This document shows, one piece after another, positions 1-64,000 of a DNA stretch of 64,000 bases. The position numbers and the translations under genes are program-made. The notes under the pieces are model-generated. The model had not been told where the DNA came from. It searched no databases and worked only from the letters and a program-made list of their open reading frames with translations. Within the stretch, counting starts at the first letter, position 1; every line of letters starts with the position of its first letter. Source of the stretch: Aquimarina sp. MMG016 (GTDB taxonomy: Bacteria > Bacteroidota > Bacteroidia > Flavobacteriales > Flavobacteriaceae); NCBI RefSeq assembly GCF_018100805.1, contig NZ_JAGJEA010000004.1, forward strand, positions 1-64,000, given 5' to 3'.

Positions 1-44
1 AATATCCCGTTTTGTGCCTGCTCACCCCTTTTGGTAAGCGGGTG

Positions 45-74
45 CAAACATACAACCCTTTTTCTTTCTGACAA
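45..74 (-). promoter_or_regulatory. Strong outward promoter, stable-RNA type
   Basis: Read on the minus strand, this is a TTG at 74-72, exactly 19 bases, then TATGTTTG at 52-45, matching the Bacteroidetes consensus TTG-N19-TAnnTTTG. A GC-rich initial region (CACCCGCTTACC) follows and an AT-rich tract lies upstream. The match and the GC-rich start resemble promoters of rRNA or tRNA operons in flavobacteria; that is inference, because the transcribed gene lies left of position 1. Confidence 0.6.
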
Positions 75-189
75 CACATTAATCAATATTTTTTAAAACT
101 ATTTTCTAACCCCAACTCAACAGCCTGATAACATACACTTTACAAACCTGAAAAAATTAAAAAAAACATTATATATAATTAAGTCGGGA

Positions 190-281
190 TAACGATTGAA
201 GCGGCATCCTTATATCGCTTTAACAAATGGCGATATAAGATATAGCGGAAAGCGTGGTCAGGATATTCTAGAATATCCTGA
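190..281. ncRNA. Structured noncoding element upstream of thrS
   Basis: A 9-bp perfect stem (TTATATCGC at 210-218 pairing with GCGATATAA at 230-238) is flanked by GAAGCGGCATCC on the left and GATATAGCGGAAAGCG on the right. A 24-bp perfect palindrome follows at 258-281. From memory, the flanking words recur next to different stems in flavobacterial intergenic regions, which would suggest a conserved RNA or repeat family, but I cannot run that search. Strand and function are unknown. It ends about 60 bases before the thrS promoter. Confidence 0.4.
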
Positions 282-341
282 ATCCCTAAAACAACAACAT
301 AACTAGAAAGTAGAATTTAATTAATTAAGTATACTATATTA

Positions 342-372
342 TTGTATGGGTTTTATTATCGTATTATCTTTG
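342..372 (+). promoter_or_regulatory. Promoter of thrS-infC-rpmI-rplT
   Basis: TTG at 342-344, a 20-base spacer, then TATCTTTG at 365-372 match the Bacteroidetes promoter consensus. Transcription would begin near 380, leaving a leader of only about a dozen bases before the thrS ATG at 392. Confidence 0.6.
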
Positions 373-391
373 CCCCTTTAATTAGAAAAAT

Positions 392-2338
392 ATGATCAAG
401 ATTACGTTACCAGATGGTTCGGTTAGAGAATACAATAACATAGTTACTGCTATGGATGTAGCAAAAGATATTAGCGAAGGTTTTGCAAGAAATGTTATTT
501 CTGCAAAGTTTAACGGAACTACTATCGAAACCTCGACCGAATTAACCACTGATGGTAGTCTTGTCTTATATACATGGAGAGACGATGAAGGAAAAACTGC
601 TTTCAGACACTCCTCATCTCATGTTTTGGCACAAGCATTAGAAGAATTGTACCCTGGTGTCAAATTATCCATTGGACCAGCAATAGAAAATGGTTTCTAT
701 TATGATGTGGACCTTGGTGATCATACTATCTCTGAAAAGGATTTTAAAACCATTGAAGACAAAATGTTGGAAATCGCAAGAGGAAAACATGATTTTAAAA
801 TGAAATCTGTCTCTAAAGCGGACGCTCTTGCTAAATATAAAGAAGAGGGTAATGAATATAAAACAGAACTTATAGAAAATCTAGAAGATGGAACTATAAC
901 ATTCTGTGATCACGATACATTTACAGATTTATGTCGCGGAGGACATATTCCTAACACAGGAATTATTAAAGCTGTGAAAATTATGAGCGTTGCCGGAGCA
1001 TATTGGCGAGGTGATGAAAACAACAAACAACTAACCAGAGTATATGGGACTTCTTTCCCGAAACAAAAAGAACTTAAAGAATATCTTGAGCTGCTAGAAG
1101 AAGCCAAAAAACGTGATCATAGGAAATTAGGTAAAGAATTAGGGTTATTTACTTTTTCACAAAGAGTTGGCCAAGGATTACCCCTATGGCTCCCTAAAGG
1201 TGCTGCGCTACGTGAACGATTAGAAAATTTCCTGAAGAAAGCACAAAAGAAAGCAGGTTACGAAATGGTAATGACACCACATATAGGGCAAAAGGAATTA
1301 TATGTTACTTCTGGGCATTATGCCAAATATGGAGAAGATAGCTTCCAACCAATAAATACTCCAGCAGAAGGTGAAGAATTTTTATTAAAACCAATGAACT
1401 GTCCTCACCATTGCGAAATATATAATAGTGAACCTTTTTCATATAGAGATCTTCCTAAACGATATGCGGAGTTTGGAACTGTATACCGATATGAACAAAG
1501 TGGCGAACTTCATGGATTGACTCGTGTAAGAGGCTTTACACAAGATGACGCCCATATTTTTTGTACTCCAGACCAATTAGATCTTGAATTTAAGAAAGTA
1601 ATTGATCTTGTACTTTATGTTTTTGGTTCTCTAGGTTTTGAAAACTTTACAGCTCAGGTATCTGTAAGAGACTTAGATAAACCAGAAAAATATATTGGAG
1701 ATGTTGCTAATTGGGAAAAAGCAGAGAATGCTATTATTAGTGCTGCAAAAGACAAAGGCTTAGATTATATTATAGAAAGTGGAGAAGCTGCTTTTTACGG
1801 CCCTAAGTTAGACTTTATGGTAAAAGATGCATTGGGACGTAGCTGGCAATTAGGAACAATACAAGTAGATTATAATCTCCCTGAACGTTTTGACCTTACT
1901 TATAAAGGAAGCGATAATGAATTACATAGACCAGTAATGATTCATAGAGCTCCATTTGGTAGTATGGAGCGATTTATTGCTATATTGCTAGAGCATACAG
2001 GAGGTAACTTTCCTTTATGGCTAATGCCTGAGCAGGCTATTATACTCTCTATCAGTGAGAAATATGAAAAATACGCTGAAAAAGTTTTAAATTTGTTAGA
2101 AAATAACGAAATTCGCGCCCTTGCGGATCACCGTAATGAAACGATTGGTAAAAAGATCAGAGAGGCGGAAATGAATAAGTTTCCTTATATCATCATTGTA
2201 GGAGAGCAAGAAGAGAGAGATAATACCATATCAGTTCGTAAACATGGTGGAGAAGATTTAGGATCTATAAGTATAGATCAATTTAATGAAATAGTAAAAG
2301 AAGAAATTAGCAGAACCCTTAAACCGTTTAACGGATAG
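392..2338 (+). CDS. thrS: Threonine--tRNA ligase
   Basis: Class II aminoacyl-tRNA synthetase that charges tRNA-Thr in the cytoplasm. The 648-residue protein has the usual bacterial length. It opens with a TGS domain ([14 protein letters not shown]), followed by the editing domain, the class II catalytic core and the C-terminal anticodon-binding domain. The three zinc ligands that select threonine are visible: Cys337 in MNCPHHC, His388 in DDAHIF and His518 in MIHRAPFGS, corresponding to Cys334, His385 and His511 of the E. coli enzyme. It leads the operon with infC, rpmI and rplT, a widely conserved order. No defects seen. Confidence 0.97.
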
Positions 2339-2369
2339 CATAAATAAGTTTAATTTAAAATTTTAAGTC

Positions 2370-2921
2370 ATAGCAATAAGAAGAAGAAGGTCTCAAAAAC
2401 CACTAAGAGTAATTAAAGAAGATGCTCACAGAATCAACCATAAAATTCGTGTTGATGAAGTGCGTCTTGTTGGTGACAACGTCGAAGTAGGTGTATACCC
2501 TACTAAAAAAGCAATGGAACTAGCTGAAGAGCAAGGACTAGATCTTGTAGAGATCTCACCAAAAGCCGTACCTCCTGTTTGTAAAATCATGGATTATAAA
2601 AAATTCCTTTATGAACAGAAGAAGAGAGATAAAGCTTTAAAGTCAAAAGCTACTAAAGTTATTATTAAAGAAATTAGATTTGGACCAAATACTGACGAGC
2701 ATGATTATGAGTTTAAGAAAAAACATGCTATTAAGTTTTTAAGTGAAGGTGCCAAGCTAAAAGCTTACGTATTTTTTAAAGGACGTTCTATTATATATAA
2801 GGATCAAGGTCAAATTCTATTACTTAGACTTGCTCAAGAATTAGAGGAATATGGTAAAGTAGAACAAATGCCGAAACTTGAAGGTAAGCGAATGATCATG
2901 TTCATCGCTCCTAAAAAGTAA
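2370..2921 (+). CDS. infC: Translation initiation factor IF-3, AUA start
   Basis: IF-3 binds the 30S subunit, prevents premature joining of 50S and checks the start codon. Both domains are present: an N-terminal domain with [16 protein letters not shown] and [10 protein letters not shown], and a C-terminal domain with [17 protein letters not shown]. The first ATG/GTG in frame is the GTG at 2460, which would delete the conserved start of the N-domain. Upstream the frame reads [18 protein letters not shown], the usual flavobacterial IF-3 beginning, and it is closed by TAA at 2364-2366. Only GTC and ATA codons lie in between, so ATA at 2370 is the best start, giving 183 residues. E. coli infC also uses a rare start (AUU), which IF-3 itself discriminates against, so autoregulation is likely here. 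The gene lies 31 bases after thrS. Confidence 0.93.
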
Positions 2922-2996
2922 ACCAAGAGAAACATATAATTTCTACAATTGGAAATTATTGAAGATAATAAGTGAGATTATAAAAACAAGGATACA

Positions 2997-3194
2997 ATGC
3001 CTAAAATGAAAACAAAATCCAGTGCTAAGAAGCGTTTCAAGCTTACCGGTACTGGTAAAATCAAAAGAAAGCACGCTTTTAAGAGTCATATTTTGACAAA
3101 AAAATCTAAAAAGCGTAAGCTAGCTTTGACGCACTCTACATTAGTGCATAAAAGCGATGAAAATAGTATTAAAGAGCAATTACGTTTAAAGTAA
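2997..3194 (+). CDS. rpmI: 50S ribosomal protein L35
   Basis: Small, highly basic 65-residue ribosomal protein with the family start [15 protein letters not shown] and the segment [13 protein letters not shown] (here [16 protein letters not shown]). It lies between infC (75 bases upstream) and rplT, the standard order. It is a component of the large subunit and likely shares the thrS transcript. Confidence 0.97.
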
Positions 3195-3230
3195 TCCCTT
3201 TAATCAGGTTAAAATTATTATAAACCCAGG

Positions 3231-3289
3231 AGTTAGGCCATTTAAAAAGAATTCAAAATTCAAAATTCAGAATTATTGAATCGCCTACT
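3231..3289 (+). promoter_or_regulatory. Possible L20-type mRNA leader
   Basis: The 112-base gap before rplT contains AGTTAGGC at 3231-3238, able to pair with GCCTACT at 3283-3289 with one bulged base. They enclose an AT-rich stretch with three near-identical AATTCAA units and a complementary TTGAAT. L20 is known to bind leaders of its own operon in Firmicutes and proteobacteria; whether this is such a leader is inference. Confidence 0.25.
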
Positions 3290-3306
3290 ACTAAAAAATT
3301 TAAATT

Positions 3307-3651
3307 ATGCCAAGATCAGTAAATTCAGTTGCTAAAAGAGCTAGAAGAAAAAAAGTTCTTAAGCAGGCAAAAGGTTACTTTGGACGTCGTAAAAACGTTT
3401 GGACAGTAGCAAAAAATGCGGTTGACAAAGCAATGTCATACGCTTATAGAGACCGTAGAAATAAGAAGAGAACTTTCCGTGCTTTATGGATTACTCGTAT
3501 TAATGCGGGTGCTCGTTTACACGGTATGTCTTACTCTCAATTTATGGGAAAAGTAAAAGCTAATAATATCGAATTAAACCGTAAGGTTCTTGCAGATTTA
3601 GCGATGAACAACCCAGAAGCTTTTAAAGCTATTGTAGATAAAGTAAAGTAA
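3307..3651 (+). CDS. rplT: 50S ribosomal protein L20
   Basis: Basic 114-residue large-subunit protein, with the canonical start [19 protein letters not shown] and the segment [19 protein letters not shown]. It is an early 50S assembly protein and in other bacteria represses its own operon. It closes the translation operon and is followed 33 bases later by an intrinsic terminator. Confidence 0.97.
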
Positions 3652-3684
3652 CTCTTTTATAATAAAACAGAATCTCACTTATAT

Positions 3685-3713
3685 AAAATCCCGCCTAACC
3701 GCGGGATTTTTTT
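3685..3713 (+). terminator. Terminator of the thrS-rplT operon
   Basis: A 10-bp perfect stem (3685-3694 with 3701-3710) with a 6-base loop and GC core CCCGC/GCGGG runs into a T tract. Confidence 0.9.
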
Positions 3714-3823
3714 ATGGCTTTCTGCTAGTAAAAATGCATTTTATCGATAAAAACATACTTTTAATCCGTTAAAAACGTAGTTTTCTAGTTTATTTTACTT
3801 ATTTTTAACAAAACCTAACTGCT

Positions 3824-4228
3824 ATGAAAAAAAGCTACCCATTACTTACGGGAGTATTGTTATTAACTAGTCAAGTACTTTTAGCTCAAGAGCATACATC
3901 TCATTCTACTCAAGAACTAGGAGCGCAAGAAATTTTTGGCCTTTTAGAAATGCCTTTTCTTGCAATAGCACTTATTTTTAGTTTTCTAACTGCTACAAGG
4001 CTAAAAGGAGGTAAATTCGGTTCTGGAATGACCATATTAGCTTGGGGGTTTGTTGTAATGGCTTTAGGGCACTTACATATGCAGATCGCTCATATTTTTA
4101 ACTATAATATTTTTAAGAATCTTTTTGGCGAAACTGCAGGCAATTACATCTGGTTCATTGCATTGATTCTAACATGGGGGCTATCAGCATTAGGTTTCTA
4201 TAAGATATATAAAGCTAGTAAAATATAA
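3824..4228 (+). CDS. Small His-containing membrane protein, function unknown
   Basis: I do not recognise the family. The 134 residues begin with a signal peptide (LLLTSQVLLAQ) and continue with a short His-rich stretch (EHTSHS). Three hydrophobic segments near residues 38-58, 67-87 and 108-128 follow, with a GHLHMQIAH motif between the second and third. The gene stops only 8 bases before the hybrid histidine kinase gene, so the two are almost certainly cotranscribed. The kinase has no membrane segments of its own. A membrane sensing or anchoring partner is a reasonable inference, and the histidines could bind metal or heme, but nothing proves this. Confidence 0.75.
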   Translation: MKKSYPLLTGVLLLTSQVLLAQEHTSHSTQELGAQEIFGLLEMPFLAIALIFSFLTATRLKGGKFGSGMTILAWGFVVMALGHLHMQIAHIFNYNIFKNLFGETAGNYIWFIALILTWGLSALGFYKIYKASKI

Positions 4229-4236
4229 CCCAAAAA

Positions 4237-7017
4237 ATGGCAACTGATTGGTTTAAAAAACTATTAAAACCTAACAAGCTTAACCTACCAAAAAGTCAAG
4301 AAGAAAAAGAAATCATTGATCTTGTTGATTTTTTATGGAAGGAGATAGAAGTTCCTTCAAAAGCTACAAATTTAAAAACTAAGTTGAAAGTTTTTAAATC
4401 GCTTCCGGGTGCCGAAAAAACTGAATCTTTACCAGAAATTTACCTCTTACTTGAGGAGCATCTCACAGAAAAAAACGTTACAAACAGACCAACCAAACAA
4501 TTGATAAGGGATCTTGTCTTCCAGAAACATCCTCTTTTACTAGACCTAGAGAACTTTAGATTAATATTTCAACCACTAAGAGAACAAGAACTGGCCATAT
4601 GCAGGGTCTTTCTTTCTCAAGTGCTCGAAAAATCATCAGAATTGGTTGGCAGCTACAATGATCCTAAAATTGCCGAAATAAAATACTATCTAGACACTCC
4701 TTATGATTTTAAAACTATTAATCTCATAAAGGAAAGAAAAAACCTTTTAGAATTTTCTAATACAATTTTTTCAAGAATCAAAGATAGCTTAGGAATAAAT
4801 GCAATTACTAATATCTACCTATTAATCTATAAAAAGCATTTTCAATCCTACCATTTACTAGATTCTTATACAGCTACTCTAAACGTTATTCCGGAGGAAA
4901 TACTGGCTAAGGATCTGATCAATTTTCCAAGTAAACAGCAGATGCTTAAAATGCTTCAAAAGCAATTATACAGCTTGGAAGAAATTAACGAGAGACTTAC
5001 TAAAGAAATCATAGAAAGAAAAAATGTCCAGGAAGAATTAAAACACAGTGAGCATCTAAAAACCACCATCCTGGAGACAGCAATGGATGGGGTAATACTT
5101 GTTAATAGCCTAGGAACAGTGCTAAACTGGAATAAGCAAGCTGAAAACATTTTAGAATTAAGCAGAGAAGAAACTATAGGAGAGAGTATATATTCATTAG
5201 TACCAAGTAAATTAAGAGAACAGCTTAGAAATAGTTTTAGAAACTACATTAAAACAGGCGATGACCAACTAATTAATAGAAGGGTGGAAACTTCTGTTAA
5301 TCGAAGAGATGGTTCTTTGATTTATGTAGAACTTACGATTGTAGCCATTAAAACCAAATATGATTATCTATTTAATGCATTCTTTAGGGATATTACTAAT
5401 AAAAAAATTATTGATAATGAAATAAGAGAAGCTAAAGTATTAGCCGAGAAGTCTGCAAAGGCTAAATCCATTTTCTTATCCAACATGAGTCACGAAATCA
5501 GAACCCCACTTAATGTAATATTGGGACTTACAGGAATTCTACAAAAAAGTGATTTCAGCAACCCTGATATGGATATGAAGAACTTGGATGGAATTCAGTT
5601 TTCTGCAGAAAATCTTTTGGTTTTAATAAATGATGTATTAGATTTTAGTAAAATCGAAGCAGGTAAACTTTCTCTACACAAGACTGATTTTAACATCTAT
5701 GAATTAATAAAAAATGTTTCACGAGGCTTTAGAATAAAAGCTGAAGAAAAAGGCCTAAACTTTAGAATGGAAATCGATTCTTCAATACCTAAATTTATAA
5801 TTGGAGATCAACTTAGGCTAAATCAGATTCTTACTAATTTACTAGGGAATGCTATTAAATTTACACACAAAGGTGAAATAGTAATTCAGGTAAAGCAACT
5901 AAAATCTGATTATAATTATACCTTTATTGATTTCACCGTAAAGGATACCGGGGTTGGTATTCCAAAAGATAAACTGGATACTATTTTCGAAAGTTTTTAT
6001 CAAGTACACAAGCCAGGCAAAGACAAAATAGAAGGAACAGGGCTTGGATTATCTATCTCCAAACAACTTATAGAATTACATAATAGCACTCTGAGAGCTG
6101 ACAGTAAACCAGGAGCAGGATCCAATTTTAATTTTTCAATACAATATGCTAAGAGTAAGCTTACTTCATCAGAAATTAGTAAAGATGATTCTACATTAGA
6201 GAAAAACGCTGATTACATCTCCGGAATGAATGTCCTAATTGTGGAAGATAATAAGATGAATCAATTTTTCATGCAACAGCTGTTCTCCAATTGGAATATA
6301 AAAACAGATATTGCAGAAAATGGTAAAATTGCTTTAGAAAAACTGGATAACAATTCTTATGACTTAATACTAATGGATATGCATATGCCAGTAATGGATG
6401 GTCCTGAAGCAGCTGAAATTATTAGAAAATCAAAAAATCCTAATATTAGTCAAACGCCAATAATAGCTTGTTCTGCTGATGTTTTTCCTGAATCTAAAAA
6501 AAGAGCTATAGATTCAGGGATGAATTTTTATTTAACCAAACCTGTAAGCGAAAAAGAACTAGAAGAAATATTATTCAGTCTAAGATCAACACTCCCAAAA
6601 GATGTTAATACTCTTAAAAAAGTACCAAATACTGTTATACAAGAACCTACAAATAATAAAAAGTATTGCGATCTTTCGTTCTTAAAAGAAACCTTTGATA
6701 ATGACCAAGATATCATAAAAAATGTTTTACAAATTTTTATTGAAGATACTCCAAATGATTATAAAAAGCTTATATACGCTATAGAAAATGAAGATCTAGA
6801 GAATTCAAAACAATTTGCACATAAGTTAAAATCTAGTTTTAAAACCATTGGTTTAAACAATGAAGCTAAGATATTAGAAAAAATTGAACATTTAAGTGTA
6901 AAAAAATCAGGGTTTTACCAGGTCCCAGAACTAGCCAAACAATTAGATCAAACATACCCACACATCATCGAGGAGATAAAACAATTCGTTAAGGACTCAG
7001 CTTCTTTAAATATGTAA
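4237..7017 (+). CDS. PAS hybrid sensor histidine kinase with REC and Hpt domains
   Basis: A complete phosphorelay in one 926-residue polypeptide. Residues 1-270 are a soluble, largely helical region I do not recognise. A PAS domain follows near 275-395, then HisKA with His419 in MSHEIRTPLN. The HATPase has its N box near 530-545, DTGVGIPKD near 568 and GTGLGLSIS near 600. A receiver domain from about 662 has Asp714 in LILMDMHMPVMDG. A C-terminal Hpt domain has His862 in AHKLKSSFK. All phosphotransfer residues are present, so it should be active. No transmembrane helix is visible; the membrane protein 8 bases upstream may supply one. No DNA-binding output domain or separate response regulator is encoded nearby, so the target is unknown. 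Confidence 0.92.
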   Translation: MATDWFKKLLKPNKLNLPKSQEEKEIIDLVDFLWKEIEVPSKATNLKTKLKVFKSLPGAEKTESLPEIYLLLEEHLTEKNVTNRPTKQLIRDLVFQKHPLLLDLENFRLIFQPLREQELAICRVFLSQVLEKSSELVGSYNDPKIAEIKYYLDTPYDFKTINLIKERKNLLEFSNTIFSRIKDSLGINAITNIYLLIYKKHFQSYHLLDSYTATLNVIPEEILAKDLINFPSKQQMLKMLQKQLYSLEEINERLTKEIIERKNVQEELKHSEHLKTTILETAMDGVILVNSLGTVLNWNKQAENILELSREETIGESIYSLVPSKLREQLRNSFRNYIKTGDDQLINRRVETSVNRRDGSLIYVELTIVAIKTKYDYLFNAFFRDITNKKIIDNEIREAKVLAEKSAKAKSIFLSNMSHEIRTPLNVILGLTGILQKSDFSNPDMDMKNLDGIQFSAENLLVLINDVLDFSKIEAGKLSLHKTDFNIYELIKNVSRGFRIKAEEKGLNFRMEIDSSIPKFIIGDQLRLNQILTNLLGNAIKFTHKGEIVIQVKQLKSDYNYTFIDFTVKDTGVGIPKDKLDTIFESFYQVHKPGKDKIEGTGLGLSISKQLIELHNSTLRADSKPGAGSNFNFSIQYAKSKLTSSEISKDDSTLEKNADYISGMNVLIVEDNKMNQFFMQQLFSNWNIKTDIAENGKIALEKLDNNSYDLILMDMHMPVMDGPEAAEIIRKSKNPNISQTPIIACSADVFPESKKRAIDSGMNFYLTKPVSEKELEEILFSLRSTLPKDVNTLKKVPNTVIQEPTNNKKYCDLSFLKETFDNDQDIIKNVLQIFIEDTPNDYKKLIYAIENEDLENSKQFAHKLKSSFKTIGLNNEAKILEKIEHLSVKKSGFYQVPELAKQLDQTYPHIIEEIKQFVKDSASLNM

Positions 7018-7045
7018 AAGACAAATAGTTTTTCTTATCTCTTAG

Positions 7046-7053
7046 TATATTTG
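7046..7053 (+). promoter_or_regulatory. -7 promoter box before the RNA methyltransferase gene
   Basis: TATATTTG matches TAnnTTTG and ends 5 bases before the ATG at 7059, implying a leaderless or nearly leaderless mRNA. No clear -33 box is seen. Confidence 0.35.
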
Positions 7054-7058
7054 CTAAT

Positions 7059-7865
7059 ATGCAAAATCAGATCACAAGTCTTCAGAATAATAGAATAAAA
7101 TTTCTGAATCAACTCAAAGAAAAATCTAGAATTCGTAAAAAAGAAAAGTGCTTTCTTATTGAAGGTAAACGAGAAATCACTCTTGCTCAAAAAGGAAATT
7201 ATCAAATAACTCAAATATATTACTGTTCATCAATCATGAAATATGATGAAGTTTTGGGTTTAATAAATTACTCTAAAGAAGATATTGAAATATTTGAAAT
7301 CACAGCTGATATCTATCAGAAAATAGCATACAGAACTACGACTGAAGGCTTACTAGCTATCGCAAAAACCAAAGATTTGAATATTGAACATTTTTCAATC
7401 ACCTCAAAAAAACCTTTAATCTTAGTTGCTGAAGCACCAGAGAAACCCGGTAATATAGGAGCTTTACTGAGAACCGCTGACGCAGCTCAGGTGGATGCTG
7501 TTTTTATTGCTAACCCTAAAACTGACATGTATAATCCTAATATCATTCGTTCCAGTGTTGGATGTATATTCACAAATACTATTGCTACTGGAACTACTCA
7601 AGAAATAATTCATTTTCTCCAAGCACATAAAATAAATATTTATGGAGCCGCATTACAAGCTTCCAAAAATTATTGTACTCTGGATTATACTAAACCATCT
7701 GCAATTGTCGTTGGTACAGAGGCTACAGGTTTAAGTAACGAATGGTTAGACAATACCACTCAAAATATTAAAATCCCCATGAGTGGAGTCATAGATTCAA
7801 TGAATGTTTCGGTTGCAGCAGGAATAATGATATTTGAAGCAAAACGACAGCGTAATTTTCATTAA
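7059..7865 (+). CDS. TrmH-family (SpoU) RNA 2'-O-methyltransferase
   Basis: SPOUT-fold methyltransferase, probably acting on rRNA or tRNA ribose. The N-terminal part (residues 1-100, with FLIEGKREI) resembles the substrate-binding domain of RlmB/TrmH proteins. The C-terminal half carries the three SpoU motifs: RSSVGCIF preceded by NPNIIR, IVVGTEATGLS, and IPMSGVIDSMNVSVAAG. The 268-residue length fits. Which nucleotide is modified cannot be told from sequence. The gene stands alone between the kinase and the protease. Confidence 0.9.
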   Translation: MQNQITSLQNNRIKFLNQLKEKSRIRKKEKCFLIEGKREITLAQKGNYQITQIYYCSSIMKYDEVLGLINYSKEDIEIFEITADIYQKIAYRTTTEGLLAIAKTKDLNIEHFSITSKKPLILVAEAPEKPGNIGALLRTADAAQVDAVFIANPKTDMYNPNIIRSSVGCIFTNTIATGTTQEIIHFLQAHKINIYGAALQASKNYCTLDYTKPSAIVVGTEATGLSNEWLDNTTQNIKIPMSGVIDSMNVSVAAGIMIFEAKRQRNFH

Positions 7866-7959
7866 TTAAAGGTTAAAAATATATTATAAATAAATTAAAA
7901 ATCATTACCTTACCCCTTCCTACGTGCCCAAACCAAGAACTACTAATTGCTAGAGACAA

Positions 7960-9192
7960 ATGACTCCAAATTCCCTGTTTTACTTATTAATAGCCATTAT
8001 CGTAATTGTCTTTTTAATAGATTCATTGCTAGACATCCTTAATGCCAGGCATTATAGTGACAATATTCCTAACGAACTTTTGGATGTTTACCCAAAGGAT
8101 GAATATGAGAAATCAATAGCCTATAAAAAGGCTAATTATAAATTTAAAATGGTTTCTTCAAGCATTTCATTATGCATTATGTTACTATTTTTCTTTCTGG
8201 ATGGGTTTGCATTTATTGATAACATAGCTAGAAGTTTTTCTGACAATACTATAGTCGTCGGTCTAGTATTTTTTGGAATAATAATGATCGGGAGTGACAT
8301 ATTATCTATTCCTTCCTCTTATTACAGAACTTTTGTTATCGAGGAAAAGTTCGGGTTTAACAAAACAACAATCAAAACCTTTTTCATCGATCGAATAAAA
8401 AGCATCATTATGATGATTATTGTTGGTGGTGGTCTTCTGGCCTTGATTATATGGTTTTATACCATTACCGGAAAAAACTTTTGGATATACGCTTGGGTAT
8501 TGATATCTATCTTTACTATGGCTATGAATATGTTTTATGCAAAACTTATTGTACCTATATTCAACAAGCAGACTCCTTTAGAACCAGGAGAACTTAGGGA
8601 TACTATAGAAGCATATTCTAAAAAGGTTGGTTTTCAGTTAAAAGATATTTTCGTAATTGATGGTTCTAAAAGAAGTACAAAAGCCAATGCCTATTTTTCA
8701 GGCTTCGGTACTGAAAAAAGAATCACCTTATATGATACTTTAGTAAAAGACCTTAGCAAAGAAGAAATCGTTGCAGTTTTAGCTCATGAAGTAGGACATT
8801 ATAAGAAAAAACATGTAATCATTAATCTTCTTTTATCTGTATTGCTTACCGGGGTTACATTATGGTTTTTATCTTTATTTATTGCTAATCCACTGCTTTC
8901 TGAAGCTTTAAAAGTTGAAGTACCTTCATTTCATATTGGTTTAGTTGCATTTGGAATCTTATATAGTCCAATTTCTGAAGTAACAGGATTGATAATGAAT
9001 GTGGTTTCCAGAGCATTTGAGTATCAAGCAGATGATTATGCAAAAAACACATATAATAGCGAAGCACTTATCAATAGTCTTAAAAAGCTTTCCAAAAATA
9101 ACCTAAGCAATTTGACTCCTCATCCTGCTATGGTATTCATACATTACTCTCACCCAACACTTTTACAAAGAATTAAAAACTTAAGAGAATAA
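7960..9192 (+). CDS. M48 family membrane metalloprotease (Ste24-like)
   Basis: Integral membrane zinc protease of 410 residues, related to eukaryotic CAAX prenyl protease Ste24. The zinc site is clear: LAHEVGHYKKKH holds HExxH, and EYQADDYA supplies the third ligand. An N-terminal helix and several further hydrophobic segments precede the active site, with two more between the motifs. Bacteria mostly lack CAAX substrates, so a membrane-protein quality role is more likely; this is family knowledge and inference. The gene is followed by 169 noncoding bases. Confidence 0.9.
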   Translation: MTPNSLFYLLIAIIVIVFLIDSLLDILNARHYSDNIPNELLDVYPKDEYEKSIAYKKANYKFKMVSSSISLCIMLLFFFLDGFAFIDNIARSFSDNTIVVGLVFFGIIMIGSDILSIPSSYYRTFVIEEKFGFNKTTIKTFFIDRIKSIIMMIIVGGGLLALIIWFYTITGKNFWIYAWVLISIFTMAMNMFYAKLIVPIFNKQTPLEPGELRDTIEAYSKKVGFQLKDIFVIDGSKRSTKANAYFSGFGTEKRITLYDTLVKDLSKEEIVAVLAHEVGHYKKKHVIINLLLSVLLTGVTLWFLSLFIANPLLSEALKVEVPSFHIGLVAFGILYSPISEVTGLIMNVVSRAFEYQADDYAKNTYNSEALINSLKKLSKNNLSNLTPHPAMVFIHYSHPTLLQRIKNLRE

Positions 9193-9361
9193 ATCCTTAT
9201 CTATAAGGCTTGGTCATTACAATTCTTAGTTGTACTTTTAATTATTATTGACATATACTTATGAAATAAGCAATTATTAATGTTAGGCATAATTTTTGTC
9301 AATATTATAAAAAGGGAACACACACGATATTAAATAGGGCTTTCTAAGAAAACTTTGTGTT

Positions 9362-11566
9362 ATGACCGAAGCTGCTATAGAAAAAGAAAACAAACAAATT
9401 GCAAAGCAATACAAAGAATTGCTTCGTATTAGCTATCGAGATCTTAGTACTGAAGATAAAAAACTAATACGTCAAGCATTCGATATTGCGGTAGACGCCC
9501 ACAAAGACCAACGTCGTAAAAGTGGAGAAGCTTATATTTTCCACCCTATAGCAGTGGCCAAAATTGTAGCTAGCGAAATTGGATTAGATGCTACATCTAT
9601 TGCTGCTGCATTACTTCATGATGTAGTAGAAGACACAGAATACACTTTAGTAGACTTAGAACAAATGTTCGGAGAAACGGTTGCCAGAATTGTTGACGGT
9701 TTAACTAAAATTTCTTCTTTAAAAAAGGATAAAGATATTTCGCTTCAAGCAGAAAACTTCAGAAAAATGCTACTTACTCTTAATGATGATGTTCGCGTTA
9801 TTATCATTAAGATTGCAGATCGTCTGCACAATATGCAAACTATGGACGCAATGCGACCGGATAAACAAGTCAAAATTGCTTCGGAAACATTATATATTTA
9901 TGCTCCTTTAGCCCATAGAATTGGATTATACAACATAAAAACCGAGCTCGAAGATCTAGGTTTAAAATATACTGAACCCGAAGTATATAAAGATATACTG
10001 GAAAAAATTAATGAAAGTAAAGAAGAGCAGGACGCATATATCAAAAGGTTTTCTGATAAAATAAAAGAAGGGCTTGACAAAGAAGGTTTGAATTATGAAA
10101 TTCAAGGACGCCCGAAATCCATTTTTTCGATCCGACGAAAAATGGTGAAACAAAACATCACTTTTGATGAAGTATACGACAAGTTTGCTGTTAGAATTAT
10201 ATATAAATCTGATATCCCAAACGAAAAATTCATTGCCTGGAAAATTTATACAGTAGTTACAGATTTTTATCGACCTAACCCTACTCGATTAAGAGATTGG
10301 ATTACTCAACCAAAAACTACTGGTTATGAAGCACTACACATCACTGTTGTAGGACCGGACAGCCAATGGGTAGAAGTACAAATCCGGAGTGAGCGCATGC
10401 ACGAGATTGCCGAAAAAGGATATGCCGCTCATTATAAATATAAAAACAAAGAAGAAAAACAAGATCAAGGCTTAGATGGATGGCTAAATAAACTTCAAGA
10501 AGCATTGGAAAATTCAGAGTCTAATGCCGTAGATTTTGTAGAAGAATTTAAGCTTAACCTATACGCTAAAGAAATTTTTGTTTTTACTCCCGAAGGAGAT
10601 CTTAAATCATTACCTAAAGGCGCCACTGCTTTAGATTTTGGATTTAGTGTCCATACTGAAATTGGACTTAGAACCCGAGGAACCAGAGTAAATGGAAAAT
10701 TAGTCCCTCTTAGCCACGAACTTAAAAGTGGTGATCAGGTAGAAATTATTACTTCTTCTAAATCCAAACCCTCGTCCAGTTGGTTAGATTATGCTACAAC
10801 CGCAAGAGCAAGAGCTAGAATTAAATCTGCATTACGAGACGAAAAGAAACAAATCGCCGAAGACGGAAAAGCAATTCTAAAACGTAAGCTTCGTTCTCAG
10901 AAAATAACAATGAATGAGAAAGTAGTAAATGAGCTTGTACTATTTTTTAAACTAAAAACAAGTTTAGATCTTTTCTATCGTGTAGGAATCGGAACAATTG
11001 ATAATCATAAAATTAAAGATTTTGCTACAACTCGTAGTAATGTCTTTATGAACTTTATCAAAACCCGAATGCGTAGAAATAATGCTAAAGATGTAAACAA
11101 AGAAGAAATAACATCTAAGTATGACCTACTGGTTTTTGGCAAAGATTCCGAAAAACTAGAATACAAGCTTTCTAATTGTTGCAATCCAATTCCCGGTGAT
11201 GACGTTTTTGGATTTATTACAGTAAATGAAGGAATCAAAGTACATAAGAAGAATTGTCCTAATGCATTGCAATTACAAAGTAATTATGCATACCGTATAA
11301 TGCTTGCTAAATGGATTGATTCTAGTCAGGAAGAATTTAAAGCTGTTATTAAACTTAACGGTATTGATAATATTGGTGTCGTAAATGAGGTTACTCAAAT
11401 TATTTCCAACAATATGCATCTAGCCATGTACAACATGAATTTCGACACTAACGATGGTGTTTTTATAGGAAGAATTACTGTTGGTGTTAAAAACAAAGAC
11501 ATACTCAAAACCGTAATGAAAAATCTTTCCAAAATAAGTGGTATTGATAAAGTAGTCAGAGAATAA
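9362..11566 (+). CDS. rel: Bifunctional (p)ppGpp synthetase/hydrolase (RelA/SpoT family)
   Basis: Makes and degrades the alarmone (p)ppGpp. The 734 residues run HD hydrolase, synthetase, TGS, a Cys-containing zinc-finger-like region and ACT. Hydrolase motifs are intact: FHPIAVA, LLHDVVEDT and ADRLHNM. In the synthetase, RLRDWITQPKTTGYEALH has the basic RxKD-type charge pattern of bifunctional enzymes rather than the acidic pattern of synthetase-only RelA; VEVQIRS follows. TGS begins at IFVFTPEGDLK, CCNPIPGDD and KKNCPNA mark the Cys region, and ACT lies at the end. A Fur-family gene starts 30 bases downstream. Confidence 0.95.
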   Translation: MTEAAIEKENKQIAKQYKELLRISYRDLSTEDKKLIRQAFDIAVDAHKDQRRKSGEAYIFHPIAVAKIVASEIGLDATSIAAALLHDVVEDTEYTLVDLEQMFGETVARIVDGLTKISSLKKDKDISLQAENFRKMLLTLNDDVRVIIIKIADRLHNMQTMDAMRPDKQVKIASETLYIYAPLAHRIGLYNIKTELEDLGLKYTEPEVYKDILEKINESKEEQDAYIKRFSDKIKEGLDKEGLNYEIQGRPKSIFSIRRKMVKQNITFDEVYDKFAVRIIYKSDIPNEKFIAWKIYTVVTDFYRPNPTRLRDWITQPKTTGYEALHITVVGPDSQWVEVQIRSERMHEIAEKGYAAHYKYKNKEEKQDQGLDGWLNKLQEALENSESNAVDFVEEFKLNLYAKEIFVFTPEGDLKSLPKGATALDFGFSVHTEIGLRTRGTRVNGKLVPLSHELKSGDQVEIITSSKSKPSSSWLDYATTARARARIKSALRDEKKQIAEDGKAILKRKLRSQKITMNEKVVNELVLFFKLKTSLDLFYRVGIGTIDNHKIKDFATTRSNVFMNFIKTRMRRNNAKDVNKEEITSKYDLLVFGKDSEKLEYKLSNCCNPIPGDDVFGFITVNEGIKVHKKNCPNALQLQSNYAYRIMLAKWIDSSQEEFKAVIKLNGIDNIGVVNEVTQIISNNMHLAMYNMNFDTNDGVFIGRITVGVKNKDILKTVMKNLSKISGIDKVVRE

Positions 11567-11575
11567 AAAAACATG

Positions 11576-11583
11576 TAACTTTG
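11576..11583 (+). promoter_or_regulatory. -7 promoter box before the Fur-family gene
   Basis: TAACTTTG matches TAnnTTTG and lies 13 bases before the ATG at 11597, so the regulator and purA may have their own start site inside the rel transcript. A good -33 box is not evident. Confidence 0.35.
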
Positions 11584-11596
11584 CTTTTTTAAGCGT

Positions 11597-12064
11597 ATGA
11601 GTACTCGAGCAACCACACAGAATGATCAAAATATCGTTAAAAATGTGTTTACCAGCTTCTTAGAAGAAAATGGACACAGAAAAACACCTGAACGATATGC
11701 TATTCTCCAAGAAATTTATGAAAGTGATGAACATTTTGATATAGAATCATTATACATCAAAATGAAAAACAAAAACTATCGTGTTAGCCGAGCTACATTA
11801 TATAATACAATTGAACTTTTATTAGATTGCAAGCTTGTTAGAAAACATCAGTTTGGGCAAAGTCAGGCTCAGTATGAAAAATCATATTTTGACAGACAGC
11901 ATGACCACTTAATACTTACAGATTCTGGAGAAGTATTAGAATTTTGCGATCCAAGAATTCAATCCATAAAAAAAACAATAGAAGAAATTTTTGATGTAGA
12001 TATTACAAATCATTCATTATATTTCTACGGAACTAAAAAGAAACCAACTAATCACGACAACTAA
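11597..12064 (+). CDS. Fur-family transcriptional regulator
   Basis: A 155-residue metal-dependent regulator. The winged helix lies in residues 15-85, with [14 protein letters not shown] and the recognition helix region [15 protein letters not shown]. The dimerisation part has the metal-binding stretch [19 protein letters not shown]. The CxxC structural zinc motifs of classical Fur are not evident, so it could be Fur, PerR or Zur-like. Its stop codon overlaps the purA start by one base (TAATG), so the two are translationally coupled. Linking a metal or peroxide sensor to purine synthesis is unexplained. Confidence 0.88.
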
Positions 12065-13335
12065 TGGCAGTAAATTTATTGCTTGGTCTTCAATGGGGAG
12101 ACGAGGGTAAAGGAAAAATTGTAGACGTTCTTACAAAAGATTATGATATTATTGCACGATTTCAAGGAGGCCCCAATGCTGGGCACACACTAGAATTCGA
12201 TGGAATCAAACACGTATTACATACGATCCCAAGTGGTATTTTTCACGATAAAGCTATTAACTTGGTCGGAAACGGGGTTGTTATCGATCCTGTTATTTTC
12301 AAAAAAGAATTAGACAATCTGGATAAATTTAATTTAGACTATCGTTCTAAACTTTTAATTTCCAGAAAAGCACATTTAATACTTCCTACACATAGAATCC
12401 TGGATGCAGCATCAGAAGCTTCCAAAGGAAAGGCCAAAATAGGCTCTACCTTAAAAGGAATCGGTCCTACATACATGGATAAAACTGGCAGAAACGGTAT
12501 TCGTGTTGGTGACTTAGAATTAAGTGATTGGAAAGAGCGTTATCGTGCATTAGCCAATAAACACGAGGCGATGATCGACTTCTACGATGCTAAAATTGAA
12601 TATGACCTCGAAGAACTCGAAGTTGAATTCTTTGAAGCTGTAAAGTTATTAAAGACGCTTACTTTTATTGATAGCGAAGAATATCTACACCAAGCGCAAA
12701 AAGATGGAAAAACAATCCTGGCAGAAGGTGCACAAGGATCATTGTTAGATATAGATTTTGGAACATATCCTTTTGTAACTTCATCCAATACTACAGCTGC
12801 AGGAGCTTGTACTGGTTTAGGTATTGCTCCTAATAAAATCAAAGATGTATTTGGTATTTTCAAAGCGTACACAACTCGTGTGGGTAGTGGCCCCTTCCCT
12901 ACTGAATTATTTGATGAAGATGGAGAAACTATGGGTCGTGTAGGGAACGAATTTGGTGCTACAACAGGAAGAGCAAGAAGATGTGGATGGTTGGATCTTG
13001 TAGCTTTAAAATATGCAGTTCACGTAAATGGTGTAACACAACTAATGATGATGAAAGGTGATGTTCTTAGTGGTTTCAAAACACTAAAAGTATGTACTGC
13101 CTATAAATATAAAGGAGAAACTATCAATCATCTACCCTATAATGTCGAGCCCGAAAACGTGACTCCTATCTATACTGAGATGAAAGGTTGGTCAGAAGAT
13201 TTGACTAAAATGAATGATAAAGCACAGTTCCCGAAAGAATTGAATGAGTATATCGAATTCTTAGAAAAAGAACTTGAAACACCTATAACTATTGTTTCCG
13301 TAGGACCAGATAGAACGCAAACTATACATAGATAA
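12064..13335 (+). CDS. purA: Adenylosuccinate synthetase
   Basis: Joins IMP and aspartate using GTP to make adenylosuccinate, the first committed step to AMP. The 423-residue protein has the N-terminal GTP loop GLQWGDEGKGKIVDVL, the QGGPNAGHT segment, GIGPTYMDKTGRNGIR, and the C-terminal VSVGPDRTQTI. Its length and motifs are those of the normal bacterial enzyme. The start overlaps the Fur-family gene by one base, and an intrinsic terminator follows. Confidence 0.97.
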   Translation: MAVNLLLGLQWGDEGKGKIVDVLTKDYDIIARFQGGPNAGHTLEFDGIKHVLHTIPSGIFHDKAINLVGNGVVIDPVIFKKELDNLDKFNLDYRSKLLISRKAHLILPTHRILDAASEASKGKAKIGSTLKGIGPTYMDKTGRNGIRVGDLELSDWKERYRALANKHEAMIDFYDAKIEYDLEELEVEFFEAVKLLKTLTFIDSEEYLHQAQKDGKTILAEGAQGSLLDIDFGTYPFVTSSNTTAAGACTGLGIAPNKIKDVFGIFKAYTTRVGSGPFPTELFDEDGETMGRVGNEFGATTGRARRCGWLDLVALKYAVHVNGVTQLMMMKGDVLSGFKTLKVCTAYKYKGETINHLPYNVEPENVTPIYTEMKGWSEDLTKMNDKAQFPKELNEYIEFLEKELETPITIVSVGPDRTQTIHR

Positions 13336-13362
13336 CAAATAATATATCTGCAACAAAACCAA

Positions 13363-13399
13363 AATCCCCAAGTACTTATATTACTTGGGGATTCTTTTT
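13363..13399 (+). terminator. Terminator after purA
   Basis: A 12-bp perfect stem (13363-13374 with 13382-13393, GC core TCCCCAAG) with a 7-base loop is followed by a T-rich tract. Confidence 0.88.
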
Positions 13400-13432
13400 A
13401 TAAACATATACAATCATTAGGTACAATTTTCG

Positions 13433-13440
13433 TTATTTTG
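13433..13440 (+). promoter_or_regulatory. Probable -7 box of the OstA-like gene
   Basis: TTATTTTG is close to TAnnTTTG and just follows the purA terminator. It places transcription start near 13447, downstream of the TTG codon at 13438, which argues for the TTG at 13459 as the true start. Confidence 0.3.
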
Positions 13441-13458
13441 CGTACAAATCTGAGACAT

Positions 13459-15345
13459 TTGAAAAACACATATCTATATATCATTTTTATACTATTATTT
13501 TCCTCTGCTACATTAGCTCAGGAAAGTAAAAAAATCAAAGTTCAGTCGGACCGTACGATAAAAAATCAAGATCGTTTCCCTGGAGCTACTATACTTGCCA
13601 AGGTAAACAAACAAGTCTATATAGAACATGAAGGAATAGAAATCTGGTGTGACCAAGCAATTCATTATGGTGAGGATAAGTTTGTCAAAGCATTGGGGAA
13701 TGTGAAAATAAAACAAGGTGACACATTAACCATGACCAGTAAATATGCAGAATATAATGGTAATACTCAATTTGCTTACGCTCGGGATAATGTTTTTATG
13801 GAAACGACACAAAACACCTTAAGAACAGATACTTTATTCTTTGATCGAATTCGCCAGCAGGCTTATTATCGCAGTGGAGGAACGGTAAAAGATTCCACCA
13901 AGACAAACACGTTAACCAGTAAGATAGGTCGATATTTTATGGATAGAGGAATGTTTTCCTTCAATACTGACGTTAAAGTTGTAAACCCAGAAAACACTAT
14001 AGATTCTGATCGTCTCGATTATTATAAAGAAAATGGACATACGTATTTGTATGGACCTTCCACCGTTAAAGGAAAAGAAAGTACTTTATATTGCGAACGC
14101 GGTTTTTATGATACAGAGGTTAAAACAGGATATGCAATAAAAAATTCCAGAATTGATTATGATAATCGCACAGTCTTTGGAGATAGTATATTTTATAATA
14201 GTGCCATTCAATTTGCATCAGCAACAAATAATATTAAGGTCTTAGATACCGCCAATAGTAGTGTTATCACAGGTCATTATGCTGAAGTTTTTAAAGACAA
14301 AGATTCGGTTTTTATTACCAAAAGAGCTTTGGCAGCAACATTACAAGAAAAAGATTCTATCTACATCCATAGTGATACGTTAATGGTTACAGGTAAACCT
14401 GAAAAACGTATCATGCACGGTTTTTATGATGTAAGAATATATAAAAGTAATATGAGTGGAAAAAGTGATTCCATCAATGTTGATCAGACTACAGGACACA
14501 CTAAAATGATAGGCAGGCCTATTCTTTGGGCACAAAAAAACCAAATGACTGGTGATACTATCAAAATTATTTCTAATACCGAAACCGAAAAACTAGATTC
14601 TTTAGTAGTTTACCAAAATGCTTTTCTGGCTCAGGAAGACACTCTAAAAGCAGGATATAATCAGGTAAAAGGGCAAACGTTATATGGATTGTTTAAGGAT
14701 AATGAAATCTATAAAGTGGATATTGATAAAAACACAGAAACGATATTTTATCAACGTGAAAGCGAGGGAGAATTAAAACTTATCGGAATTAATAAAGTAC
14801 TATCAAGTAAAATCACCTTATTACTTAATGATAGAGAAATCGAAGATGTATACTACTATCAAAATGTAGATGGTGTACTATATCGTGAATCTGACCTGCC
14901 GGAAAATGCCCGAGAACTATCTGGGTTTAATTGGCGTGGAGATGAACGTATTAATAGCAAAGCTGACTTATTTAGAGGAGAAAATCCTCCAAAACTGACT
15001 AAAATAACAGGTATCCCTCTTCCAAAAGATGAAGCAGACTTCTTTGATGAAGAAACCATAAAACGATTAGAAGAAAACAAATCCGAAGGTTCACGACTTC
15101 TGGAACAAGAACTTAAAGATGCCGAACTCAGAGAAACAAATGAGGAGTTGGACTCTATTCCTAAGAAGAAAGAAATTATAAACGATCAGGTTAAGCAAAA
15201 AAAGAAATCCAATACCAAAAAAACTTCTTTTGTGGATCCTAATCTCAGCCGTTCTGCGCGAGAACGAGATAGTATTACGGTTACAACTTTAAAAAACACC
15301 AAGCTTAAACCTAAGGACAATACTAAAAGTATTTCAGACAATTAA
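13459..15345 (+). CDS. OstA-like (LptA/LptD N-domain) envelope protein
   Basis: Secreted protein with OstA/LptA-type repeats, the fold that carries lipopolysaccharide across the periplasm. From a TTG at 13459 the product is 628 residues and starts with a signal peptide (YLYIIFILLFSSATLAQ). An upstream in-frame TTG at 13438 falls inside the predicted promoter. The body has repeated LptA-like segments, for example GNVKIKQGDTLTMTSKYAEY and GNTQFAYARDNVFM. The last 120 residues are Lys/Glu-rich and likely disordered. Flavobacteria carry such a protein in addition to LptD; a role in LPS transport is inferred from the fold. The aminotransferase gene follows after 33 bases. Confidence 0.82.
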   Translation: MKNTYLYIIFILLFSSATLAQESKKIKVQSDRTIKNQDRFPGATILAKVNKQVYIEHEGIEIWCDQAIHYGEDKFVKALGNVKIKQGDTLTMTSKYAEYNGNTQFAYARDNVFMETTQNTLRTDTLFFDRIRQQAYYRSGGTVKDSTKTNTLTSKIGRYFMDRGMFSFNTDVKVVNPENTIDSDRLDYYKENGHTYLYGPSTVKGKESTLYCERGFYDTEVKTGYAIKNSRIDYDNRTVFGDSIFYNSAIQFASATNNIKVLDTANSSVITGHYAEVFKDKDSVFITKRALAATLQEKDSIYIHSDTLMVTGKPEKRIMHGFYDVRIYKSNMSGKSDSINVDQTTGHTKMIGRPILWAQKNQMTGDTIKIISNTETEKLDSLVVYQNAFLAQEDTLKAGYNQVKGQTLYGLFKDNEIYKVDIDKNTETIFYQRESEGELKLIGINKVLSSKITLLLNDREIEDVYYYQNVDGVLYRESDLPENARELSGFNWRGDERINSKADLFRGENPPKLTKITGIPLPKDEADFFDEETIKRLEENKSEGSRLLEQELKDAELRETNEELDSIPKKKEIINDQVKQKKKSNTKKTSFVDPNLSRSARERDSITVTTLKNTKLKPKDNTKSISDN

Positions 15346-15378
15346 TATATTCTTATATTACATTAATGACCAACTCTT

Positions 15379-16578
15379 TTGAAAGAAGATTTTTTCAAAT
15401 ATCAGGCACAGACTACGCCACATCCTTTAGCCATGGAAATCTCACATGCCGAAGGAAGTTACATCTTTGGATCAGACGGTAAAAAATACTTAGATTTTGT
15501 AGCTGGTGTCTCTGCTTGTAGCTTAGGTCATCGACACCCCAGAGTTATCAACGCTGTAAAAGATCAATTAGACAAGTATTTACACGTTATGGTTTATGGA
15601 GAATATATTCAGCAACCAGCTGTAGAACTCACTAAATTATTAGCGTCTCACCTCCCTGATCCTTTGGAAAAAACATATTTGACTAATTCAGGTACAGAAG
15701 CTATAGAAGGATCTATAAAATTGGCTCGTCGAGTAACCGGAAGGAGTCAAATTATCGCTGCTAAACTTGCATATCATGGTAATACTATGGGATCTATGAG
15801 TGTTATGGGATATGAAGAACGCAAACAAGCTTTCAGGCCTTTGATTCCGGATGTTAGTTTTATTTCCTTCAATAATACCGAAGACCTAAAACAAATTACC
15901 AAAAAAACAGCTGCTGTGATTTTGGAAACCATTCAAGGAGGTGCCGGATTCATAGAACCAAAAAACGATTACTTAAAAAAGGTTAGAGAACGTTGTAATC
16001 AAGTAGGCGCTATGCTAATTTTGGATGAAATCCAACCTGGGTTTGGCAGGACCGGTAAACTGTTTGGGTTTCAGAATTATGATATTGTTCCAGACATTGT
16101 GGCCATGGGTAAAGGTATGGGAGGAGGACTCCCCATTGGAGCCTTTACGGCCTCTACGGCATTGATGGATACATTACAAGACAATCCAAAACTAGGGCAC
16201 ATTACTACATTTGGAGGCAATCCTGTCATAGCATCTGCCGCTTTGGCAACCCTACAAGAAATTACTGAAAGTGACGTAATGGCAGAGACTCTAGAAAAAG
16301 AAAAACTTTTTAGATCATTACTAGTACACCCTTTGATTAAAGAAATCAGAGGATTAGGATTAATGTTAGCATTCACAACTCCCTCTCCAGAAATAACAAA
16401 TGAGCTAATTTTAAGGAGTCAAGATCAAGGTTTAATTCTTTTCTGGCTTCTATTTGAACCTACCGCAGTACGCATTACACCCCCTCTAACCATATCAGAA
16501 CAAGAGATTAGGGAAGGTTGTCGTATTATTCTTGATGTATTAGGCCAGATTAATGCAGACAGTAATTTTAAATCATAA
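15379..16578 (+). CDS. Class III PLP-dependent aminotransferase
   Basis: Fold-type I aminotransferase of 399 residues, related to acetylornithine, ornithine and 4-aminobutyrate aminotransferases. Visible motifs are LDFVAGVSACSLGHRHP near the N-terminus, YLTNSGTEAIEGSIKLAR for phosphate binding, LILDEIQPGFGRTG with the cofactor Asp, and AMGKGMGGGLPIG with the PLP lysine. The start is a TTG; the nearby ATG at 15366 is out of frame. The substrate cannot be fixed. It sits 33 bases after the OstA-like gene, probably in one transcript, without an obvious amino-acid pathway partner. Confidence 0.9.
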   Translation: MKEDFFKYQAQTTPHPLAMEISHAEGSYIFGSDGKKYLDFVAGVSACSLGHRHPRVINAVKDQLDKYLHVMVYGEYIQQPAVELTKLLASHLPDPLEKTYLTNSGTEAIEGSIKLARRVTGRSQIIAAKLAYHGNTMGSMSVMGYEERKQAFRPLIPDVSFISFNNTEDLKQITKKTAAVILETIQGGAGFIEPKNDYLKKVRERCNQVGAMLILDEIQPGFGRTGKLFGFQNYDIVPDIVAMGKGMGGGLPIGAFTASTALMDTLQDNPKLGHITTFGGNPVIASAALATLQEITESDVMAETLEKEKLFRSLLVHPLIKEIRGLGLMLAFTTPSPEITNELILRSQDQGLILFWLLFEPTAVRITPPLTISEQEIREGCRIILDVLGQINADSNFKS

Positions 16579-16906
16579 AACGAGGAAAATTCAGTAAAAA
16601 ACTGTATATTAGTGAGTAACAATTCTTCCCATTCACAAATTCGATAAAATATAGTGGCTTATAAAATATCAAAATGTTAATTTCTTCGTTATGAAGTGGT
16701 ACACATTTTGTTAATTAGTTTGTTAAAAACAATTGATTTCTAAAGTCTATTGATTCAATTTCATTTGTAATTTTAATACAGAGGAAATCAATAATGCTAT
16801 AATAAATTAAGTAAATGGAGTTTAATACTACTCTTACTTGTTGGGGAAAACAAAAGAAGTGTTTGCATTGTTTATATGATTTATTAAGCATCTATAATCA
16901 ACGTGT
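16579..16906. other. Intergenic region, 328 bases, no gene seen
   Basis: AT-rich DNA with stop codons in all frames and no clear hairpin terminator, tRNA or consensus promoter. It presumably holds the promoter for the TPR gene. Confidence 0.6.
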
Positions 16907-18298
16907 ATGAAATTTAACCACGAAGGAGAGGAAAACAATTTCTCAATTACTAGATATGAATCTATGTTGAGATCTAATGATGTTAAATTTTTTGATTCTG
17001 ATGAGTTTGAATCTATTATACATCATTATTTGGAAAACGGAAAGATAGCTAAGGCTAAAAAAGCTATTTCTTTAGGTCTTTCTCAGCACCCATCTTCTGT
17101 AAATCTAAAGCTTCTAGAAGTAGAAGTATTGGTTTTTGAGGATAGACTAGATAAGGCTGATAAGCTTTTAGCTCAGTTGCACGCCATTGAACCGGAAAAT
17201 GAAGAAGTATACATACAGAAAGCTAATATCCTATCTAAGCAGAATGAACACATAAAAGCCATTGAGCTTTTACATATGGCTTTGAATTACACTAATGATG
17301 AGGCAGATGTGTATTCTCTACTTGGGATGGAATATCTTTTTATGGATGATTTTGAAAATGCAAAAATCAACTTTATGAGATGTCTCGAAGCAGACGATCA
17401 AGATTATTCTGCATTATACAATATCATTTATTGCTTTGACTTCTTAGAACAACATGAAGAAGCTATTGAGTATCTGAATATGTTCTTGGATAAAAACCCA
17501 TATTGTGAGGTCGCCTGGCACCAGGTAGGTAAGCAATATTTTGATTTAAAAGAATACGAAAAGGCATTAGCTGCATTTGATTTTGCCATTATAAGTGACG
17601 AATATTTTATTGGAGCTTATCTAGAAAAAGGAAAGGTACTTGAAAAGCTGAAACGATACAATGAAGCTATAGAGAACTATCGAATTACACTAGAATTGGA
17701 TGACCCAACTTCTTTTGCTTTATTAAGAATAGGAAAATGTTTTGAGAAATTAGGTAGTGACGATTTAGCAATACAACATTATTCTAAAACGGTACACGAA
17801 GACCCACTTTTAGATAAAGGTTGGATAGCAATTACTGATTTTTATATGCGCAAACGTAATTATCAAAAAGCACTTTATTATACAAATAAAGCAATCAACA
17901 TTGATGGCGAAAATGTTTTATACTGGAAAAGATATGCGAAAATAAATAATCGATTGGCATTTTTTGAAGAAGCAGAACGTGGTTACAGAAAAGCATTAGA
18001 ATTAGGAAACTATGAATTAGAAACCTGGTTAAACCGCTCCGATATTCTTCGCTTTTTAGGAGAACCTGGCGCAGCAATCCAAAATTTATACCAAGCCATA
18101 GAGTTTTATCCCGAGAATGCCGAAATACAATATCGATTAGCTGGACTATTCTATGAAAAACAAGAATTACAAAAAGGAGAACACCATTTAAGAAAGGCGT
18201 TAGAATTTGATTATGAATACCATATTGTTTTAGAAGAGCTTTTTGAAAAAGTATTCAATCTTACTTTAGTTCAAAACATAATTTCAGAATACAAATAA
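16907..18298 (+). CDS. Tetratricopeptide repeat protein
   Basis: A 463-residue protein built almost wholly of TPR helices, about a dozen repeats from residue 40 onward. Examples are YSLLGMEYLFMDDFENAKIN, AWHQVGKQYFDLKEYEKAL and AYLEKGKVLEKLKRYNEAI. No signal peptide or membrane segment is seen, so a cytoplasmic scaffold is likely. Nothing indicates the partner. It precedes the DUF368 pair by 76 bases. Confidence 0.88.
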   Translation: MKFNHEGEENNFSITRYESMLRSNDVKFFDSDEFESIIHHYLENGKIAKAKKAISLGLSQHPSSVNLKLLEVEVLVFEDRLDKADKLLAQLHAIEPENEEVYIQKANILSKQNEHIKAIELLHMALNYTNDEADVYSLLGMEYLFMDDFENAKINFMRCLEADDQDYSALYNIIYCFDFLEQHEEAIEYLNMFLDKNPYCEVAWHQVGKQYFDLKEYEKALAAFDFAIISDEYFIGAYLEKGKVLEKLKRYNEAIENYRITLELDDPTSFALLRIGKCFEKLGSDDLAIQHYSKTVHEDPLLDKGWIAITDFYMRKRNYQKALYYTNKAINIDGENVLYWKRYAKINNRLAFFEEAERGYRKALELGNYELETWLNRSDILRFLGEPGAAIQNLYQAIEFYPENAEIQYRLAGLFYEKQELQKGEHHLRKALEFDYEYHIVLEELFEKVFNLTLVQNIISEYK

Positions 18299-18335
18299 TT
18301 TTAAAAAGAGAATGTTTTTTTTATATTAAGTTGTA

Positions 18336-18343
18336 TACATTTG
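18336..18343 (+). promoter_or_regulatory. -7 promoter box before the DUF368 pair
   Basis: TACATTTG matches TAnnTTTG, with a T-rich -33-like stretch about 17 bases upstream; the ATG at 18375 is 31 bases downstream. Confidence 0.4.
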
Positions 18344-18374
18344 TTTTGATTAAAAAATATCTAAAACATTAAGG

Positions 18375-19295
18375 ATGCAAAGAAGTCTTAAGGACTACCT
18401 CATAATTTCTGCAAAAGGATTAGCTATGGGAGCTGCAGATGTAGTTCCAGGAGTCTCAGGAGGAACAATAGCTTTTATTTCTGGTATATATGAAGAACTA
18501 ATAACTACTATTAGTAATATTGATTTATCGCTACTTAAAGTTTTAAAAAATGAAGGAATTCTTCCTTTTTGGAAAAAACTAAATGGCAGTTTTCTTCTTG
18601 CATTACTATTGGGGATAGTATTTAGCATATTTACAGTAATGAACCTCTCTCATTATCTATTAGAACATCATCCAGTACTAATCTGGTCATTCTTTTTTGG
18701 ATTAGTATTAGCAAGTATATTATTTGTGGGTAAACAAATAAAAAGATGGAGAGGTATAACTATTATTGCATTAACAGGATCGGCTATCCTTGCCTATTAT
18801 TTAACCACACTACCTCCTCTTAGTGATAATACAGGGTATTTATTTTTGTTTTTTTCAGGAGCCTTAGCCATATGCGCCATGATACTACCTGGTATTTCGG
18901 GAGCTTTTATTTTAGTTTTACTAGGTGCTTATGGAACTATTAGTGAAGCTGTACATAATTTTGACATAAAAAAAATTGCAACAGTTGGTTTAGGTGCAAT
19001 TATAGGTATATTATCTTTTTCCCGAATTCTAAAATGGTTATTCAAGAACTATGAAAATACTACTCTTGCATTGCTTACAGGATTTATTTTAGGGTCTTTA
19101 AATAAAATATGGCCTTGGAAAAATATTTTAGAAACCAAACAATTTGGAGACAAAATCGTTACTGTGAGTGAGGAGTCAATATTTCCGAATCAATTTGAAG
19201 GAGATCCACAAACACTAATCGCTATTGGATTAATGGTATTAGGTTTTATGACGATACTAATATTAGAGCGTCTTGCTGTAAAAAAAGAAAGTTAA
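18375..19295 (+). CDS. DUF368 membrane protein, candidate undecaprenyl-phosphate transporter (first copy)
   Basis: Polytopic inner-membrane protein of 306 residues. It carries the two related DUF368 signatures, one per half: AADVVPGVSGGTIAFISG near residue 20 and MILPGISGAFILVLLG near residue 175, each followed by hydrophobic helices. DUF368 proteins (PopT in Vibrio cholerae) have been shown to recycle undecaprenyl phosphate across the membrane, supplying the carrier for peptidoglycan and surface glycans. Assignment here is by family. A second, diverged copy begins 3 bases downstream, so the two may form a heteromer or differ in conditions of use. Confidence 0.88.
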   Translation: MQRSLKDYLIISAKGLAMGAADVVPGVSGGTIAFISGIYEELITTISNIDLSLLKVLKNEGILPFWKKLNGSFLLALLLGIVFSIFTVMNLSHYLLEHHPVLIWSFFFGLVLASILFVGKQIKRWRGITIIALTGSAILAYYLTTLPPLSDNTGYLFLFFSGALAICAMILPGISGAFILVLLGAYGTISEAVHNFDIKKIATVGLGAIIGILSFSRILKWLFKNYENTTLALLTGFILGSLNKIWPWKNILETKQFGDKIVTVSEESIFPNQFEGDPQTLIAIGLMVLGFMTILILERLAVKKES

Positions 19296-19298
19296 TAT

Positions 19299-20327
19299 AT
19301 GATGCAACAAAGTACCCGTACCTTTACCGATAAACTTTTTCTTGTCATTAAAGGTCTTGCTATGGGTGCTGCGAACAAAGTACCCGGCGTGTCTGGTGGT
19401 GTAGTTGCGTTTGTTGCAGGTTTCTATGAAGAATTTATTTATTCACTACAAAAAATAAATTTTAAAGCCTTTAAGCTCTTTATAAATTTTAGATTCAAAA
19501 GTTTTTGGAGATATATTAATGGTCGATTTTTAGGATTGCTGATCTTAGGGATGCTAATCAGCTACTTTAGTGTTTCTAAAATTTTAGATTATCTGATTAT
19601 CCATTATGAATTATATGTCTGGGCAGCTTTTTTCGGTATGATCATAGGGTCAATCTACTATATCGTTAAAGATTTTAACGATTGGAGCAGGCGAAATATC
19701 TGTCTTATAGTTATAGGTATAATCGCTGGAGTTAGCATTAGCTTATTAGAACCTGCCAGAGAAAATGATAATCTATGGTTTGTCTTTTTTTGTGGTATTG
19801 TTGGGGTTTCTGGGATGACATTACCAGGATTATCCGGCTCATTTATCTTAATATTATTCGGAAACTATGTATTATTGCTGGTAGACTCGGTAAATGCATT
19901 ATACGATACAATTACAGATATTGCCCAATGGGACTTTTCATTTCTAGAAAACTCCAAGAGAATTAGGTTACTAAAAGTTCTGGTAGTATTTAGTTTAGGA
20001 TCATTGACTGGTTTAGTTACCTTATCACACTTTTTGGGTTATGTCTTAAAACGTTACAAAAATGCAACCTTTGCAGCTATTATTGGATTTATTGCTGGGT
20101 CATTAGGCGTTGTTTGGCCCTGGAAAAATAAAATATTTAAAGTTGACACCTTGGGTAATCCGCTTATTGATACTGAAGGGAACCCTATTTTGGATAATTA
20201 CGACCGCTACCTTCCTGATGTAATGATTACAGAAACTTATGTAGGAGTCTTTTTTATTTTAGTGGGTATTGGTATCGTTTTATGGTTAGAATGGTACGGA
20301 AAACAGACTCTAAAAACTTCAAAATGA
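19299..20327 (+). CDS. DUF368 membrane protein, candidate undecaprenyl-phosphate transporter (second copy)
   Basis: Paralogue of the preceding gene, 342 residues. It has the same paired signatures, AANKVPGVSGGVVAFVAGF near residue 25 and MTLPGLSGSFILILFG near residue 175, and the late GSLGVVWPWKNK segment matching GSLNKIWPWKN in the first copy. It carries an extra loop near residues 285-310 with two LGNPLIDTEGNPI-like units. Its last four bases overlap the aroE start (ATGA), so all three genes are coupled. Function is inferred from the PopT family. Confidence 0.88.
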   Translation: MMQQSTRTFTDKLFLVIKGLAMGAANKVPGVSGGVVAFVAGFYEEFIYSLQKINFKAFKLFINFRFKSFWRYINGRFLGLLILGMLISYFSVSKILDYLIIHYELYVWAAFFGMIIGSIYYIVKDFNDWSRRNICLIVIGIIAGVSISLLEPARENDNLWFVFFCGIVGVSGMTLPGLSGSFILILFGNYVLLLVDSVNALYDTITDIAQWDFSFLENSKRIRLLKVLVVFSLGSLTGLVTLSHFLGYVLKRYKNATFAAIIGFIAGSLGVVWPWKNKIFKVDTLGNPLIDTEGNPILDNYDRYLPDVMITETYVGVFFILVGIGIVLWLEWYGKQTLKTSK

Positions 20328-21055
20328 AAAAAACATACGGTTTATTAGGTAGAGATATAGGTTATTCATTTTCCAAAGGTTATTTCGCAGACAAGTTCGA
20401 AAAAGAAAACTTGAATTGCGAGTATAACAATTTTGATATTAAGCAAATTAATGAAGTAAAAGAAATCTTTAAAAATTCAAATATCAAAGGTCTTAATGTT
20501 ACTATACCTTATAAAGAAGAGATCATTTCTTATCTGGATGAATTAGATCCAATTGCTAAAGAAATTGGGGCGGTGAATGTTATAAAATTTAGTAGCAATC
20601 AAAGGTTAGTTGGATATAATAGTGATTATTATGGTTTTACTGAATCTCTAAAACCGCTGCTTAACAACAACATAAAAAAAGCCATAATTTTGGGTACTGG
20701 AGGAGCTTCTAAAGCCATCGCATATTCCTTAACACAACTAGGTATTGCCTTTAGTTTCATATCCAGAAACCCGGATTTTAATGAGATGAGTTACGGTGAT
20801 CTTACTGAAGACATCATAAATTCTCATAAGCTAATCATTAACTGCACTCCATTAGGTACTCACCCTAATATTGAAAATCACCCACAAATTCCATATGAAT
20901 ATATTACTAAAAATCATGTACTTTATGACTTGATATATAATCCTGATGAAACTGCTTTTATGAAAAAAGGATTACAAAAAGGCGCTAAAGTATCTAATGG
21001 ATTGAAAATGTTAATTTTACAGGCAGAAAATGCTTGGGAAATCTGGAACTCCTAA
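20324..21055 (+). CDS. aroE: Shikimate dehydrogenase
   Basis: NADP-dependent reduction of 3-dehydroshikimate to shikimate, for aromatic amino acid synthesis. The ATG at 20324 overlaps the DUF368 stop by four bases and gives 243 residues; the frame is open further upstream, but that would duplicate coding of the DUF368 tail. Motifs: GRDIGYSFSKGYF for substrate binding, VTIPYKEE with the catalytic Lys, NSDYYGF with the catalytic Asp, and the nucleotide loop GTGGASKAIA. It is shorter than E. coli AroE (272) but typical of Bacteroidota. Confidence 0.94.
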   Translation: MKKTYGLLGRDIGYSFSKGYFADKFEKENLNCEYNNFDIKQINEVKEIFKNSNIKGLNVTIPYKEEIISYLDELDPIAKEIGAVNVIKFSSNQRLVGYNSDYYGFTESLKPLLNNNIKKAIILGTGGASKAIAYSLTQLGIAFSFISRNPDFNEMSYGDLTEDIINSHKLIINCTPLGTHPNIENHPQIPYEYITKNHVLYDLIYNPDETAFMKKGLQKGAKVSNGLKMLILQAENAWEIWNS

Positions 21056-21083
21056 TACCCACTACATCATTGTCATAAAATTC

Positions 21084-21106
21084 TTACTTAGACCCCTTCT
21101 AAGTAA
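21084..21106 (+). terminator. Hairpin after aroE, possible terminator
   Basis: A 9-bp perfect stem (21084-21092 with 21098-21106) with loop CCCCT lies 28 bases after the aroE stop. It lacks a good T tract, so termination is uncertain. Confidence 0.4.
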
Positions 21107-21128
21107 TTCCTAAAACCCCTTAATCTCT

Positions 21129-21158
21129 TTGAGGTTATATAATATGTTAGTATCTTAG
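21129..21158 (+). promoter_or_regulatory. Promoter of the DUF349 gene
   Basis: TTG at 21129-21131, a 19-base spacer and TATCTTAG at 21151-21158 (7 of 8 to TAnnTTTG) precede the ATG at 21198 by 39 bases. Confidence 0.45.
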
Positions 21159-21197
21159 TCATAGATTAGAGCTCAGACAAACAAAAACGTTTACATA

Positions 21198-23243
21198 ATG
21201 TCAACACGTGATAACCTGCAAAAAGCAGATGGAGAGAAGGATAATAAAACAGATATTCTGGAAACAACCTCAGAAAATTCTAATACAGATCAGCCACATA
21301 ACTTAGAAGATTCTGTCCTAGAAAAAAAAGAAACCAATAATCCTGAAGCTAATGATACACCAGTGGAAGCTACAACATCTGAATCGCAGGAAGTTGTAAA
21401 AGAAGCTAGTATTGAAAAAGAACCTGATACAAAAGCTACATCAGAGCCTGAAGATCATATCCAAAACCAGATGGATGAAGCAGTTGCCAAAGATAGTGAA
21501 TGCGAAACTACCTTAGAACGACACGATATCGAGAAGAAGGATTATCATTCGATGAACAAGGAAGAATTAGTCAAAGAATTACGTCTTTTAATCAAAAATG
21601 AAAAAATTCTGGCTATCAAAGAACATGTTGAAGAAATCAAATCTGAGTTTAACGAAAAATTCAATGAAGAAGTAGAACAAAAGAAAGAAGAGTTCTTAGC
21701 AGATGGCGGTGATATTATAGATTTCTACTACTCTACTCCCATAAAAAAAGAATTCAATTCTTTATATTTTGATTATAAAGAAAAACGCAATGCCTACTAT
21801 CAAAACCTAAAAAAAGACCTTCAGGAAAATCTAAAAAGAAGATTAGAATTAATAGAAGAACTTAAAGGGTTACTTAATGTAGACGAAAACATTAATACTA
21901 CATATAACCATTTTAAAAGTATACAAGAAAGATGGCGTAATGCAGGAGCTATACCAAGAGATAAATACAATACAGTCTGGAATACTTATCATCACCATAC
22001 TGAAAATTTTTATGACTTCCTGCACTTAAATCGAGAGTTTAGAGATCTTGATTTTAAACATAATTTAGAACAAAAGCTTAAAATTATTGAGCGCGCTACA
22101 GAACTTGCCCAAGAAACAGATGTAAATAGAGCATTTAGAGAATTACAGTTACTACACAAAATGTGGAAAGAAGATTTGGGTCCTGTAGAAAAAGAATATA
22201 GAGAACCCATCTGGGAGAAGTTTAGTTCATTAACTAAACAGATTCATGAGAACCGCCAGGCATATTTTAAAGATCTTGATAAAGTTTTTGAAAAAAATCT
22301 CGAAGTTAAACAGGGAATCATTGCCAAATTAATCGAAGTTGGTTCTGACCATCCTAAAAATCATAGTGGTTGGCAACAAAAAATTAAGGAAATAGAAGCA
22401 CTTAGAGAGGAATTCTTTAAAGCAGGAAAAGTTCCTCACAGCGTAAATGAAGAAACCTGGAGTCAATTTAAAACCGCGGTGAGAGATTTTAACCGCAGTA
22501 AAAATGCTTTTTATAAAGGGCTTAAAAAAGAGCAGTTCGAAAATCTTAATAGAAAGATGGAATTGATCAAAATAGCTGAGGATAACAAGGATAGTGATGA
22601 CTATAGTGTTACTACTCCTCTGATGAAGAAAATTCAATCAGATTGGAAGAAAATTGGTCACGTACCACGTAAAGACAGTGATAGAATCTGGAAAAGATTT
22701 AAAGATGCTTGTAACTCTTATTTTGATCGTTTACACGCAGAAAGAAATGAAGCCAATAAAGAAGAGATTGCTTCACTAGAAAAGAAACAAGAACATATAG
22801 AAACCCTAAAAAACACGAAGCTCTCTGGTGATCCTGAGGCAGATCTAAAAACGATTAAAGAAAACATTGCTATCTGGAAAACTTTAGGTAGAGTACCTTT
22901 CAAAAAGAAAAATATAGAATCCGAATACAACAAAGTTTTAGATAGTCTTTTTCAACAACTCAATCTAAGTCGTCAGGAAACTGAAATGATCAAATACGAA
23001 AATAAACTAAGTACCCTTTCTAATCAAAGTGATGATAGAGCTCTAAGAAATGAGCAGAGTTTTATTAGGAAAAAGATCGATGAAGTTAATGGAGAAATTC
23101 GTCAATTAGAAAATAACCTTCAATTTTTCAAAAATGCCAAAGATGATAACCCATTAGTCATAGATGTGCAAAAAAATATAGCTAAGCATAGAGAAAATCT
23201 AGAACTATGGAAGGCCAAACTTAAAAAAATCAAACAACTATAA
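21198..23243 (+). CDS. DUF349 coiled-coil protein
   Basis: A 681-residue acidic and lysine-rich protein. Residues 1-115 are low-complexity Glu/Thr/Ser, probably disordered. From about residue 150 there are at least five DUF349 repeats, recognisable by the spacing of aromatic and basic residues in units such as IQERWRNAGAIPRDKYNTVW, KIGHVPRKDSDRIWKRFK and WKTLGRVPFKKKNIE. The last 60 residues are coiled coil. The biochemical function of the domain is not known to me. The methyltransferase gene follows after 6 bases. Confidence 0.85.
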   Translation: MSTRDNLQKADGEKDNKTDILETTSENSNTDQPHNLEDSVLEKKETNNPEANDTPVEATTSESQEVVKEASIEKEPDTKATSEPEDHIQNQMDEAVAKDSECETTLERHDIEKKDYHSMNKEELVKELRLLIKNEKILAIKEHVEEIKSEFNEKFNEEVEQKKEEFLADGGDIIDFYYSTPIKKEFNSLYFDYKEKRNAYYQNLKKDLQENLKRRLELIEELKGLLNVDENINTTYNHFKSIQERWRNAGAIPRDKYNTVWNTYHHHTENFYDFLHLNREFRDLDFKHNLEQKLKIIERATELAQETDVNRAFRELQLLHKMWKEDLGPVEKEYREPIWEKFSSLTKQIHENRQAYFKDLDKVFEKNLEVKQGIIAKLIEVGSDHPKNHSGWQQKIKEIEALREEFFKAGKVPHSVNEETWSQFKTAVRDFNRSKNAFYKGLKKEQFENLNRKMELIKIAEDNKDSDDYSVTTPLMKKIQSDWKKIGHVPRKDSDRIWKRFKDACNSYFDRLHAERNEANKEEIASLEKKQEHIETLKNTKLSGDPEADLKTIKENIAIWKTLGRVPFKKKNIESEYNKVLDSLFQQLNLSRQETEMIKYENKLSTLSNQSDDRALRNEQSFIRKKIDEVNGEIRQLENNLQFFKNAKDDNPLVIDVQKNIAKHRENLELWKAKLKKIKQL

Positions 23244-23249
23244 TTCCTT

Positions 23250-23876
23250 ATGAAATGTTCACTTTGTGATTCAGAAACTAAATCATTTTCTGAAGTCCAC
23301 AATAGAATTTATCATAGGTGTATTACGTGCAAAGGTATTTCATTACATTCTTCATTTTTTTTATCTCCCGAAGATGAAAAAGAGAGATACCTTCTTCATA
23401 ATAACGACATAAGCGATAAAGGGTATCAAGATTTTGTTGCACCAATTATCCAAACGGTATTATGCAATCATAAACCGAACCACAATGGATTAGACTTTGG
23501 CTCTGGAAGTGGCCCTGTAATCACCTCATTATTAAGGAAAAAAGGATATAACATAACTACTTATGATCCTTTTTTTGCCCCTTCTCATAATACTCTGACG
23601 AAAAAATATAATTACATTATCTGCTGTGAAGTAATGGAACATTTCTATAATCCTGCAAAGGAATTTAAATTGTTACATTCATTATTGAATCCTGATGGGG
23701 TTTTATATTGCAAAACCAAGCTTTTTAATGAATCCATAGATTTTAATTCCTGGTGGTATAAAAATGACCCTACACACGTTTTTTTTTATACTACAGAAAC
23801 ACTACAGTGGATTGCCACTAATTACGATTTTCAAAAAATAGAAATAAAAAAAGACGTTATAATCTTCAGTAAATAA
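23250..23876 (+). CDS. SAM-dependent methyltransferase with N-terminal Cys motif
   Basis: Class I methyltransferase of 208 residues. Residues 1-30 hold two CxxC pairs (MKCSLCDSE and RCITCKG), a probable zinc ribbon. The SAM-binding motif I is LDFGSGSGPV near residue 75, followed by YDPFF and the acidic post-motif CCEVMEHFYNP. The architecture resembles methyltransferases that work on small molecules or sugars, but the substrate is unknown. It sits 6 bases after the DUF349 gene. Confidence 0.82.
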   Translation: MKCSLCDSETKSFSEVHNRIYHRCITCKGISLHSSFFLSPEDEKERYLLHNNDISDKGYQDFVAPIIQTVLCNHKPNHNGLDFGSGSGPVITSLLRKKGYNITTYDPFFAPSHNTLTKKYNYIICCEVMEHFYNPAKEFKLLHSLLNPDGVLYCKTKLFNESIDFNSWWYKNDPTHVFFYTTETLQWIATNYDFQKIEIKKDVIIFSK

Positions 23877-23991
23877 GATTTTTAAGCCAATAGTATGTTT
23901 TTTACGAGCCTTAATTAATTCTTTTTTTTCAGAATCAAACATTATTTTTTTTACTAGTAAAAAATAACACAATCTTACTTACTTGTTAACA

Positions 23992-24005
23992 CGAAAACGT
24001 TTTCG
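23992..24005. promoter_or_regulatory. LacI-family-type operator upstream of the alpha-amylase
   Basis: CGAAAACGTTTTCG is a perfect 14-bp palindrome with the central CG of LacI-family operators. It lies 176 bases before the amylase ATG. LacI-type regulators commonly control starch and maltose genes in flavobacteria, but no such regulator is encoded in this window. Confidence 0.5.
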
Positions 24006-24181
24006 ATTATTAGCTCCATAAAACGCTTGTAAGAATTTACCTAAATTACCATATGATCAATAAAATCATTAAAAAAATAAATTTTATGTAAACAAAATGT
24101 TATTTAATTCACACTAACACAATCTTAATTACAATGTGCATTTTATTTATTATAAAATCACATAAACACAAGCTAACACTA

Positions 24182-27100
24182 ATGAAAAAATTATTACTCA
24201 GCTTATTAAGCATAATAGGCACCGGAATTCTTTACCTTGCACCTTTATCTTCTAATTCACAAACTGATTTCAGAGAAGAAACTATTTATTTTTTAATGAC
24301 TTCTCGGTTTTTTGATGGAGACACTAATAACAATGCCCCAACAGAATGGTCTTCATACAACCCTGATCCAGATATTAACCCAACAATTACAGATCCTAAT
24401 GATGTGACTTGGAGAGGGGATTTTAAGGGGTTGATCCAAAAACTAGATTATATAAAAGATTTAGGTTTTACTGCAATTTGGATTACACCAATAGTTCACA
24501 ACCGGAGCCCATTAGATTATCACGGTTATCACGCCTGGGACTTTACTAAAGTAGACCCCAGATTGGAATCGCCGGGAGCTACATTTCAGGATTTGATAAA
24601 TGAAATTCATGCCAGAGATATGAAAATCGTTTTGGATATTGTTACTAACCATTCGGGGAGATTCGGAATAAAAGATGTTGCTGAGATAAAATACAATACT
24701 GATCCTACCGCTACCTGGTATGCAGATGATAATCCCAATTGGGAATACGACGGATTAACCCCTAATCCAGATGATGGACTGATTTGGAGTAGAGCAAATT
24801 TGGAAAAAATGCCTCCTCCATTTAATCAAAATTTAGCTGCATTTAATTTCCCTAGTAAGGAAAATTATGTAGACACTTCAGATCCGGATTGGTATCATCA
24901 TTCGGGAAATGGTTTTGCACAAGGCTTTGATGATGTAGAAAACCTACAAAATAGAGCTCTTGCAGGAGACACACCTGATCTTAATACAGGAAGTCAAGTG
25001 GTAAGAGATTATCTGGTAAATGCATATACTACATTCATTAATATGGGCGTAGATGCATTCCGTTGGGATACTGTAAAGCATATGAGTCGAGAAGACATCA
25101 TTTATTTTTATGACGCTTTTAAAGCCGTAAATCCAGATCTATTCATTTTCGGAGAAGTAGCTCAAAAACGTCACGAATTACATCCGGTTGAAGAAACCAA
25201 TCCTCATTACTATACATGGAGAGGTGCAGTAAATAATTCTGAGCCTTTAGATTTAGCAGTTATTGATTTTTTTGGTGAAGCAACATTTCATGGCACCTTC
25301 GAAGAAGGCCAATCTTTTCCTACAGTAAAAGCAGCTGCACGATATGATAATTTATATAGTGATCCATCTACGCTTGTAACCTGGCTAGACAACCACGATT
25401 TTGGTCCAAACAATGATTGGAACAGAAGATATGGAGGTTCTGATGAAAACCTGGCAGCTTGTATGAATTTCATGTTTACATGGCGTGGAATTCCCACAGT
25501 ATATTATGGAACAGAAATGAGGTTTAAAGCAGGAGAATTTAATGATATCCACGACGCTTCGGGTATTGAAAAATCCATTGATGAAACTGGAAGAGCTTAT
25601 TATGGTGATGTCATCGATCAAGCATCAAGTCATAAAATCTATCAACATATCAAAAAACTAAATGCTATTCGTAAAGCAGTTCCTGCACTACAGAAAGGTA
25701 GTTGGAGCTGGAAAGACGCTCCTGGAAATGCTGTTGCTTATCGCAGAACACATCAAAACAGTGAAGTAGCAGTTGGACTTGCAAAAGATGGTGGTGCTTC
25801 TTTCTCTATTTCCGGAATGACTAATGGAATATACAGAGATGCAGTTACTGGCAGAGAAGCTGTTGTATCTAATGGAAATCTTAACTTTAGCGTTACTTCG
25901 GGATCAGCTGGAATATATGTACTCAATGGCCCTGGTCTGATCGGAAATTGTGGCGGTGGTTTTTTTGAAGGCTGTGTCAATGGTCCAACCAATCCAGTAG
26001 CTATTATTAACCCAAATAATACCCAATCAGAAAATCCTATACAGATTACTATAGAAGGTGTTGGCGGAGCTGGCTCTCCATATGCAATACATTACACTAC
26101 AGATGGCTCAACTCCAAGTAGAAGTACTACCCAGTACAACGGTGCCTTTACCATTACAGAAACCACGACTATTAAAGCTATTGCCTATGATAAGGACGGA
26201 GTTCCTTCTGAAGTTACAACCAAAAATTATAGGATAGGGCCAATTGAAGGCTTGAAGGTATATTTTAAAAAGCCCGTAAACTGGTCGCAAGTAAACGTTC
26301 ATTACTGGAATGAATCCCCTGATGTACTACCTCCAAGCAATTGGCCCGGTCCTCAAATGACCAGAGTTGATAATTCTGATTGGTATGAATATATTTTTGA
26401 AGGTGTACAAAGCACTAATCTTCTTTTTAGTGATAATGGAAGTAATAAAACTCCCGATCTATCTAGAAATCGAGACGGATGGTATCTAAACGGTACTTGG
26501 TATGATACTAACCCTGATATTACTACTAATACCCCTCCTACCGTAAGAATGTCTCCCTCCGGAGGAACATTTGTAGAGGGAGAAACAGTTCCTGTTACAC
26601 TAAACGCTTCTGATGATAATCCAAATGGAATCAATATCTATTACACCACCGATGGTTCAGAGCCATCTACCTCATCTTTGTTATACAATTCAGCTATAAT
26701 AGTATCAGAAAACACAACTATTAAAGCTATTGCATATGATGCTGAAGGTTTAACCTCTAATGTAGTTAGTAATACCTTTTCTTTTACACCTGTTGGCAAT
26801 TCAATGACCGTATATTACAAAGGTTCATTGAACAATCCTAATATCTATTTTTGGAATACTACTCCCACTACCCTTGGAACTTCCTGGCCAGGAGAGACTA
26901 TGGCCGATATTGGAAATGGTTGGTTCTCATATACTTTAAATGGTGTTAATTGTACTAGTCTTATCTTTAATGATAATGGTGCTAACCAAACTCCGGATTT
27001 AACTCGTTGCGGTGATGGATGGTATTACAATGGAACTTGGTATGATAGCAACCCAGAACAATCACAGGAGTTAACCATATATTTTAAATCTGATACTTAT

Positions 27101-27628
27101 ACCTCTCCTGAAATTTATTTCTGGAATGTTACTCCTTCCGGATTAACCACACAATGGCCTGGAGAGACTATGGTTTCTGACTTTGATGGTTGGTATAGTT
27201 ATACTTTTGCAAATACAAATTGTACAAATATCATTTTCAGCGATAATGGAAATTCACAGACTCCAGATTTAAATAGATGTAAAGATGGATGGTATTACAA
27301 TGGCATTTGGTATGACACTAAACCTAATGCTAACCGATCAGGTAGCGCTATCAAAGAAGATGTGCTTAACAGCAACATTACTATCTATCCAAACCCTCTT
27401 GATGATAACTCAAAAATAGAATGGTACACTGATAGAGATGATAGTAGAATTCAAATTCAGATTATTAATGTATATGGAGCTGTAGAAACGATTTATGAAA
27501 ATAATGTGAGTAAAGGAAAACATTCCTACGAATTAAGTAAAAATGATCAGTTACGTGCCAGTGGAATTTATTTCTGTAGAATACGCATTGATAATCAAGT
27601 TCAAATGAGAAAACTAATTAAAAACTAG
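24182..27628 (+). CDS. Secreted alpha-amylase with three CBM26-like modules, T9SS type A
   Basis: Extracellular starch hydrolase of 1148 residues from ATG 24182 (signal peptide KKLLLSLLSIIG...); the in-frame ATG at 24134 would put a poor sequence before it. The GH13 catalytic domain (about 25-590) has DIVTNHS, nucleophile Asp296 in FRWDTVKH, acid Glu325 in FGEVAQ and Asp406 in LDNHD. Then alternate: a chitobiase-C-like beta domain (604-685), CBM26-like starch-binding module (691-777), a second chitobiase-C-like domain (785-870), and two more CBM26-like modules (875-958, 964-1049) sharing DGWYYNGTWYD. A T9SS type A sorting domain starting ITIYPNP near 1065 ends the protein. No SusC/SusD pair is adjacent. 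Confidence 0.93.
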   Translation: MKKLLLSLLSIIGTGILYLAPLSSNSQTDFREETIYFLMTSRFFDGDTNNNAPTEWSSYNPDPDINPTITDPNDVTWRGDFKGLIQKLDYIKDLGFTAIWITPIVHNRSPLDYHGYHAWDFTKVDPRLESPGATFQDLINEIHARDMKIVLDIVTNHSGRFGIKDVAEIKYNTDPTATWYADDNPNWEYDGLTPNPDDGLIWSRANLEKMPPPFNQNLAAFNFPSKENYVDTSDPDWYHHSGNGFAQGFDDVENLQNRALAGDTPDLNTGSQVVRDYLVNAYTTFINMGVDAFRWDTVKHMSREDIIYFYDAFKAVNPDLFIFGEVAQKRHELHPVEETNPHYYTWRGAVNNSEPLDLAVIDFFGEATFHGTFEEGQSFPTVKAAARYDNLYSDPSTLVTWLDNHDFGPNNDWNRRYGGSDENLAACMNFMFTWRGIPTVYYGTEMRFKAGEFNDIHDASGIEKSIDETGRAYYGDVIDQASSHKIYQHIKKLNAIRKAVPALQKGSWSWKDAPGNAVAYRRTHQNSEVAVGLAKDGGASFSISGMTNGIYRDAVTGREAVVSNGNLNFSVTSGSAGIYVLNGPGLIGNCGGGFFEGCVNGPTNPVAIINPNNTQSENPIQITIEGVGGAGSPYAIHYTTDGSTPSRSTTQYNGAFTITETTTIKAIAYDKDGVPSEVTTKNYRIGPIEGLKVYFKKPVNWSQVNVHYWNESPDVLPPSNWPGPQMTRVDNSDWYEYIFEGVQSTNLLFSDNGSNKTPDLSRNRDGWYLNGTWYDTNPDITTNTPPTVRMSPSGGTFVEGETVPVTLNASDDNPNGINIYYTTDGSEPSTSSLLYNSAIIVSENTTIKAIAYDAEGLTSNVVSNTFSFTPVGNSMTVYYKGSLNNPNIYFWNTTPTTLGTSWPGETMADIGNGWFSYTLNGVNCTSLIFNDNGANQTPDLTRCGDGWYYNGTWYDSNPEQSQELTIYFKSDTYTSPEIYFWNVTPSGLTTQWPGETMVSDFDGWYSYTFANTNCTNIIFSDNGNSQTPDLNRCKDGWYYNGIWYDTKPNANRSGSAIKEDVLNSNITIYPNPLDDNSKIEWYTDRDDSRIQIQIINVYGAVETIYENNVSKGKHSYELSKNDQLRASGIYFCRIRIDNQVQMRKLIKN

Positions 27629-27655
27629 AAATAAGGATCGCCCCTAATTATATCT

Positions 27656-27700
27656 AAAATCACCCTTTGGAAAATAGCTTCTAAAGGGTGATTTTTTTGT
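27656..27700. terminator. Bidirectional terminator between amylase and mazG
   Basis: A 13-bp perfect stem (27656-27668 with 27683-27695, core CACCC/GGGTG) is flanked by A and T tracts on both sides. It serves the two convergent genes. Confidence 0.88.
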
Positions 27701-27701
27701 T

Positions 27702-28475
27702 TTAAAGCTTCTTCGCCTCTTCCCAAAACACATCCATCTCTGCTAGTGTCATGTCCCTTAGGTTTTTATTCATTCCTTTCGCTTTTTGCTCTAAGTATTG
27801 AAATCTCTTTATAAACTTCTTATTAGTTCGTTCCAGAGCATCTTCAGGGTTTACATTAAGAAATCTGGCATAGTTGATCATTGAGAACATAACATCACCA
27901 AATTCAGATTCTATTTTTTCCTGATCTTGAACTTTAACTTCATGTTGTAGTTCTTCTAATTCTTCCTTTAGTTTTTCAAAAACCTGTTGCGGCTCTTCCC
28001 AATCAAATCCTACTCCTGCTACCTTATCTTGTATTCTACTTGCTTTTACTAAAGATGGTAAAGATTTTGGTACTCCTTCCAGAACACTTTTTTTCCCTTC
28101 TTTCAGTTTCAGGTTTTCCCAATTACGTTTTACATCTTCTTCATCATTAACTTCTACATCACTATAAATATGTGGATGTCTACTAATCAATTTCTCGCAA
28201 ATTTCATTGGCTACATCTGCAATATCAAAGTCCTTAGTTTCACTTCCAATACGAGCATAAAAAACAATATGTAATAATAAATCCCCAAGTTCTTTCTTCA
28301 CCTCATTAAGATCATTATCCAATATTGCATCCCCCAATTCGTATGTTTCCTCTATGGTTAAGTGACGAAGTGATTGCAGTGTTTGCTTTTTATCCCAAGG
28401 ACATTGCTCTCGCAATTCATCCATAATAGTTAATAGTCTATCAAAAGCTTTGAGTTGATCTTTCCTGGAATTCAT
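27702..28475 (-). CDS. mazG: Nucleoside triphosphate pyrophosphohydrolase
   Basis: Hydrolyses NTPs to NMP and pyrophosphate, a house-cleaning enzyme that also affects alarmone levels in E. coli. The 257 residues hold two MazG domains. The first has CPWDKKQTLQSLRHLTIEE and EELGDLLLH-like KKELGDLLLHIVFYAR, giving the ExxED-type metal site. The second has ESEFGDVMFSMINYAR. The length matches the two-domain family. It is convergent with the amylase gene and transcribed alone. Confidence 0.94.
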   Translation of the reverse strand: MNSRKDQLKAFDRLLTIMDELREQCPWDKKQTLQSLRHLTIEETYELGDAILDNDLNEVKKELGDLLLHIVFYARIGSETKDFDIADVANEICEKLISRHPHIYSDVEVNDEEDVKRNWENLKLKEGKKSVLEGVPKSLPSLVKASRIQDKVAGVGFDWEEPQQVFEKLKEELEELQHEVKVQDQEKIESEFGDVMFSMINYARFLNVNPEDALERTNKKFIKRFQYLEQKAKGMNKNLRDMTLAEMDVFWEEAKKL

Positions 28476-28488
28476 TGATGATTTTTTT

Positions 28489-28496
28489 CAAAAATA
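28489..28496 (-). promoter_or_regulatory. -7 promoter box of mazG
   Basis: On the minus strand TATTTTTG matches TAnnTTTG and lies 13 bases upstream of the mazG ATG. Confidence 0.4.
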
Positions 28497-28598
28497 AGGA
28501 TTATCAAATGTATACATCTTCAGAACATTAAAAACTAATCATAATAGAAAAAAATTATACCTTTAGCAATTCAATAAAAATTCTAAGAATAACCATTG

Positions 28599-29882
28599 AT
28601 GCCCAACAAAAAGATTCTCTTTGCCTGCATTCCTGCAGATGGACATTTTAATCCTATGACCCAATTAGCTTTTTATCTTAAAGAAAAAGGATATGATGTG
28701 CGCTGGTATACAGGAAAAGATTATTCGACTAAGCTTAATCAAATGGGAATTCCATATCTTCCATTCCAACAAGCGAAAGAAATAAATATAAAAGAACTCG
28801 ATGAAGCTTACCCTGAGCGCAAAAAATTAAAAGGGATTGCTCATATCAAGTTTGATATCATTAACTTGTTTATCAATAGAATGAAAGATTATTATATAGA
28901 TGTTGAAAAAATCTATAAATCTTTTACGTTTGATATCCTGGTATGCGATAATACATTCCCTGGTCCAATTATAAAAGATAAATTAGAAGTCCCTGTTGCA
29001 AGCATAGGAGTGGTTCCTTTAGCACTTTCTGCTCCAGATATTCCACAATATGGCTTAGGTCATCAACCGGCAACTACCTTTATTGGAAAAAGAAAACAGA
29101 ATTTTATTAAGTTAATGGCAGATAAAATGGTTTTCAGCGAAACCAAAGATGCTTACAATCAATTATTACAATCCTTAGGCCTTCCTCCTGAAGATTATAA
29201 TATTTTTGATGCCTCCCCTTTAAAATCAAGCATATTTCTACAAAACGGTATTCCAGAAATTGATTTCCCAAGAAATTATATGCCAGATTCAGTAAAGTAT
29301 ATCGGAGCACTAGAAGTTTGGAGTAAAAAACAGCTTTCAGAAAATGATAAAGACTGGAAAAATATTCTAGACATTTCTAAAAAAACAATTCTAATATCAC
29401 AAGGAACTATAGAAAAAAACAATAACAAACTAACTATACCGGCTCTAGAAGCATTCAAAGATTCGGACTACAATATACTCGTAGCTACTGCTCATAATGG
29501 TACAAAAGACTTAAAAAAAAGGTATCCTCAAGACAACATCTTTATAGAAAATTACATCAATTATGATACAATAATGCCACTTACAAATCTTTTCATAACT
29601 AACGGAGGATATGGGAGTTCTTTAATTAGCTTAAAGTATGGAGTACCAATGATTACTGCTGGAATTAATGAAGGTAAAAACGAAATCTGTGCAAGATTAG
29701 ATCATAGCGGAGTAAGTATCGATTTAAAAACTGAACGCCCCAGAGTGACCTCATTGAAAAATGCGACTGATAAGATCTTCAATTCTAATACTTTTCTTAA
29801 AAAGGCTAAAGAAGTATCAAAGCAACTACGTTTATACAATACTTTAGAGCTTTGCGAAAGGCATATTATTGAACTCCTATAA
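28599..29882 (+). CDS. UDP-glycosyltransferase (GT1 family, MGT-like)
   Basis: GT-B fold glycosyltransferase of 427 residues, resembling the UDP-glucuronosyl/macrolide glycosyltransferases that decorate small lipophilic molecules. The N-terminal ACIPADGHFNPMTQLA contains the usual catalytic His, and ILVCDNTFPGP its Asp partner region. The C-terminal donor site is FITNGGYGSSLISLKYGVPM; the customary THGG is TNGG here, a change at a residue that normally contacts the diphosphate. A TTG codon immediately precedes ATG 28599, which I took as the start. The gene stands alone and the acceptor is unknown. Confidence 0.85.
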   Translation: MPNKKILFACIPADGHFNPMTQLAFYLKEKGYDVRWYTGKDYSTKLNQMGIPYLPFQQAKEINIKELDEAYPERKKLKGIAHIKFDIINLFINRMKDYYIDVEKIYKSFTFDILVCDNTFPGPIIKDKLEVPVASIGVVPLALSAPDIPQYGLGHQPATTFIGKRKQNFIKLMADKMVFSETKDAYNQLLQSLGLPPEDYNIFDASPLKSSIFLQNGIPEIDFPRNYMPDSVKYIGALEVWSKKQLSENDKDWKNILDISKKTILISQGTIEKNNNKLTIPALEAFKDSDYNILVATAHNGTKDLKKRYPQDNIFIENYINYDTIMPLTNLFITNGGYGSSLISLKYGVPMITAGINEGKNEICARLDHSGVSIDLKTERPRVTSLKNATDKIFNSNTFLKKAKEVSKQLRLYNTLELCERHIIELL

Positions 29883-29898
29883 CCTATCCTTAAAGACT

Positions 29899-30843
29899 CT
29901 ATAAATTAAATGCATTCATCTGCTTATGAGTAGCTTTAAATTCTGCAACCATATCTTCTATAATATTAGCTACTGGTTTAATATCATGAATAAGCCCTGA
30001 AACTTGACCTATTTCTAGTTCTCCCTCTTCGAGATCGCCTTCAAACATACCACGTTTTGCTCTAGCGCGACCTAACAGTGTTTTTAGCTCTTCTAAAGAA
30101 GGCCCTTTGGAATACAACTCTGCCACATCTTGATAAAATTTATTCTTCAGCATCCTAACCGGAGCTAATTCTTTTAGTGTGAGATGTGTATCACCTTCTT
30201 TGGCGTCAACTACCATTTTCTTAAAATCCTCGTGAGAAGAAGCTTCATCACTAGCCACAAATCGGCTACCTACCTGAACTGCATCAGCTCCCAATGCCAT
30301 AACAGCATACATGGCTGCGCCAGTAGCAATTCCCCCCGCAGCAATCAATGGTATATTAATCTTTTCTTTGACCATTGGAATCAAAGTCAAGGTAGTAGTT
30401 TCATCTCTTCCATTATGTCCTCCAGCTTCAAAACCTTCAGCTACTACAGCATCTACACCTGCATCCTGGGCTTTTAAAGCAAATTTTAGGCTACTAACCA
30501 CATGTACAACAGTGATTCCTTGTTCTTTGAGATACGTAGTATATGTCTTAGGATTTCCTGCCGATGTAAATACTATTTTTACTCCTTCTTCTATAATAAT
30601 CTGTATAATCTCCTCAATATTAGGATATAACATTGGCACATTGACTCCAAAAGGCTTATTGGTTGCTTTTTTACATTTTTGTATATGCTCTCTTAAAACA
30701 TCCGGATACATGGAACCTGCCCCAATAAGGCCTAATCCACCTGAATTACTAACCGCACTCGCAAGTTTCCATCCGCTTGCCCAAATCATACCACCTTGGA
30801 TGATAGGATATTGTATATTAAAAAGTTCTTTGATTTTATTCAT
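29899..30843 (-). CDS. Nitronate monooxygenase / FabK-like flavoprotein
   Basis: FMN-dependent TIM-barrel enzyme of 314 residues in the 2-nitropropane dioxygenase family. Motifs are YPIIQGGMIWASGWKLA at the start, GGLGLIGAG, the His-containing AEGFEAGGHNGRDETT near residue 145, and IAAGGIATGAAMYAVMALGADAVQVGSRF for the FMN phosphate. The family includes nitronate monooxygenases and enoyl-ACP reductase II (FabK); sequence inspection does not separate them. It is downstream of mnmA on the same strand, separated by a hairpin repeat. Confidence 0.87.
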   Translation of the reverse strand: MNKIKELFNIQYPIIQGGMIWASGWKLASAVSNSGGLGLIGAGSMYPDVLREHIQKCKKATNKPFGVNVPMLYPNIEEIIQIIIEEGVKIVFTSAGNPKTYTTYLKEQGITVVHVVSSLKFALKAQDAGVDAVVAEGFEAGGHNGRDETTTLTLIPMVKEKINIPLIAAGGIATGAAMYAVMALGADAVQVGSRFVASDEASSHEDFKKMVVDAKEGDTHLTLKELAPVRMLKNKFYQDVAELYSKGPSLEELKTLLGRARAKRGMFEGDLEEGELEIGQVSGLIHDIKPVANIIEDMVAEFKATHKQMNAFNL

Positions 30844-30859
30844 TAAAACTATTATTAAA

Positions 30860-30892
30860 AGACCTGCCAGGTTTTTAAAACCTGGCAGGTCT
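30860..30892. repeat. REP-like palindrome between mnmA and the flavoprotein gene
   Basis: A near-perfect inverted repeat: 30860-30874 pairs with 30878-30892, core ACCTGCCAGG/CCTGGCAGGT, with a minimal loop. There is a T tract on one side and an A tract on the other, so it could terminate transcription. Palindromes built on ACCTGNCAGGT are, from memory, scattered through many flavobacterial genomes. Confidence 0.6.
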
Positions 30893-30905
30893 CATATCGT
30901 ATTTT

Positions 30906-32096
30906 TTAAGAAATTACTCCAGACCCAACCAACTCATCTTCCAGATACCAAGCCACAAATTGTCCTTCGGTTATCGCACTCTGGTTATTGTCAAAAACCA
31001 CATACATCCCTGAATCTACCTGATACAGCCTAGCTTTATCCAGAGGTTGTCTATATCGTATCCTGGCCATTACTTCCATTTCCTGATCTACCTGAAGTCT
31101 TAGGTCCTCTCGTACCCAATGTAGTTCTTCATTAGATATAAACAATGCTTTACGATATAAACCAGGATGATTTTTTCCTTGACCAGTATAAATAGTATTG
31201 GTTTCTACATCGGTTTCTATAACAAAAAGAGGTTCAGGTGTTCCTCCTACAGCCAAACCTTTTCGTTGCCCCTTAGTATAATAATGAGCTCCTTGATGTT
31301 GTCCCACTACTTTCCCTTCATCAATAGCATATCTATATTTTGTTGAAAGAAACTCTAATTCTTCAAGTTTTGAACTAAAATCAGGTATTTCTTTGTGATA
31401 TTTCTCTTCTCCAGCAGGTATTTCTATAATATTACCTTGTTTAGGCTGTAGCTTTTGCTGAAGGAATTCAGGTAAACGAACTTTTCCAATAAAGCATAAT
31501 CCTTGAGAGTCCTTTTTATCTGCTGTTACTAAATCTTGACTTGCGGCTATTTCTCTAACTTCAGGTTTTAATAGTTCTCCAACCGGAAAAAGTGTTTTAG
31601 ATAATTGTTCCTGAGATAATTGACATAAAAAGTAGGATTGATCTTTATTAGGATCTTTTCCTGCTAATAAACGATGTACTTCCTTGCCATCCTTAGCAAT
31701 TGTTTCTTTTCTGCAATAATGTCCTGTAGCCACATAATCAGCGCCTAGAGATAAAGCTATTTTTAGAAAAACATCAAACTTGATCTCGCGATTACATAAT
31801 ACATCAGGATTAGGAGTACGCCCTTTTTCATACTCATTAAACATATAGTCTACAATACGCTCTTTATATTGTTCACTAAGATCAACGGTCTGAAACGGAA
31901 TCCCTAATTTCTCTGCCACTAATAAAGCATCATTACTATCGTCCAGCCAAGGGCATTCATCAGAAATAGTTACAGAATCGTCGTGCCAGTTCTTCATAAA
32001 CAAGCCAATTACCTCATACCCTTGCTCTTTTAACAAATATGCGGCTACACTGGAATCTACTCCACCTGACAATCCTACAATAACTCTATTACTCAT
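30906..32096 (-). CDS. mnmA: tRNA-specific 2-thiouridylase
   Basis: Adds sulfur at C2 of the wobble uridine U34 in tRNA-Lys, -Glu and -Gln. The 396-residue protein has the PP-loop [16 protein letters not shown] at its start, the first catalytic Cys in [13 protein letters not shown], the second in [10 protein letters not shown], and the RNA-binding stretch ATGHYCRKE. Length slightly exceeds the E. coli protein (368) because of an insert before the C-terminal barrel. All catalytic residues are present. Confidence 0.95.
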
Positions 32097-32208
32097 TTTT
32101 ACTTCTTCCTATCAAAATTCATTGCAAAAATAGTAAATAAAAAAAGCAACACTTTCGTATTGCTATAAGGTTTTATCTATACTTCAATTTTATAAATTGA
32201 TACCAATA

Positions 32209-32892
32209 CTATCCTCTTTTTTGTAAAGGAAATAGTTTGCGCTCATCAAGCTTACCATCTTTATAATAACTCCAGATACCATCTTTACGATCTCTCTTAT
32301 AATTACCCTCTATAATTAGATTGCCGCTAGTGTCATAATATTTGGTTTGCCCGTGTAATTGATCATTTTCATAGGTAAACTCCTTAATAACAATACCTTC
32401 TTCGGAATAAATTATTCGTTTACCATTTCTCTTCCCGTTTGTATAATGTGTCTTTTCGGTAAGTTTTCCATTTTCGAAATATGTCAATTGCTCACCTTCC
32501 AACTTACCTGTTTTATAATGTTCAACCATCATAATCTTATCAGAACCGTTATGATAATATTGCCAAACTCCTACTCTATTCTTTCCTATCATTTTTCCTT
32601 CGCTAACAAGTCCTCCTTTTGCTGTAAAATATTTTACTATTACAGTATCACTATTCTTAGAGAATGTCTTGATTGCAGTTGGCTGTTCTCCGCTACTAGG
32701 CTTGTAGAACTTAAACTCCCCTACTTCCTTTCCATGCTCAAAAGTTCCTTCATATCTGATCTGTTTACTGTTTTCATACTTTTTCTTCCATTTCCCATGT
32801 CTTTTTCCTTCAGCATCAAAAGCATTATACTCTTGTCCGATAACTAGAAATGAATTCAAAATAAAAACACAAAATAAAAGTACACCTCGCAT
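32209..32892 (-). CDS. Secreted MORN-repeat protein (YwqK-like)
   Basis: A 227-residue exported protein. A signal peptide (LLFCVFILNSFLVIGQ) is followed by about eight MORN_2-type units such as GKWKKKYENSKQIRYEGTF, GKLTEKTHYTNGKRNGKRI and GVWQYYHNGSDKIMMVE. Databases often call this family YwqK antitoxin, but nothing here suggests a toxin-antitoxin pair. The role is unknown. The gene stands alone between mnmA and the divergent fasciclin lipoprotein. Confidence 0.82.
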   Translation of the reverse strand: MRGVLLFCVFILNSFLVIGQEYNAFDAEGKRHGKWKKKYENSKQIRYEGTFEHGKEVGEFKFYKPSSGEQPTAIKTFSKNSDTVIVKYFTAKGGLVSEGKMIGKNRVGVWQYYHNGSDKIMMVEHYKTGKLEGEQLTYFENGKLTEKTHYTNGKRNGKRIIYSEEGIVIKEFTYENDQLHGQTKYYDTSGNLIIEGNYKRDRKDGIWSYYKDGKLDERKLFPLQKRG

Positions 32893-33164
32893 TATTTGGT
32901 TTGTTTTTTAGGTCATAGTTTTCAAAATAGCACTTTTTCAAAAAGTATACCAAATATTAATTCAAAATAAATTCTATACTTGCATAAACTTTTAAATACT
33001 ACATCGAGAAATCTTACAAAAAAAACATTAATGTTTCACAAAAACGTCTTGATTGCTGTTAAAACCAAAGTCATTAACGTTTCTTTAACTCGAAATACAA
33101 AAATATCAATTTGAAAATATCGTTCTTCAGATTGAACAAATTTTAACTTTTAAAACTCAAAAAC

Positions 33165-34151
33165 ATGAGATTTATTTCAATTTTTTCTAAAGCCGCCATT
33201 GTTGCTGCTTTAGTATTCGGCACAACATCTTGTAGTGATGATGATGATAATATTATTACACCACCAGTTGTTTTAGATATTGTTGAAACTGCACAAACTA
33301 CTGCTGATTTATCCAGTTTGGTGGCAGCTTTAGGTGTTGCTGATGGTGATCTGGCCACAGTTTTAGGCGGAGATGGACCATATACCGTTCTAGCTCCAAC
33401 CAATGATGCTTTTGAAAAGTTTCTGACTGATAATGGTTTTAATACTGACCTTAGCGATGTCCCAACAGATCTCTTACAGGCTATTCTTTTAAATCATGTA
33501 ATCTCTGGTGAAGTTAGATCCTCTGATCTTGAATCAGGTGATGGAGCTGGATACAGATCGACTTTGTCTCCAGGTCCTGTTGATGATACCAACCTGAATT
33601 TGTACTTTAACACTTCTTCTGGAGTTCAGTTTAATGGAATTTCTACAGTAACTACTGCAAATATTGAAGCTACTAATGGTATTATACATATTGTAGATGC
33701 CGTAATAGGATTGCCAGATGTTACTACTTTTGTAACTGCCGATCCTAATTTTTCGAGATTAGAAGAAGCACTGACTGCCCATGACTTTACCTATGTAACA
33801 ACTTTACAAGGTGATGGTCCATTTACAGTATTTGCTCCTAATAATGCTGCATTTGATGCTTTGTTAGCAACTGAAGATACCTGGAATGTTCCTGGGGATA
33901 TCCAGAAAGCCACTTTAGAAACTGCCTTAAACACTCATGTGATTTCTGGAAAAAATCTTAGAGAAGCTGATTTAGCTGATGGAGAAGAAACTACTTTAGG
34001 AGGAGGAATATTAATAGATGCAACAAATAAAACTGTTTCTGATGGTTCTGATCCTGTTATCGAAAGTTCTATAATTACTACTAATGTTCAAGCGGCTAAC
34101 GGTGTTATACACGTGATCGACAATGTACTGCTTATTGGCAGGCCTTTGTAA
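33165..34151 (+). CDS. Surface lipoprotein with two fasciclin (FAS1) domains
   Basis: A 328-residue lipoprotein. The lipobox ends at Cys23 (FGTTSC) and is followed directly by SDDDDN, matching the acidic lipoprotein export signal described for Bacteroidota that directs lipoproteins to the cell surface. Two FAS1 domains follow, about 40-180 and 185-328. Each has the paired signatures DGPYTVLAPTNDAFEKFL or DGPFTVFAPNNAAFDALL and ATNGIIHIVDAVI or AANGVIHVIDNVL. FAS1 domains mediate adhesion or matrix binding. A bidirectional terminator follows. Confidence 0.92.
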   Translation: MRFISIFSKAAIVAALVFGTTSCSDDDDNIITPPVVLDIVETAQTTADLSSLVAALGVADGDLATVLGGDGPYTVLAPTNDAFEKFLTDNGFNTDLSDVPTDLLQAILLNHVISGEVRSSDLESGDGAGYRSTLSPGPVDDTNLNLYFNTSSGVQFNGISTVTTANIEATNGIIHIVDAVIGLPDVTTFVTADPNFSRLEEALTAHDFTYVTTLQGDGPFTVFAPNNAAFDALLATEDTWNVPGDIQKATLETALNTHVISGKNLREADLADGEETTLGGGILIDATNKTVSDGSDPVIESSIITTNVQAANGVIHVIDNVLLIGRPL

Positions 34152-34166
34152 TCAATAATAATGCAA

Positions 34167-34198
34167 AAAAAATGCCTGCTTTACAACAGGCATTTTTT
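34167..34198. terminator. Bidirectional terminator between the FAS1 gene and yidC
   Basis: A 12-bp perfect stem (34167-34178 with 34187-34198, core TGCCTG/CAGGCA) with an 8-base loop, and A/T tracts on both sides, lies between convergent genes. Confidence 0.9.
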
Positions 34199-34206
34199 GT
34201 TACTAT

Positions 34207-36099
34207 TTACTTCTTAGCTTTAGCTTTTTGTTGCTGCTCTGCTTGCTCCATTAATTCTTTCATCTTTTTCTGGAACTTACCTTGCTTTTTAGGTTTTTTC
34301 TTATTCTCCTGAATCTTAGCGTGGATTTTATCTTCATCAATAATTACATTCTTAATCACTAACATAATACCGATAGTAATCAGGTTAGAAATGAAGTAAT
34401 ACAATGATAATCCACTTGCATAATTATTAAAGAACACCAACATCATTAGTGGAGACAGATACATTATAAATTTCATATTAGGCATACCTGGCTGTTGGGT
34501 CTGCATCGTTTGCCCTGTAGTCATCATCATATAGATAAATATGGCTATCGAAGCTAATATTGGGAATAAACTAATATGATCACCATAAAAAGGTATCTCA
34601 AAAGGTAGTTTAGCAATTGTATCATAACTAGATAAATCATCAGCCCATAAGAAACTCTTTTGTCTTAATTGAAATGCACTAGGGAAGAAATTAAATAATG
34701 CATAAAACACCGGAATCTGCATCAGAGCTGGCAAACAACCACTCATAGGATTCACACCCGCTTTACCATATAAAGCCATAGTCTCCTGCTGCTTCTTCAT
34801 GGCATTGTCTTTATACTTCTCATTAATTTCTGTAATCTCTGGACGTAAAACTTTCATTTTAGCTTGAGATAGATAGGACTTATAAGTAACCGGAGACAAT
34901 ACAATTCGCACGATAATGGTCATTACCACAATCGCAATACCATAAGGCAAGAAACTACTTAAGAATGCAAAAAATGGGATAAATAAATATCTATTGATAA
35001 CCCCAAATATACCCCAACCAAGAGGAACAATTTCGTCTAGATTACGCTTATATGAATTAAGAATTTTATAATCCGTAGGACCGTAATACCAATCCATAGC
35101 ATAGTTTAGTTCTCCACCTTGTAATTCCAGAGGCATTGATGCCGAAAATTCTTTAGTTACCTTAATATCTTTATCATCTAATTCTGTATGACCAGCAATA
35201 TTTTTGGAAGCAAAAGAAGCTGTTTTAAAAGGAGTATCAGTTAAAAGGATAGATGTAAAGAAGTGTTGCTTAAATCCAACCCAACTTACATCTTCTTCTT
35301 TATCATCAGAGAACTCTCCTTGCCCGGTAAAATCATCTTTATCTCCTTCATATTCATAATGTATATCTGTATATCGATTCTCATAGGTAGCACTTTTAGC
35401 ATGCCTGATAGCTTGTAATTTCCAATCCAGATTGATTTCTTGACTACTATTAATTACTTGTTGTAATCCTTGTGATCGAATTGTAAAATCTAACATATAA
35501 TCGTTAGGCTTTAACTCATATCTATATTCTAAAAACTTAGTATCTGAAACTTTTAGCTTCATTGATAGGATAGTATTCTCTCCGCTTTTAGAAATTGTAG
35601 GTTCAAAGAATAGATCTTTTGTATTTAAGATTCGATTATCAGTAGTTCCAAAATGGAGATTAAAAGAAGCGTTTTTACCATCTTTAATTAAATAAACAGG
35701 AACAGAGTCATAGGTTTTAAAGTTCTTAAGCAAAGCTTCCGAAATATATCCTCCTCTATTATTTATCTTTAGACTTAATACTTCATTCTCTATTTTAGTG
35801 AATTCATCTTTAGCAGAAGGCAGACTAGCAGAATATGCAAAAGCTCCTAATTGAGATTTTGCATTAGCCAATGCAAGGGAATCCCCAGGATTAGCTACAA
35901 TTGCCTGATTTTCTGCAACAAAATCCGCTGTTTTATTATCTTTTTCAGTATTTTTCTCAGCTTCTACCTGCTCTTTTTTTGCTTTTTCAGCTTCAATTTC
36001 TTCCGGAGTTGGTTGGTTTAGATAGAATATCCATAATATGATTCCGAAAATAAGTGCATATCCAATTATCGAGTTAAGGTCAAATTTCTTTTCTTCCAT
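34207..36099 (-). CDS. yidC: Membrane protein insertase YidC
   Basis: Inserts and folds inner-membrane proteins, alone or with SecYEG. The 630 residues have the Gram-negative plan: an N-terminal helix (IGYALIFGIILWIFYL), a charged linker, a periplasmic beta domain of about 270 residues, then the conserved helical core from about 370 with IVVMTIIVRIVLSPVTYKS and GCLPALMQIPVFYALFNFF. The tail is lysine-rich (KKPKKQGKFQKKMKE), as expected for ribosome contact. It lies downstream of pyrG on the same strand, separated by a long hairpin. Confidence 0.96.
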   Translation of the reverse strand: MEEKKFDLNSIIGYALIFGIILWIFYLNQPTPEEIEAEKAKKEQVEAEKNTEKDNKTADFVAENQAIVANPGDSLALANAKSQLGAFAYSASLPSAKDEFTKIENEVLSLKINNRGGYISEALLKNFKTYDSVPVYLIKDGKNASFNLHFGTTDNRILNTKDLFFEPTISKSGENTILSMKLKVSDTKFLEYRYELKPNDYMLDFTIRSQGLQQVINSSQEINLDWKLQAIRHAKSATYENRYTDIHYEYEGDKDDFTGQGEFSDDKEEDVSWVGFKQHFFTSILLTDTPFKTASFASKNIAGHTELDDKDIKVTKEFSASMPLELQGGELNYAMDWYYGPTDYKILNSYKRNLDEIVPLGWGIFGVINRYLFIPFFAFLSSFLPYGIAIVVMTIIVRIVLSPVTYKSYLSQAKMKVLRPEITEINEKYKDNAMKKQQETMALYGKAGVNPMSGCLPALMQIPVFYALFNFFPSAFQLRQKSFLWADDLSSYDTIAKLPFEIPFYGDHISLFPILASIAIFIYMMMTTGQTMQTQQPGMPNMKFIMYLSPLMMLVFFNNYASGLSLYYFISNLITIGIMLVIKNVIIDEDKIHAKIQENKKKPKKQGKFQKKMKELMEQAEQQQKAKAKK

Positions 36100-36114
36100 G
36101 TATGATTACGTGTA

Positions 36115-36148
36115 AAAAGCCTTTATCTGACGACTCAGAAAGGCTTTT
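36115..36148 (-). terminator. Long hairpin between pyrG and yidC
   Basis: A 10-bp outer stem (36115-36124 with 36139-36148, core AAAGCCTTT) encloses a second stem (TCTGA at 36126-36130, TCAGA at 36135-36139), followed on the minus strand by a T tract. It should end or attenuate pyrG transcription before yidC. Confidence 0.75.
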
Positions 36149-36198
36149 AGAATTATATATTATTATTTTGATGTCAATTATCTAGCCAATCCGTATAT

Positions 36199-37860
<1,662 letters not shown>

Positions 37861-37872
37861 TTAAATTTTGCG

Positions 37873-37900
37873 CAAAAATACAAAGAAGTACTGAAACCAA
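37873..37900 (-). promoter_or_regulatory. Promoter of pyrG
   Basis: On the minus strand TTG at 37900-37898, a 17-base spacer and TATTTTTG at 37880-37873 match the Bacteroidetes consensus, giving a leader of roughly 30 bases before the pyrG ATG. Confidence 0.5.
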
Positions 37901-37995
37901 GTATTGAAAATCGCGCAATATTATTGGAACTTATTCAGAATTCTTCAACAGTCTAAAAAACCGAATATGAATTATTAATCTTTGTTTAAAAAACA

Positions 37996-38019
37996 AAATC
38001 CCGTCTCTCGACAGGATTT
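37996..38019 (-). terminator. Terminator after the DUF5606 gene
   Basis: A 10-bp stem with one G-U pair (37996-38005 with 38010-38019) and a four-base loop is followed on the minus strand by a T-rich tract; it lies 22 bases beyond the stop codon. Confidence 0.75.
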
Positions 38020-38040
38020 CTATTCTTTATATTAATCGAT

Positions 38041-38469
38041 CTATTCCTCTTCCTCAGAAGTTTTATCATCTCCTTCTTCAGGTTCTGAGAAATCTGTAAA
38101 ACCTTTAGATTGCAAAATATTATACCACTGAATCACTTTTTTCATATCACTGGCATACACTCTATCTTCATCATAATCAGGCAAGACTTCGCTAAAATAT
38201 GCTTCTAATTTGTTTTTAGATTCTTTGTGACTTATTGCTTTCTCACCATTTTCTTTCTCTTGAATTTTTTTAAAAATTTCTCTTAAAGGAACTTCTTCAG
38301 TGAATGTATAAATTGCAATTTCGCTAAGCACACTTACATTATGTCTTATGCTTACAGAAATCTTCTTACCGTCTATTAATGATTCTGCAAGAAAACCGCT
38401 TCTTGTTTGTGTTTTCAACTCATATAAACCAGGCTTACCTGAAATTGCTAATATTTTATCTAAGCTCAT
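38041..38469 (-). CDS. DUF5606 protein
   Basis: A 142-residue soluble protein conserved in Bacteroidota. The first half resembles a small beta barrel (DKILAISGKPGLYELKTQTRSGFLAESLIDGKK, shown here only in part: ISGKPGLYELK). The second half contains VLPDYDEDRVYASDMKKVIQ and ends in an acidic tail. The function is not known to me. It is often next to def and ruvX in this group, as it is here, with 89 bases between it and def. Confidence 0.8.
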   Translation of the reverse strand: MSLDKILAISGKPGLYELKTQTRSGFLAESLIDGKKISVSIRHNVSVLSEIAIYTFTEEVPLREIFKKIQEKENGEKAISHKESKNKLEAYFSEVLPDYDEDRVYASDMKKVIQWYNILQSKGFTDFSEPEEGDDKTSEEEE

Positions 38470-38558
38470 AATTTTCTTTTGAAAGTTGGCAAATATCTAT
38501 AGTTCGTTTTAAAAAATCAAACAATAGCCAACATAAAATTTAAAAGTATACTCAAAAA

Positions 38559-39149
38559 CTATCTTACTTTTTTCGCTAAGGGAAAACGCATACGATAATC
38601 AGCACTAATTTTACCTTTTGAGATATTTGCGAGTTTACCCTTAATAAGTCGTTTTTTTAAACTCGACAATTTATCCGTAAACAAAACACCTTCAATATGA
38701 TCATACTCATGCTGGATCACCCTTGCCGCTAATCCATCATAGGTTTCGGTATGCTCTACAAAGTTCTCATCCAGGTATTTTATCTTAATCGTCTCATTAC
38801 GAAACACATCTTCTCTGATATCAGGAATACTCAAACAACCTTCTGTAAATGCCCATTCGTCTCCTGTTTCTTCAAGAATAGTAGCATTAATAAATACTTT
38901 TCTGAAATCCTTCAATTGGCTGCTTTCCTCTTCTGTTAATTCATCATCGTCCGCAAAAGGCTCTGTATCGACTATAAATACCCTAATTGGCAAACCAATC
39001 TGTGGTGCTGCCAATCCAACCCCTTGAGCATTATACATAGTCTCAAACATGTTTTCCAAAAGCTCAGAAAACTTTGGATAATCTTTAGTAATATCTTTTG
39101 CTTTTTTCTTCAATACCGGATCTCCGTAAGCGACAATTGGAAGTATCAT
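38559..39149 (-). CDS. def: Peptide deformylase
   Basis: Metalloenzyme that removes the formyl group from nascent proteins. The three signature motifs are present: GVGLAAPQIG, EGCLSIP with the metal Cys, and QHEYDHIEG with the two His ligands and catalytic Glu. The 196-residue length is slightly above the usual 170-190 because of an acidic insert (EPFADDDELTEEESS) near residue 75, common in Bacteroidota. ruvX lies 24 bases upstream on the same strand. Confidence 0.96.
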   Translation of the reverse strand: MILPIVAYGDPVLKKKAKDITKDYPKFSELLENMFETMYNAQGVGLAAPQIGLPIRVFIVDTEPFADDDELTEEESSQLKDFRKVFINATILEETGDEWAFTEGCLSIPDIREDVFRNETIKIKYLDENFVEHTETYDGLAARVIQHEYDHIEGVLFTDKLSSLKKRLIKGKLANISKGKISADYRMRFPLAKKVR

Positions 39150-39173
39150 ATTCTAAATTACTTATTTATATTA

Positions 39174-39584
39174 TTATTGATTATACAAATAGTCCTGAAG
39201 TATAATCGTTGCACTAATCTGATCTACTAATGCCTTATTTCTTCTTTTCTTTTTCGAAATCCCGCTGGCAAGCATAGTATCAAAAGCCATTTTAGAAGTA
39301 AAACGTTCGTCTATTCTCTTTATTGGAATTTCAGGAAGCTCGTTTGTTAATTTTTCTAAAAAAGGCTGAATTAATTTTTCACTTTCTGAAGCCTCTCCGT
39401 GCAACCTTTTCGGTTCTCCTACTATAAAAAGCTCCACTGCTTCTTGAGCAACATAATCTTTTAGCCAGGATAATAGATCTTTAGTATCAACCGTAGTTAA
39501 TCCGGAAGCTATAATCTGAGATTCATCCGTAACAGCTATCCCGCATCGTTTACCACCATAATCTATTGCTAGAATTCTTGCCAT
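39174..39584 (-). CDS. ruvX: YqgF/RuvX family putative Holliday junction resolvase
   Basis: RNase H-fold nuclease of 136 residues, implicated in pre-16S rRNA 5' processing and sometimes called a Holliday junction resolvase. ILAIDYGGKRCGIAVTD carries the first catalytic Asp, VGEPKRLHGEAS the middle motif, and KRIDERFTSKMA the acidic residues; ALVDQISATIILQDYL supplies the last Asp. It heads the ruvX-def(-DUF5606) run and is divergent from dapD. Confidence 0.92.
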   Translation of the reverse strand: MARILAIDYGGKRCGIAVTDESQIIASGLTTVDTKDLLSWLKDYVAQEAVELFIVGEPKRLHGEASESEKLIQPFLEKLTNELPEIPIKRIDERFTSKMAFDTMLASGISKKKRRNKALVDQISATIILQDYLYNQ

Positions 39585-39597
39585 AAGAACTTTTCTG

Positions 39598-39605
39598 CAA
39601 AAGTA
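39598..39605 (-). promoter_or_regulatory. -7 promoter box of ruvX-def
   Basis: TACTTTTG on the minus strand matches TAnnTTTG and lies 13 bases upstream of the ruvX ATG, in the divergent gap with dapD. Confidence 0.45.
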
Positions 39606-39711
39606 TGATTTTATTATAAAACCACATTATTTATTAATGCTTTCCTAAAATATGGTTTAACCCTACTTTTTTCGAACTAAGCTATTATCTTTACCAAAAT
39701 TTTTTTAATTC

Positions 39712-40527
39712 ATGAACCAACTAAAAGAAACCATAGAAAATGCCTGGGATAACCGGGAACTTCTAAAAGAACCACAGACTCAAAACGCCATAAGAGAAGT
39801 TGTAAGCCTCCTGGATGCTGGAGAACTTAGGGTTGCAGAACCTGTTGAAAACGGATGGCAAGTAAATGAATGGGTAAAGAAAGGGGTTGTCCTTTATTTT
39901 CCTATCCAAAAAATGGAAACTCTGGAAGCAGGAATTTTTGAATACCACGACAAAATTCCATTAAAAAAAGGATATGAAGCCAAAGGAATAAGAGTAGTAC
40001 CTAATGCAGTAGCTCGCCACGGAGCATACATTTCACCTGGTACTATCTTAATGCCTAGTTATGTGAATATCGGAGCTTATGTAGATGAAGGAACTATGGT
40101 AGACACTTGGGCTACAGTAGGTAGTTGCGCTCAGATCGGTAAGAATGTCCACCTTAGTGGTGGTGTAGGTATCGGCGGAGTATTAGAGCCATTACAAGCT
40201 GCTCCGGTTATTATTGAAGATAATGCCTTTATAGGATCACGATGTATTGTAGTTGAAGGTGTACGAGTAGAAAAAGAAGCTGTTTTAGGAGCTAATGTTG
40301 TACTTACGGCATCTACCAAAATTATTGATGTTACAGGAGATACTCCAGTAGAAAGAAAAGGTGTTGTACCTTCTGGATCAGTTGTAATTCCAGGAAGTTA
40401 TACTAAAAAATTCGCTGCCGGAGAATATAATGTACCTTGTGCATTGATCATTGGTAAACGAAAAGAAAGTACTGATAAGAAAACTTCACTTAATGATGCA
40501 CTTCGCGAATATGATGTAGCTGTTTAG
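39712..40527 (+). CDS. dapD: Tetrahydrodipicolinate N-succinyltransferase
   Basis: Transfers succinyl from succinyl-CoA to tetrahydrodipicolinate in the succinylase branch of lysine and diaminopimelate synthesis. The 271-residue protein has an N-terminal helical region followed by a left-handed beta helix with hexapeptide repeats (SYVNIGAYVDEGTMVDTWATVG is the active-site turn, given here in part as NIGAYVDEGTMVD). GSCAQIGKNVHLSGGVGIGG and IGSRCIVVEGVRVEK follow. A strong terminator follows. The gene is divergent from ruvX. Confidence 0.96.
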   Translation: MNQLKETIENAWDNRELLKEPQTQNAIREVVSLLDAGELRVAEPVENGWQVNEWVKKGVVLYFPIQKMETLEAGIFEYHDKIPLKKGYEAKGIRVVPNAVARHGAYISPGTILMPSYVNIGAYVDEGTMVDTWATVGSCAQIGKNVHLSGGVGIGGVLEPLQAAPVIIEDNAFIGSRCIVVEGVRVEKEAVLGANVVLTASTKIIDVTGDTPVERKGVVPSGSVVIPGSYTKKFAAGEYNVPCALIIGKRKESTDKKTSLNDALREYDVAV

Positions 40528-40544
40528 GTTGAAGAAATACATAT

Positions 40545-40586
40545 ATTGAGCTTGTCTCCGGCAACAGACAAGCTCAATTATTTTTA
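40545..40586 (+). terminator. Terminator after dapD
   Basis: A 13-bp perfect stem (40545-40557 with 40566-40578, core GAGCTTGTC/GACAAGCTC) with an 8-base loop is followed by TTATTTTT. The core word is common in REP-like elements of other bacteria, so this may be a repeat used as a terminator. Confidence 0.85.
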
Positions 40587-40598
40587 ATTGATAGTCCA

Positions 40599-41690
40599 AT
40601 GAAAATATTAGTCATTCAACAAAAAATGATTGGTGATGTACTCACCAGCACTATTATTTGCGAAGCATTACGAAAAGAGCATCCTAATGCGACTATTGAT
40701 TATCTTGTGAATTCTAGCACAAAACCAGTTATACAGGAAAATCCTTTTTTTGATCATATTATTGAGTTTAAAAACGAATATCGAGATAGTAAAAAAGAAT
40801 TTTACTCGTTTTTAAAAAAAATACGAAGCTCTAAATACGATCTTGTTATTGATGCCTACGGAAAATTAGAGAGTAATCTAATTTCATTATTCTCTGGAGC
40901 TTCAGAAAAAATCTCTATGTATAAATGGTATACTCAATTTTTATACACAAAAACTATACATAGAAAATCTGAACCTATTACTAATGCTAGTATTGCCATA
41001 GAAAACAGATTACGCCTGGTCATTCCGGAAAATCGAATTGCCACCGAAATTATAAAGCCCAAAATATTCTTAACCCAGGAAGAAAAAGATAAAGCCTCCG
41101 AATACCTGGAGTCTAATGGTATTTCTGACAAGACCCCTTTAATAATGATTAGTGTTTTGGGTAGCGACATGAGAAAAACGCTACCTTTTAAATATATGGC
41201 AGAAGTGATTGATAAAATTGTTGCGATCACAGGAGCTAATATTTTATTTAACTACATTCCTAGCCAGGAAAAAGATGCACGAACCATATATAACTTTACT
41301 AATTTAAAAACGCAAAGAAATATTCATTTTGATGTATTCGGGAGAAGTCTCAGAGGGTTTATCGCTATTCTTTCGCATTGTGATGCACTAATAGGTAATG
41401 AAGGCGGTGCTGTGAACATGGCTAAAGCATTAAACAAGCCTACATTTACTATTTTTTCTCCCTGGATTATAAAGAAGGACTGGAATATGTTTGAGGACGG
41501 TATCGATAATGACTCCATACACCTTATTGATGTAAAACCTGAATTATATGGAAACAAATCTCCAAAAGACATGAAAAATCAAGCACTGGAGTTGTATAAA
41601 GAATTTTCATCAGATGTAATTATCCCAAAATTGCAAACGTACTTGAACAACTTAGAGATTAATTCTTTTCAATCCCAAAAGGGGTTCTGA
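40599..41690 (+). CDS. Glycosyltransferase family 9 (heptosyltransferase-like)
   Basis: GT-B fold enzyme of 363 residues of the kind that adds heptose to the inner core of lipopolysaccharide. The start MKILVIQQKMIGDVLTSTII is typical, with the acidic residue of IGDV serving catalysis in the family. The C-terminal donor site includes SHCDALIGNEGGAVNMAKALNKP (in part: LIGNEGGAVNMA) and TFTIFSPW. Its 3' end overlaps the convergent GT2 gene by 32 bases. It opens the surface-glycan island. Confidence 0.92.
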   Translation: MKILVIQQKMIGDVLTSTIICEALRKEHPNATIDYLVNSSTKPVIQENPFFDHIIEFKNEYRDSKKEFYSFLKKIRSSKYDLVIDAYGKLESNLISLFSGASEKISMYKWYTQFLYTKTIHRKSEPITNASIAIENRLRLVIPENRIATEIIKPKIFLTQEEKDKASEYLESNGISDKTPLIMISVLGSDMRKTLPFKYMAEVIDKIVAITGANILFNYIPSQEKDARTIYNFTNLKTQRNIHFDVFGRSLRGFIAILSHCDALIGNEGGAVNMAKALNKPTFTIFSPWIIKKDWNMFEDGIDNDSIHLIDVKPELYGNKSPKDMKNQALELYKEFSSDVIIPKLQTYLNNLEINSFQSQKGF

Positions 41691-42480
41691 TCACTTTATT
41701 CTTTTTGGTCATCTTTCGGATTACATTATTTTTCTCAATCATTTCAGGTTTAACATAACCTCTTTCATGATAAAGATGTAAACAAATAGCACTATATCTA
41801 ATTTGTTTCGCCTTGATCCCCATATTGAATAACCGTTCACCTATTTCCCGATCTTCTCCACCGTATTGCATTCTTTCATCAAAACCATTAACAGCTAACA
41901 CATCTTTTTTCCAACCAGAAACATTCATTCCATCCCAAGTGGCTTTAGTTGGTGTAATGAAATTTAAAAAACGTTCTTTAACTCCTGTAGAGGTTAATTT
42001 ATTTAACTTAAAAGAAGACTTTAGCCCTTTACTTTTTAACCATTTTACATCAAAGCTTCTTTGATCCTGTATATCTTCTTTTGAAATTAGTTCAGAAATT
42101 GATTTTGGTAATTTAAAATACCCTCCGGACAGGAACCAACCTTTTTCTCTTAACCTTACATGGGTCTCAACAAAATCCCAGCGAGGAATACAATCTCCAT
42201 CAGTAAACAAAAGATAATCAGCTTCTGATTGCAAAACTGCTTTATTAAGTATTACGGTTTTTCTAAAACCTTTATCCTCATGCCAAACATGTTTTATTTT
42301 AAAGCTAGACGCTTTAGAAAATGCTTCTATAACTTTTTTAGTATCTGTTGATGAACCGTCATCAGCTATAATTATTTCGAAGTTTTTAAAACTTTGACAC
42401 TCATAACCCAACAAGACTTTCCTCAACCATTCTGATTGGTTATAGGTACTAATGATTACGGTGACTTCTGGTAATTGCAT
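41659..42480 (-). CDS. Glycosyltransferase family 2
   Basis: GT-A fold enzyme of 273 residues. VTVIISTYNQSEWLRKVL is the nucleotide-binding start, IIADDGSS the first acidic motif, and FTDGDCIPRWDF the metal-binding DxD-type motif. The C-terminal YGGEDREIGERLFNMGI resembles the ED motif of galactosyltransferase-like C-terminal domains. It is closely similar in plan to the GT2 at 44175-44975. Tail-to-tail overlap of 32 bases with the GT9 gene is unusual. Sugar and acceptor are unknown. Confidence 0.9.
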   Translation of the reverse strand: MQLPEVTVIISTYNQSEWLRKVLLGYECQSFKNFEIIIADDGSSTDTKKVIEAFSKASSFKIKHVWHEDKGFRKTVILNKAVLQSEADYLLFTDGDCIPRWDFVETHVRLREKGWFLSGGYFKLPKSISELISKEDIQDQRSFDVKWLKSKGLKSSFKLNKLTSTGVKERFLNFITPTKATWDGMNVSGWKKDVLAVNGFDERMQYGGEDREIGERLFNMGIKAKQIRYSAICLHLYHERGYVKPEMIEKNNVIRKMTKKNKVIRTPFGIEKN

Positions 42481-42495
42481 TGTGGTAAAAATAAC

Positions 42496-42503
42496 TATTT
42501 TTG
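42496..42503 (+). promoter_or_regulatory. -7 promoter box of the second GT2 gene
   Basis: TATTTTTG matches TAnnTTTG; the ATG at 42557 is 53 bases downstream, in the divergent gap between two GT2 genes. Confidence 0.4.
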
Positions 42504-42556
42504 CACGATACCTTCATAAAAACAATAGATATCAATCAATTTCTTAAAATATTCAG

Positions 42557-43318
42557 ATGATCAAACTCTCAGCTGTTATTATTACCTACAATGAAGAACA
42601 GAAAATAGAACGTTGTCTTTCTTCTTTGGCTGGCGTAGCTGATGAGATTGTGGTTGTGGATTCTTTTTCTACTGATCGCACAGAAGAGATTTGCAAAGCA
42701 TTTAATACAAAATTCGTTAAGCAGAAATTCTTAGGATATATAGAACAGAAAAATTTTGCCATTACTCAGGCAACACACGATTATATTATCTCTCTGGATG
42801 CAGATGAAGCATTATCTCCAAAACTTCAAGAGTCTCTACTTAAACTGAAATCTAATTGGAAACTCGATGGTTACTATATGAATCGGTATAATAATTTCTG
42901 CGGGCAATGGATCAAATACTCTGATTGGTATCCGGATAAAAAACTAAGGGCTTTTAAAAAAGGAAAAGGAGAATGGCAAGGAATTAATCCTCACGATTCT
43001 TATACATTATTTAATCAGAAATCTTCAGCAAAGCTGAAAGGCGATATCCTACACTGGAATTATACTAATTATCAAGAATTTAATCTAAGCACAGACAAAT
43101 TCTCAACTATCTCTGCTAATTCTTATTATAAGTTAGGAAAAAAAGCACCTATTTGGAAAATCATATTGAATCCAAGTTGGGCTTTTTTTAAATCTTATTT
43201 TTTAAGATTAGGTTTTCTAGATGGTTTGAATGGTTTTGTTATTTGTATACAAACCGCAAATATTACATTCCTGAAGTACACTAAATTAAGAGAGTTAATC
43301 AAGAAAAATAAATCATAA
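42557..43318 (+). CDS. Glycosyltransferase family 2 (WaaE/KdtX-like)
   Basis: GT2 enzyme of 253 residues resembling the LPS core beta-glucosyltransferases (WaaE/KdtX group). The signature start is LSAVIITYNEEQKIERCL with VADEIVVVDSFSTDRTEEI, and the metal site is YIISLDADEALSP. QGINPHDSYTL and the C-terminal hydrophobic helix (FFKSYFLRLGFLDGLNGF, near 205-225) are typical for this subgroup. It supports an LPS-core role for the island. Confidence 0.9.
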   Translation: MIKLSAVIITYNEEQKIERCLSSLAGVADEIVVVDSFSTDRTEEICKAFNTKFVKQKFLGYIEQKNFAITQATHDYIISLDADEALSPKLQESLLKLKSNWKLDGYYMNRYNNFCGQWIKYSDWYPDKKLRAFKKGKGEWQGINPHDSYTLFNQKSSAKLKGDILHWNYTNYQEFNLSTDKFSTISANSYYKLGKKAPIWKIILNPSWAFFKSYFLRLGFLDGLNGFVICIQTANITFLKYTKLRELIKKNKS

Positions 43319-43325
43319 CTATCTA

Positions 43326-44102
43326 CTAATCTCTATACTTCTTTTTCCAAAAAAAGATCTTACGCTTCAGCTTACGTTTACCGTGATATCTATTCTGAAA
43401 CTCCTGTGTATATTGCCACATCAGATTAAAGATTTTTGATTCATCTTCTCCTGTGCATTTAGCATATTCATTACTCATTACCTTAATCATTGATTCGTGA
43501 ATTGTTAATCGGGCAAAGTTTTTGATACGTGTTTCGAAATCCATTTCACCAAACTCCATCCGGTTTAAATCCACAAGATAGAACTCATAATCTTTATCAA
43601 CTCTTTTAATCAATGTATTCCCGGGGGAGTGATCTAAAAAATTTATTCCGTTTTCATGAAGCTTGTACGTAAATCTAGTAAAAGCTCTGAGAATCTCTTC
43701 GTGATCAGGTATATTAAAATCTGTTGTTAATTCTCGATAAGTCAGATCACAATCCACTAACTCACTGACATAATAACTTCTTTTAAATAAAAATAAAGTA
43801 GTCTGAACTTCATAAGCCACCGGAAAAGGTGTTAAAACACCCAAATCAAGCAACTGGTTAGCATACATAAATGAACGTTCTGCTTTAGATTTTCTAAAAA
43901 AACGATATGCAATTTGGTTGATTAGATTAGGTATTTTAAAAGATTTAATCGTAAGATTTTTACCTTGTAAAGGTATAATCTTGATTACATTTCGTTCTGC
44001 ATCTCCAAGAATATCGGCATAACTATCAAAATTTTCAACAGCATTTTTGATTTCTTTTTTTACATCTTTATAAGAATTGTGAATATGTAATTGACCTGGC
44101 AT
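43326..44102 (-). CDS. Kdo/lipopolysaccharide kinase-like protein
   Basis: Protein-kinase-fold enzyme of 258 residues in the InaA/KdkA group, which phosphorylates Kdo or core heptose of LPS. The catalytic loop is FLDHSPGNTLI, with Asp and Asn five residues apart, followed by the metal-binding YLVDLNRMEFG. RSYYVSELVDCDLTY is the hinge. A kinase in place of a second Kdo is common in bacteria with a single-Kdo core. It follows two glycosyltransferase genes on the same strand (72 bases). Confidence 0.87.
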   Translation of the reverse strand: MPGQLHIHNSYKDVKKEIKNAVENFDSYADILGDAERNVIKIIPLQGKNLTIKSFKIPNLINQIAYRFFRKSKAERSFMYANQLLDLGVLTPFPVAYEVQTTLFLFKRSYYVSELVDCDLTYRELTTDFNIPDHEEILRAFTRFTYKLHENGINFLDHSPGNTLIKRVDKDYEFYLVDLNRMEFGEMDFETRIKNFARLTIHESMIKVMSNEYAKCTGEDESKIFNLMWQYTQEFQNRYHGKRKLKRKIFFWKKKYRD

Positions 44103-44120
44103 AGTTCAAAAAATAAGGAA

Positions 44121-44128
44121 CAAAGATA
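44121..44128 (-). promoter_or_regulatory. -7 promoter box of the Kdo-kinase-like gene
   Basis: On the minus strand TATCTTTG matches TAnnTTTG and lies 18 bases upstream of the ATG, so this gene may be transcribed independently of its upstream neighbours. Confidence 0.4.
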
Positions 44129-44174
44129 TTTATTTTAGCATAGCATATAGAGAATTACCAATTCATTATGACAT

Positions 44175-44975
44175 TTAAGTCAGATACTTATCAATACCAT
44201 TCTGGCATCTAATAATTCTCTCCGAAACCGTTTTATTCTGAATTTTATTACCCTTATCAGGATTTTCAAGAATAGATGGTTTATGATAAATATGAAAGCA
44301 AATTCCGGTAAACTTCAGTCGCTTTGGCATTTTACCTAAAAAAGTCAATCGCAAGCCAAAATCGTAATCTTCGAACCCCCATCCCAGATAATCTTCATTA
44401 TATCCGTTAATTGCAATAGCATCATCTTTCCAATAAGACATATTTGCTCCTCTCAATTTGCCTGTCACTGATTTTTCTGGTTTTCTAGTTTTATAAACAA
44501 AAGGCAGGTATAATGCTCTCATTCTTTTCTTCAAACCGCTAGAAAATAAGTTTAAATTAGATTTTTTTTGAGAAAGTATTCTTTCTGACTTTTCTTTGGT
44601 TAAAGTTACCCTTGATCCAAATAAAAACAAGTTCTTATTACAATTTTCAAGATGATTTTTCACAAAATGTTTATGTAAAATAATATCACCATCTATCTGT
44701 ATAATATACTCAGATCTAATTGTTGCAATTGCTTTATTTAGTATTATTGTTTTAGTAAATCCATTGTCTTCGTGCCAAATATGGCGCAAAGGAATAGGAA
44801 ATATGTTCTTATAACCATTTATCAACTCCTTAGTTTCATCTTTAGAACCATCATCTGCTATTACTACCTCATCCGGTATTACAGACTGATTCAACACACT
44901 CTTTAGCACCAAATCCAAAGCTTCTGGCCAGTTATATGTAGAAATTAACAAGGTAACACTTGGGTAATTATTCAT
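44175..44975 (-). CDS. Glycosyltransferase family 2
   Basis: GT-A fold enzyme of 266 residues with the same plan as the GT2 at 41659-42480. VTLLISTYNWPEALDLVL begins it, then VIADDGSKDETKELI, the metal site IQIDGDIILHKHF, and GWGFEDYDFGLRLTFLGK near the C-terminus. Its start lies 10 bases after the stop of the CgeB-like transferase gene, so the two form an operon. Sugar and acceptor cannot be predicted. Confidence 0.9.
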   Translation of the reverse strand: MNNYPSVTLLISTYNWPEALDLVLKSVLNQSVIPDEVVIADDGSKDETKELINGYKNIFPIPLRHIWHEDNGFTKTIILNKAIATIRSEYIIQIDGDIILHKHFVKNHLENCNKNLFLFGSRVTLTKEKSERILSQKKSNLNLFSSGLKKRMRALYLPFVYKTRKPEKSVTGKLRGANMSYWKDDAIAINGYNEDYLGWGFEDYDFGLRLTFLGKMPKRLKFTGICFHIYHKPSILENPDKGNKIQNKTVSERIIRCQNGIDKYLT

Positions 44976-44985
44976 CTATTTATAT

Positions 44986-45936
44986 TTACTTTAATCCAAA
45001 AACCTCATCAACCCAAAAAGATAAAGTATACCTTTTGTATATCTCTTTCGGGATTTGCTCATATGGAGTTTCAAAAAAAGATTTTGGTATTTCTATATTA
45101 TCTTTATCAACTACCAAAATATTATTAGGGTTATAAAAATCATACGTAATGATATCCTTATTAGTAGTAATCAATTTTTTAGAAAACCCAATACTCTCAA
45201 AAACCCTAAAAGTCAAACCTGCCTGATTTTCTCTATGCACATCTAACAAAACATTTGATTGAGAAATAAACTGTTCTACTTTATTCAGATCCATGGTATT
45301 TCTAGAATATTCAATTTTAGTAGTCTTATCGCTTTCTGAATTTTTACCTACTATTACAATCTTGTATGCAATATTTATTTTATCTAATGCTAAAGCAATA
45401 TTTTGTATCACTTTATCCCGTTTTCCTGATGAGCTAATGTTAAATATTTGATAATCATTAGAGTTACTTGCATGGCTATTTTCTTTATAAATGAAATTAG
45501 TTATAAACGAAAAACCAAAACGTTCAACATCCTCTTTCTCAAAAGAATAAGCCTTATCAAAAACATCATAAATCTTTGATATTTTAGGCGATCTTCTGTA
45601 GTTGTCATTAAAAAACCCAAGCAGATGATCTGTATACGGCTTTATCTTTTTGATAAAATCCGGATTTAAAAAGTCACCTTTTATAATTAAAATTTTATCT
45701 TGGTGCCCATTTGCATTCAATTCATTAAGAATTTTTTTCTCTAGAAACTTCTTTTTTATATTATATTTAAAAAAAAGTTTTGTGAAGAAATTGAAAATCT
45801 TGTGAAAGAAAGTAGGGTATTGGTAGCGTAGTTGATAAAAATTTATTTGGTTAACCTCAATGTTTTTGCGTTCTAATTCTTTAGCAATAAATTGATTAAA
45901 CCCCCAGTTATCTAAGCTGATTAATGTGATTTTCAT
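44986..45936 (-). CDS. CgeB-like glycosyltransferase
   Basis: A 316-residue protein resembling the CgeB/Glyco_trans_1_2 group of GT-B enzymes. Support comes from the C-terminal half: KIVIVGKNSESDKTTKIEYS, SNVLLDVHRENQAGLTFR and VFESIGFSKKLITTNKDII, which match the donor-binding region (E-x-x-x-x-G then K-L-I-T). The N-terminal half is less conserved. It precedes the GT2 gene by 10 bases on the minus strand. Assignment is moderate. Confidence 0.78.
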   Translation of the reverse strand: MKITLISLDNWGFNQFIAKELERKNIEVNQINFYQLRYQYPTFFHKIFNFFTKLFFKYNIKKKFLEKKILNELNANGHQDKILIIKGDFLNPDFIKKIKPYTDHLLGFFNDNYRRSPKISKIYDVFDKAYSFEKEDVERFGFSFITNFIYKENSHASNSNDYQIFNISSSGKRDKVIQNIALALDKINIAYKIVIVGKNSESDKTTKIEYSRNTMDLNKVEQFISQSNVLLDVHRENQAGLTFRVFESIGFSKKLITTNKDIITYDFYNPNNILVVDKDNIEIPKSFFETPYEQIPKEIYKRYTLSFWVDEVFGLK

Positions 45937-45984
45937 ATATAGTTATATAATACAATATTAAGAATTTAATACTTAAAACAAGAC

Positions 45985-45992
45985 TATATTTG
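45985..45992 (+). promoter_or_regulatory. -7 promoter box before the methyltransferase gene
   Basis: TATATTTG matches TAnnTTTG, 52 bases upstream of the ATG at 46045; no convincing -33 box. Confidence 0.35.
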
Positions 45993-46044
45993 AAATCAAA
46001 ACTTACTTGCTATAATTTTCTTTAATTGAAAAATAATTACTTAA

Positions 46045-46686
46045 ATGGATTACCATAATAAACCTGATAATTATTACAATAATACTAGGCATGAAATGCT
46101 TACTTTTCTCCCTAAAGGTTCTAAAACAGTATTAGATATTGGATGTGGAGAAGGAGCTTTTTCGGGTTATATTAAGGAAAAATACAATGCTGAAACCTGG
46201 GGAATTGAGCTAATGCCGGAGCATGGTAAAAAAGCAGAAAAAGTACTGGATAAAGTTTTTATTGGTGAGTGCGAAAAATTGATTGACGACCTCCCTGACA
46301 ATTATTTTGATGCCATATATTTCAATGATGTTTTGGAACATTTGGTGGATCCATATTGGGTATTGGAAAAAATAAAAAGTAAACTATCGGATAACGGCGT
46401 CATTATAAGCTCTATACCTAATATTAGATATCACAGTGCTCTAAAGAGTCTAGTGATTAATAAAAATTGGGAATACAAGGATAATGGAGTTATGGACAAA
46501 ACTCATTTACGATTTTTTACAGGCAAAAGTATTGCTAATATGTATAAAAGGCTTGGATACAAAATAATTACTCATAAAGGAATTAACAGAACCAAATCTA
46601 TAAAGCCATACTTCTACAACATTCCATTTTTGTTTACTGCTATGGATATGTGGTATTTGCAATATGCAACTGTTGTAAAAAAATAG
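46045..46686 (+). CDS. Class I SAM-dependent methyltransferase
   Basis: A 213-residue methyltransferase (Methyltransf_11/23 type). Motif I is VLDIGCGEGAFSGYI, the acidic motif is WGIELMPEH, and motif IV is FDAIYFNDVLEHLVDPYW. The last 30 residues contain a short hydrophobic stretch (YFYNIPFLFTAMDMWYL) that may touch the membrane. Position within a glycosyltransferase cluster suggests it methylates a sugar or glycan end, which is inference. The first GT4 gene starts 24 bases downstream. Confidence 0.87.
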   Translation: MDYHNKPDNYYNNTRHEMLTFLPKGSKTVLDIGCGEGAFSGYIKEKYNAETWGIELMPEHGKKAEKVLDKVFIGECEKLIDDLPDNYFDAIYFNDVLEHLVDPYWVLEKIKSKLSDNGVIISSIPNIRYHSALKSLVINKNWEYKDNGVMDKTHLRFFTGKSIANMYKRLGYKIITHKGINRTKSIKPYFYNIPFLFTAMDMWYLQYATVVKK

Positions 46687-46710
46687 TATTTCTCATATTA
46701 ATACTAGCTT

Positions 46711-47697
46711 ATGAAAATACTTATCGTAGATAAATCTGCCAAAATACCCGCAACAAAATATGGTGGTACAGAGCGCGTTATATGGGGCTTAGGAAATGAA
46801 CTTGTCAAACTAGGACACAAGGTATCTTTTCTGGTTAATAAAGAGTCTTCTTCAGATTTTGCTAAAATAATCCCTTTTGACGATAAGAAAACTATTAATG
46901 ATCAGATTCCGGGCGATATTGACATAGTTCATCTCAATCATGCTATAGATGAAAATATTAACAAACCATTTTTAATCACAATGCACGGTAATCCTGGTAT
47001 CAATCAATTAATTGATATCAATACAGTTTTTATATCTAAAAACCAGGCAAAAAGATACAATTCTAATACATTTGTTTATAATGGATTGGATTGGAGCGAT
47101 TATCCAAAACCCGTATTAAATCAAGAAAGAAAATATCTACATTTCCTTGGAAGAGCTCCCTGGAAAATAAAAAATGTTTTTGGTGCTGCAAAAATCGCGA
47201 TAAAATCAGACAACAAACTTCATATTTTAGGAGGAGATAGATGGACATTTCGAAATTTCAAAAGAGGTTTTAAATATATTCTTAATCCTAATATTATATT
47301 TAGAGGAATGGTGGATAATTCTACCAAAATGAACATTATGAAAAATTCCAAAGGACTAATATTTCCTGTAATATGGCACGAACCTTTCGGATTGGCTATT
47401 ATAGAAAGCCTGTATGCTGGCTGCGCAGTTTTTGGAAGTAAAAATGGATCCTTAGAAGAACTTATAACTCCACAAGTTGGCTACACCAGTAACAATTCAA
47501 ATGAACTTGCAAAAGCTATAAAAGAGTTTGATTATAATCCCAAAATATGTTATGAATATGCAGTTAACAACTTTAATTCAAAGATAATGACAGAAGAGTA
47601 CATAAAACTTTATGACAAAGTACTCTCTGGAGAAAAACTGAATTCTGAAATTCCAGAATATATAGAAGCAGAGAATATAATACCAAAATTTATCTAA
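46711..47697 (+). CDS. Glycosyltransferase family 4, copy 1
   Basis: GT-B fold transferase of 328 residues. KYGGTERVIWGLGNELVKLGHKV is the N-terminal acceptor-side start (in part: YGGTERVIWGLG). The donor site is FPVIWHEPFGLAIIESLYAG, with the family E-x7-E pattern. It is the same length as copy 2 at 48479-49465, and the two align without gaps at roughly two thirds identity by eye. Its stop overlaps the sua5 ATG by one base (TAATG). It is the first gene of the duplicated block. Confidence 0.92.
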   Translation: MKILIVDKSAKIPATKYGGTERVIWGLGNELVKLGHKVSFLVNKESSSDFAKIIPFDDKKTINDQIPGDIDIVHLNHAIDENINKPFLITMHGNPGINQLIDINTVFISKNQAKRYNSNTFVYNGLDWSDYPKPVLNQERKYLHFLGRAPWKIKNVFGAAKIAIKSDNKLHILGGDRWTFRNFKRGFKYILNPNIIFRGMVDNSTKMNIMKNSKGLIFPVIWHEPFGLAIIESLYAGCAVFGSKNGSLEELITPQVGYTSNNSNELAKAIKEFDYNPKICYEYAVNNFNSKIMTEEYIKLYDKVLSGEKLNSEIPEYIEAENIIPKFI

Positions 47698-48266
47698 TGG
47701 CAGATCAACAAGTAGAAATGGAAAAAGCACTCACAACCCTAAAACGAGGAGGACTTATCCTCTATCCCACTGATACGGTATGGGGAATCGGTTGTGATGC
47801 AACAAACGCAGAAGCTATCGACAAAATATTTGCTCTAAAACAAAGAGAAGAGAGTAAATCTATGATCTGTTTAGTTAGTGATTTTAAAATGCTTCAGCAA
47901 TATGTTGAAGAAGTTCCAGAAGTAGCGTATGACATACTTAAATATGCCAAAAAGGCTACGACTATAATCTATGACAGGCCACTGCGAGTAGCAGAGAATA
48001 TTATCGCTGATGACAATACTTTAGGTATACGTGTGGTTAGAGATCCTTTTTGCGGAAGATTAATTCGAAAATTCAAGAGACCAATCGTTTCTACTTCAGC
48101 AAATATTAGTGGTAAACCTACGCCAAACAACCTAAAAGAAATAAGTAAAGAGATTTTGGAAGGCGTAGACCATATAGTAAATTTGCCGTTACAAAATAAA
48201 GGTGTTAAACCTTCTTCAATTATCAAAATAGGAGGAGATAGTACTGTAAAAATTATTAGGAAGTAA
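47697..48266 (+). CDS. L-threonylcarbamoyladenylate synthase (Sua5/YrdC family)
   Basis: Makes threonylcarbamoyl-AMP from threonine, bicarbonate and ATP, the first step of t6A37 tRNA modification. The 189 residues have the YrdC fold: RGGLILYPTDTVWGIGCDA, the KQREESKSMICLV segment, LGIRVVRDPFC and PIVSTSANISGKPTP. It is the single-domain length, without the extra Sua5 C-terminal domain. Its 3' end (from 48087) plus the following bases is duplicated at 49522-49726, where only a sua5 remnant survives. Confidence 0.93.
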   Translation: MADQQVEMEKALTTLKRGGLILYPTDTVWGIGCDATNAEAIDKIFALKQREESKSMICLVSDFKMLQQYVEEVPEVAYDILKYAKKATTIIYDRPLRVAENIIADDNTLGIRVVRDPFCGRLIRKFKRPIVSTSANISGKPTPNNLKEISKEILEGVDHIVNLPLQNKGVKPSSIIKIGGDSTVKIIRK

Positions 48267-48291
48267 ATTGTTCATGTCCGAAACTAAAAAT
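48087..48291 (+). repeat. 205-nt direct repeat, copy 1 (sua5 3' end plus cca start)
   Basis: Aligned with 49522-49726 at a constant offset of 1435 bases with no gaps; the first 80 bases differ at about one position. It spans the end of sua5, the 7-base spacer and the first codons of a cca copy. Confidence 0.9.
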
Positions 48292-48430
48292 CATTGCTCT
48301 CTCAGAATCCTTATATCATCTTTTGATGATTCATTAAGAACGATGAGAGCTGTCCGATTTACAATTTAGTTGAATTTTAAAATTGAAGAAAAGTCATTAG
48401 ATACTATTTCTGAAAAATTAAGATTTATTA
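48274..48430 (+). pseudogene. Remnant of a tRNA nucleotidyltransferase (cca) gene
   Basis: ATG 48274 starts with MSETKN, matching MSEAKN of the intact cca at 49709. The frame then jumps over about 480 bases to FDDSLRTMRAVRF, matching SDDPLRMMRAIRF in cca near residue 170. A stop (TAG at 48367-48369) follows, and beyond it LNFKIEEKSL matches LNFKIEDKSL. It is an internally deleted, nonsense-containing duplicate of the first 200 codons and is not functional. It marks copy 1 of the duplicated block. Confidence 0.88.
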
Positions 48431-48478
48431 TTGTTTTTGGATTACAATCTATATTATATAAAAACTAAAAACCACATA

Positions 48479-49465
48479 ATGAATATACTTATAGAAGATA
48501 AAACTGCTGTACTACCAGTTAAAAAATATGGAGGTACAGAACGCGTAATATGGGGCCTAGGAAAAGAATTAGCTAAAATGGGGCACAAAGTATATTTTTT
48601 AGCAAAAAAGGGATCTCATAGTGATTTTGCAACTGTAATTAATTTTGATGAAACAAAAGATATAAAAGATCAGATTCCTCAAGAGATAGATGTGGTACAT
48701 TTATTTCATTCATCCGGAAAAAATTTAGATAAACCATATCTCTTTACTATGGAAGGTAACCCTCCTCCTAATCAAGTATTAGATAACAATATGGTTTTTG
48801 TTTCCAAGAATCACGCTAATAGATATGGTTCTAATTCATACGTATACAACGGTATTGATTGGGATGATTATCCTGATCCCATTTTGGATGGAGAGAGAAA
48901 ATACCTTCATTTTCTTGCTAAGGCCTCTTGGAAAATAAAAAACCTATTTGGCGCAACAAAAATAGCCTTAAAATCAGGAGAAAAACTTCATGTAATGGGA
49001 GGAGATAGATTGACATATCGTAATATCAAAAGAGGGTTAAAGTACATATTAAATCCAAACATCATTTTTCTTGGCATGGTAGAGAACGATGTTAAAATGA
49101 AGGTTGCACAAAATTCAAAAGCTCTTGTTTTTCCTGTAATATGGCACGAACCATTTGGGATAGCTATTACCGAAAGTATGTATGCTGGCTGCGCAGTTTT
49201 TGGAACTAAAAATGGGTCTTTAAAAGAGTTAATCACACCAGAAGTAGGATTTACAGGTTCTAACTCGGACGAAATAGCAAAAGCCATAAGAGAGTTTGAT
49301 TACAATCCCAGACGATGTCATGAATATGCTGTTAAGTACTTTAATTCTAAAGTAATGACCGAATCTTATCTTAAGCTTTATAAAAAAGTTATGCAGGGGG
49401 AAAAGCTGAATCCAGAAAATCCTAAGTACATAGCATCAAAAAATACTGTCCCCGAATTTAATTAG
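48479..49465 (+). CDS. Glycosyltransferase family 4, copy 2
   Basis: Paralogue of the GT4 at 46711 with exactly the same length, 328 residues, from ATG 48479; the frame is open for 16 codons upstream, but those codons have no counterpart in copy 1. KYGGTERVIWGLGKELAK begins it, and FPVIWHEPFGIAITESMYAG is the donor site. All motifs are intact and the divergence is mostly conservative, so it is probably functional, perhaps with a different sugar or acceptor. It is followed at once by the sua5 remnant. Confidence 0.91.
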   Translation: MNILIEDKTAVLPVKKYGGTERVIWGLGKELAKMGHKVYFLAKKGSHSDFATVINFDETKDIKDQIPQEIDVVHLFHSSGKNLDKPYLFTMEGNPPPNQVLDNNMVFVSKNHANRYGSNSYVYNGIDWDDYPDPILDGERKYLHFLAKASWKIKNLFGATKIALKSGEKLHVMGGDRLTYRNIKRGLKYILNPNIIFLGMVENDVKMKVAQNSKALVFPVIWHEPFGIAITESMYAGCAVFGTKNGSLKELITPEVGFTGSNSDEIAKAIREFDYNPRRCHEYAVKYFNSKVMTESYLKLYKKVMQGEKLNPENPKYIASKNTVPEFN

Positions 49466-49701
49466 TGGAAGATCACCAGTAGAAATAGAAAAGCATTTAC
49501 AATTCTAAAATAGCTTATTTTGTTTCTACTTCAGCAAATATTAGTGGTAAACCTACGCCAAATAACCTAAAAGAAATAAGTAAAGAGATTTTGGAAGGCG
49601 TAGACTATGTTGTAAATTTGCCACTGCAAAATAAAGGTGCTAAACCTTCTTCGATTATCAAAATAGGAGGTGATAGCACTGTGAAAATTATCAGGAAGTA
49701 A
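49465..49701 (+). pseudogene. Remnant of a threonylcarbamoyladenylate synthase (sua5) gene
   Basis: The first 57 bases match the start of sua5 at 47697, with the ATG changed to GTG, and hit a stop after five codons. About 335 bases are missing. From 49522 the sequence matches the last 180 bases of sua5 almost perfectly, ending at the same TAA. It cannot make the enzyme. It marks copy 2 of the duplicated block, where the downstream cca is the intact one. Confidence 0.9.
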
Positions 49702-49726
49702 ATCGTTCATGTCCGAAGCTAAAAAT
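49522..49726 (+). repeat. 205-nt direct repeat, copy 2
   Basis: Partner of 48087-48291. It covers the sua5 remnant's 3' end, the same 7-base spacer and the first 18 bases of the functional cca gene. Confidence 0.9.
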
Positions 49727-51148
49727 TATAAAGAAGCACTACAACACCCTATTTTTAAAACAATTACTCAAGCAGCAGCCAATCTAAATCTTGATAGCTA
49801 TGTCATTGGAGGGTTTGTAAGAGACTATATACTACAAAGAGGAAACGCCAAGGATATTGATATTGTAGCTGTCGGCAGTGGAATAGAACTCGCCAAAGAA
49901 GTTTCCAGACTTTTACCAAATAATCCTAAAGTTCAGGTTTTTAAAACCTATGGTACTGCGATGCTAAGATCCGACGAAATCGAAGTTGAATTTGTTGGAG
50001 CACGCAAGGAATCTTATACCGAAGATAGTCGTAATCCAATGGTAGAAAATGGAACTCTGGAAGATGACCAAAATAGAAGAGATTTTACCATCAATGCATT
50101 GGCGCTAAACTTAGCTAAAGATCATTTTGGAGATATTCTCGATCCTTTTGATGGATTAGAAGATTTGAAGTCAAAAATCATTCGCACTCCTCTGGATCCT
50201 GATGTCACCTATTCTGATGATCCACTCAGAATGATGAGAGCCATTCGATTCGCAACGCAGTTGAATTTTAAAATTGAAGACAAATCATTAAGAGCAATCT
50301 CTAAGAATAAAGATCGCATTAAGATCATCACCAAAGAACGAATTGTTGATGAGCTTCATAAAATATTATTAAGTGACAGACCTTCAGTTGGCTTTAAATT
50401 ATTGGAGACTACAGGACTTCTTCCATATATTTTACCCGAATTAGTTGCCTTAAAAGGTATTGATGAGATCGAAGGTCAAAAACACAAAGATAATTTTTAC
50501 CATACACTAGAAGTAGTTGACAATATTTCTGAAAACACAGATGATCTATGGTTACGCTGGGCTGCTTTACTACATGATATAGGCAAGGCTCCCACTAAAA
50601 AATTTAGCAAAAAAGTAGGATGGACATTTCACGGTCACGAATTTGTGGGCTCTAAAATGGTTTTTAAATTATTTAAGCGTCTAAAAATGCCTCTGAATGA
50701 AAAGATGAAGTTTGTTCAGAAAATGGTATTAATGAGTTCTCGTCCTATTGTGATTGCTTCAGGAGTTACGGATTCTGCAGTTCGCAGATTGGTTTTTGAT
50801 GCCGGAGATTATATTGAAGAATTGATGACGCTTTGCGAAGCAGATATTACGACCAAAAACCCAAAACGTTTTAAGAAATACCATAACAATTTTAAGATTG
50901 TTCGCCAAAAGATGATTGAAGTTGAAGAACGGGATCATATTCGTAATTTCCAACCACCGGTTACTGGTGAGGAAATTATGGAAACCTTCAACATTAAACC
51001 TTCACGAGAAATCGGAATCATAAAAGAGGCTATAAAAGAAGCTATTCTAGAGGGTGAAATACCTAATGAACACAAAGCAGCATATCAGTTTATGATTAAG
51101 AAAGGAGGAGAATTAGGGTTGAAAATTACTAAGAATCTTCATAAATAA
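49709..51148 (+). CDS. cca: CCA tRNA nucleotidyltransferase with HD domain
   Basis: Adds or repairs the 3' CCA end of tRNAs. The 479 residues start with the class II polymerase beta-like head: YVIGGFVRDYILQRGNAKDIDIVA with the catalytic DxD, then EDDQNRRDFTINALAL and YSDDPLRMMRAIRFATQL. RDRIKIITKERIVDELHKIL (in part) follows. A C-terminal HD domain has WAALLHDIGKAPTKK and FHGHEFVG, which usually gives phosphohydrolase activity. It is complete, in contrast to the remnant at 48274, and belongs to copy 2 of the duplication. Confidence 0.94.
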   Translation: MSEAKNYKEALQHPIFKTITQAAANLNLDSYVIGGFVRDYILQRGNAKDIDIVAVGSGIELAKEVSRLLPNNPKVQVFKTYGTAMLRSDEIEVEFVGARKESYTEDSRNPMVENGTLEDDQNRRDFTINALALNLAKDHFGDILDPFDGLEDLKSKIIRTPLDPDVTYSDDPLRMMRAIRFATQLNFKIEDKSLRAISKNKDRIKIITKERIVDELHKILLSDRPSVGFKLLETTGLLPYILPELVALKGIDEIEGQKHKDNFYHTLEVVDNISENTDDLWLRWAALLHDIGKAPTKKFSKKVGWTFHGHEFVGSKMVFKLFKRLKMPLNEKMKFVQKMVLMSSRPIVIASGVTDSAVRRLVFDAGDYIEELMTLCEADITTKNPKRFKKYHNNFKIVRQKMIEVEERDHIRNFQPPVTGEEIMETFNIKPSREIGIIKEAIKEAILEGEIPNEHKAAYQFMIKKGGELGLKITKNLHK

Positions 51149-51153
51149 AAAAC

Positions 51154-52188
51154 ATGAAAAAATATTTCAGACCACTTGTCATTACTTCCCTCGTATTCAT
51201 TTACCTGATTATAATAGCAGGTGCTGTGGTAAGAATGACCGGATCCGGAATGGGATGTCCGGATTGGCCAAAGTGTTTTGGATATTATATTCCTCCTACA
51301 GAAGAAGCACAGATACAATGGCAGCCAAATGTTGAGTATAAAAAAGGGTTTATAGTCATCGTTAATGAAGAACTAAGAATTGCTCCAAAAGATTTTGTTT
51401 CTACAGAAACCTATAACCCAACGAATTGGAAAGGCTATACAAAACATGATTATGCAAAGTTTAATGTATGGCATACCTGGATCGAATATATTAACCGTCT
51501 AGTCACCGTGCTTTCAGGAATTCCTATGCTTATCATGTTTTTAATTTCATTTACGTATTGGAAAACAAGAAAACAGATTCCTGTTTTTACCACCATTACT
51601 ATTTTGGCTATGGGTTTTCAGGCTTGGCTAGGAAAAGTTGTTGTAGATTCTAATTTACTACCCTTCAGAATAACAATTCATATGGTTATGGCTTTTGTCA
51701 TTCTGGCGATCCTATTATATATACTGTTTTTAACCAGAAAAAAAGAGACCTCAAGAACATTTACCAACACATTTAAAGGTGTTTTTATCTTTTCTGTTAT
51801 TCTCACGTTAGTCCAAGTAGCTTTGGGGACCCAAGTACGTCAACATGTAGATGAGCAAGTAAAAGCTATAGGAGAACTAGCTAAATCTGAGTGGTTAAAT
51901 CCTCCTACAATAACATTTTATATTCATAGATCATTTTCGGTACTGGTAGTTTTAGTAAATGCTTGGCTATTTCTTCAACATAAAAAATTACAACTAGGAC
52001 TATCTAAACTGAACTGGGTACTGATATTTATTGGTTTAGAAGCGCTTAGCGGTATTATTATGTATTATTTTGATTTTCCTTTTCTAACACAGCCCTTGCA
52101 TTTGGTATTAGCTTCTTTATTATTCGGTGTACAATTTTTTATTCTTTTAGAAGTTTTTAAACTTAAAAAACCGAATTCTAAAATCTGA
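51154..52188 (+). CDS. ctaA: Heme A synthase (COX15/CtaA family)
   Basis: Oxidises the methyl of heme O to make heme A for cytochrome c oxidase. The 344-residue integral membrane protein has about eight hydrophobic helices. GAVVRMTGSGMGCPDWPKCFG near residue 25 is the signature, with the Cys pair on the outer loop. Conserved heme-ligand His residues occur in VWHTWIEYINR, ITIHMVMAF, YIHRSFSVLV and QPLHLVLASL. The gene lies 5 bases after cca. Its stop codon falls inside a 24-bp palindrome. Confidence 0.93.
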   Translation: MKKYFRPLVITSLVFIYLIIIAGAVVRMTGSGMGCPDWPKCFGYYIPPTEEAQIQWQPNVEYKKGFIVIVNEELRIAPKDFVSTETYNPTNWKGYTKHDYAKFNVWHTWIEYINRLVTVLSGIPMLIMFLISFTYWKTRKQIPVFTTITILAMGFQAWLGKVVVDSNLLPFRITIHMVMAFVILAILLYILFLTRKKETSRTFTNTFKGVFIFSVILTLVQVALGTQVRQHVDEQVKAIGELAKSEWLNPPTITFYIHRSFSVLVVLVNAWLFLQHKKLQLGLSKLNWVLIFIGLEALSGIIMYYFDFPFLTQPLHLVLASLLFGVQFFILLEVFKLKKPNSKI

Positions 52189-52201
52189 ATTCAGATTTTA
52201 G
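52178..52201. terminator. 24-bp perfect palindrome over the ctaA stop codon
   Basis: A perfect palindrome centred on GAATTC spans 52178-52201 and includes the TGA stop (52186-52188). As RNA it would form a hairpin followed by few T residues; it could be a terminator or a regulator site, since the next promoter box starts 5 bases later. Confidence 0.5.
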
Positions 52202-52205
52202 CTTG

Positions 52206-52213
52206 TATCTTTG
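52206..52213 (+). promoter_or_regulatory. -7 promoter box of the pRiA4b ORF-3-like gene
   Basis: TATCTTTG matches TAnnTTTG exactly, 20 bases before the ATG at 52234; the palindrome at 52178-52201 occupies the -33 region. Confidence 0.45.
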
Positions 52214-52233
52214 CAAATCCAAATTAGTATAAC

Positions 52234-52749
52234 ATGATTTACCGTTTCAGAGTTATTCTGGATACAGAAGAAGATGTGTTTAGAGATATCGAAATAGAGC
52301 AAGATGCTACTTTAGAGCAGTTTCATAATGTGATTACCCAATCCTTTGGGTTTGATGGTACAGAAATGGCATCATTTTACGTTAGTGATGAACAATGGAA
52401 CCAGGGAGAAGAAATTTCACTTTTTGACATGAGTGATGGTAGTGAACCTGTTCGATTAATGAATGAAACCACCTTAATCGATGTGGTCCATGAAGCATCT
52501 CCTAAACTGATCTATATTTATGACTTTTTAAGTATGTGGACCTTTTTGGTAGAATTAGCAGAAATCGCAGAATACGAAAACGGAATGGAATATCCTAACG
52601 TAATGTTTATTCATGGTCAAATCCCTGATGCTGCACCAGACAAAGAATTTAAAGCTGATGAATCAGGAAGTTTTGACGAAGGAAATGATAATGAATTTTT
52701 AAACCTTGATGAATATGATGACTTAGGGTTTGATGAGAATTGGAATTAA
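52234..52749 (+). CDS. Plasmid pRiA4b ORF-3-like family protein
   Basis: A 171-residue acidic protein. IYRFRVILDTEEDVFRDIEI and TLEQFHNVITQSFGFDG match the pRiA4b ORF-3-like domain, sometimes called IS1096 TnpR-like. DFLSMWTFLVELAEI follows and an Asp/Glu-rich tail ends it. The function is unknown. The name does not imply a transposon, and no transposase or terminal repeat is nearby. Confidence 0.8.
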   Translation: MIYRFRVILDTEEDVFRDIEIEQDATLEQFHNVITQSFGFDGTEMASFYVSDEQWNQGEEISLFDMSDGSEPVRLMNETTLIDVVHEASPKLIYIYDFLSMWTFLVELAEIAEYENGMEYPNVMFIHGQIPDAAPDKEFKADESGSFDEGNDNEFLNLDEYDDLGFDENWN

Positions 52750-52766
52750 AATAAAATAATTTATCT

Positions 52767-52831
52767 TTTCCGCGAAGGCGGGAAACCATATAACTAACTA
52801 TAATTAAACAGATTCCTGCTTACGCAGGAAT
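52767..52831. repeat. Two REP-like hairpins between genes
   Basis: The gap holds an imperfect hairpin (TTTCCGC at 52767-52773 with GCGGGAAA at 52778-52785) and a perfect one (ATTCCTGC at 52812-52819 with GCAGGAAT at 52824-52831, loop TTAC). The words around CGCGAAGGCGGGAA and CCTGCTTACGCAGGAATGACA are of the kind that recur in intergenic repeats of many bacteria; copy number here is not known. Confidence 0.55.
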
Positions 52832-52843
52832 GACAAGGATGTC

Positions 52844-53902
52844 ATGATCAACCTATACAGCACCCAGATTGAATCCCTTTCGGTTCATAGAATCGGAAAC
52901 AAAAGCAGAAACGAAAATATATTCTTATCAGAGTCTCCTTATGCGCTAAATGATGAATTGACTGCATTACTAAAGGAATACTTCTTTAAGCCTTTTAGAG
53001 AAAAAGAGGAAAACTACTTTCAGTTTGCTAATGAAGTAGATGTAGAGTTTAATCCTCTATATAAAATTGTTTCTGAGATTTTTGATAACCCTTCTTCGGT
53101 ACATGAAAAATCTAAGAGAATTGCTTCTTTATTATATGAACAATCACAACATCCACATATCAAAAGTGGTGAAGTGTATGTAACTTATCTGGATAATGTG
53201 GCTATTGATAACGAAAAAGTATCAGCTTTAGGTATTTTTAAATCTGAATTAAAACACGATTTCTTACAATTCGAAGAACAAGGAAGTGATTTGGAACTAT
53301 TAATCCAGCAGGGAGTTAATTTGAATAAGTTAGATAAAGGCTGTTTGATTTTTAATCATAAAAAAGAAGAGGGATATAAGATTCTTTCTGTGGATTCTAA
53401 TCGATATGACACTAAATATTGGTTAGAGCATTTCTTAGGTGTAGAAGCTTTTGCGGATGAAAATTTCTATACCAAAAAGTATATGAAATTTTGCCAAGAT
53501 TTTGCCAAAGATGTAGTACTACCGGCAGAAGACAAAAAGGAAGAAGTAATGTTTATGAACCGTGCGGTAAATCACTTTGCTAAGAATGACGAATTCGAAG
53601 AATCTGCTTTCTTAAACGAGGTGATTGATAATCCTGATCTGATTCCTGAATTTAAGCATTACAAGACAGAAAAAGCTCCAAAATACCAGATTGAAGACCT
53701 TACCTCCTTCCCTATTGCAAATAATGCAGTTACTGCAGCTCGCAAAAAAATCAAGAATGTGATTAATCTGGACACCAATGTACAGATCAAGATGGATTTC
53801 ATTAATCCCGAATCTGCAGAGAAGTTTGTAGAAAAAGGCTGGGACGAAGAAAAACAGATGTATTATTACTTGGTCTATTTTAATAAGGAGCAGAAAACGT
53901 AG
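52844..53902 (+). CDS. Nucleoid-associated protein (NdpA-like)
   Basis: A 352-residue protein of the 37-kDa nucleoid-associated family (YejK/NdpA). It has no signal peptide. YEQSQHPHIKSGEVYVTYL and ALGIFKSELKHDFLQFEEQG are recognisable segments, and KKYMKFCQDFAKDVVLP lies mid-protein. E. coli YejK binds nucleoid and topoisomerase IV; assignment here is by family resemblance. It stands between two repeat-containing gaps. Confidence 0.82.
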   Translation: MINLYSTQIESLSVHRIGNKSRNENIFLSESPYALNDELTALLKEYFFKPFREKEENYFQFANEVDVEFNPLYKIVSEIFDNPSSVHEKSKRIASLLYEQSQHPHIKSGEVYVTYLDNVAIDNEKVSALGIFKSELKHDFLQFEEQGSDLELLIQQGVNLNKLDKGCLIFNHKKEEGYKILSVDSNRYDTKYWLEHFLGVEAFADENFYTKKYMKFCQDFAKDVVLPAEDKKEEVMFMNRAVNHFAKNDEFEESAFLNEVIDNPDLIPEFKHYKTEKAPKYQIEDLTSFPIANNAVTAARKKIKNVINLDTNVQIKMDFINPESAEKFVEKGWDEEKQMYYYLVYFNKEQKT

Positions 53903-54231
53903 TTAAAGTTTATGAGTGTTTGAGTATGTGAGTTTTTGAGAAAATATCTTAAACTCACATACTTTCCTCTCAAAGCAAAGCGTTTTCATTGACTCACCTC
54001 TCTACTTCTCACATACTCAACAACTATTTTTAAATTTTATCACTATTCTTTTAAGTCAAAAGATCTAAATCCAGTATCTTCGCGGCTGATTTTTCCCCAA
54101 TGGTTAATTTTTTTTTATGAAATGGGGTAACATTTTATCTATAAACGGCACTATGAAGTATACATCCTATTCGTGATAATAAAAGATTGTTATCAGTTAG
54201 GGTAAAAAATTGACGTTAAATAAACTTTATT
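53903..54231. other. Intergenic region, 329 bases, with a hairpin repeat
   Basis: No gene is seen. The left half holds hairpin repeat A and further words built on ACTCACATACTC. The right half is AT-rich and presumably carries the promoter of the next gene, with TAAACTTTA close to its ATG. Confidence 0.6.
53922..53982. repeat. Hairpin repeat A (left of the GIGT-repeat gene)
   Basis: Starts GAGTATGTGAGTTTTTGAG and ends CAAAGCAAAGCG. Bases 53923-53935 pair perfectly with 53951-53963. A copy of about 85% identity lies at 55667-55726, just beyond the intervening gene. Confidence 0.75.
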
Positions 54232-55653
54232 ATGATTAAACACGTATTAACATTTCTGATTTTAATATCTTTCTCTTCTTTATTAAAAGGTCAAACACAA
54301 ACACAAGATTTAAATATGGGATTGTACCAATTACAATTTCCTAGTGCAAATGGGGGGTCTAATAGAATTCAAAGTTTTGGAGGAACTTTTCCTGGAACTT
54401 GGTTATTCAAATCTAGATTTGATAACATAACTTTAGATGCTGGAGAAAATGAGAATAATAAATATAAAATCCTTTTTTTGAGTGGTGGTATAGAAAGAGC
54501 GAGAATGAATGGTGACGGAAAATTTGGTATTGGAACTTCGAATCCGAAAAAAAGATTTCATATTTCAGCTCCTTCTGATGATGGAATTGCTTTAAGTTCT
54601 GGTAATGCTATACTAGGAGAAACAGGTTCGGGTACTTTTACACAACTTCTTTTCTGGAATGGGACAAATTCTTATTATGGAAGAAGTGCTACAGGAGCTG
54701 GAATAAATAACCACTATTTTAGAACTGGTGGTATAGATAGAATGATTATAAACTCTAATGGTAATGTAGGAATAGGAACAACAAACCCTACCGAGAAACT
54801 ACAAGTAAATGGGAATATATCTGCCTTTGAAGGTGATATAATTTTACACAACAACTCCATAAATCAAGAAGATAGTGGAACAATTCGTTGGAATGAATAT
54901 CCTGGGGGAACAAATACCAATCAATCAGGTGCATATATGAAATATAATGGTAGTAATAACTACTTACAAATATCTACCAATGATGAAAACAATAATTATG
55001 AACACGTAAGAGTTTATAGAGGTGGTAGGTTAGTACTACAACCTAATTCAGGCAATGTGGGTATAGGAACTACAAATCCATCTGGTAAATTAGAAATTTT
55101 AAAAAATGCCGATTTATCCAATGCAATAACATTACCTAATAGCGGACTTATAATAAGAGCTGATAACAATGGTAATGATGCAAGCCTTAGGTTTGGAGTA
55201 GATAACACCAATCTAAAGGCAGTAATTCAAACACAGCAAACCACAACCGCCGCAAAATTTGATTTGCTTATTAATCCATTTGGAGGAAACATTGGAATAG
55301 GAACAACCACCCCAGACTCCAAACTAGCCGTAAACGGTAATATCCACGCCAAAGAGGTAAAAATAGACCTTATAGGATGGCCTGACTATGTTTTTGAAAG
55401 TGATTATAACCTACCAACATTGCAAGAAGTAGAAAACCATATCGTAGAAAAAGGACATTTACAAAACATCCCTTCTGCAGCAGAAGTAGCAGAAAATGGC
55501 ATCCAACTGGGAGAAATGAACAAAAAATTGCTGGAAAAAATAGAAGAACTTACCTTATATATGATTGAGCAAAATAAAAAGACAGCACAGCTGCAAAAAG
55601 AAGTAATAGCATTGAAAAAGAAAAATATCGAGCTAGAGAAAAAAATAAAATAG
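54232..55653 (+). CDS. Secreted GIGT-repeat fibre-like protein with C-terminal coiled coil
   Basis: A 473-residue exported protein (signal peptide LTFLILISFSSLLKGQ). At least four repeats of the form GNVGIGTTNPTEKLQVNGNI recur, near residues 97, 178, 277 and 350; such repeats form beta-structured shafts in surface and phage-fibre-like proteins. The C-terminal 70 residues form a leucine-zipper-like coiled coil (KKLLEKIEELTLYMIEQNKK), suggesting trimerisation. No T9SS sorting domain is visible. Related hairpin repeats lie on both sides. No phage genes are nearby. Confidence 0.8.
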   Translation: MIKHVLTFLILISFSSLLKGQTQTQDLNMGLYQLQFPSANGGSNRIQSFGGTFPGTWLFKSRFDNITLDAGENENNKYKILFLSGGIERARMNGDGKFGIGTSNPKKRFHISAPSDDGIALSSGNAILGETGSGTFTQLLFWNGTNSYYGRSATGAGINNHYFRTGGIDRMIINSNGNVGIGTTNPTEKLQVNGNISAFEGDIILHNNSINQEDSGTIRWNEYPGGTNTNQSGAYMKYNGSNNYLQISTNDENNNYEHVRVYRGGRLVLQPNSGNVGIGTTNPSGKLEILKNADLSNAITLPNSGLIIRADNNGNDASLRFGVDNTNLKAVIQTQQTTTAAKFDLLINPFGGNIGIGTTTPDSKLAVNGNIHAKEVKIDLIGWPDYVFESDYNLPTLQEVENHIVEKGHLQNIPSAAEVAENGIQLGEMNKKLLEKIEELTLYMIEQNKKTAQLQKEVIALKKKNIELEKKIK

Positions 55654-55666
55654 TATGTGAGTTACT

Positions 55667-55726
55667 GAGTATGTGAGTTTTTGAGTAAATACTTAATCTC
55701 ACATACTCACCACTCAAAGCGAAGCG
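55667..55726. repeat. Hairpin repeat B (right of the GIGT-repeat gene)
   Basis: Partner of 53922-53982, in the same orientation. GAGTATGTGAG at 55667-55677 pairs with CTCACATACTC at 55698-55708. It lies 13 bases after the GIGT-repeat gene and between two convergent genes, so it may serve as a terminator. Confidence 0.75.
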
Positions 55727-55742
55727 CCCTCAGCTCTAACGA

Positions 55743-56810
55743 CTATCCCTCCATCAATCGTTTCATATTCACATTCTCATAATTACGTTTTACGAAATCC
55801 ATGGCAGTTTTAAGGACTTCTCCCATAGATTTACTACGTCTGAATTTTAGATCCAACGTAAAATTGTATAAATGTTCTCTGAGTTCTTTTAGGTTTTCTT
55901 CTGTAGAAATATGATCCTTACACATACAATCGATCAAGGTTTCGTAGCGCGACCTGGAGTTTAGGATACGTTTTGCTAAAATGGAGCGCTCCTCCTTTTT
56001 ATACTGTTCTATAGAATTGGGTTGTAACTTATTCATGACCACATCTACCATTGTAAAATTCTCTTTAAAGAATTGTGGCTGATATACCTTTAGTTTACCT
56101 TCAAAACATTGCTGATCAAAATCTATCGCTCTGATCTTATATTCTACATGATCAAAATCGTGTATCGGGATAATCACATAGTTATAAGATCGCATATCTC
56201 CTAACAAACGCATTTGGCAACGTTCATTAAACTTCACAAACTCCTTGGCAATCTGAGCTTTTGCCTGATCACTCAAGTCGGGTAGAAAATCTTTGATAAA
56301 CACATCTCCAGGGATTCCGGCAATGTGTTCTTCGATCAATGTATTTTTATATACTAAAAAGTTAATTCGGTTAGGAGAAAACATATGCTCTAACTCTAAC
56401 CCATAGATACGAGAAGCATCAGCTTTTTTGACATAAATATAAGTGTAGTTATCATTCAGAATATTTCTCACTTTAACCCTAAACGGTTTAGAATTTCCAA
56501 ACGTACAATAATCGATCGCATCAATATTCAAGAATTCTATAGCGTCTTCATTACCATCAGAATGTAGAATGGTATATACTTTTTTAAGGCTGGATTCGAT
56601 TTCTGGTCGTTCGTGTTCTTCATAATATACTCGTACCCACAATGTATCTTCATCATTACTATCATACACCACAATCGAACCCGAAAAACGCAAAAGATCA
56701 TCATAAAACACAGGGATTTTGATCTTACGATTACACTCCTTTAAATATGCATCCAGATCATCATTTATAGGATACGTTGGCTTTTTCTTTGACATTAACT
56801 TTTCTTCCAT
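55743..56810 (-). CDS. Orphan protein with atypical kinase-fold motifs
   Basis: A 355-residue soluble protein of no family I recognise by name. A kinase (APH/HipA-like) fold is suggested by motifs in the right order. A Lys in YIYVKKAD (128-129) is followed by an acidic helix (GLELEHMF, 137-144) and a hinge-like TLIEEHIAGIPGD (157-169). The catalytic-loop-like GDMRSYNYVI has Asp205 and Asn210 five residues apart, and IRAIDFD (Asp230, Asp232) resembles the metal site. The N-terminal 100 residues are mixed alpha/beta. ATG 56810 was chosen; Met6 is an alternative. Convergent with the GIGT gene; no operon partner. Confidence 0.7.
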   Translation of the reverse strand: MEEKLMSKKKPTYPINDDLDAYLKECNRKIKIPVFYDDLLRFSGSIVVYDSNDEDTLWVRVYYEEHERPEIESSLKKVYTILHSDGNEDAIEFLNIDAIDYCTFGNSKPFRVKVRNILNDNYTYIYVKKADASRIYGLELEHMFSPNRINFLVYKNTLIEEHIAGIPGDVFIKDFLPDLSDQAKAQIAKEFVKFNERCQMRLLGDMRSYNYVIIPIHDFDHVEYKIRAIDFDQQCFEGKLKVYQPQFFKENFTMVDVVMNKLQPNSIEQYKKEERSILAKRILNSRSRYETLIDCMCKDHISTEENLKELREHLYNFTLDLKFRRSKSMGEVLKTAMDFVKRNYENVNMKRLMEG

Positions 56811-56848
56811 ACCTCAAATTCATTTCTAATGGCAAGTTACAAGATTTA

Positions 56849-56907
56849 AAACAAATTCATAAAGTAGAAAAGTTTCAGATAAACAAATTCATAAAGAGAT
56901 AAAGTTT
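56849..56907. repeat. Imperfect 27-base direct repeat upstream of the ABC genes
   Basis: AAACAAATTCATAAAG followed by a purine-rich stretch and AAGTTT occurs at 56849-56875 and again at 56881-56907 (period 32). The 298-base gap 56811-57108 otherwise holds no gene; at 57012-57046 it contains words related to the ACTCAC repeats. Confidence 0.5.
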
Positions 56908-57108
56908 ATAATATTCTTTTTACTCAAATACATCAAACACAAGTAAAATCAACTTCTAGCATTTGATCATTCTCATAGCACAAAGCTTATATATTGCACC
57001 GATATCTCGCGCTCACGTACTCAACCACTCACAAACTCACTAACTATTCTTGTAACAAAAACCTACACTCATCGTCTAGTTTAATATAACCACCAAAAAT
57101 AATTAGCA

Positions 57109-58008
57109 TTGGAAACCATATTAACCCTTACTAATCTTACCAAAAGATTCGGGCCAATCACAGCGGTAAAAGATCTTTCGTTTACCATTAAGAAAGGAAA
57201 TGTCTACGGAATTTTAGGCCCTAATGGTAGTGGTAAATCTACTACACTGGGGATTGTACTAAACGTTGTCAATAAAACTTCAGGAGATTTTACTTGGTTC
57301 GATGGCAATACTTCAACACATGAAGCCTTAAAAAAGGTAGGTGCTATTATTGAGCGTCCTAATTTTTATCCTTATATGACCGCAGCTCAAAACCTAAAAT
57401 TGGTTTGTAAGATCAAAGAGGTCGCTGATGATAAAATAGAAGAAAAACTAGAGATCGTAGGATTACTGGATCGCAAAGACAGTAAATTTAGAACCTTCTC
57501 ATTAGGCATGAAACAACGATTAGCTATCGCTTCTGCACTGTTAAATGATCCCGAAATCCTGATCCTTGATGAACCTACTAATGGTTTAGATCCACAGGGA
57601 ATCCATCAGATTAGAGAGATCATCAAGAAAATTGCTTCGCAAGGTACTACTATTCTTTTGGCTTCCCATTTATTGGATGAAGTAGAAAAAGTATGTAGTC
57701 ATGTAGTGATTATTCGACAAGGAGTTAAGTTGTACTCTGGTCCAGTAGATGAGATGAACGCAAGTCATGGGTTCTTTGAACTAAAAAGTAATCAAAACGG
57801 AACCTTAAAAGAATGGTTATCTAAAAATGCTGCTTTTGGTAATATCAAAGAAGAAGACAATAAACTTATTGTTTTCCTGAAACAAGAACTTGATGCTGAT
57901 ACGCTCAACAAACAATTATTCGATGCGGGCATAACACTTACTCATCTTGTAAAGAGAAAAGAAAGCCTGGAAGAACAATTCTTACAATTAACCAACAACC
58001 AAAACTAG
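57109..58008 (+). CDS. ABC transporter ATP-binding protein
   Basis: A 299-residue ATPase subunit of a DrrA/CcmA-type ABC exporter. It has Walker A GILGPNGSGKSTTLG, Q-loop region VGAIIERPNFYPYMT, signature LSLGMKQRLAIAS-like (here FSLGMKQRLAIAS), Walker B ILILDEPTNGLDP and H-loop LLASHLLDEVE. The last 80 residues are the extra C-terminal domain of this group. The start is TTG. It is paired with the permease 4 bases downstream. The substrate is unknown; resemblance is to the bacitracin/multidrug (BcrA) group. Confidence 0.93.
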   Translation: METILTLTNLTKRFGPITAVKDLSFTIKKGNVYGILGPNGSGKSTTLGIVLNVVNKTSGDFTWFDGNTSTHEALKKVGAIIERPNFYPYMTAAQNLKLVCKIKEVADDKIEEKLEIVGLLDRKDSKFRTFSLGMKQRLAIASALLNDPEILILDEPTNGLDPQGIHQIREIIKKIASQGTTILLASHLLDEVEKVCSHVVIIRQGVKLYSGPVDEMNASHGFFELKSNQNGTLKEWLSKNAAFGNIKEEDNKLIVFLKQELDADTLNKQLFDAGITLTHLVKRKESLEEQFLQLTNNQN

Positions 58009-58012
58009 ACAG

Positions 58013-58852
58013 ATGTTACGATTACTCAGCATAGAATTTCATAAACTACGATATAATAGGTCAGCAAAAATATTGACAATTACATATTTTGTATTGATCA
58101 CCTTAATTACACTGATCGCTTCATACGAATTTAATTTTGGTAATATAAAATTTAGAATCGCGGATCAGGGCATATTCAATTTCCCATACATCTGGCACTT
58201 TAACTCTTGGGTTGCTGCCTGGTTAAAGCTTTTTCTGGCTATTGTTATAGTATCCATTATGTCTAATGAATATAGTAACAGAACACTAAAGCAGAACCTC
58301 ATCGACGGACTTAGTAAAAAAGAGTTTTTGGCATCTAAGTTTCTAACTGTGGTGGTGTTTTCGATTATTTCTACTATTTTCCTTTTTGCGGTTTCGCTCA
58401 TATTAGGATTGATTTTTTCTGATTACAATGAACCCTCTATAATTTTCTCTGATCTCACCTATATTTTTGCATACTTCATTAAACTTGTAGGTTTCTTTTC
58501 ATTCTGTATGTTTTTGGGTATCCTCATCAAAAGATCTGCTTTTGCATTAGGTTTCTTAATATTCTGGCAACTTATTGAAGGAGGTTTTAGGCTAATTTCG
58601 GGGTTATTTAAATGGAAATTTAATACTGATTTTGTAGATCATATTATTCCTTTTTTACCGCTGGATAGTATGAACAATTTGATAAAAGAGCCAGTAACCC
58701 GGTTTAAAGCGATACAATCTGCAGCAAATCAACTTGGTGGTGGTTTTGAAAAAGACTATACCACACATTGGTACGAAATTCTTATAGTACTCATCTGGAC
58801 AACAATTTTCGTTTATCTTTCTTATCGATTATTGAAAAAGAGAGATTTATAA
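58013..58852 (+). CDS. ABC transporter permease
   Basis: A 279-residue ABC-2-type membrane subunit with six hydrophobic segments, for example ILTITYFVLITLITLIASYEF, LKLFLAIVIVSIMSNEYSNR (shown in part) and SIISTIFLFAVSLILGLIF. SNRTLKQNLIDGLSKKEFLASK is the typical cytoplasmic coupling segment of this family. It follows the ATPase by 4 bases. With two copies of each subunit the pair would form a complete exporter. Confidence 0.88.
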   Translation: MLRLLSIEFHKLRYNRSAKILTITYFVLITLITLIASYEFNFGNIKFRIADQGIFNFPYIWHFNSWVAAWLKLFLAIVIVSIMSNEYSNRTLKQNLIDGLSKKEFLASKFLTVVVFSIISTIFLFAVSLILGLIFSDYNEPSIIFSDLTYIFAYFIKLVGFFSFCMFLGILIKRSAFALGFLIFWQLIEGGFRLISGLFKWKFNTDFVDHIIPFLPLDSMNNLIKEPVTRFKAIQSAANQLGGGFEKDYTTHWYEILIVLIWTTIFVYLSYRLLKKRDL

Positions 58853-59023
58853 TATCTTTGAGTTCTTAGGGGCTTAGTGAGTAAAAATCACTTCTATACT
58901 GTAAACAATTACTTTTCTAAAGTTACGTTTACATTTTAGATATGAAACAAACCTTATCCGGGAGTTTCATACGCCCTTAATCTTTTAATTAATTACCTAT
59001 AAATTAATTAAAGAAATGAATGT

Positions 59024-62000
59024 ATGAGATATGTATATACAATTTTGTTTTTCCTTTCTGGTATAACTGCATATAGTCAGGGAGAAGCTAATAATTGGTA
59101 TTTTGGTGATAGAGCCGGAATAAATTTTGGCACTACGCCGCCTACAGCGCTTACTGATGGTAGATTATCTACTTTAGAGGGATGCACCACAATATCTGAT
59201 GCTACGGGTTCCTTATTATTTTATACAGACGGGTCTATTATCTATACACGTAATCATGATATAATGCAAAATGGTACTGGGCTTAAGGGAGATGAATCCA
59301 GTACTTCTTCGGCACTTATTGTACCACAACCTAATACTCCTAATATCTACATAGTCTTTACTGTAGATGAACCTCATCATGACAATGCAGATGGTAATCC
59401 AGCAACATCAGATGGAGACGGAGTCAATGATGGGTTACAATATTCTATTGTAGATATGACCTTAGATGGAGGAAACGGCGCTGTTGTTCAGGGACAAAAA
59501 AATATTCCTCTGGTTACATATGACACCACAGATCAATTAGAAAGTTTATATAAGTGTTCAGAAAAAATTACTGCTGTCAAAAGTGATGACTGTGACTCCT
59601 TTTGGGTGATCACACATTTTTCAGATACGTATTATGCTTTTAAGGTAGATGATACCGGGGTCAATCCTACCCCAACTACATCTCAGATCGGAGTTACAGT
59701 CCCCGTATCGGGATATCGTCGTAATGCATTAGGGTATTTAAAAGCCTCTCCTGAAGGTGATAAATTAGCGCTGGCGCATTATGGATTTGCCACAATTGCT
59801 GCAACGGATGGCCCTGGAAAAGTGCTATTATATGATTTTGATAACGCAACAGGTATCGTAAGTAACGAGCTGGAGCTCTATAATGGTGATGGTCCTTATG
59901 GAGTTGAGTTTTCACAAAGCGGTCAGCGATTATATACTTCTATTGGTTCAGGAATTGATGGTGAAGGTGATGGATTTATGCTACAATTCGATTTATCCTT
60001 GCCTGATGCCCAAATAGCTGCAAGCGGAACCAGAATACGTAATGAAAATGGGCAAGAGCTCTCTAATTTTAGTGCAGGAGCATTACAATTAGGACCTGAT
60101 GGAAAAATATATAGAGCGTTATTAGATTTTAATAATGGGTTTGGAGATTATCTTGGAATTATTGATAATCCAGAAGCATTAGCTCCTAATGTAAATTATA
60201 CAGAACGTGGTTTATTAGTTAATGTAGATGGCACAAGGCAATCATATTTAGGCCTACCTCCTTTTATACAATCTATCTTTGCACAGACTATTGATATTAT
60301 TAATAATGGCGATGCTAATAATGTAAATATTAATTTCTGCGAGGGAGAAACTTATAGATTATCTTATCAGGATATCCCGGGAGCAACATATACTTGGTTT
60401 ATAGACAATGTTCAGATCTCAACTACTACTAATTTCCTGGACATTACAACTACCGCAAATTACCGACTAGAAGTAGACCTCAATGATGGTAGTTGTCCGT
60501 TAATTGGTGTTGCTAATGCTACATTCTTCGAAGTTCCTTCGGTTTCAAACACCCCTGCAGATGAGACCATTTGTAATCCTAATCTTAATGGTGTAGTCGA
60601 TCTTGATCTATCAGTATACGATAATATCATTATCGGTACTCAGGATCCTACTCAATTCCAGGTACGATATTTTAGATCAATCGCAGATGCAGATGCGGAC
60701 AACAATCCTTTACCGGTTAATTTTACTACAGAAAACAACCCACAAACCATAGCCGTCAGAATAGAAAACATAGATAATACTGACTGTTATAACACCACAA
60801 GTTTTCAGGTAGAAATTTTTGATGCCGCAACTACAACTACAGTCGAACCTATAATTATCTGTGATAATGATGATGACGGAGATGACACTAACGGAATGGT
60901 CAATTTTGACTTGACTACTTTAAATAGTGCTATCTACGGTTCTCAAGACCCATTAGAATTTACGATAACATATCACAACACTTTGATTGGAGCAGAAACC
61001 AATACAGACCTTATCGCAGATCCTACCAATGCTGTATTATCTAATACTACCCCTACTATATATGCCAGGATAGAAAATAATACCAATACAGATTGTTTTG
61101 ATACCTTAGACATAGCAGTCGCTATTAATTTACTACCTGAAGCAAATACTTCTACTTTAGTCCAATGTGATGACCCAGCTACTCCATCAGATACTTCTTT
61201 ATTTAATCTAAATGAAGCTTTTGATCAAATTACCGGAGGAGTTAGTGATCGATCGATATTGTTTTTTGAAGATCAGGCTTCAGCAGAAGCAGGAACTCCT
61301 GAAATTACAAATACTAATTCATATCAAAATACACAACCTAATCAACAACTATACGTTCGTGTAAATAATAATATCACAGATTGCTTTAGGATTACCACAC
61401 TTAATCTCCAAGTCAGCACTACTTCTGCTAATGATGTTGATTTACTGGCATGTGATGATGATGATGTAGAAGACGGTTTTAGAATATTTGATCTTACACA
61501 AGCAGATAATGATATATTGCCTATTGGCAGTACTAATCTAAGTGTTACTTATTATGAGACGCAAGACAATGCGTTTAGCGAACAAAACCCTATTACTACC
61601 TATACCAATACTACCTTTTATACCCAGGGACAAGATATTATTTATGCAAGGGTCGAAGACAATAGCAATCAATGTTTTGGGATTAATGAAGTATCCTTAT
61701 TTCTAAATCGTCAACCGGATATCGAAGAACAAGCGGGTGTTTTTATCTGTCAAAATGAAACTACGGATATCAATTCCGGTTTGCAACAACCCGGCAATGA
61801 CCCTAATGATTTTGATTATCTTTGGTCTACAGGAGAAACTACAGAAAGTATAACTATATCCCAAGCAGGAACTTATACTGTTCTTGTAACAAGTCGTATT
61901 ACCAATTGCTCCAAAGAGCGAACGGTGACAGTAACTACTTCTGGACCTGCTATTCTACTTGATCCTATCATTACTGATGGAGAGTCTAGAAATACAGTCA

Positions 62001-62440
62001 CTGTTGTTATTGAAGAAGCCAGTGTTGGAGATTATGAATATGCTATTGCATTTAACGGTAGCAGCATAAGAACGTATCAAGACAGTAATATCTTTGTCGA
62101 TGTGCCTCCTGGATTTCATATTGTATATGTGAGGGATAAAAATGGATGTGGAGAGGTAACTCAAAATATATCTGTAATAGGATTTCCTGACTTTTTTACT
62201 CCTAATGGAGATGGCACTAATGAAACATGGGGAGTTACCGGAGTATCAGCAGATGCCATAGCAAATTCCTTAGTGTACATTTTTGACCGTAATGGCAAAC
62301 TCCTAAAACAAATACGTCCAGGTGGTAGCGGATGGGATGGCACCTATAATGGCAGACTTTTACCTTCCAGCCAATATTGGTATCGAGTGCAATTAGATGA
62401 TGGGAGAATCATTAGCGGAAGCTTTGCTTTGATTCGATAA
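59024..62440 (+). CDS. Large secreted protein with T9SS type B sorting domain
   Basis: A 1138-residue exported protein (signal YTILFFLSGITAYSQG). The N-terminal 400 residues start with NNWYFGDRAGINFG and look like a beta-propeller found in many flavobacterial surface proteins. Then follow about five modules of 95-110 residues, each with a Cys-Asp opening such as CDNDDDGDDTNGMVNFDL, CDDPATPSDTSLFNLNEAF and CDDDDVEDGFRIFDL, and a YVRVNNN- or YARVEDN-like end. The C-terminus (from FTPNGDGTNETWGV) is the gliding-motility/CHU-type T9SS type B signal. It shares a 267-nt block with the next gene. Confidence 0.9.
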   Translation: MRYVYTILFFLSGITAYSQGEANNWYFGDRAGINFGTTPPTALTDGRLSTLEGCTTISDATGSLLFYTDGSIIYTRNHDIMQNGTGLKGDESSTSSALIVPQPNTPNIYIVFTVDEPHHDNADGNPATSDGDGVNDGLQYSIVDMTLDGGNGAVVQGQKNIPLVTYDTTDQLESLYKCSEKITAVKSDDCDSFWVITHFSDTYYAFKVDDTGVNPTPTTSQIGVTVPVSGYRRNALGYLKASPEGDKLALAHYGFATIAATDGPGKVLLYDFDNATGIVSNELELYNGDGPYGVEFSQSGQRLYTSIGSGIDGEGDGFMLQFDLSLPDAQIAASGTRIRNENGQELSNFSAGALQLGPDGKIYRALLDFNNGFGDYLGIIDNPEALAPNVNYTERGLLVNVDGTRQSYLGLPPFIQSIFAQTIDIINNGDANNVNINFCEGETYRLSYQDIPGATYTWFIDNVQISTTTNFLDITTTANYRLEVDLNDGSCPLIGVANATFFEVPSVSNTPADETICNPNLNGVVDLDLSVYDNIIIGTQDPTQFQVRYFRSIADADADNNPLPVNFTTENNPQTIAVRIENIDNTDCYNTTSFQVEIFDAATTTTVEPIIICDNDDDGDDTNGMVNFDLTTLNSAIYGSQDPLEFTITYHNTLIGAETNTDLIADPTNAVLSNTTPTIYARIENNTNTDCFDTLDIAVAINLLPEANTSTLVQCDDPATPSDTSLFNLNEAFDQITGGVSDRSILFFEDQASAEAGTPEITNTNSYQNTQPNQQLYVRVNNNITDCFRITTLNLQVSTTSANDVDLLACDDDDVEDGFRIFDLTQADNDILPIGSTNLSVTYYETQDNAFSEQNPITTYTNTTFYTQGQDIIYARVEDNSNQCFGINEVSLFLNRQPDIEEQAGVFICQNETTDINSGLQQPGNDPNDFDYLWSTGETTESITISQAGTYTVLVTSRITNCSKERTVTVTTSGPAILLDPIITDGESRNTVTVVIEEASVGDYEYAIAFNGSSIRTYQDSNIFVDVPPGFHIVYVRDKNGCGEVTQNISVIGFPDFFTPNGDGTNETWGVTGVSADAIANSLVYIFDRNGKLLKQIRPGGSGWDGTYNGRLLPSSQYWYRVQLDDGRIISGSFALIR
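61163..61429 (+). repeat. 267-nt block shared with the next gene, copy 1
   Basis: Encodes one Cys-Asp module in the type B protein. It aligns with 63730-63996 at a constant offset of 2567 bases, without gaps, at high identity (roughly 85% by eye). Confidence 0.85.
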
Positions 62441-62529
62441 TTAATGGATTAGATGAATGTTTTTGTAGGGTTTGGTGTAAAAAACTTACCGGTTAATTAT
62501 TAGTATATTCGCGGACACAACCGTTGCGA

Positions 62530-64000
62530 ATGAAAAAAACAATACACTTTTTCTTATTATCTCTTATTATATTTTATACTGGTTATTCTCAAAACGAGCC
62601 GACGGATTGTATTAATACTATTATCATTTGTGGAAATACGAATTTGGAGTTAAACTCTAATGGCACGGGTATAAATGACTTTGCATTGCCCGGTAATAAT
62701 GCACCGGACTGTGGTTTTGTAGAAAGTCAAAGTTTATGGATTCGTGTAAATATTGTACAATCCGGAACATTAGCATTTACGATAACACCAGAGTCTAATA
62801 GTCCAAATGAGGATTACGATTTTGCGGTCTATGGGCCTAATGTTACTTGTACGAATCTGGGCAGTTCTATACGATGTTCATCCACTAACCCGCCTGCAGC
62901 TGGGGTACCGACACCAACCGGACTTAATGATACAGAAGTTGATTTAAGCGAAGGACCAGGAGCCTTAGGTAACGGATTTGTAAGAGCAATAGATGCTATT
63001 GCTGGTGAGGAATATTATATCCTGATTGATAATTTCTCGCAGAACGGAGGTTTTGATTTACAGTTTACAGGAACCGCATTACTTCCTGATAGCCCCACAA
63101 ATAATACTGATCCTACCGTGAATCTTGATATCACAGAATGTGACATTGTAGGGGATCGCAATGATGGAGTGACCAACTTTGACCTCGACAGCAATACTGC
63201 AGCAATATTAGGAACACAAACCAATACTGTGATATCATATCACAACTCTGAAGCGGATGCCAGTATAGGTGACAATGCCTTAACAAATCCCTATTTAAGT
63301 ACTCAAAACAATGAAACTATATATGTCCGTATAGAAAATACGATTACCGAATGTTTTATCGTGGACACCTTTGTATTAATTACGCTCCCCGGGCCGCCAA
63401 TCGCTGACCCTACAGATTTTGTAACTTGTGATAATGATGATGATGGTAATGATACCAATGGGTTTGTATCTTTTTTACTTAGTAATAAGGATAATGAAAT
63501 TCTTAATGGATTAGACCCTTTGACCAATACGATAACCTATCATATATCTCAAGCCGATGCCGATGCAGGAACAGGAATTATTGATAAAAACACACCTTAT
63601 ACAAATACAGCTAACCCCCAGACAATTTTTGTTCGAGTACAAGATGTTTCTTCTTTGCTTTGTGTTAGCACAACTAGTTTTGACTTACAAGTAAACCCTT
63701 TACCAATCGCAAATGCTATAAATTTGGTACAATGTGATGATCCGACATCTCCAACAGGTACCTCTTTATTTAATCTTAATGAAGCTTTTGATCAGATTAC
63801 CGGAGGAGTCAATGATCGATCCATACTTTTTTTTGAAGATCAAGCAGCAGCATAAGCAGGAGTTCCTGAAATTATGAATACTAATTCATACCAAAATACA
63901 CAACCTAATCAACAACTATTCGTTCGTGTAAATAATAATATTACAGATTGTTTTAGGGTTACCTCGCTTGATCTACAAGTAAGTACTACTTCTGCTCGCA
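62530..64000 (+). pseudogene. Large T9SS-type surface protein gene interrupted by a nonsense codon, runs past window end
   Basis: The start is ATG 62530 (a TTG lies two codons upstream); signal peptide IHFFLLSLIIFYTGYSQ. Residues 20-190 form a jelly-roll-like region (SLWIRVNIVQSGTLAFTI, EEYYILIDNFSQNGG). From 195 come the same Cys-Asp modules as in the preceding gene. At 63853-63855 TAA replaces the GAA found at the matching place in the paralogue (61286-61288), yet the frame stays open and homologous to position 64000. Residues 1-441 could be made alone, without modules or sorting signal further on. It is either a recent pseudogene, a sequencing error or a strain polymorphism. Confidence 0.82.
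63730..63996 (+). repeat. 267-nt block shared with the preceding gene, copy 2
   Basis: Partner of 61163-61429; includes the nonsense codon at 63853. Confidence 0.85.

Follow-up and report, generated by a model that had tools for sequence, protein, structure and literature searches.

Divergent GT4 glycosyltransferase alleles beside sua5-cca in Aquimarina sp. MMG016: probable allele joining rather than gene duplication

In the 64,000-nucleotide window analysed here (Aquimarina sp. MMG016, contig NZ_JAGJEA010000004.1, positions 1 to 64,000), a GT4-type glycosyltransferase gene, sua5 and cca occur twice in the same order, with cca reduced to a remnant in one copy and sua5 in the other. The initial annotation read this as a tandem duplication of the whole block followed by reciprocal loss. 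Are the two glycosyltransferase genes copies of one gene? The data suggest, with a probability of roughly 0.6, that recombination has joined two alleles of a single glycosyltransferase slot here, and that no gene was copied. The features are listed below.

46045..46686, + strand: MT, class I SAM methyltransferase gene, the left neighbour (PF13489, E 2e-21); the MT-GT4 order also occurs in G018, G028, G014, G006 and G009.
46711..47697, + strand: GT4a, intact GT4-type glycosyltransferase, a divergent allele outside the GT4b clade by tree and AU test (PF00534, E 4e-15; EX7E at 224).
47697..48266, + strand: sua5, intact L-threonylcarbamoyladenylate synthase (TIGR00057, 145.2 bits against a cut-off of 123.2).
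48274..48424, + strand: cca remnant, in which a short direct repeat marks the fusion of cca nt 1-21 with nt 465-606; it carries indels and a stop codon, and the 3' 58% of the gene was not found.
48425..48478, no strand: junction sequence from the cca remnant to GT4b, with no relation detected either to relatives' MT 3' ends or to the cca sequence that would follow (scores no higher than those of shuffles).
48479..49465, + strand: GT4b, intact GT4-type glycosyltransferase in the clade of G018, G028, G017 and others (79-80% amino acid identity to G018/G017; nine-row clade, support 100/100).
49465..49701, + strand: remnant of sua5 with an early stop, in which about 55 nt from the 5' end are fused to the last 180 nt and about 325 nt are missing.
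49709..51148, + strand: cca, intact CCA tRNA nucleotidyltransferase-like protein with an HD domain (PF01743, PF12627, PF01966; best NCBIfam model TIGR02692 at 338 bits, below its cut-off of 439).

Self-comparison of the stretch yielded direct repeats in the same order far above chance, in the block order GT4a, intact sua5, cca remnant, GT4b, sua5 remnant and intact cca. The 3' end of sua5 was repeated at 92.8% identity over 180 nt (E 5e-74), the cca remnant at 76% over 143 nt (E 6e-21), and GT4a and GT4b were 71% identical over 984 gap-free nt and 67% identical in amino acids. The repeat is real, as annotated, and the coordinates confirmed an intact GT4 and sua5 in copy 1, an intact GT4 and cca in copy 2, and reciprocal loss of the redundant flank copies. 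Both GT4 proteins matched PF00534 (Glycos_transf_1) above its cut-off and carried the EX7E motif, a feature of GT4-type (GT-B) glycosyltransferases; no NCBIfam model reached its own cut-off for them. The homologous ATG of GT4b lies at 48479, and the TTG chosen by the ORF caller, at 48431, is upstream of it. The annotation took both tRNA genes to be essential; for sua5, the genome has another gene for a YrdC-domain protein at a separate place.

The earlier description that each scrap keeps its two ends held for sua5 and failed for cca. The sua5 remnant lost its middle; its 5' part had two 1-nt gaps and, close to the fusion point, gaps of 4 nt and 2 nt, and its last 60 codons carried eight synonymous and three non-synonymous changes and no inner stop. 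The cca remnant did not retain both ends, and the last 834 nt of cca had no match in the remnant region. Its internal gap was a 452-nt deletion flanked by the short direct repeats AAAAAT(C/T)AT; a 96-nt block contained five synonymous and 11 non-synonymous codon changes, one of them a stop, and a longer alignment added three small indels. The sua5 copies were sisters among 51 rows (tree support 100/96). The cca remnant was 77.8% identical to the genome's own cca and 76.8% to that of G016 (tree support 52/0), values too close to point to a foreign flank. Of 60 fetched congener stretches, the 48 or 49 that aligned over the full length of sua5 without gaps entered the sua5 comparisons. Over-conservation of the sua5 remnant was also considered: its tree branch was near zero, and relative-rate counts averaged 6.1 changes unique to the intact gene versus 3.8 to the remnant across 49 outgroups, and 7-10 versus 2-4 with seven near outgroups. 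This is suggestive at most and is not claimed.

The same slot was compared across the genus, using stretches from 60 of the 65 other genomes (G021, with no sua5 match, G073, with a weak paralog only, and G069, G074 and G087 were left out). In Aquimarina, the position just upstream of sua5-cca is the end of a variable glycan locus with differing GT4 types or other genes beside a conserved flank. Fifteen other genomes carried this GT4 type, directly before sua5 in 10, with one antisense gene between in four and after sua5 in one, so a single GT4-sua5-cca is the usual order in relatives, as had been supposed. The type was defined by E<=1e-90; some match at E<=0.001 was obtained in 33/66 genomes, but the weaker matches, at 2e-29 or worse, were treated as different glycosyltransferases and excluded. 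Two copies were present in one of the 66 genus genomes, namely the present one. The distance between sua5 and cca was 6-106 nt in all 52 congener stretches with both genes (the eight without cca beside sua5 were excluded from cca counts) versus 1442 nt here, which bears out the annotated separation of the two genes by a GT4 gene. A second sua5 piece was found in 0/60 other stretches and a cca piece upstream of cca in 0/52, some of these stretches being short. Slot and flank were discordant in one relative: G014 shared 92% identity in sua5 and 90% in cca with G086, whose GT4 is of a different type, and 93% in MT and 92% in GT4 with G028, with only 86% in sua5 and 86% in cca. Going by identities only, G014 looks recombinant at the same slot.

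In the glycosyltransferase tree, GT4b fell inside a nine-member clade (100/100) and GT4a outside it. Constraining the two as sisters cost 59.6 lnL and was rejected (AU p=0.00012), so they are not mutually closest; placing GT4a inside the GT4b clade minus G013 was likewise rejected (p=0.00018). Three placements of GT4a survived the AU test: with group A (G065, G070, G086, G032; p 0.36), with the whole GT4b clade, of which it may be the sister (p 0.315), and with G019+G076 (p 0.12).

Silent sites gave the repeated parts unequal ages. For GT4a and GT4b, dS was 1.6 and 43/77 fourfold sites differed; for intact and remnant sua5, dS was 0.30 and 4/22 fourfold sites differed. Third-position divergence relative to between-species divergence, normalised by 7/8 other GT4b-clade members (G013 omitted), was 0.96 (0.85-1.08) for the GT4 pair and 0.48 (0.24-0.77) for the sua5 pair, the latter a small sample of 59 codons (P=0.0022); raw Fisher tests of the contrast gave 1.7e-6 for third positions and 0.003 for fourfold sites. 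The GT4 pair is at the between-species level and the sua5 pair at about half of it, and no one silent-site age fits the whole block. Since the GT4 genes are not sisters and their silent-site gap resembles that between species, the extra enzyme is more likely an imported divergent allele than a duplication product. Of the annotated gain of one glycosyltransferase by duplication, the net gain of a second GT4 would stand, and the copying of GT4 is not supported.

We infer that this lineage took up, by recombination, a piece of a close relative's DNA in which another GT4 type stood before its sua5-cca flank, and that both alleles were retained, as MT-GT4a-sua5-cca (first 606 nt) followed by GT4b-sua5-cca. 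Either GT4a or GT4b may be the native allele. For this, one homologous exchange and one illegitimate junction would suffice, along the lines of homology-facilitated illegitimate recombination or of merodiploids made by transformation. The redundant flank copies would then have been lost reciprocally. Because the remnants decayed unequally, the first cca was probably trimmed early, by the observed 452-nt deletion between short repeats and by point decay, and the second sua5 recently, by its deletion of about 325 nt. The net gain would be a second GT4, both genes being intact with EX7E retained. The second enzyme perhaps has a different acceptor; the N- and C-terminal halves contrast clearly in comparisons of other GT4 types and weakly in this pair (64 v 69%).

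The sole novel junction seen is non-homologous, at about 48425 between cca nt 606 and the sequence upstream of GT4b; the homologous end of the exchange was looked for and not found. Several results count against the joining of alleles, among them the small sua5 sample, the near-tie in the parentage of the cca remnant and the several tree positions allowed for GT4a. The junction yielded no trace of MT or of its spacer. An MT 3'-end remnant upstream of GT4b appeared plausible by eye and was rejected, its match to six MT 3' ends, the window's own among them, being no stronger than that of dinucleotide shuffles. Homology to the MT-GT4 spacer is claimed neither for the spacer before GT4a (five relatives, p 0.14) nor for the stretch before GT4b (p 0.26). 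GT4a bears no compositional mark (GC 31% vs 34%). No donor allele was found, the best genus relative being 69% identical; among 397 sampled family genomes, seven besides its own matched GT4a at E<=1e-60, at 46-61%. The genome encodes dprA and comEC, which gives the joining of alleles weak support, as each also matches in 10/14 control genomes.

Two steps would account equally well for a sua5 pair that is young and a GT4 pair that is old: an in-lineage tandem duplication of GT4b-sua5-cca (5' part), and then homologous recombination between MT and sua5 that put a divergent allele in place of the copy-1 GT4. Congeners do seem to exchange GT4 types at the slot; we nevertheless consider this history unlikely, as it places two events where one suffices and its intermediate occurs in 0/60 congener stretches. 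A single in-lineage tandem duplication of GT4-sua5-cca followed by divergence, as annotated, fits the gene order and the repeat and is extremely improbable given the rejected sisterhood and the unequal silent-site ages.

In another history, the whole block was duplicated in tandem long ago, before the species diverged; gene conversion later kept the two sua5 copies similar, and every other lineage lost one GT4. The surviving placement of GT4a as sister to the whole GT4b clade agrees with it, and one 27-nt run, the longest identical between the two genes, is a weak hint of conversion (permutation p 0.041). It is very unlikely, however: this GT4 type is doubled in 0/65 other congener genomes and an upstream flank remnant in 0/60 stretches, and a long-dead cca piece would be expected to be unrecognisable, yet is 78% identical, unless it died late. 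Mis-joined contigs of two strains could also put two slot alleles side by side, but would not create the deletions and stops in both flank remnants, and with completeness of 99.94 and contamination of 0.38 a chimeric assembly is scarcely credible.

The preferred reading, the joining of two alleles, has partial parallels. As in the recombinational exchange of surface-polysaccharide loci described for Enterobacteriales in passages of PMC7305143, variable sugar-enzyme genes appear to be swapped between related lineages, G014 being the congener that looks recombinant; here, in contrast, one slot beside sua5-cca is involved and both alleles are kept without replacement. In Streptococcus pneumoniae, natural transformation yields merodiploids with duplications of about 100-900 kb, and a passage of the same source mentions isolates in which two capsules are expressed (PMC3784515). 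The likeness lies in both alleles being on one chromosome with flanking DNA repeated, the difference in a length of about 2 kb here and in trimming to single intact flank genes. For homology-facilitated illegitimate recombination (PMC3240628), one homologous and one illegitimate end would yield the observed order, whereas the homologous end was not located here. By titles and abstract starts, the locus was not recognised in literature on Aquimarina or Flavobacteriaceae or on glycosyltransferase duplication with reciprocal loss, and no paper was found on serotype switching with flanking genes.

It is quite unlikely that glycan loci recurrently gain enzymes by end-to-end stacking of alternative alleles, in which the conserved flank is repeated and later loses its spare copies reciprocally, sua5-cca acts as the recombination anchor and each exchange leaves its record in dead pieces; such upstream pieces occur in none of the 60 other congener stretches. 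The locus is an informative yet ordinary instance of glycan-locus exchange. It cautions against reading gene duplication into every repeated block that shows reciprocal losses, since the variable genes can be old alleles and the flank alone newly repeated. Two GT4 alleles coexist here, whereas other carriers in the genus sample have one each, and relative dates can be read from the decayed flank remnants, which makes this a readable intermediate from allele replacement to gene gain in a surface-glycan locus.

The block bounded by MT, a class I SAM methyltransferase gene, and cox15 contained two GT4-type glycosyltransferase genes, GT4a and GT4b, each followed by copies of sua5 and cca of which only one was intact.

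46045-46686: methyltransferase gene (MT)
46711-47697: GT4a, upstream glycosyltransferase gene
47697-48266: sua5, intact
48274-48424: cca remnant
48479-49465: GT4b, downstream glycosyltransferase gene
49465-49701: sua5 remnant
49709-51148: cca, intact

The sua5 product (P0001) exceeded the TIGR00057 cut-off for L-threonylcarbamoyladenylate synthase, and the cca product (P0002) carried a nucleotidyltransferase head, an RNA-binding domain and an HD domain, with the best NCBIfam CCA model scoring below its cut-off. Both GT4 proteins contained Glycos_transf_1 and EX7E. Because a second YrdC-domain protein (206 aa) is encoded on contig C3 of the same genome (L228, 248-868, minus strand), the essentiality of this sua5 is not to be assumed.

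A tree was built from 24 GT4 proteins. GT4b was located inside a 9-row clade (100/100) with G013, G017, G023, G009, G018, G006, G028 and G014, other Aquimarina genomes, and GT4a was placed outside it. Constraining GT4a and GT4b together cost 59.6 log-likelihood units (AU p 0.00012), whereas sua5 and its remnant were sisters in a 51-row tree (100/96). The cca remnant was 77.8% identical to the intact cca and 76.8% to that of G016, with tree support of 52/0. The GT4 pair showed a dS of 1.6 with 43/77 fourfold sites differing, equal to the distance between GT4s of different species, compared to a dS of 0.30 and 4/22 sites for sua5 and its remnant. When each was scaled to the between-species values for those codons in seven clade members, the ratios were 0.96 [0.85-1.08] for GT4 and 0.48 [0.24-0.77] for sua5 (P 0.0022). 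These trees and silent sites indicate that the flank repeat is young, that the divergence of the GT4 pair is old, and that the second GT4 was not created by the repeat event. The flank duplication proposed in the initial annotation was upheld, while its proposal that duplication had supplied a new enzyme lacked support.

The sua5 remnant retained about 55 nt of the 5' part, interrupted by small gaps and an early stop codon, together with the final 180 nt at 92.8% identity. The cca remnant aligned to cca nt 1-21 and 465-606, and sequence comparison found no counterpart of nt 607-1440. The annotation was largely right, including reciprocal loss (cca dead in one copy, sua5 in the other), but its statement that both remnants kept both ends held for sua5 only. 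At the cca join, AAAAATCATT matches AAAAATTAT near nt 13 as well as AAAAATCATT at nt 465, which is most simply read as the loss of 452 nt by deletion between two short direct repeats. Codon differences were 8 synonymous versus 3 non-synonymous for sua5, so selection probably acted on both copies during most of the period after they separated, with inactivation of the second being recent. The cca remnant carried 5 synonymous versus 11 non-synonymous differences, one a stop, which points to a probable early death. The losses are reciprocal, yet occurred at different times.

This GT4 type (E<=1e-90) was detected in 16 of 66 genus genomes, including MMG016, the only one with two copies. GT4 lay immediately 5' of sua5 in 10 of the 15 other carriers (G018, G023, G017, G070, G086, G065, G032, G019, G013 and G076). 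Four more (G009, G006, G028 and G014) had a single antisense lipoprotein-like gene between GT4 and sua5, and in G085 GT4 was downstream of sua5. The antisense genes (L167, L176, L178, L180) shared the leader MKKIIFLL... and had two bodies, unrelated-looking by eye (G028/G009 versus G014/G006). The G085 stretch (L218) read sua5, a GT2-like gene and GT4, without cca. In 52/52 stretches holding both genes, cca started 6-106 nt after sua5; it was absent beside sua5 in 8/60 (G057, G082, G005, G007, G077, G030, G085 and G075), where sua5 was only 65-72% identical. Self-comparison of the 60 stretches, some short and ending at contig ends, yielded no second sua5 piece, and the 52 with cca, likewise sometimes short, yielded no cca match upstream of cca. 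Short matches within cca itself were found in five genomes. In G080 (L163), the cca 3' tail occurred twice more just downstream of cca (oriented positions 10055-10106 and 10157-10209), which suggests flank repeats on the other side of the sua5-cca pair too. From these orders and self-comparisons, carriers commonly have GT4-sua5-cca in single copy, and to date only MMG016 shows the double arrangement.

G014 (L176) was 93% identical to G028 (L167) in MT and 92% in GT4, compared to 86% in sua5 and cca; against G086 (L183), which has a different type of GT4, its sua5 and cca were 92% and 90% identical. Judged by these identities, the G014 locus looks mosaic, the pattern expected of recombination whose breakpoint lay close to GT4/sua5, and the comparison shows different GT4 types beside the same flank within the genus. 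The MMG016 block fits a case in which incoming and resident alleles were both retained. We infer that one homologous exchange plus one illegitimate join would have set [MT-GT4a-sua5-cca(1-606)] before [GT4b-sua5-cca], and either GT4 allele could be the incomer. Merodiploids made by transformation are known, and pneumococcal isolates expressing two capsules are noted in the same source (PMC3784515); homology-facilitated illegitimate recombination is also known (PMC3240628). The genome carries dprA and comEC, both widespread and little proof. The main rival is duplication within the lineage with one GT4 replaced afterwards, and its fit is almost as good. With joining of two alleles as the preferred reading, the case is a tidy example of known processes.

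The surrounding genes, encoding a heptosyltransferase-like GT9, GT2 enzymes, a Kdo-kinase-like protein and a WaaS/CpsH-family glycosyltransferase, suggest a lipopolysaccharide-core or surface-glycan locus. Positions 40599-46686 were densely occupied on both strands by GT9, GT2, kinase, WaaS/CpsH and methyltransferase genes, and this content varied among congeners. Between GT4 types, the N-terminal half differed more than the C-terminal half (55% versus 74% identity, G014 versus G086); the contrast was weak between GT4a and GT4b (64% versus 69%). Acceptor binding in GT-B enzymes is usually a function of the N-terminal half, so a changed acceptor is possible for GT4a versus GT4b.
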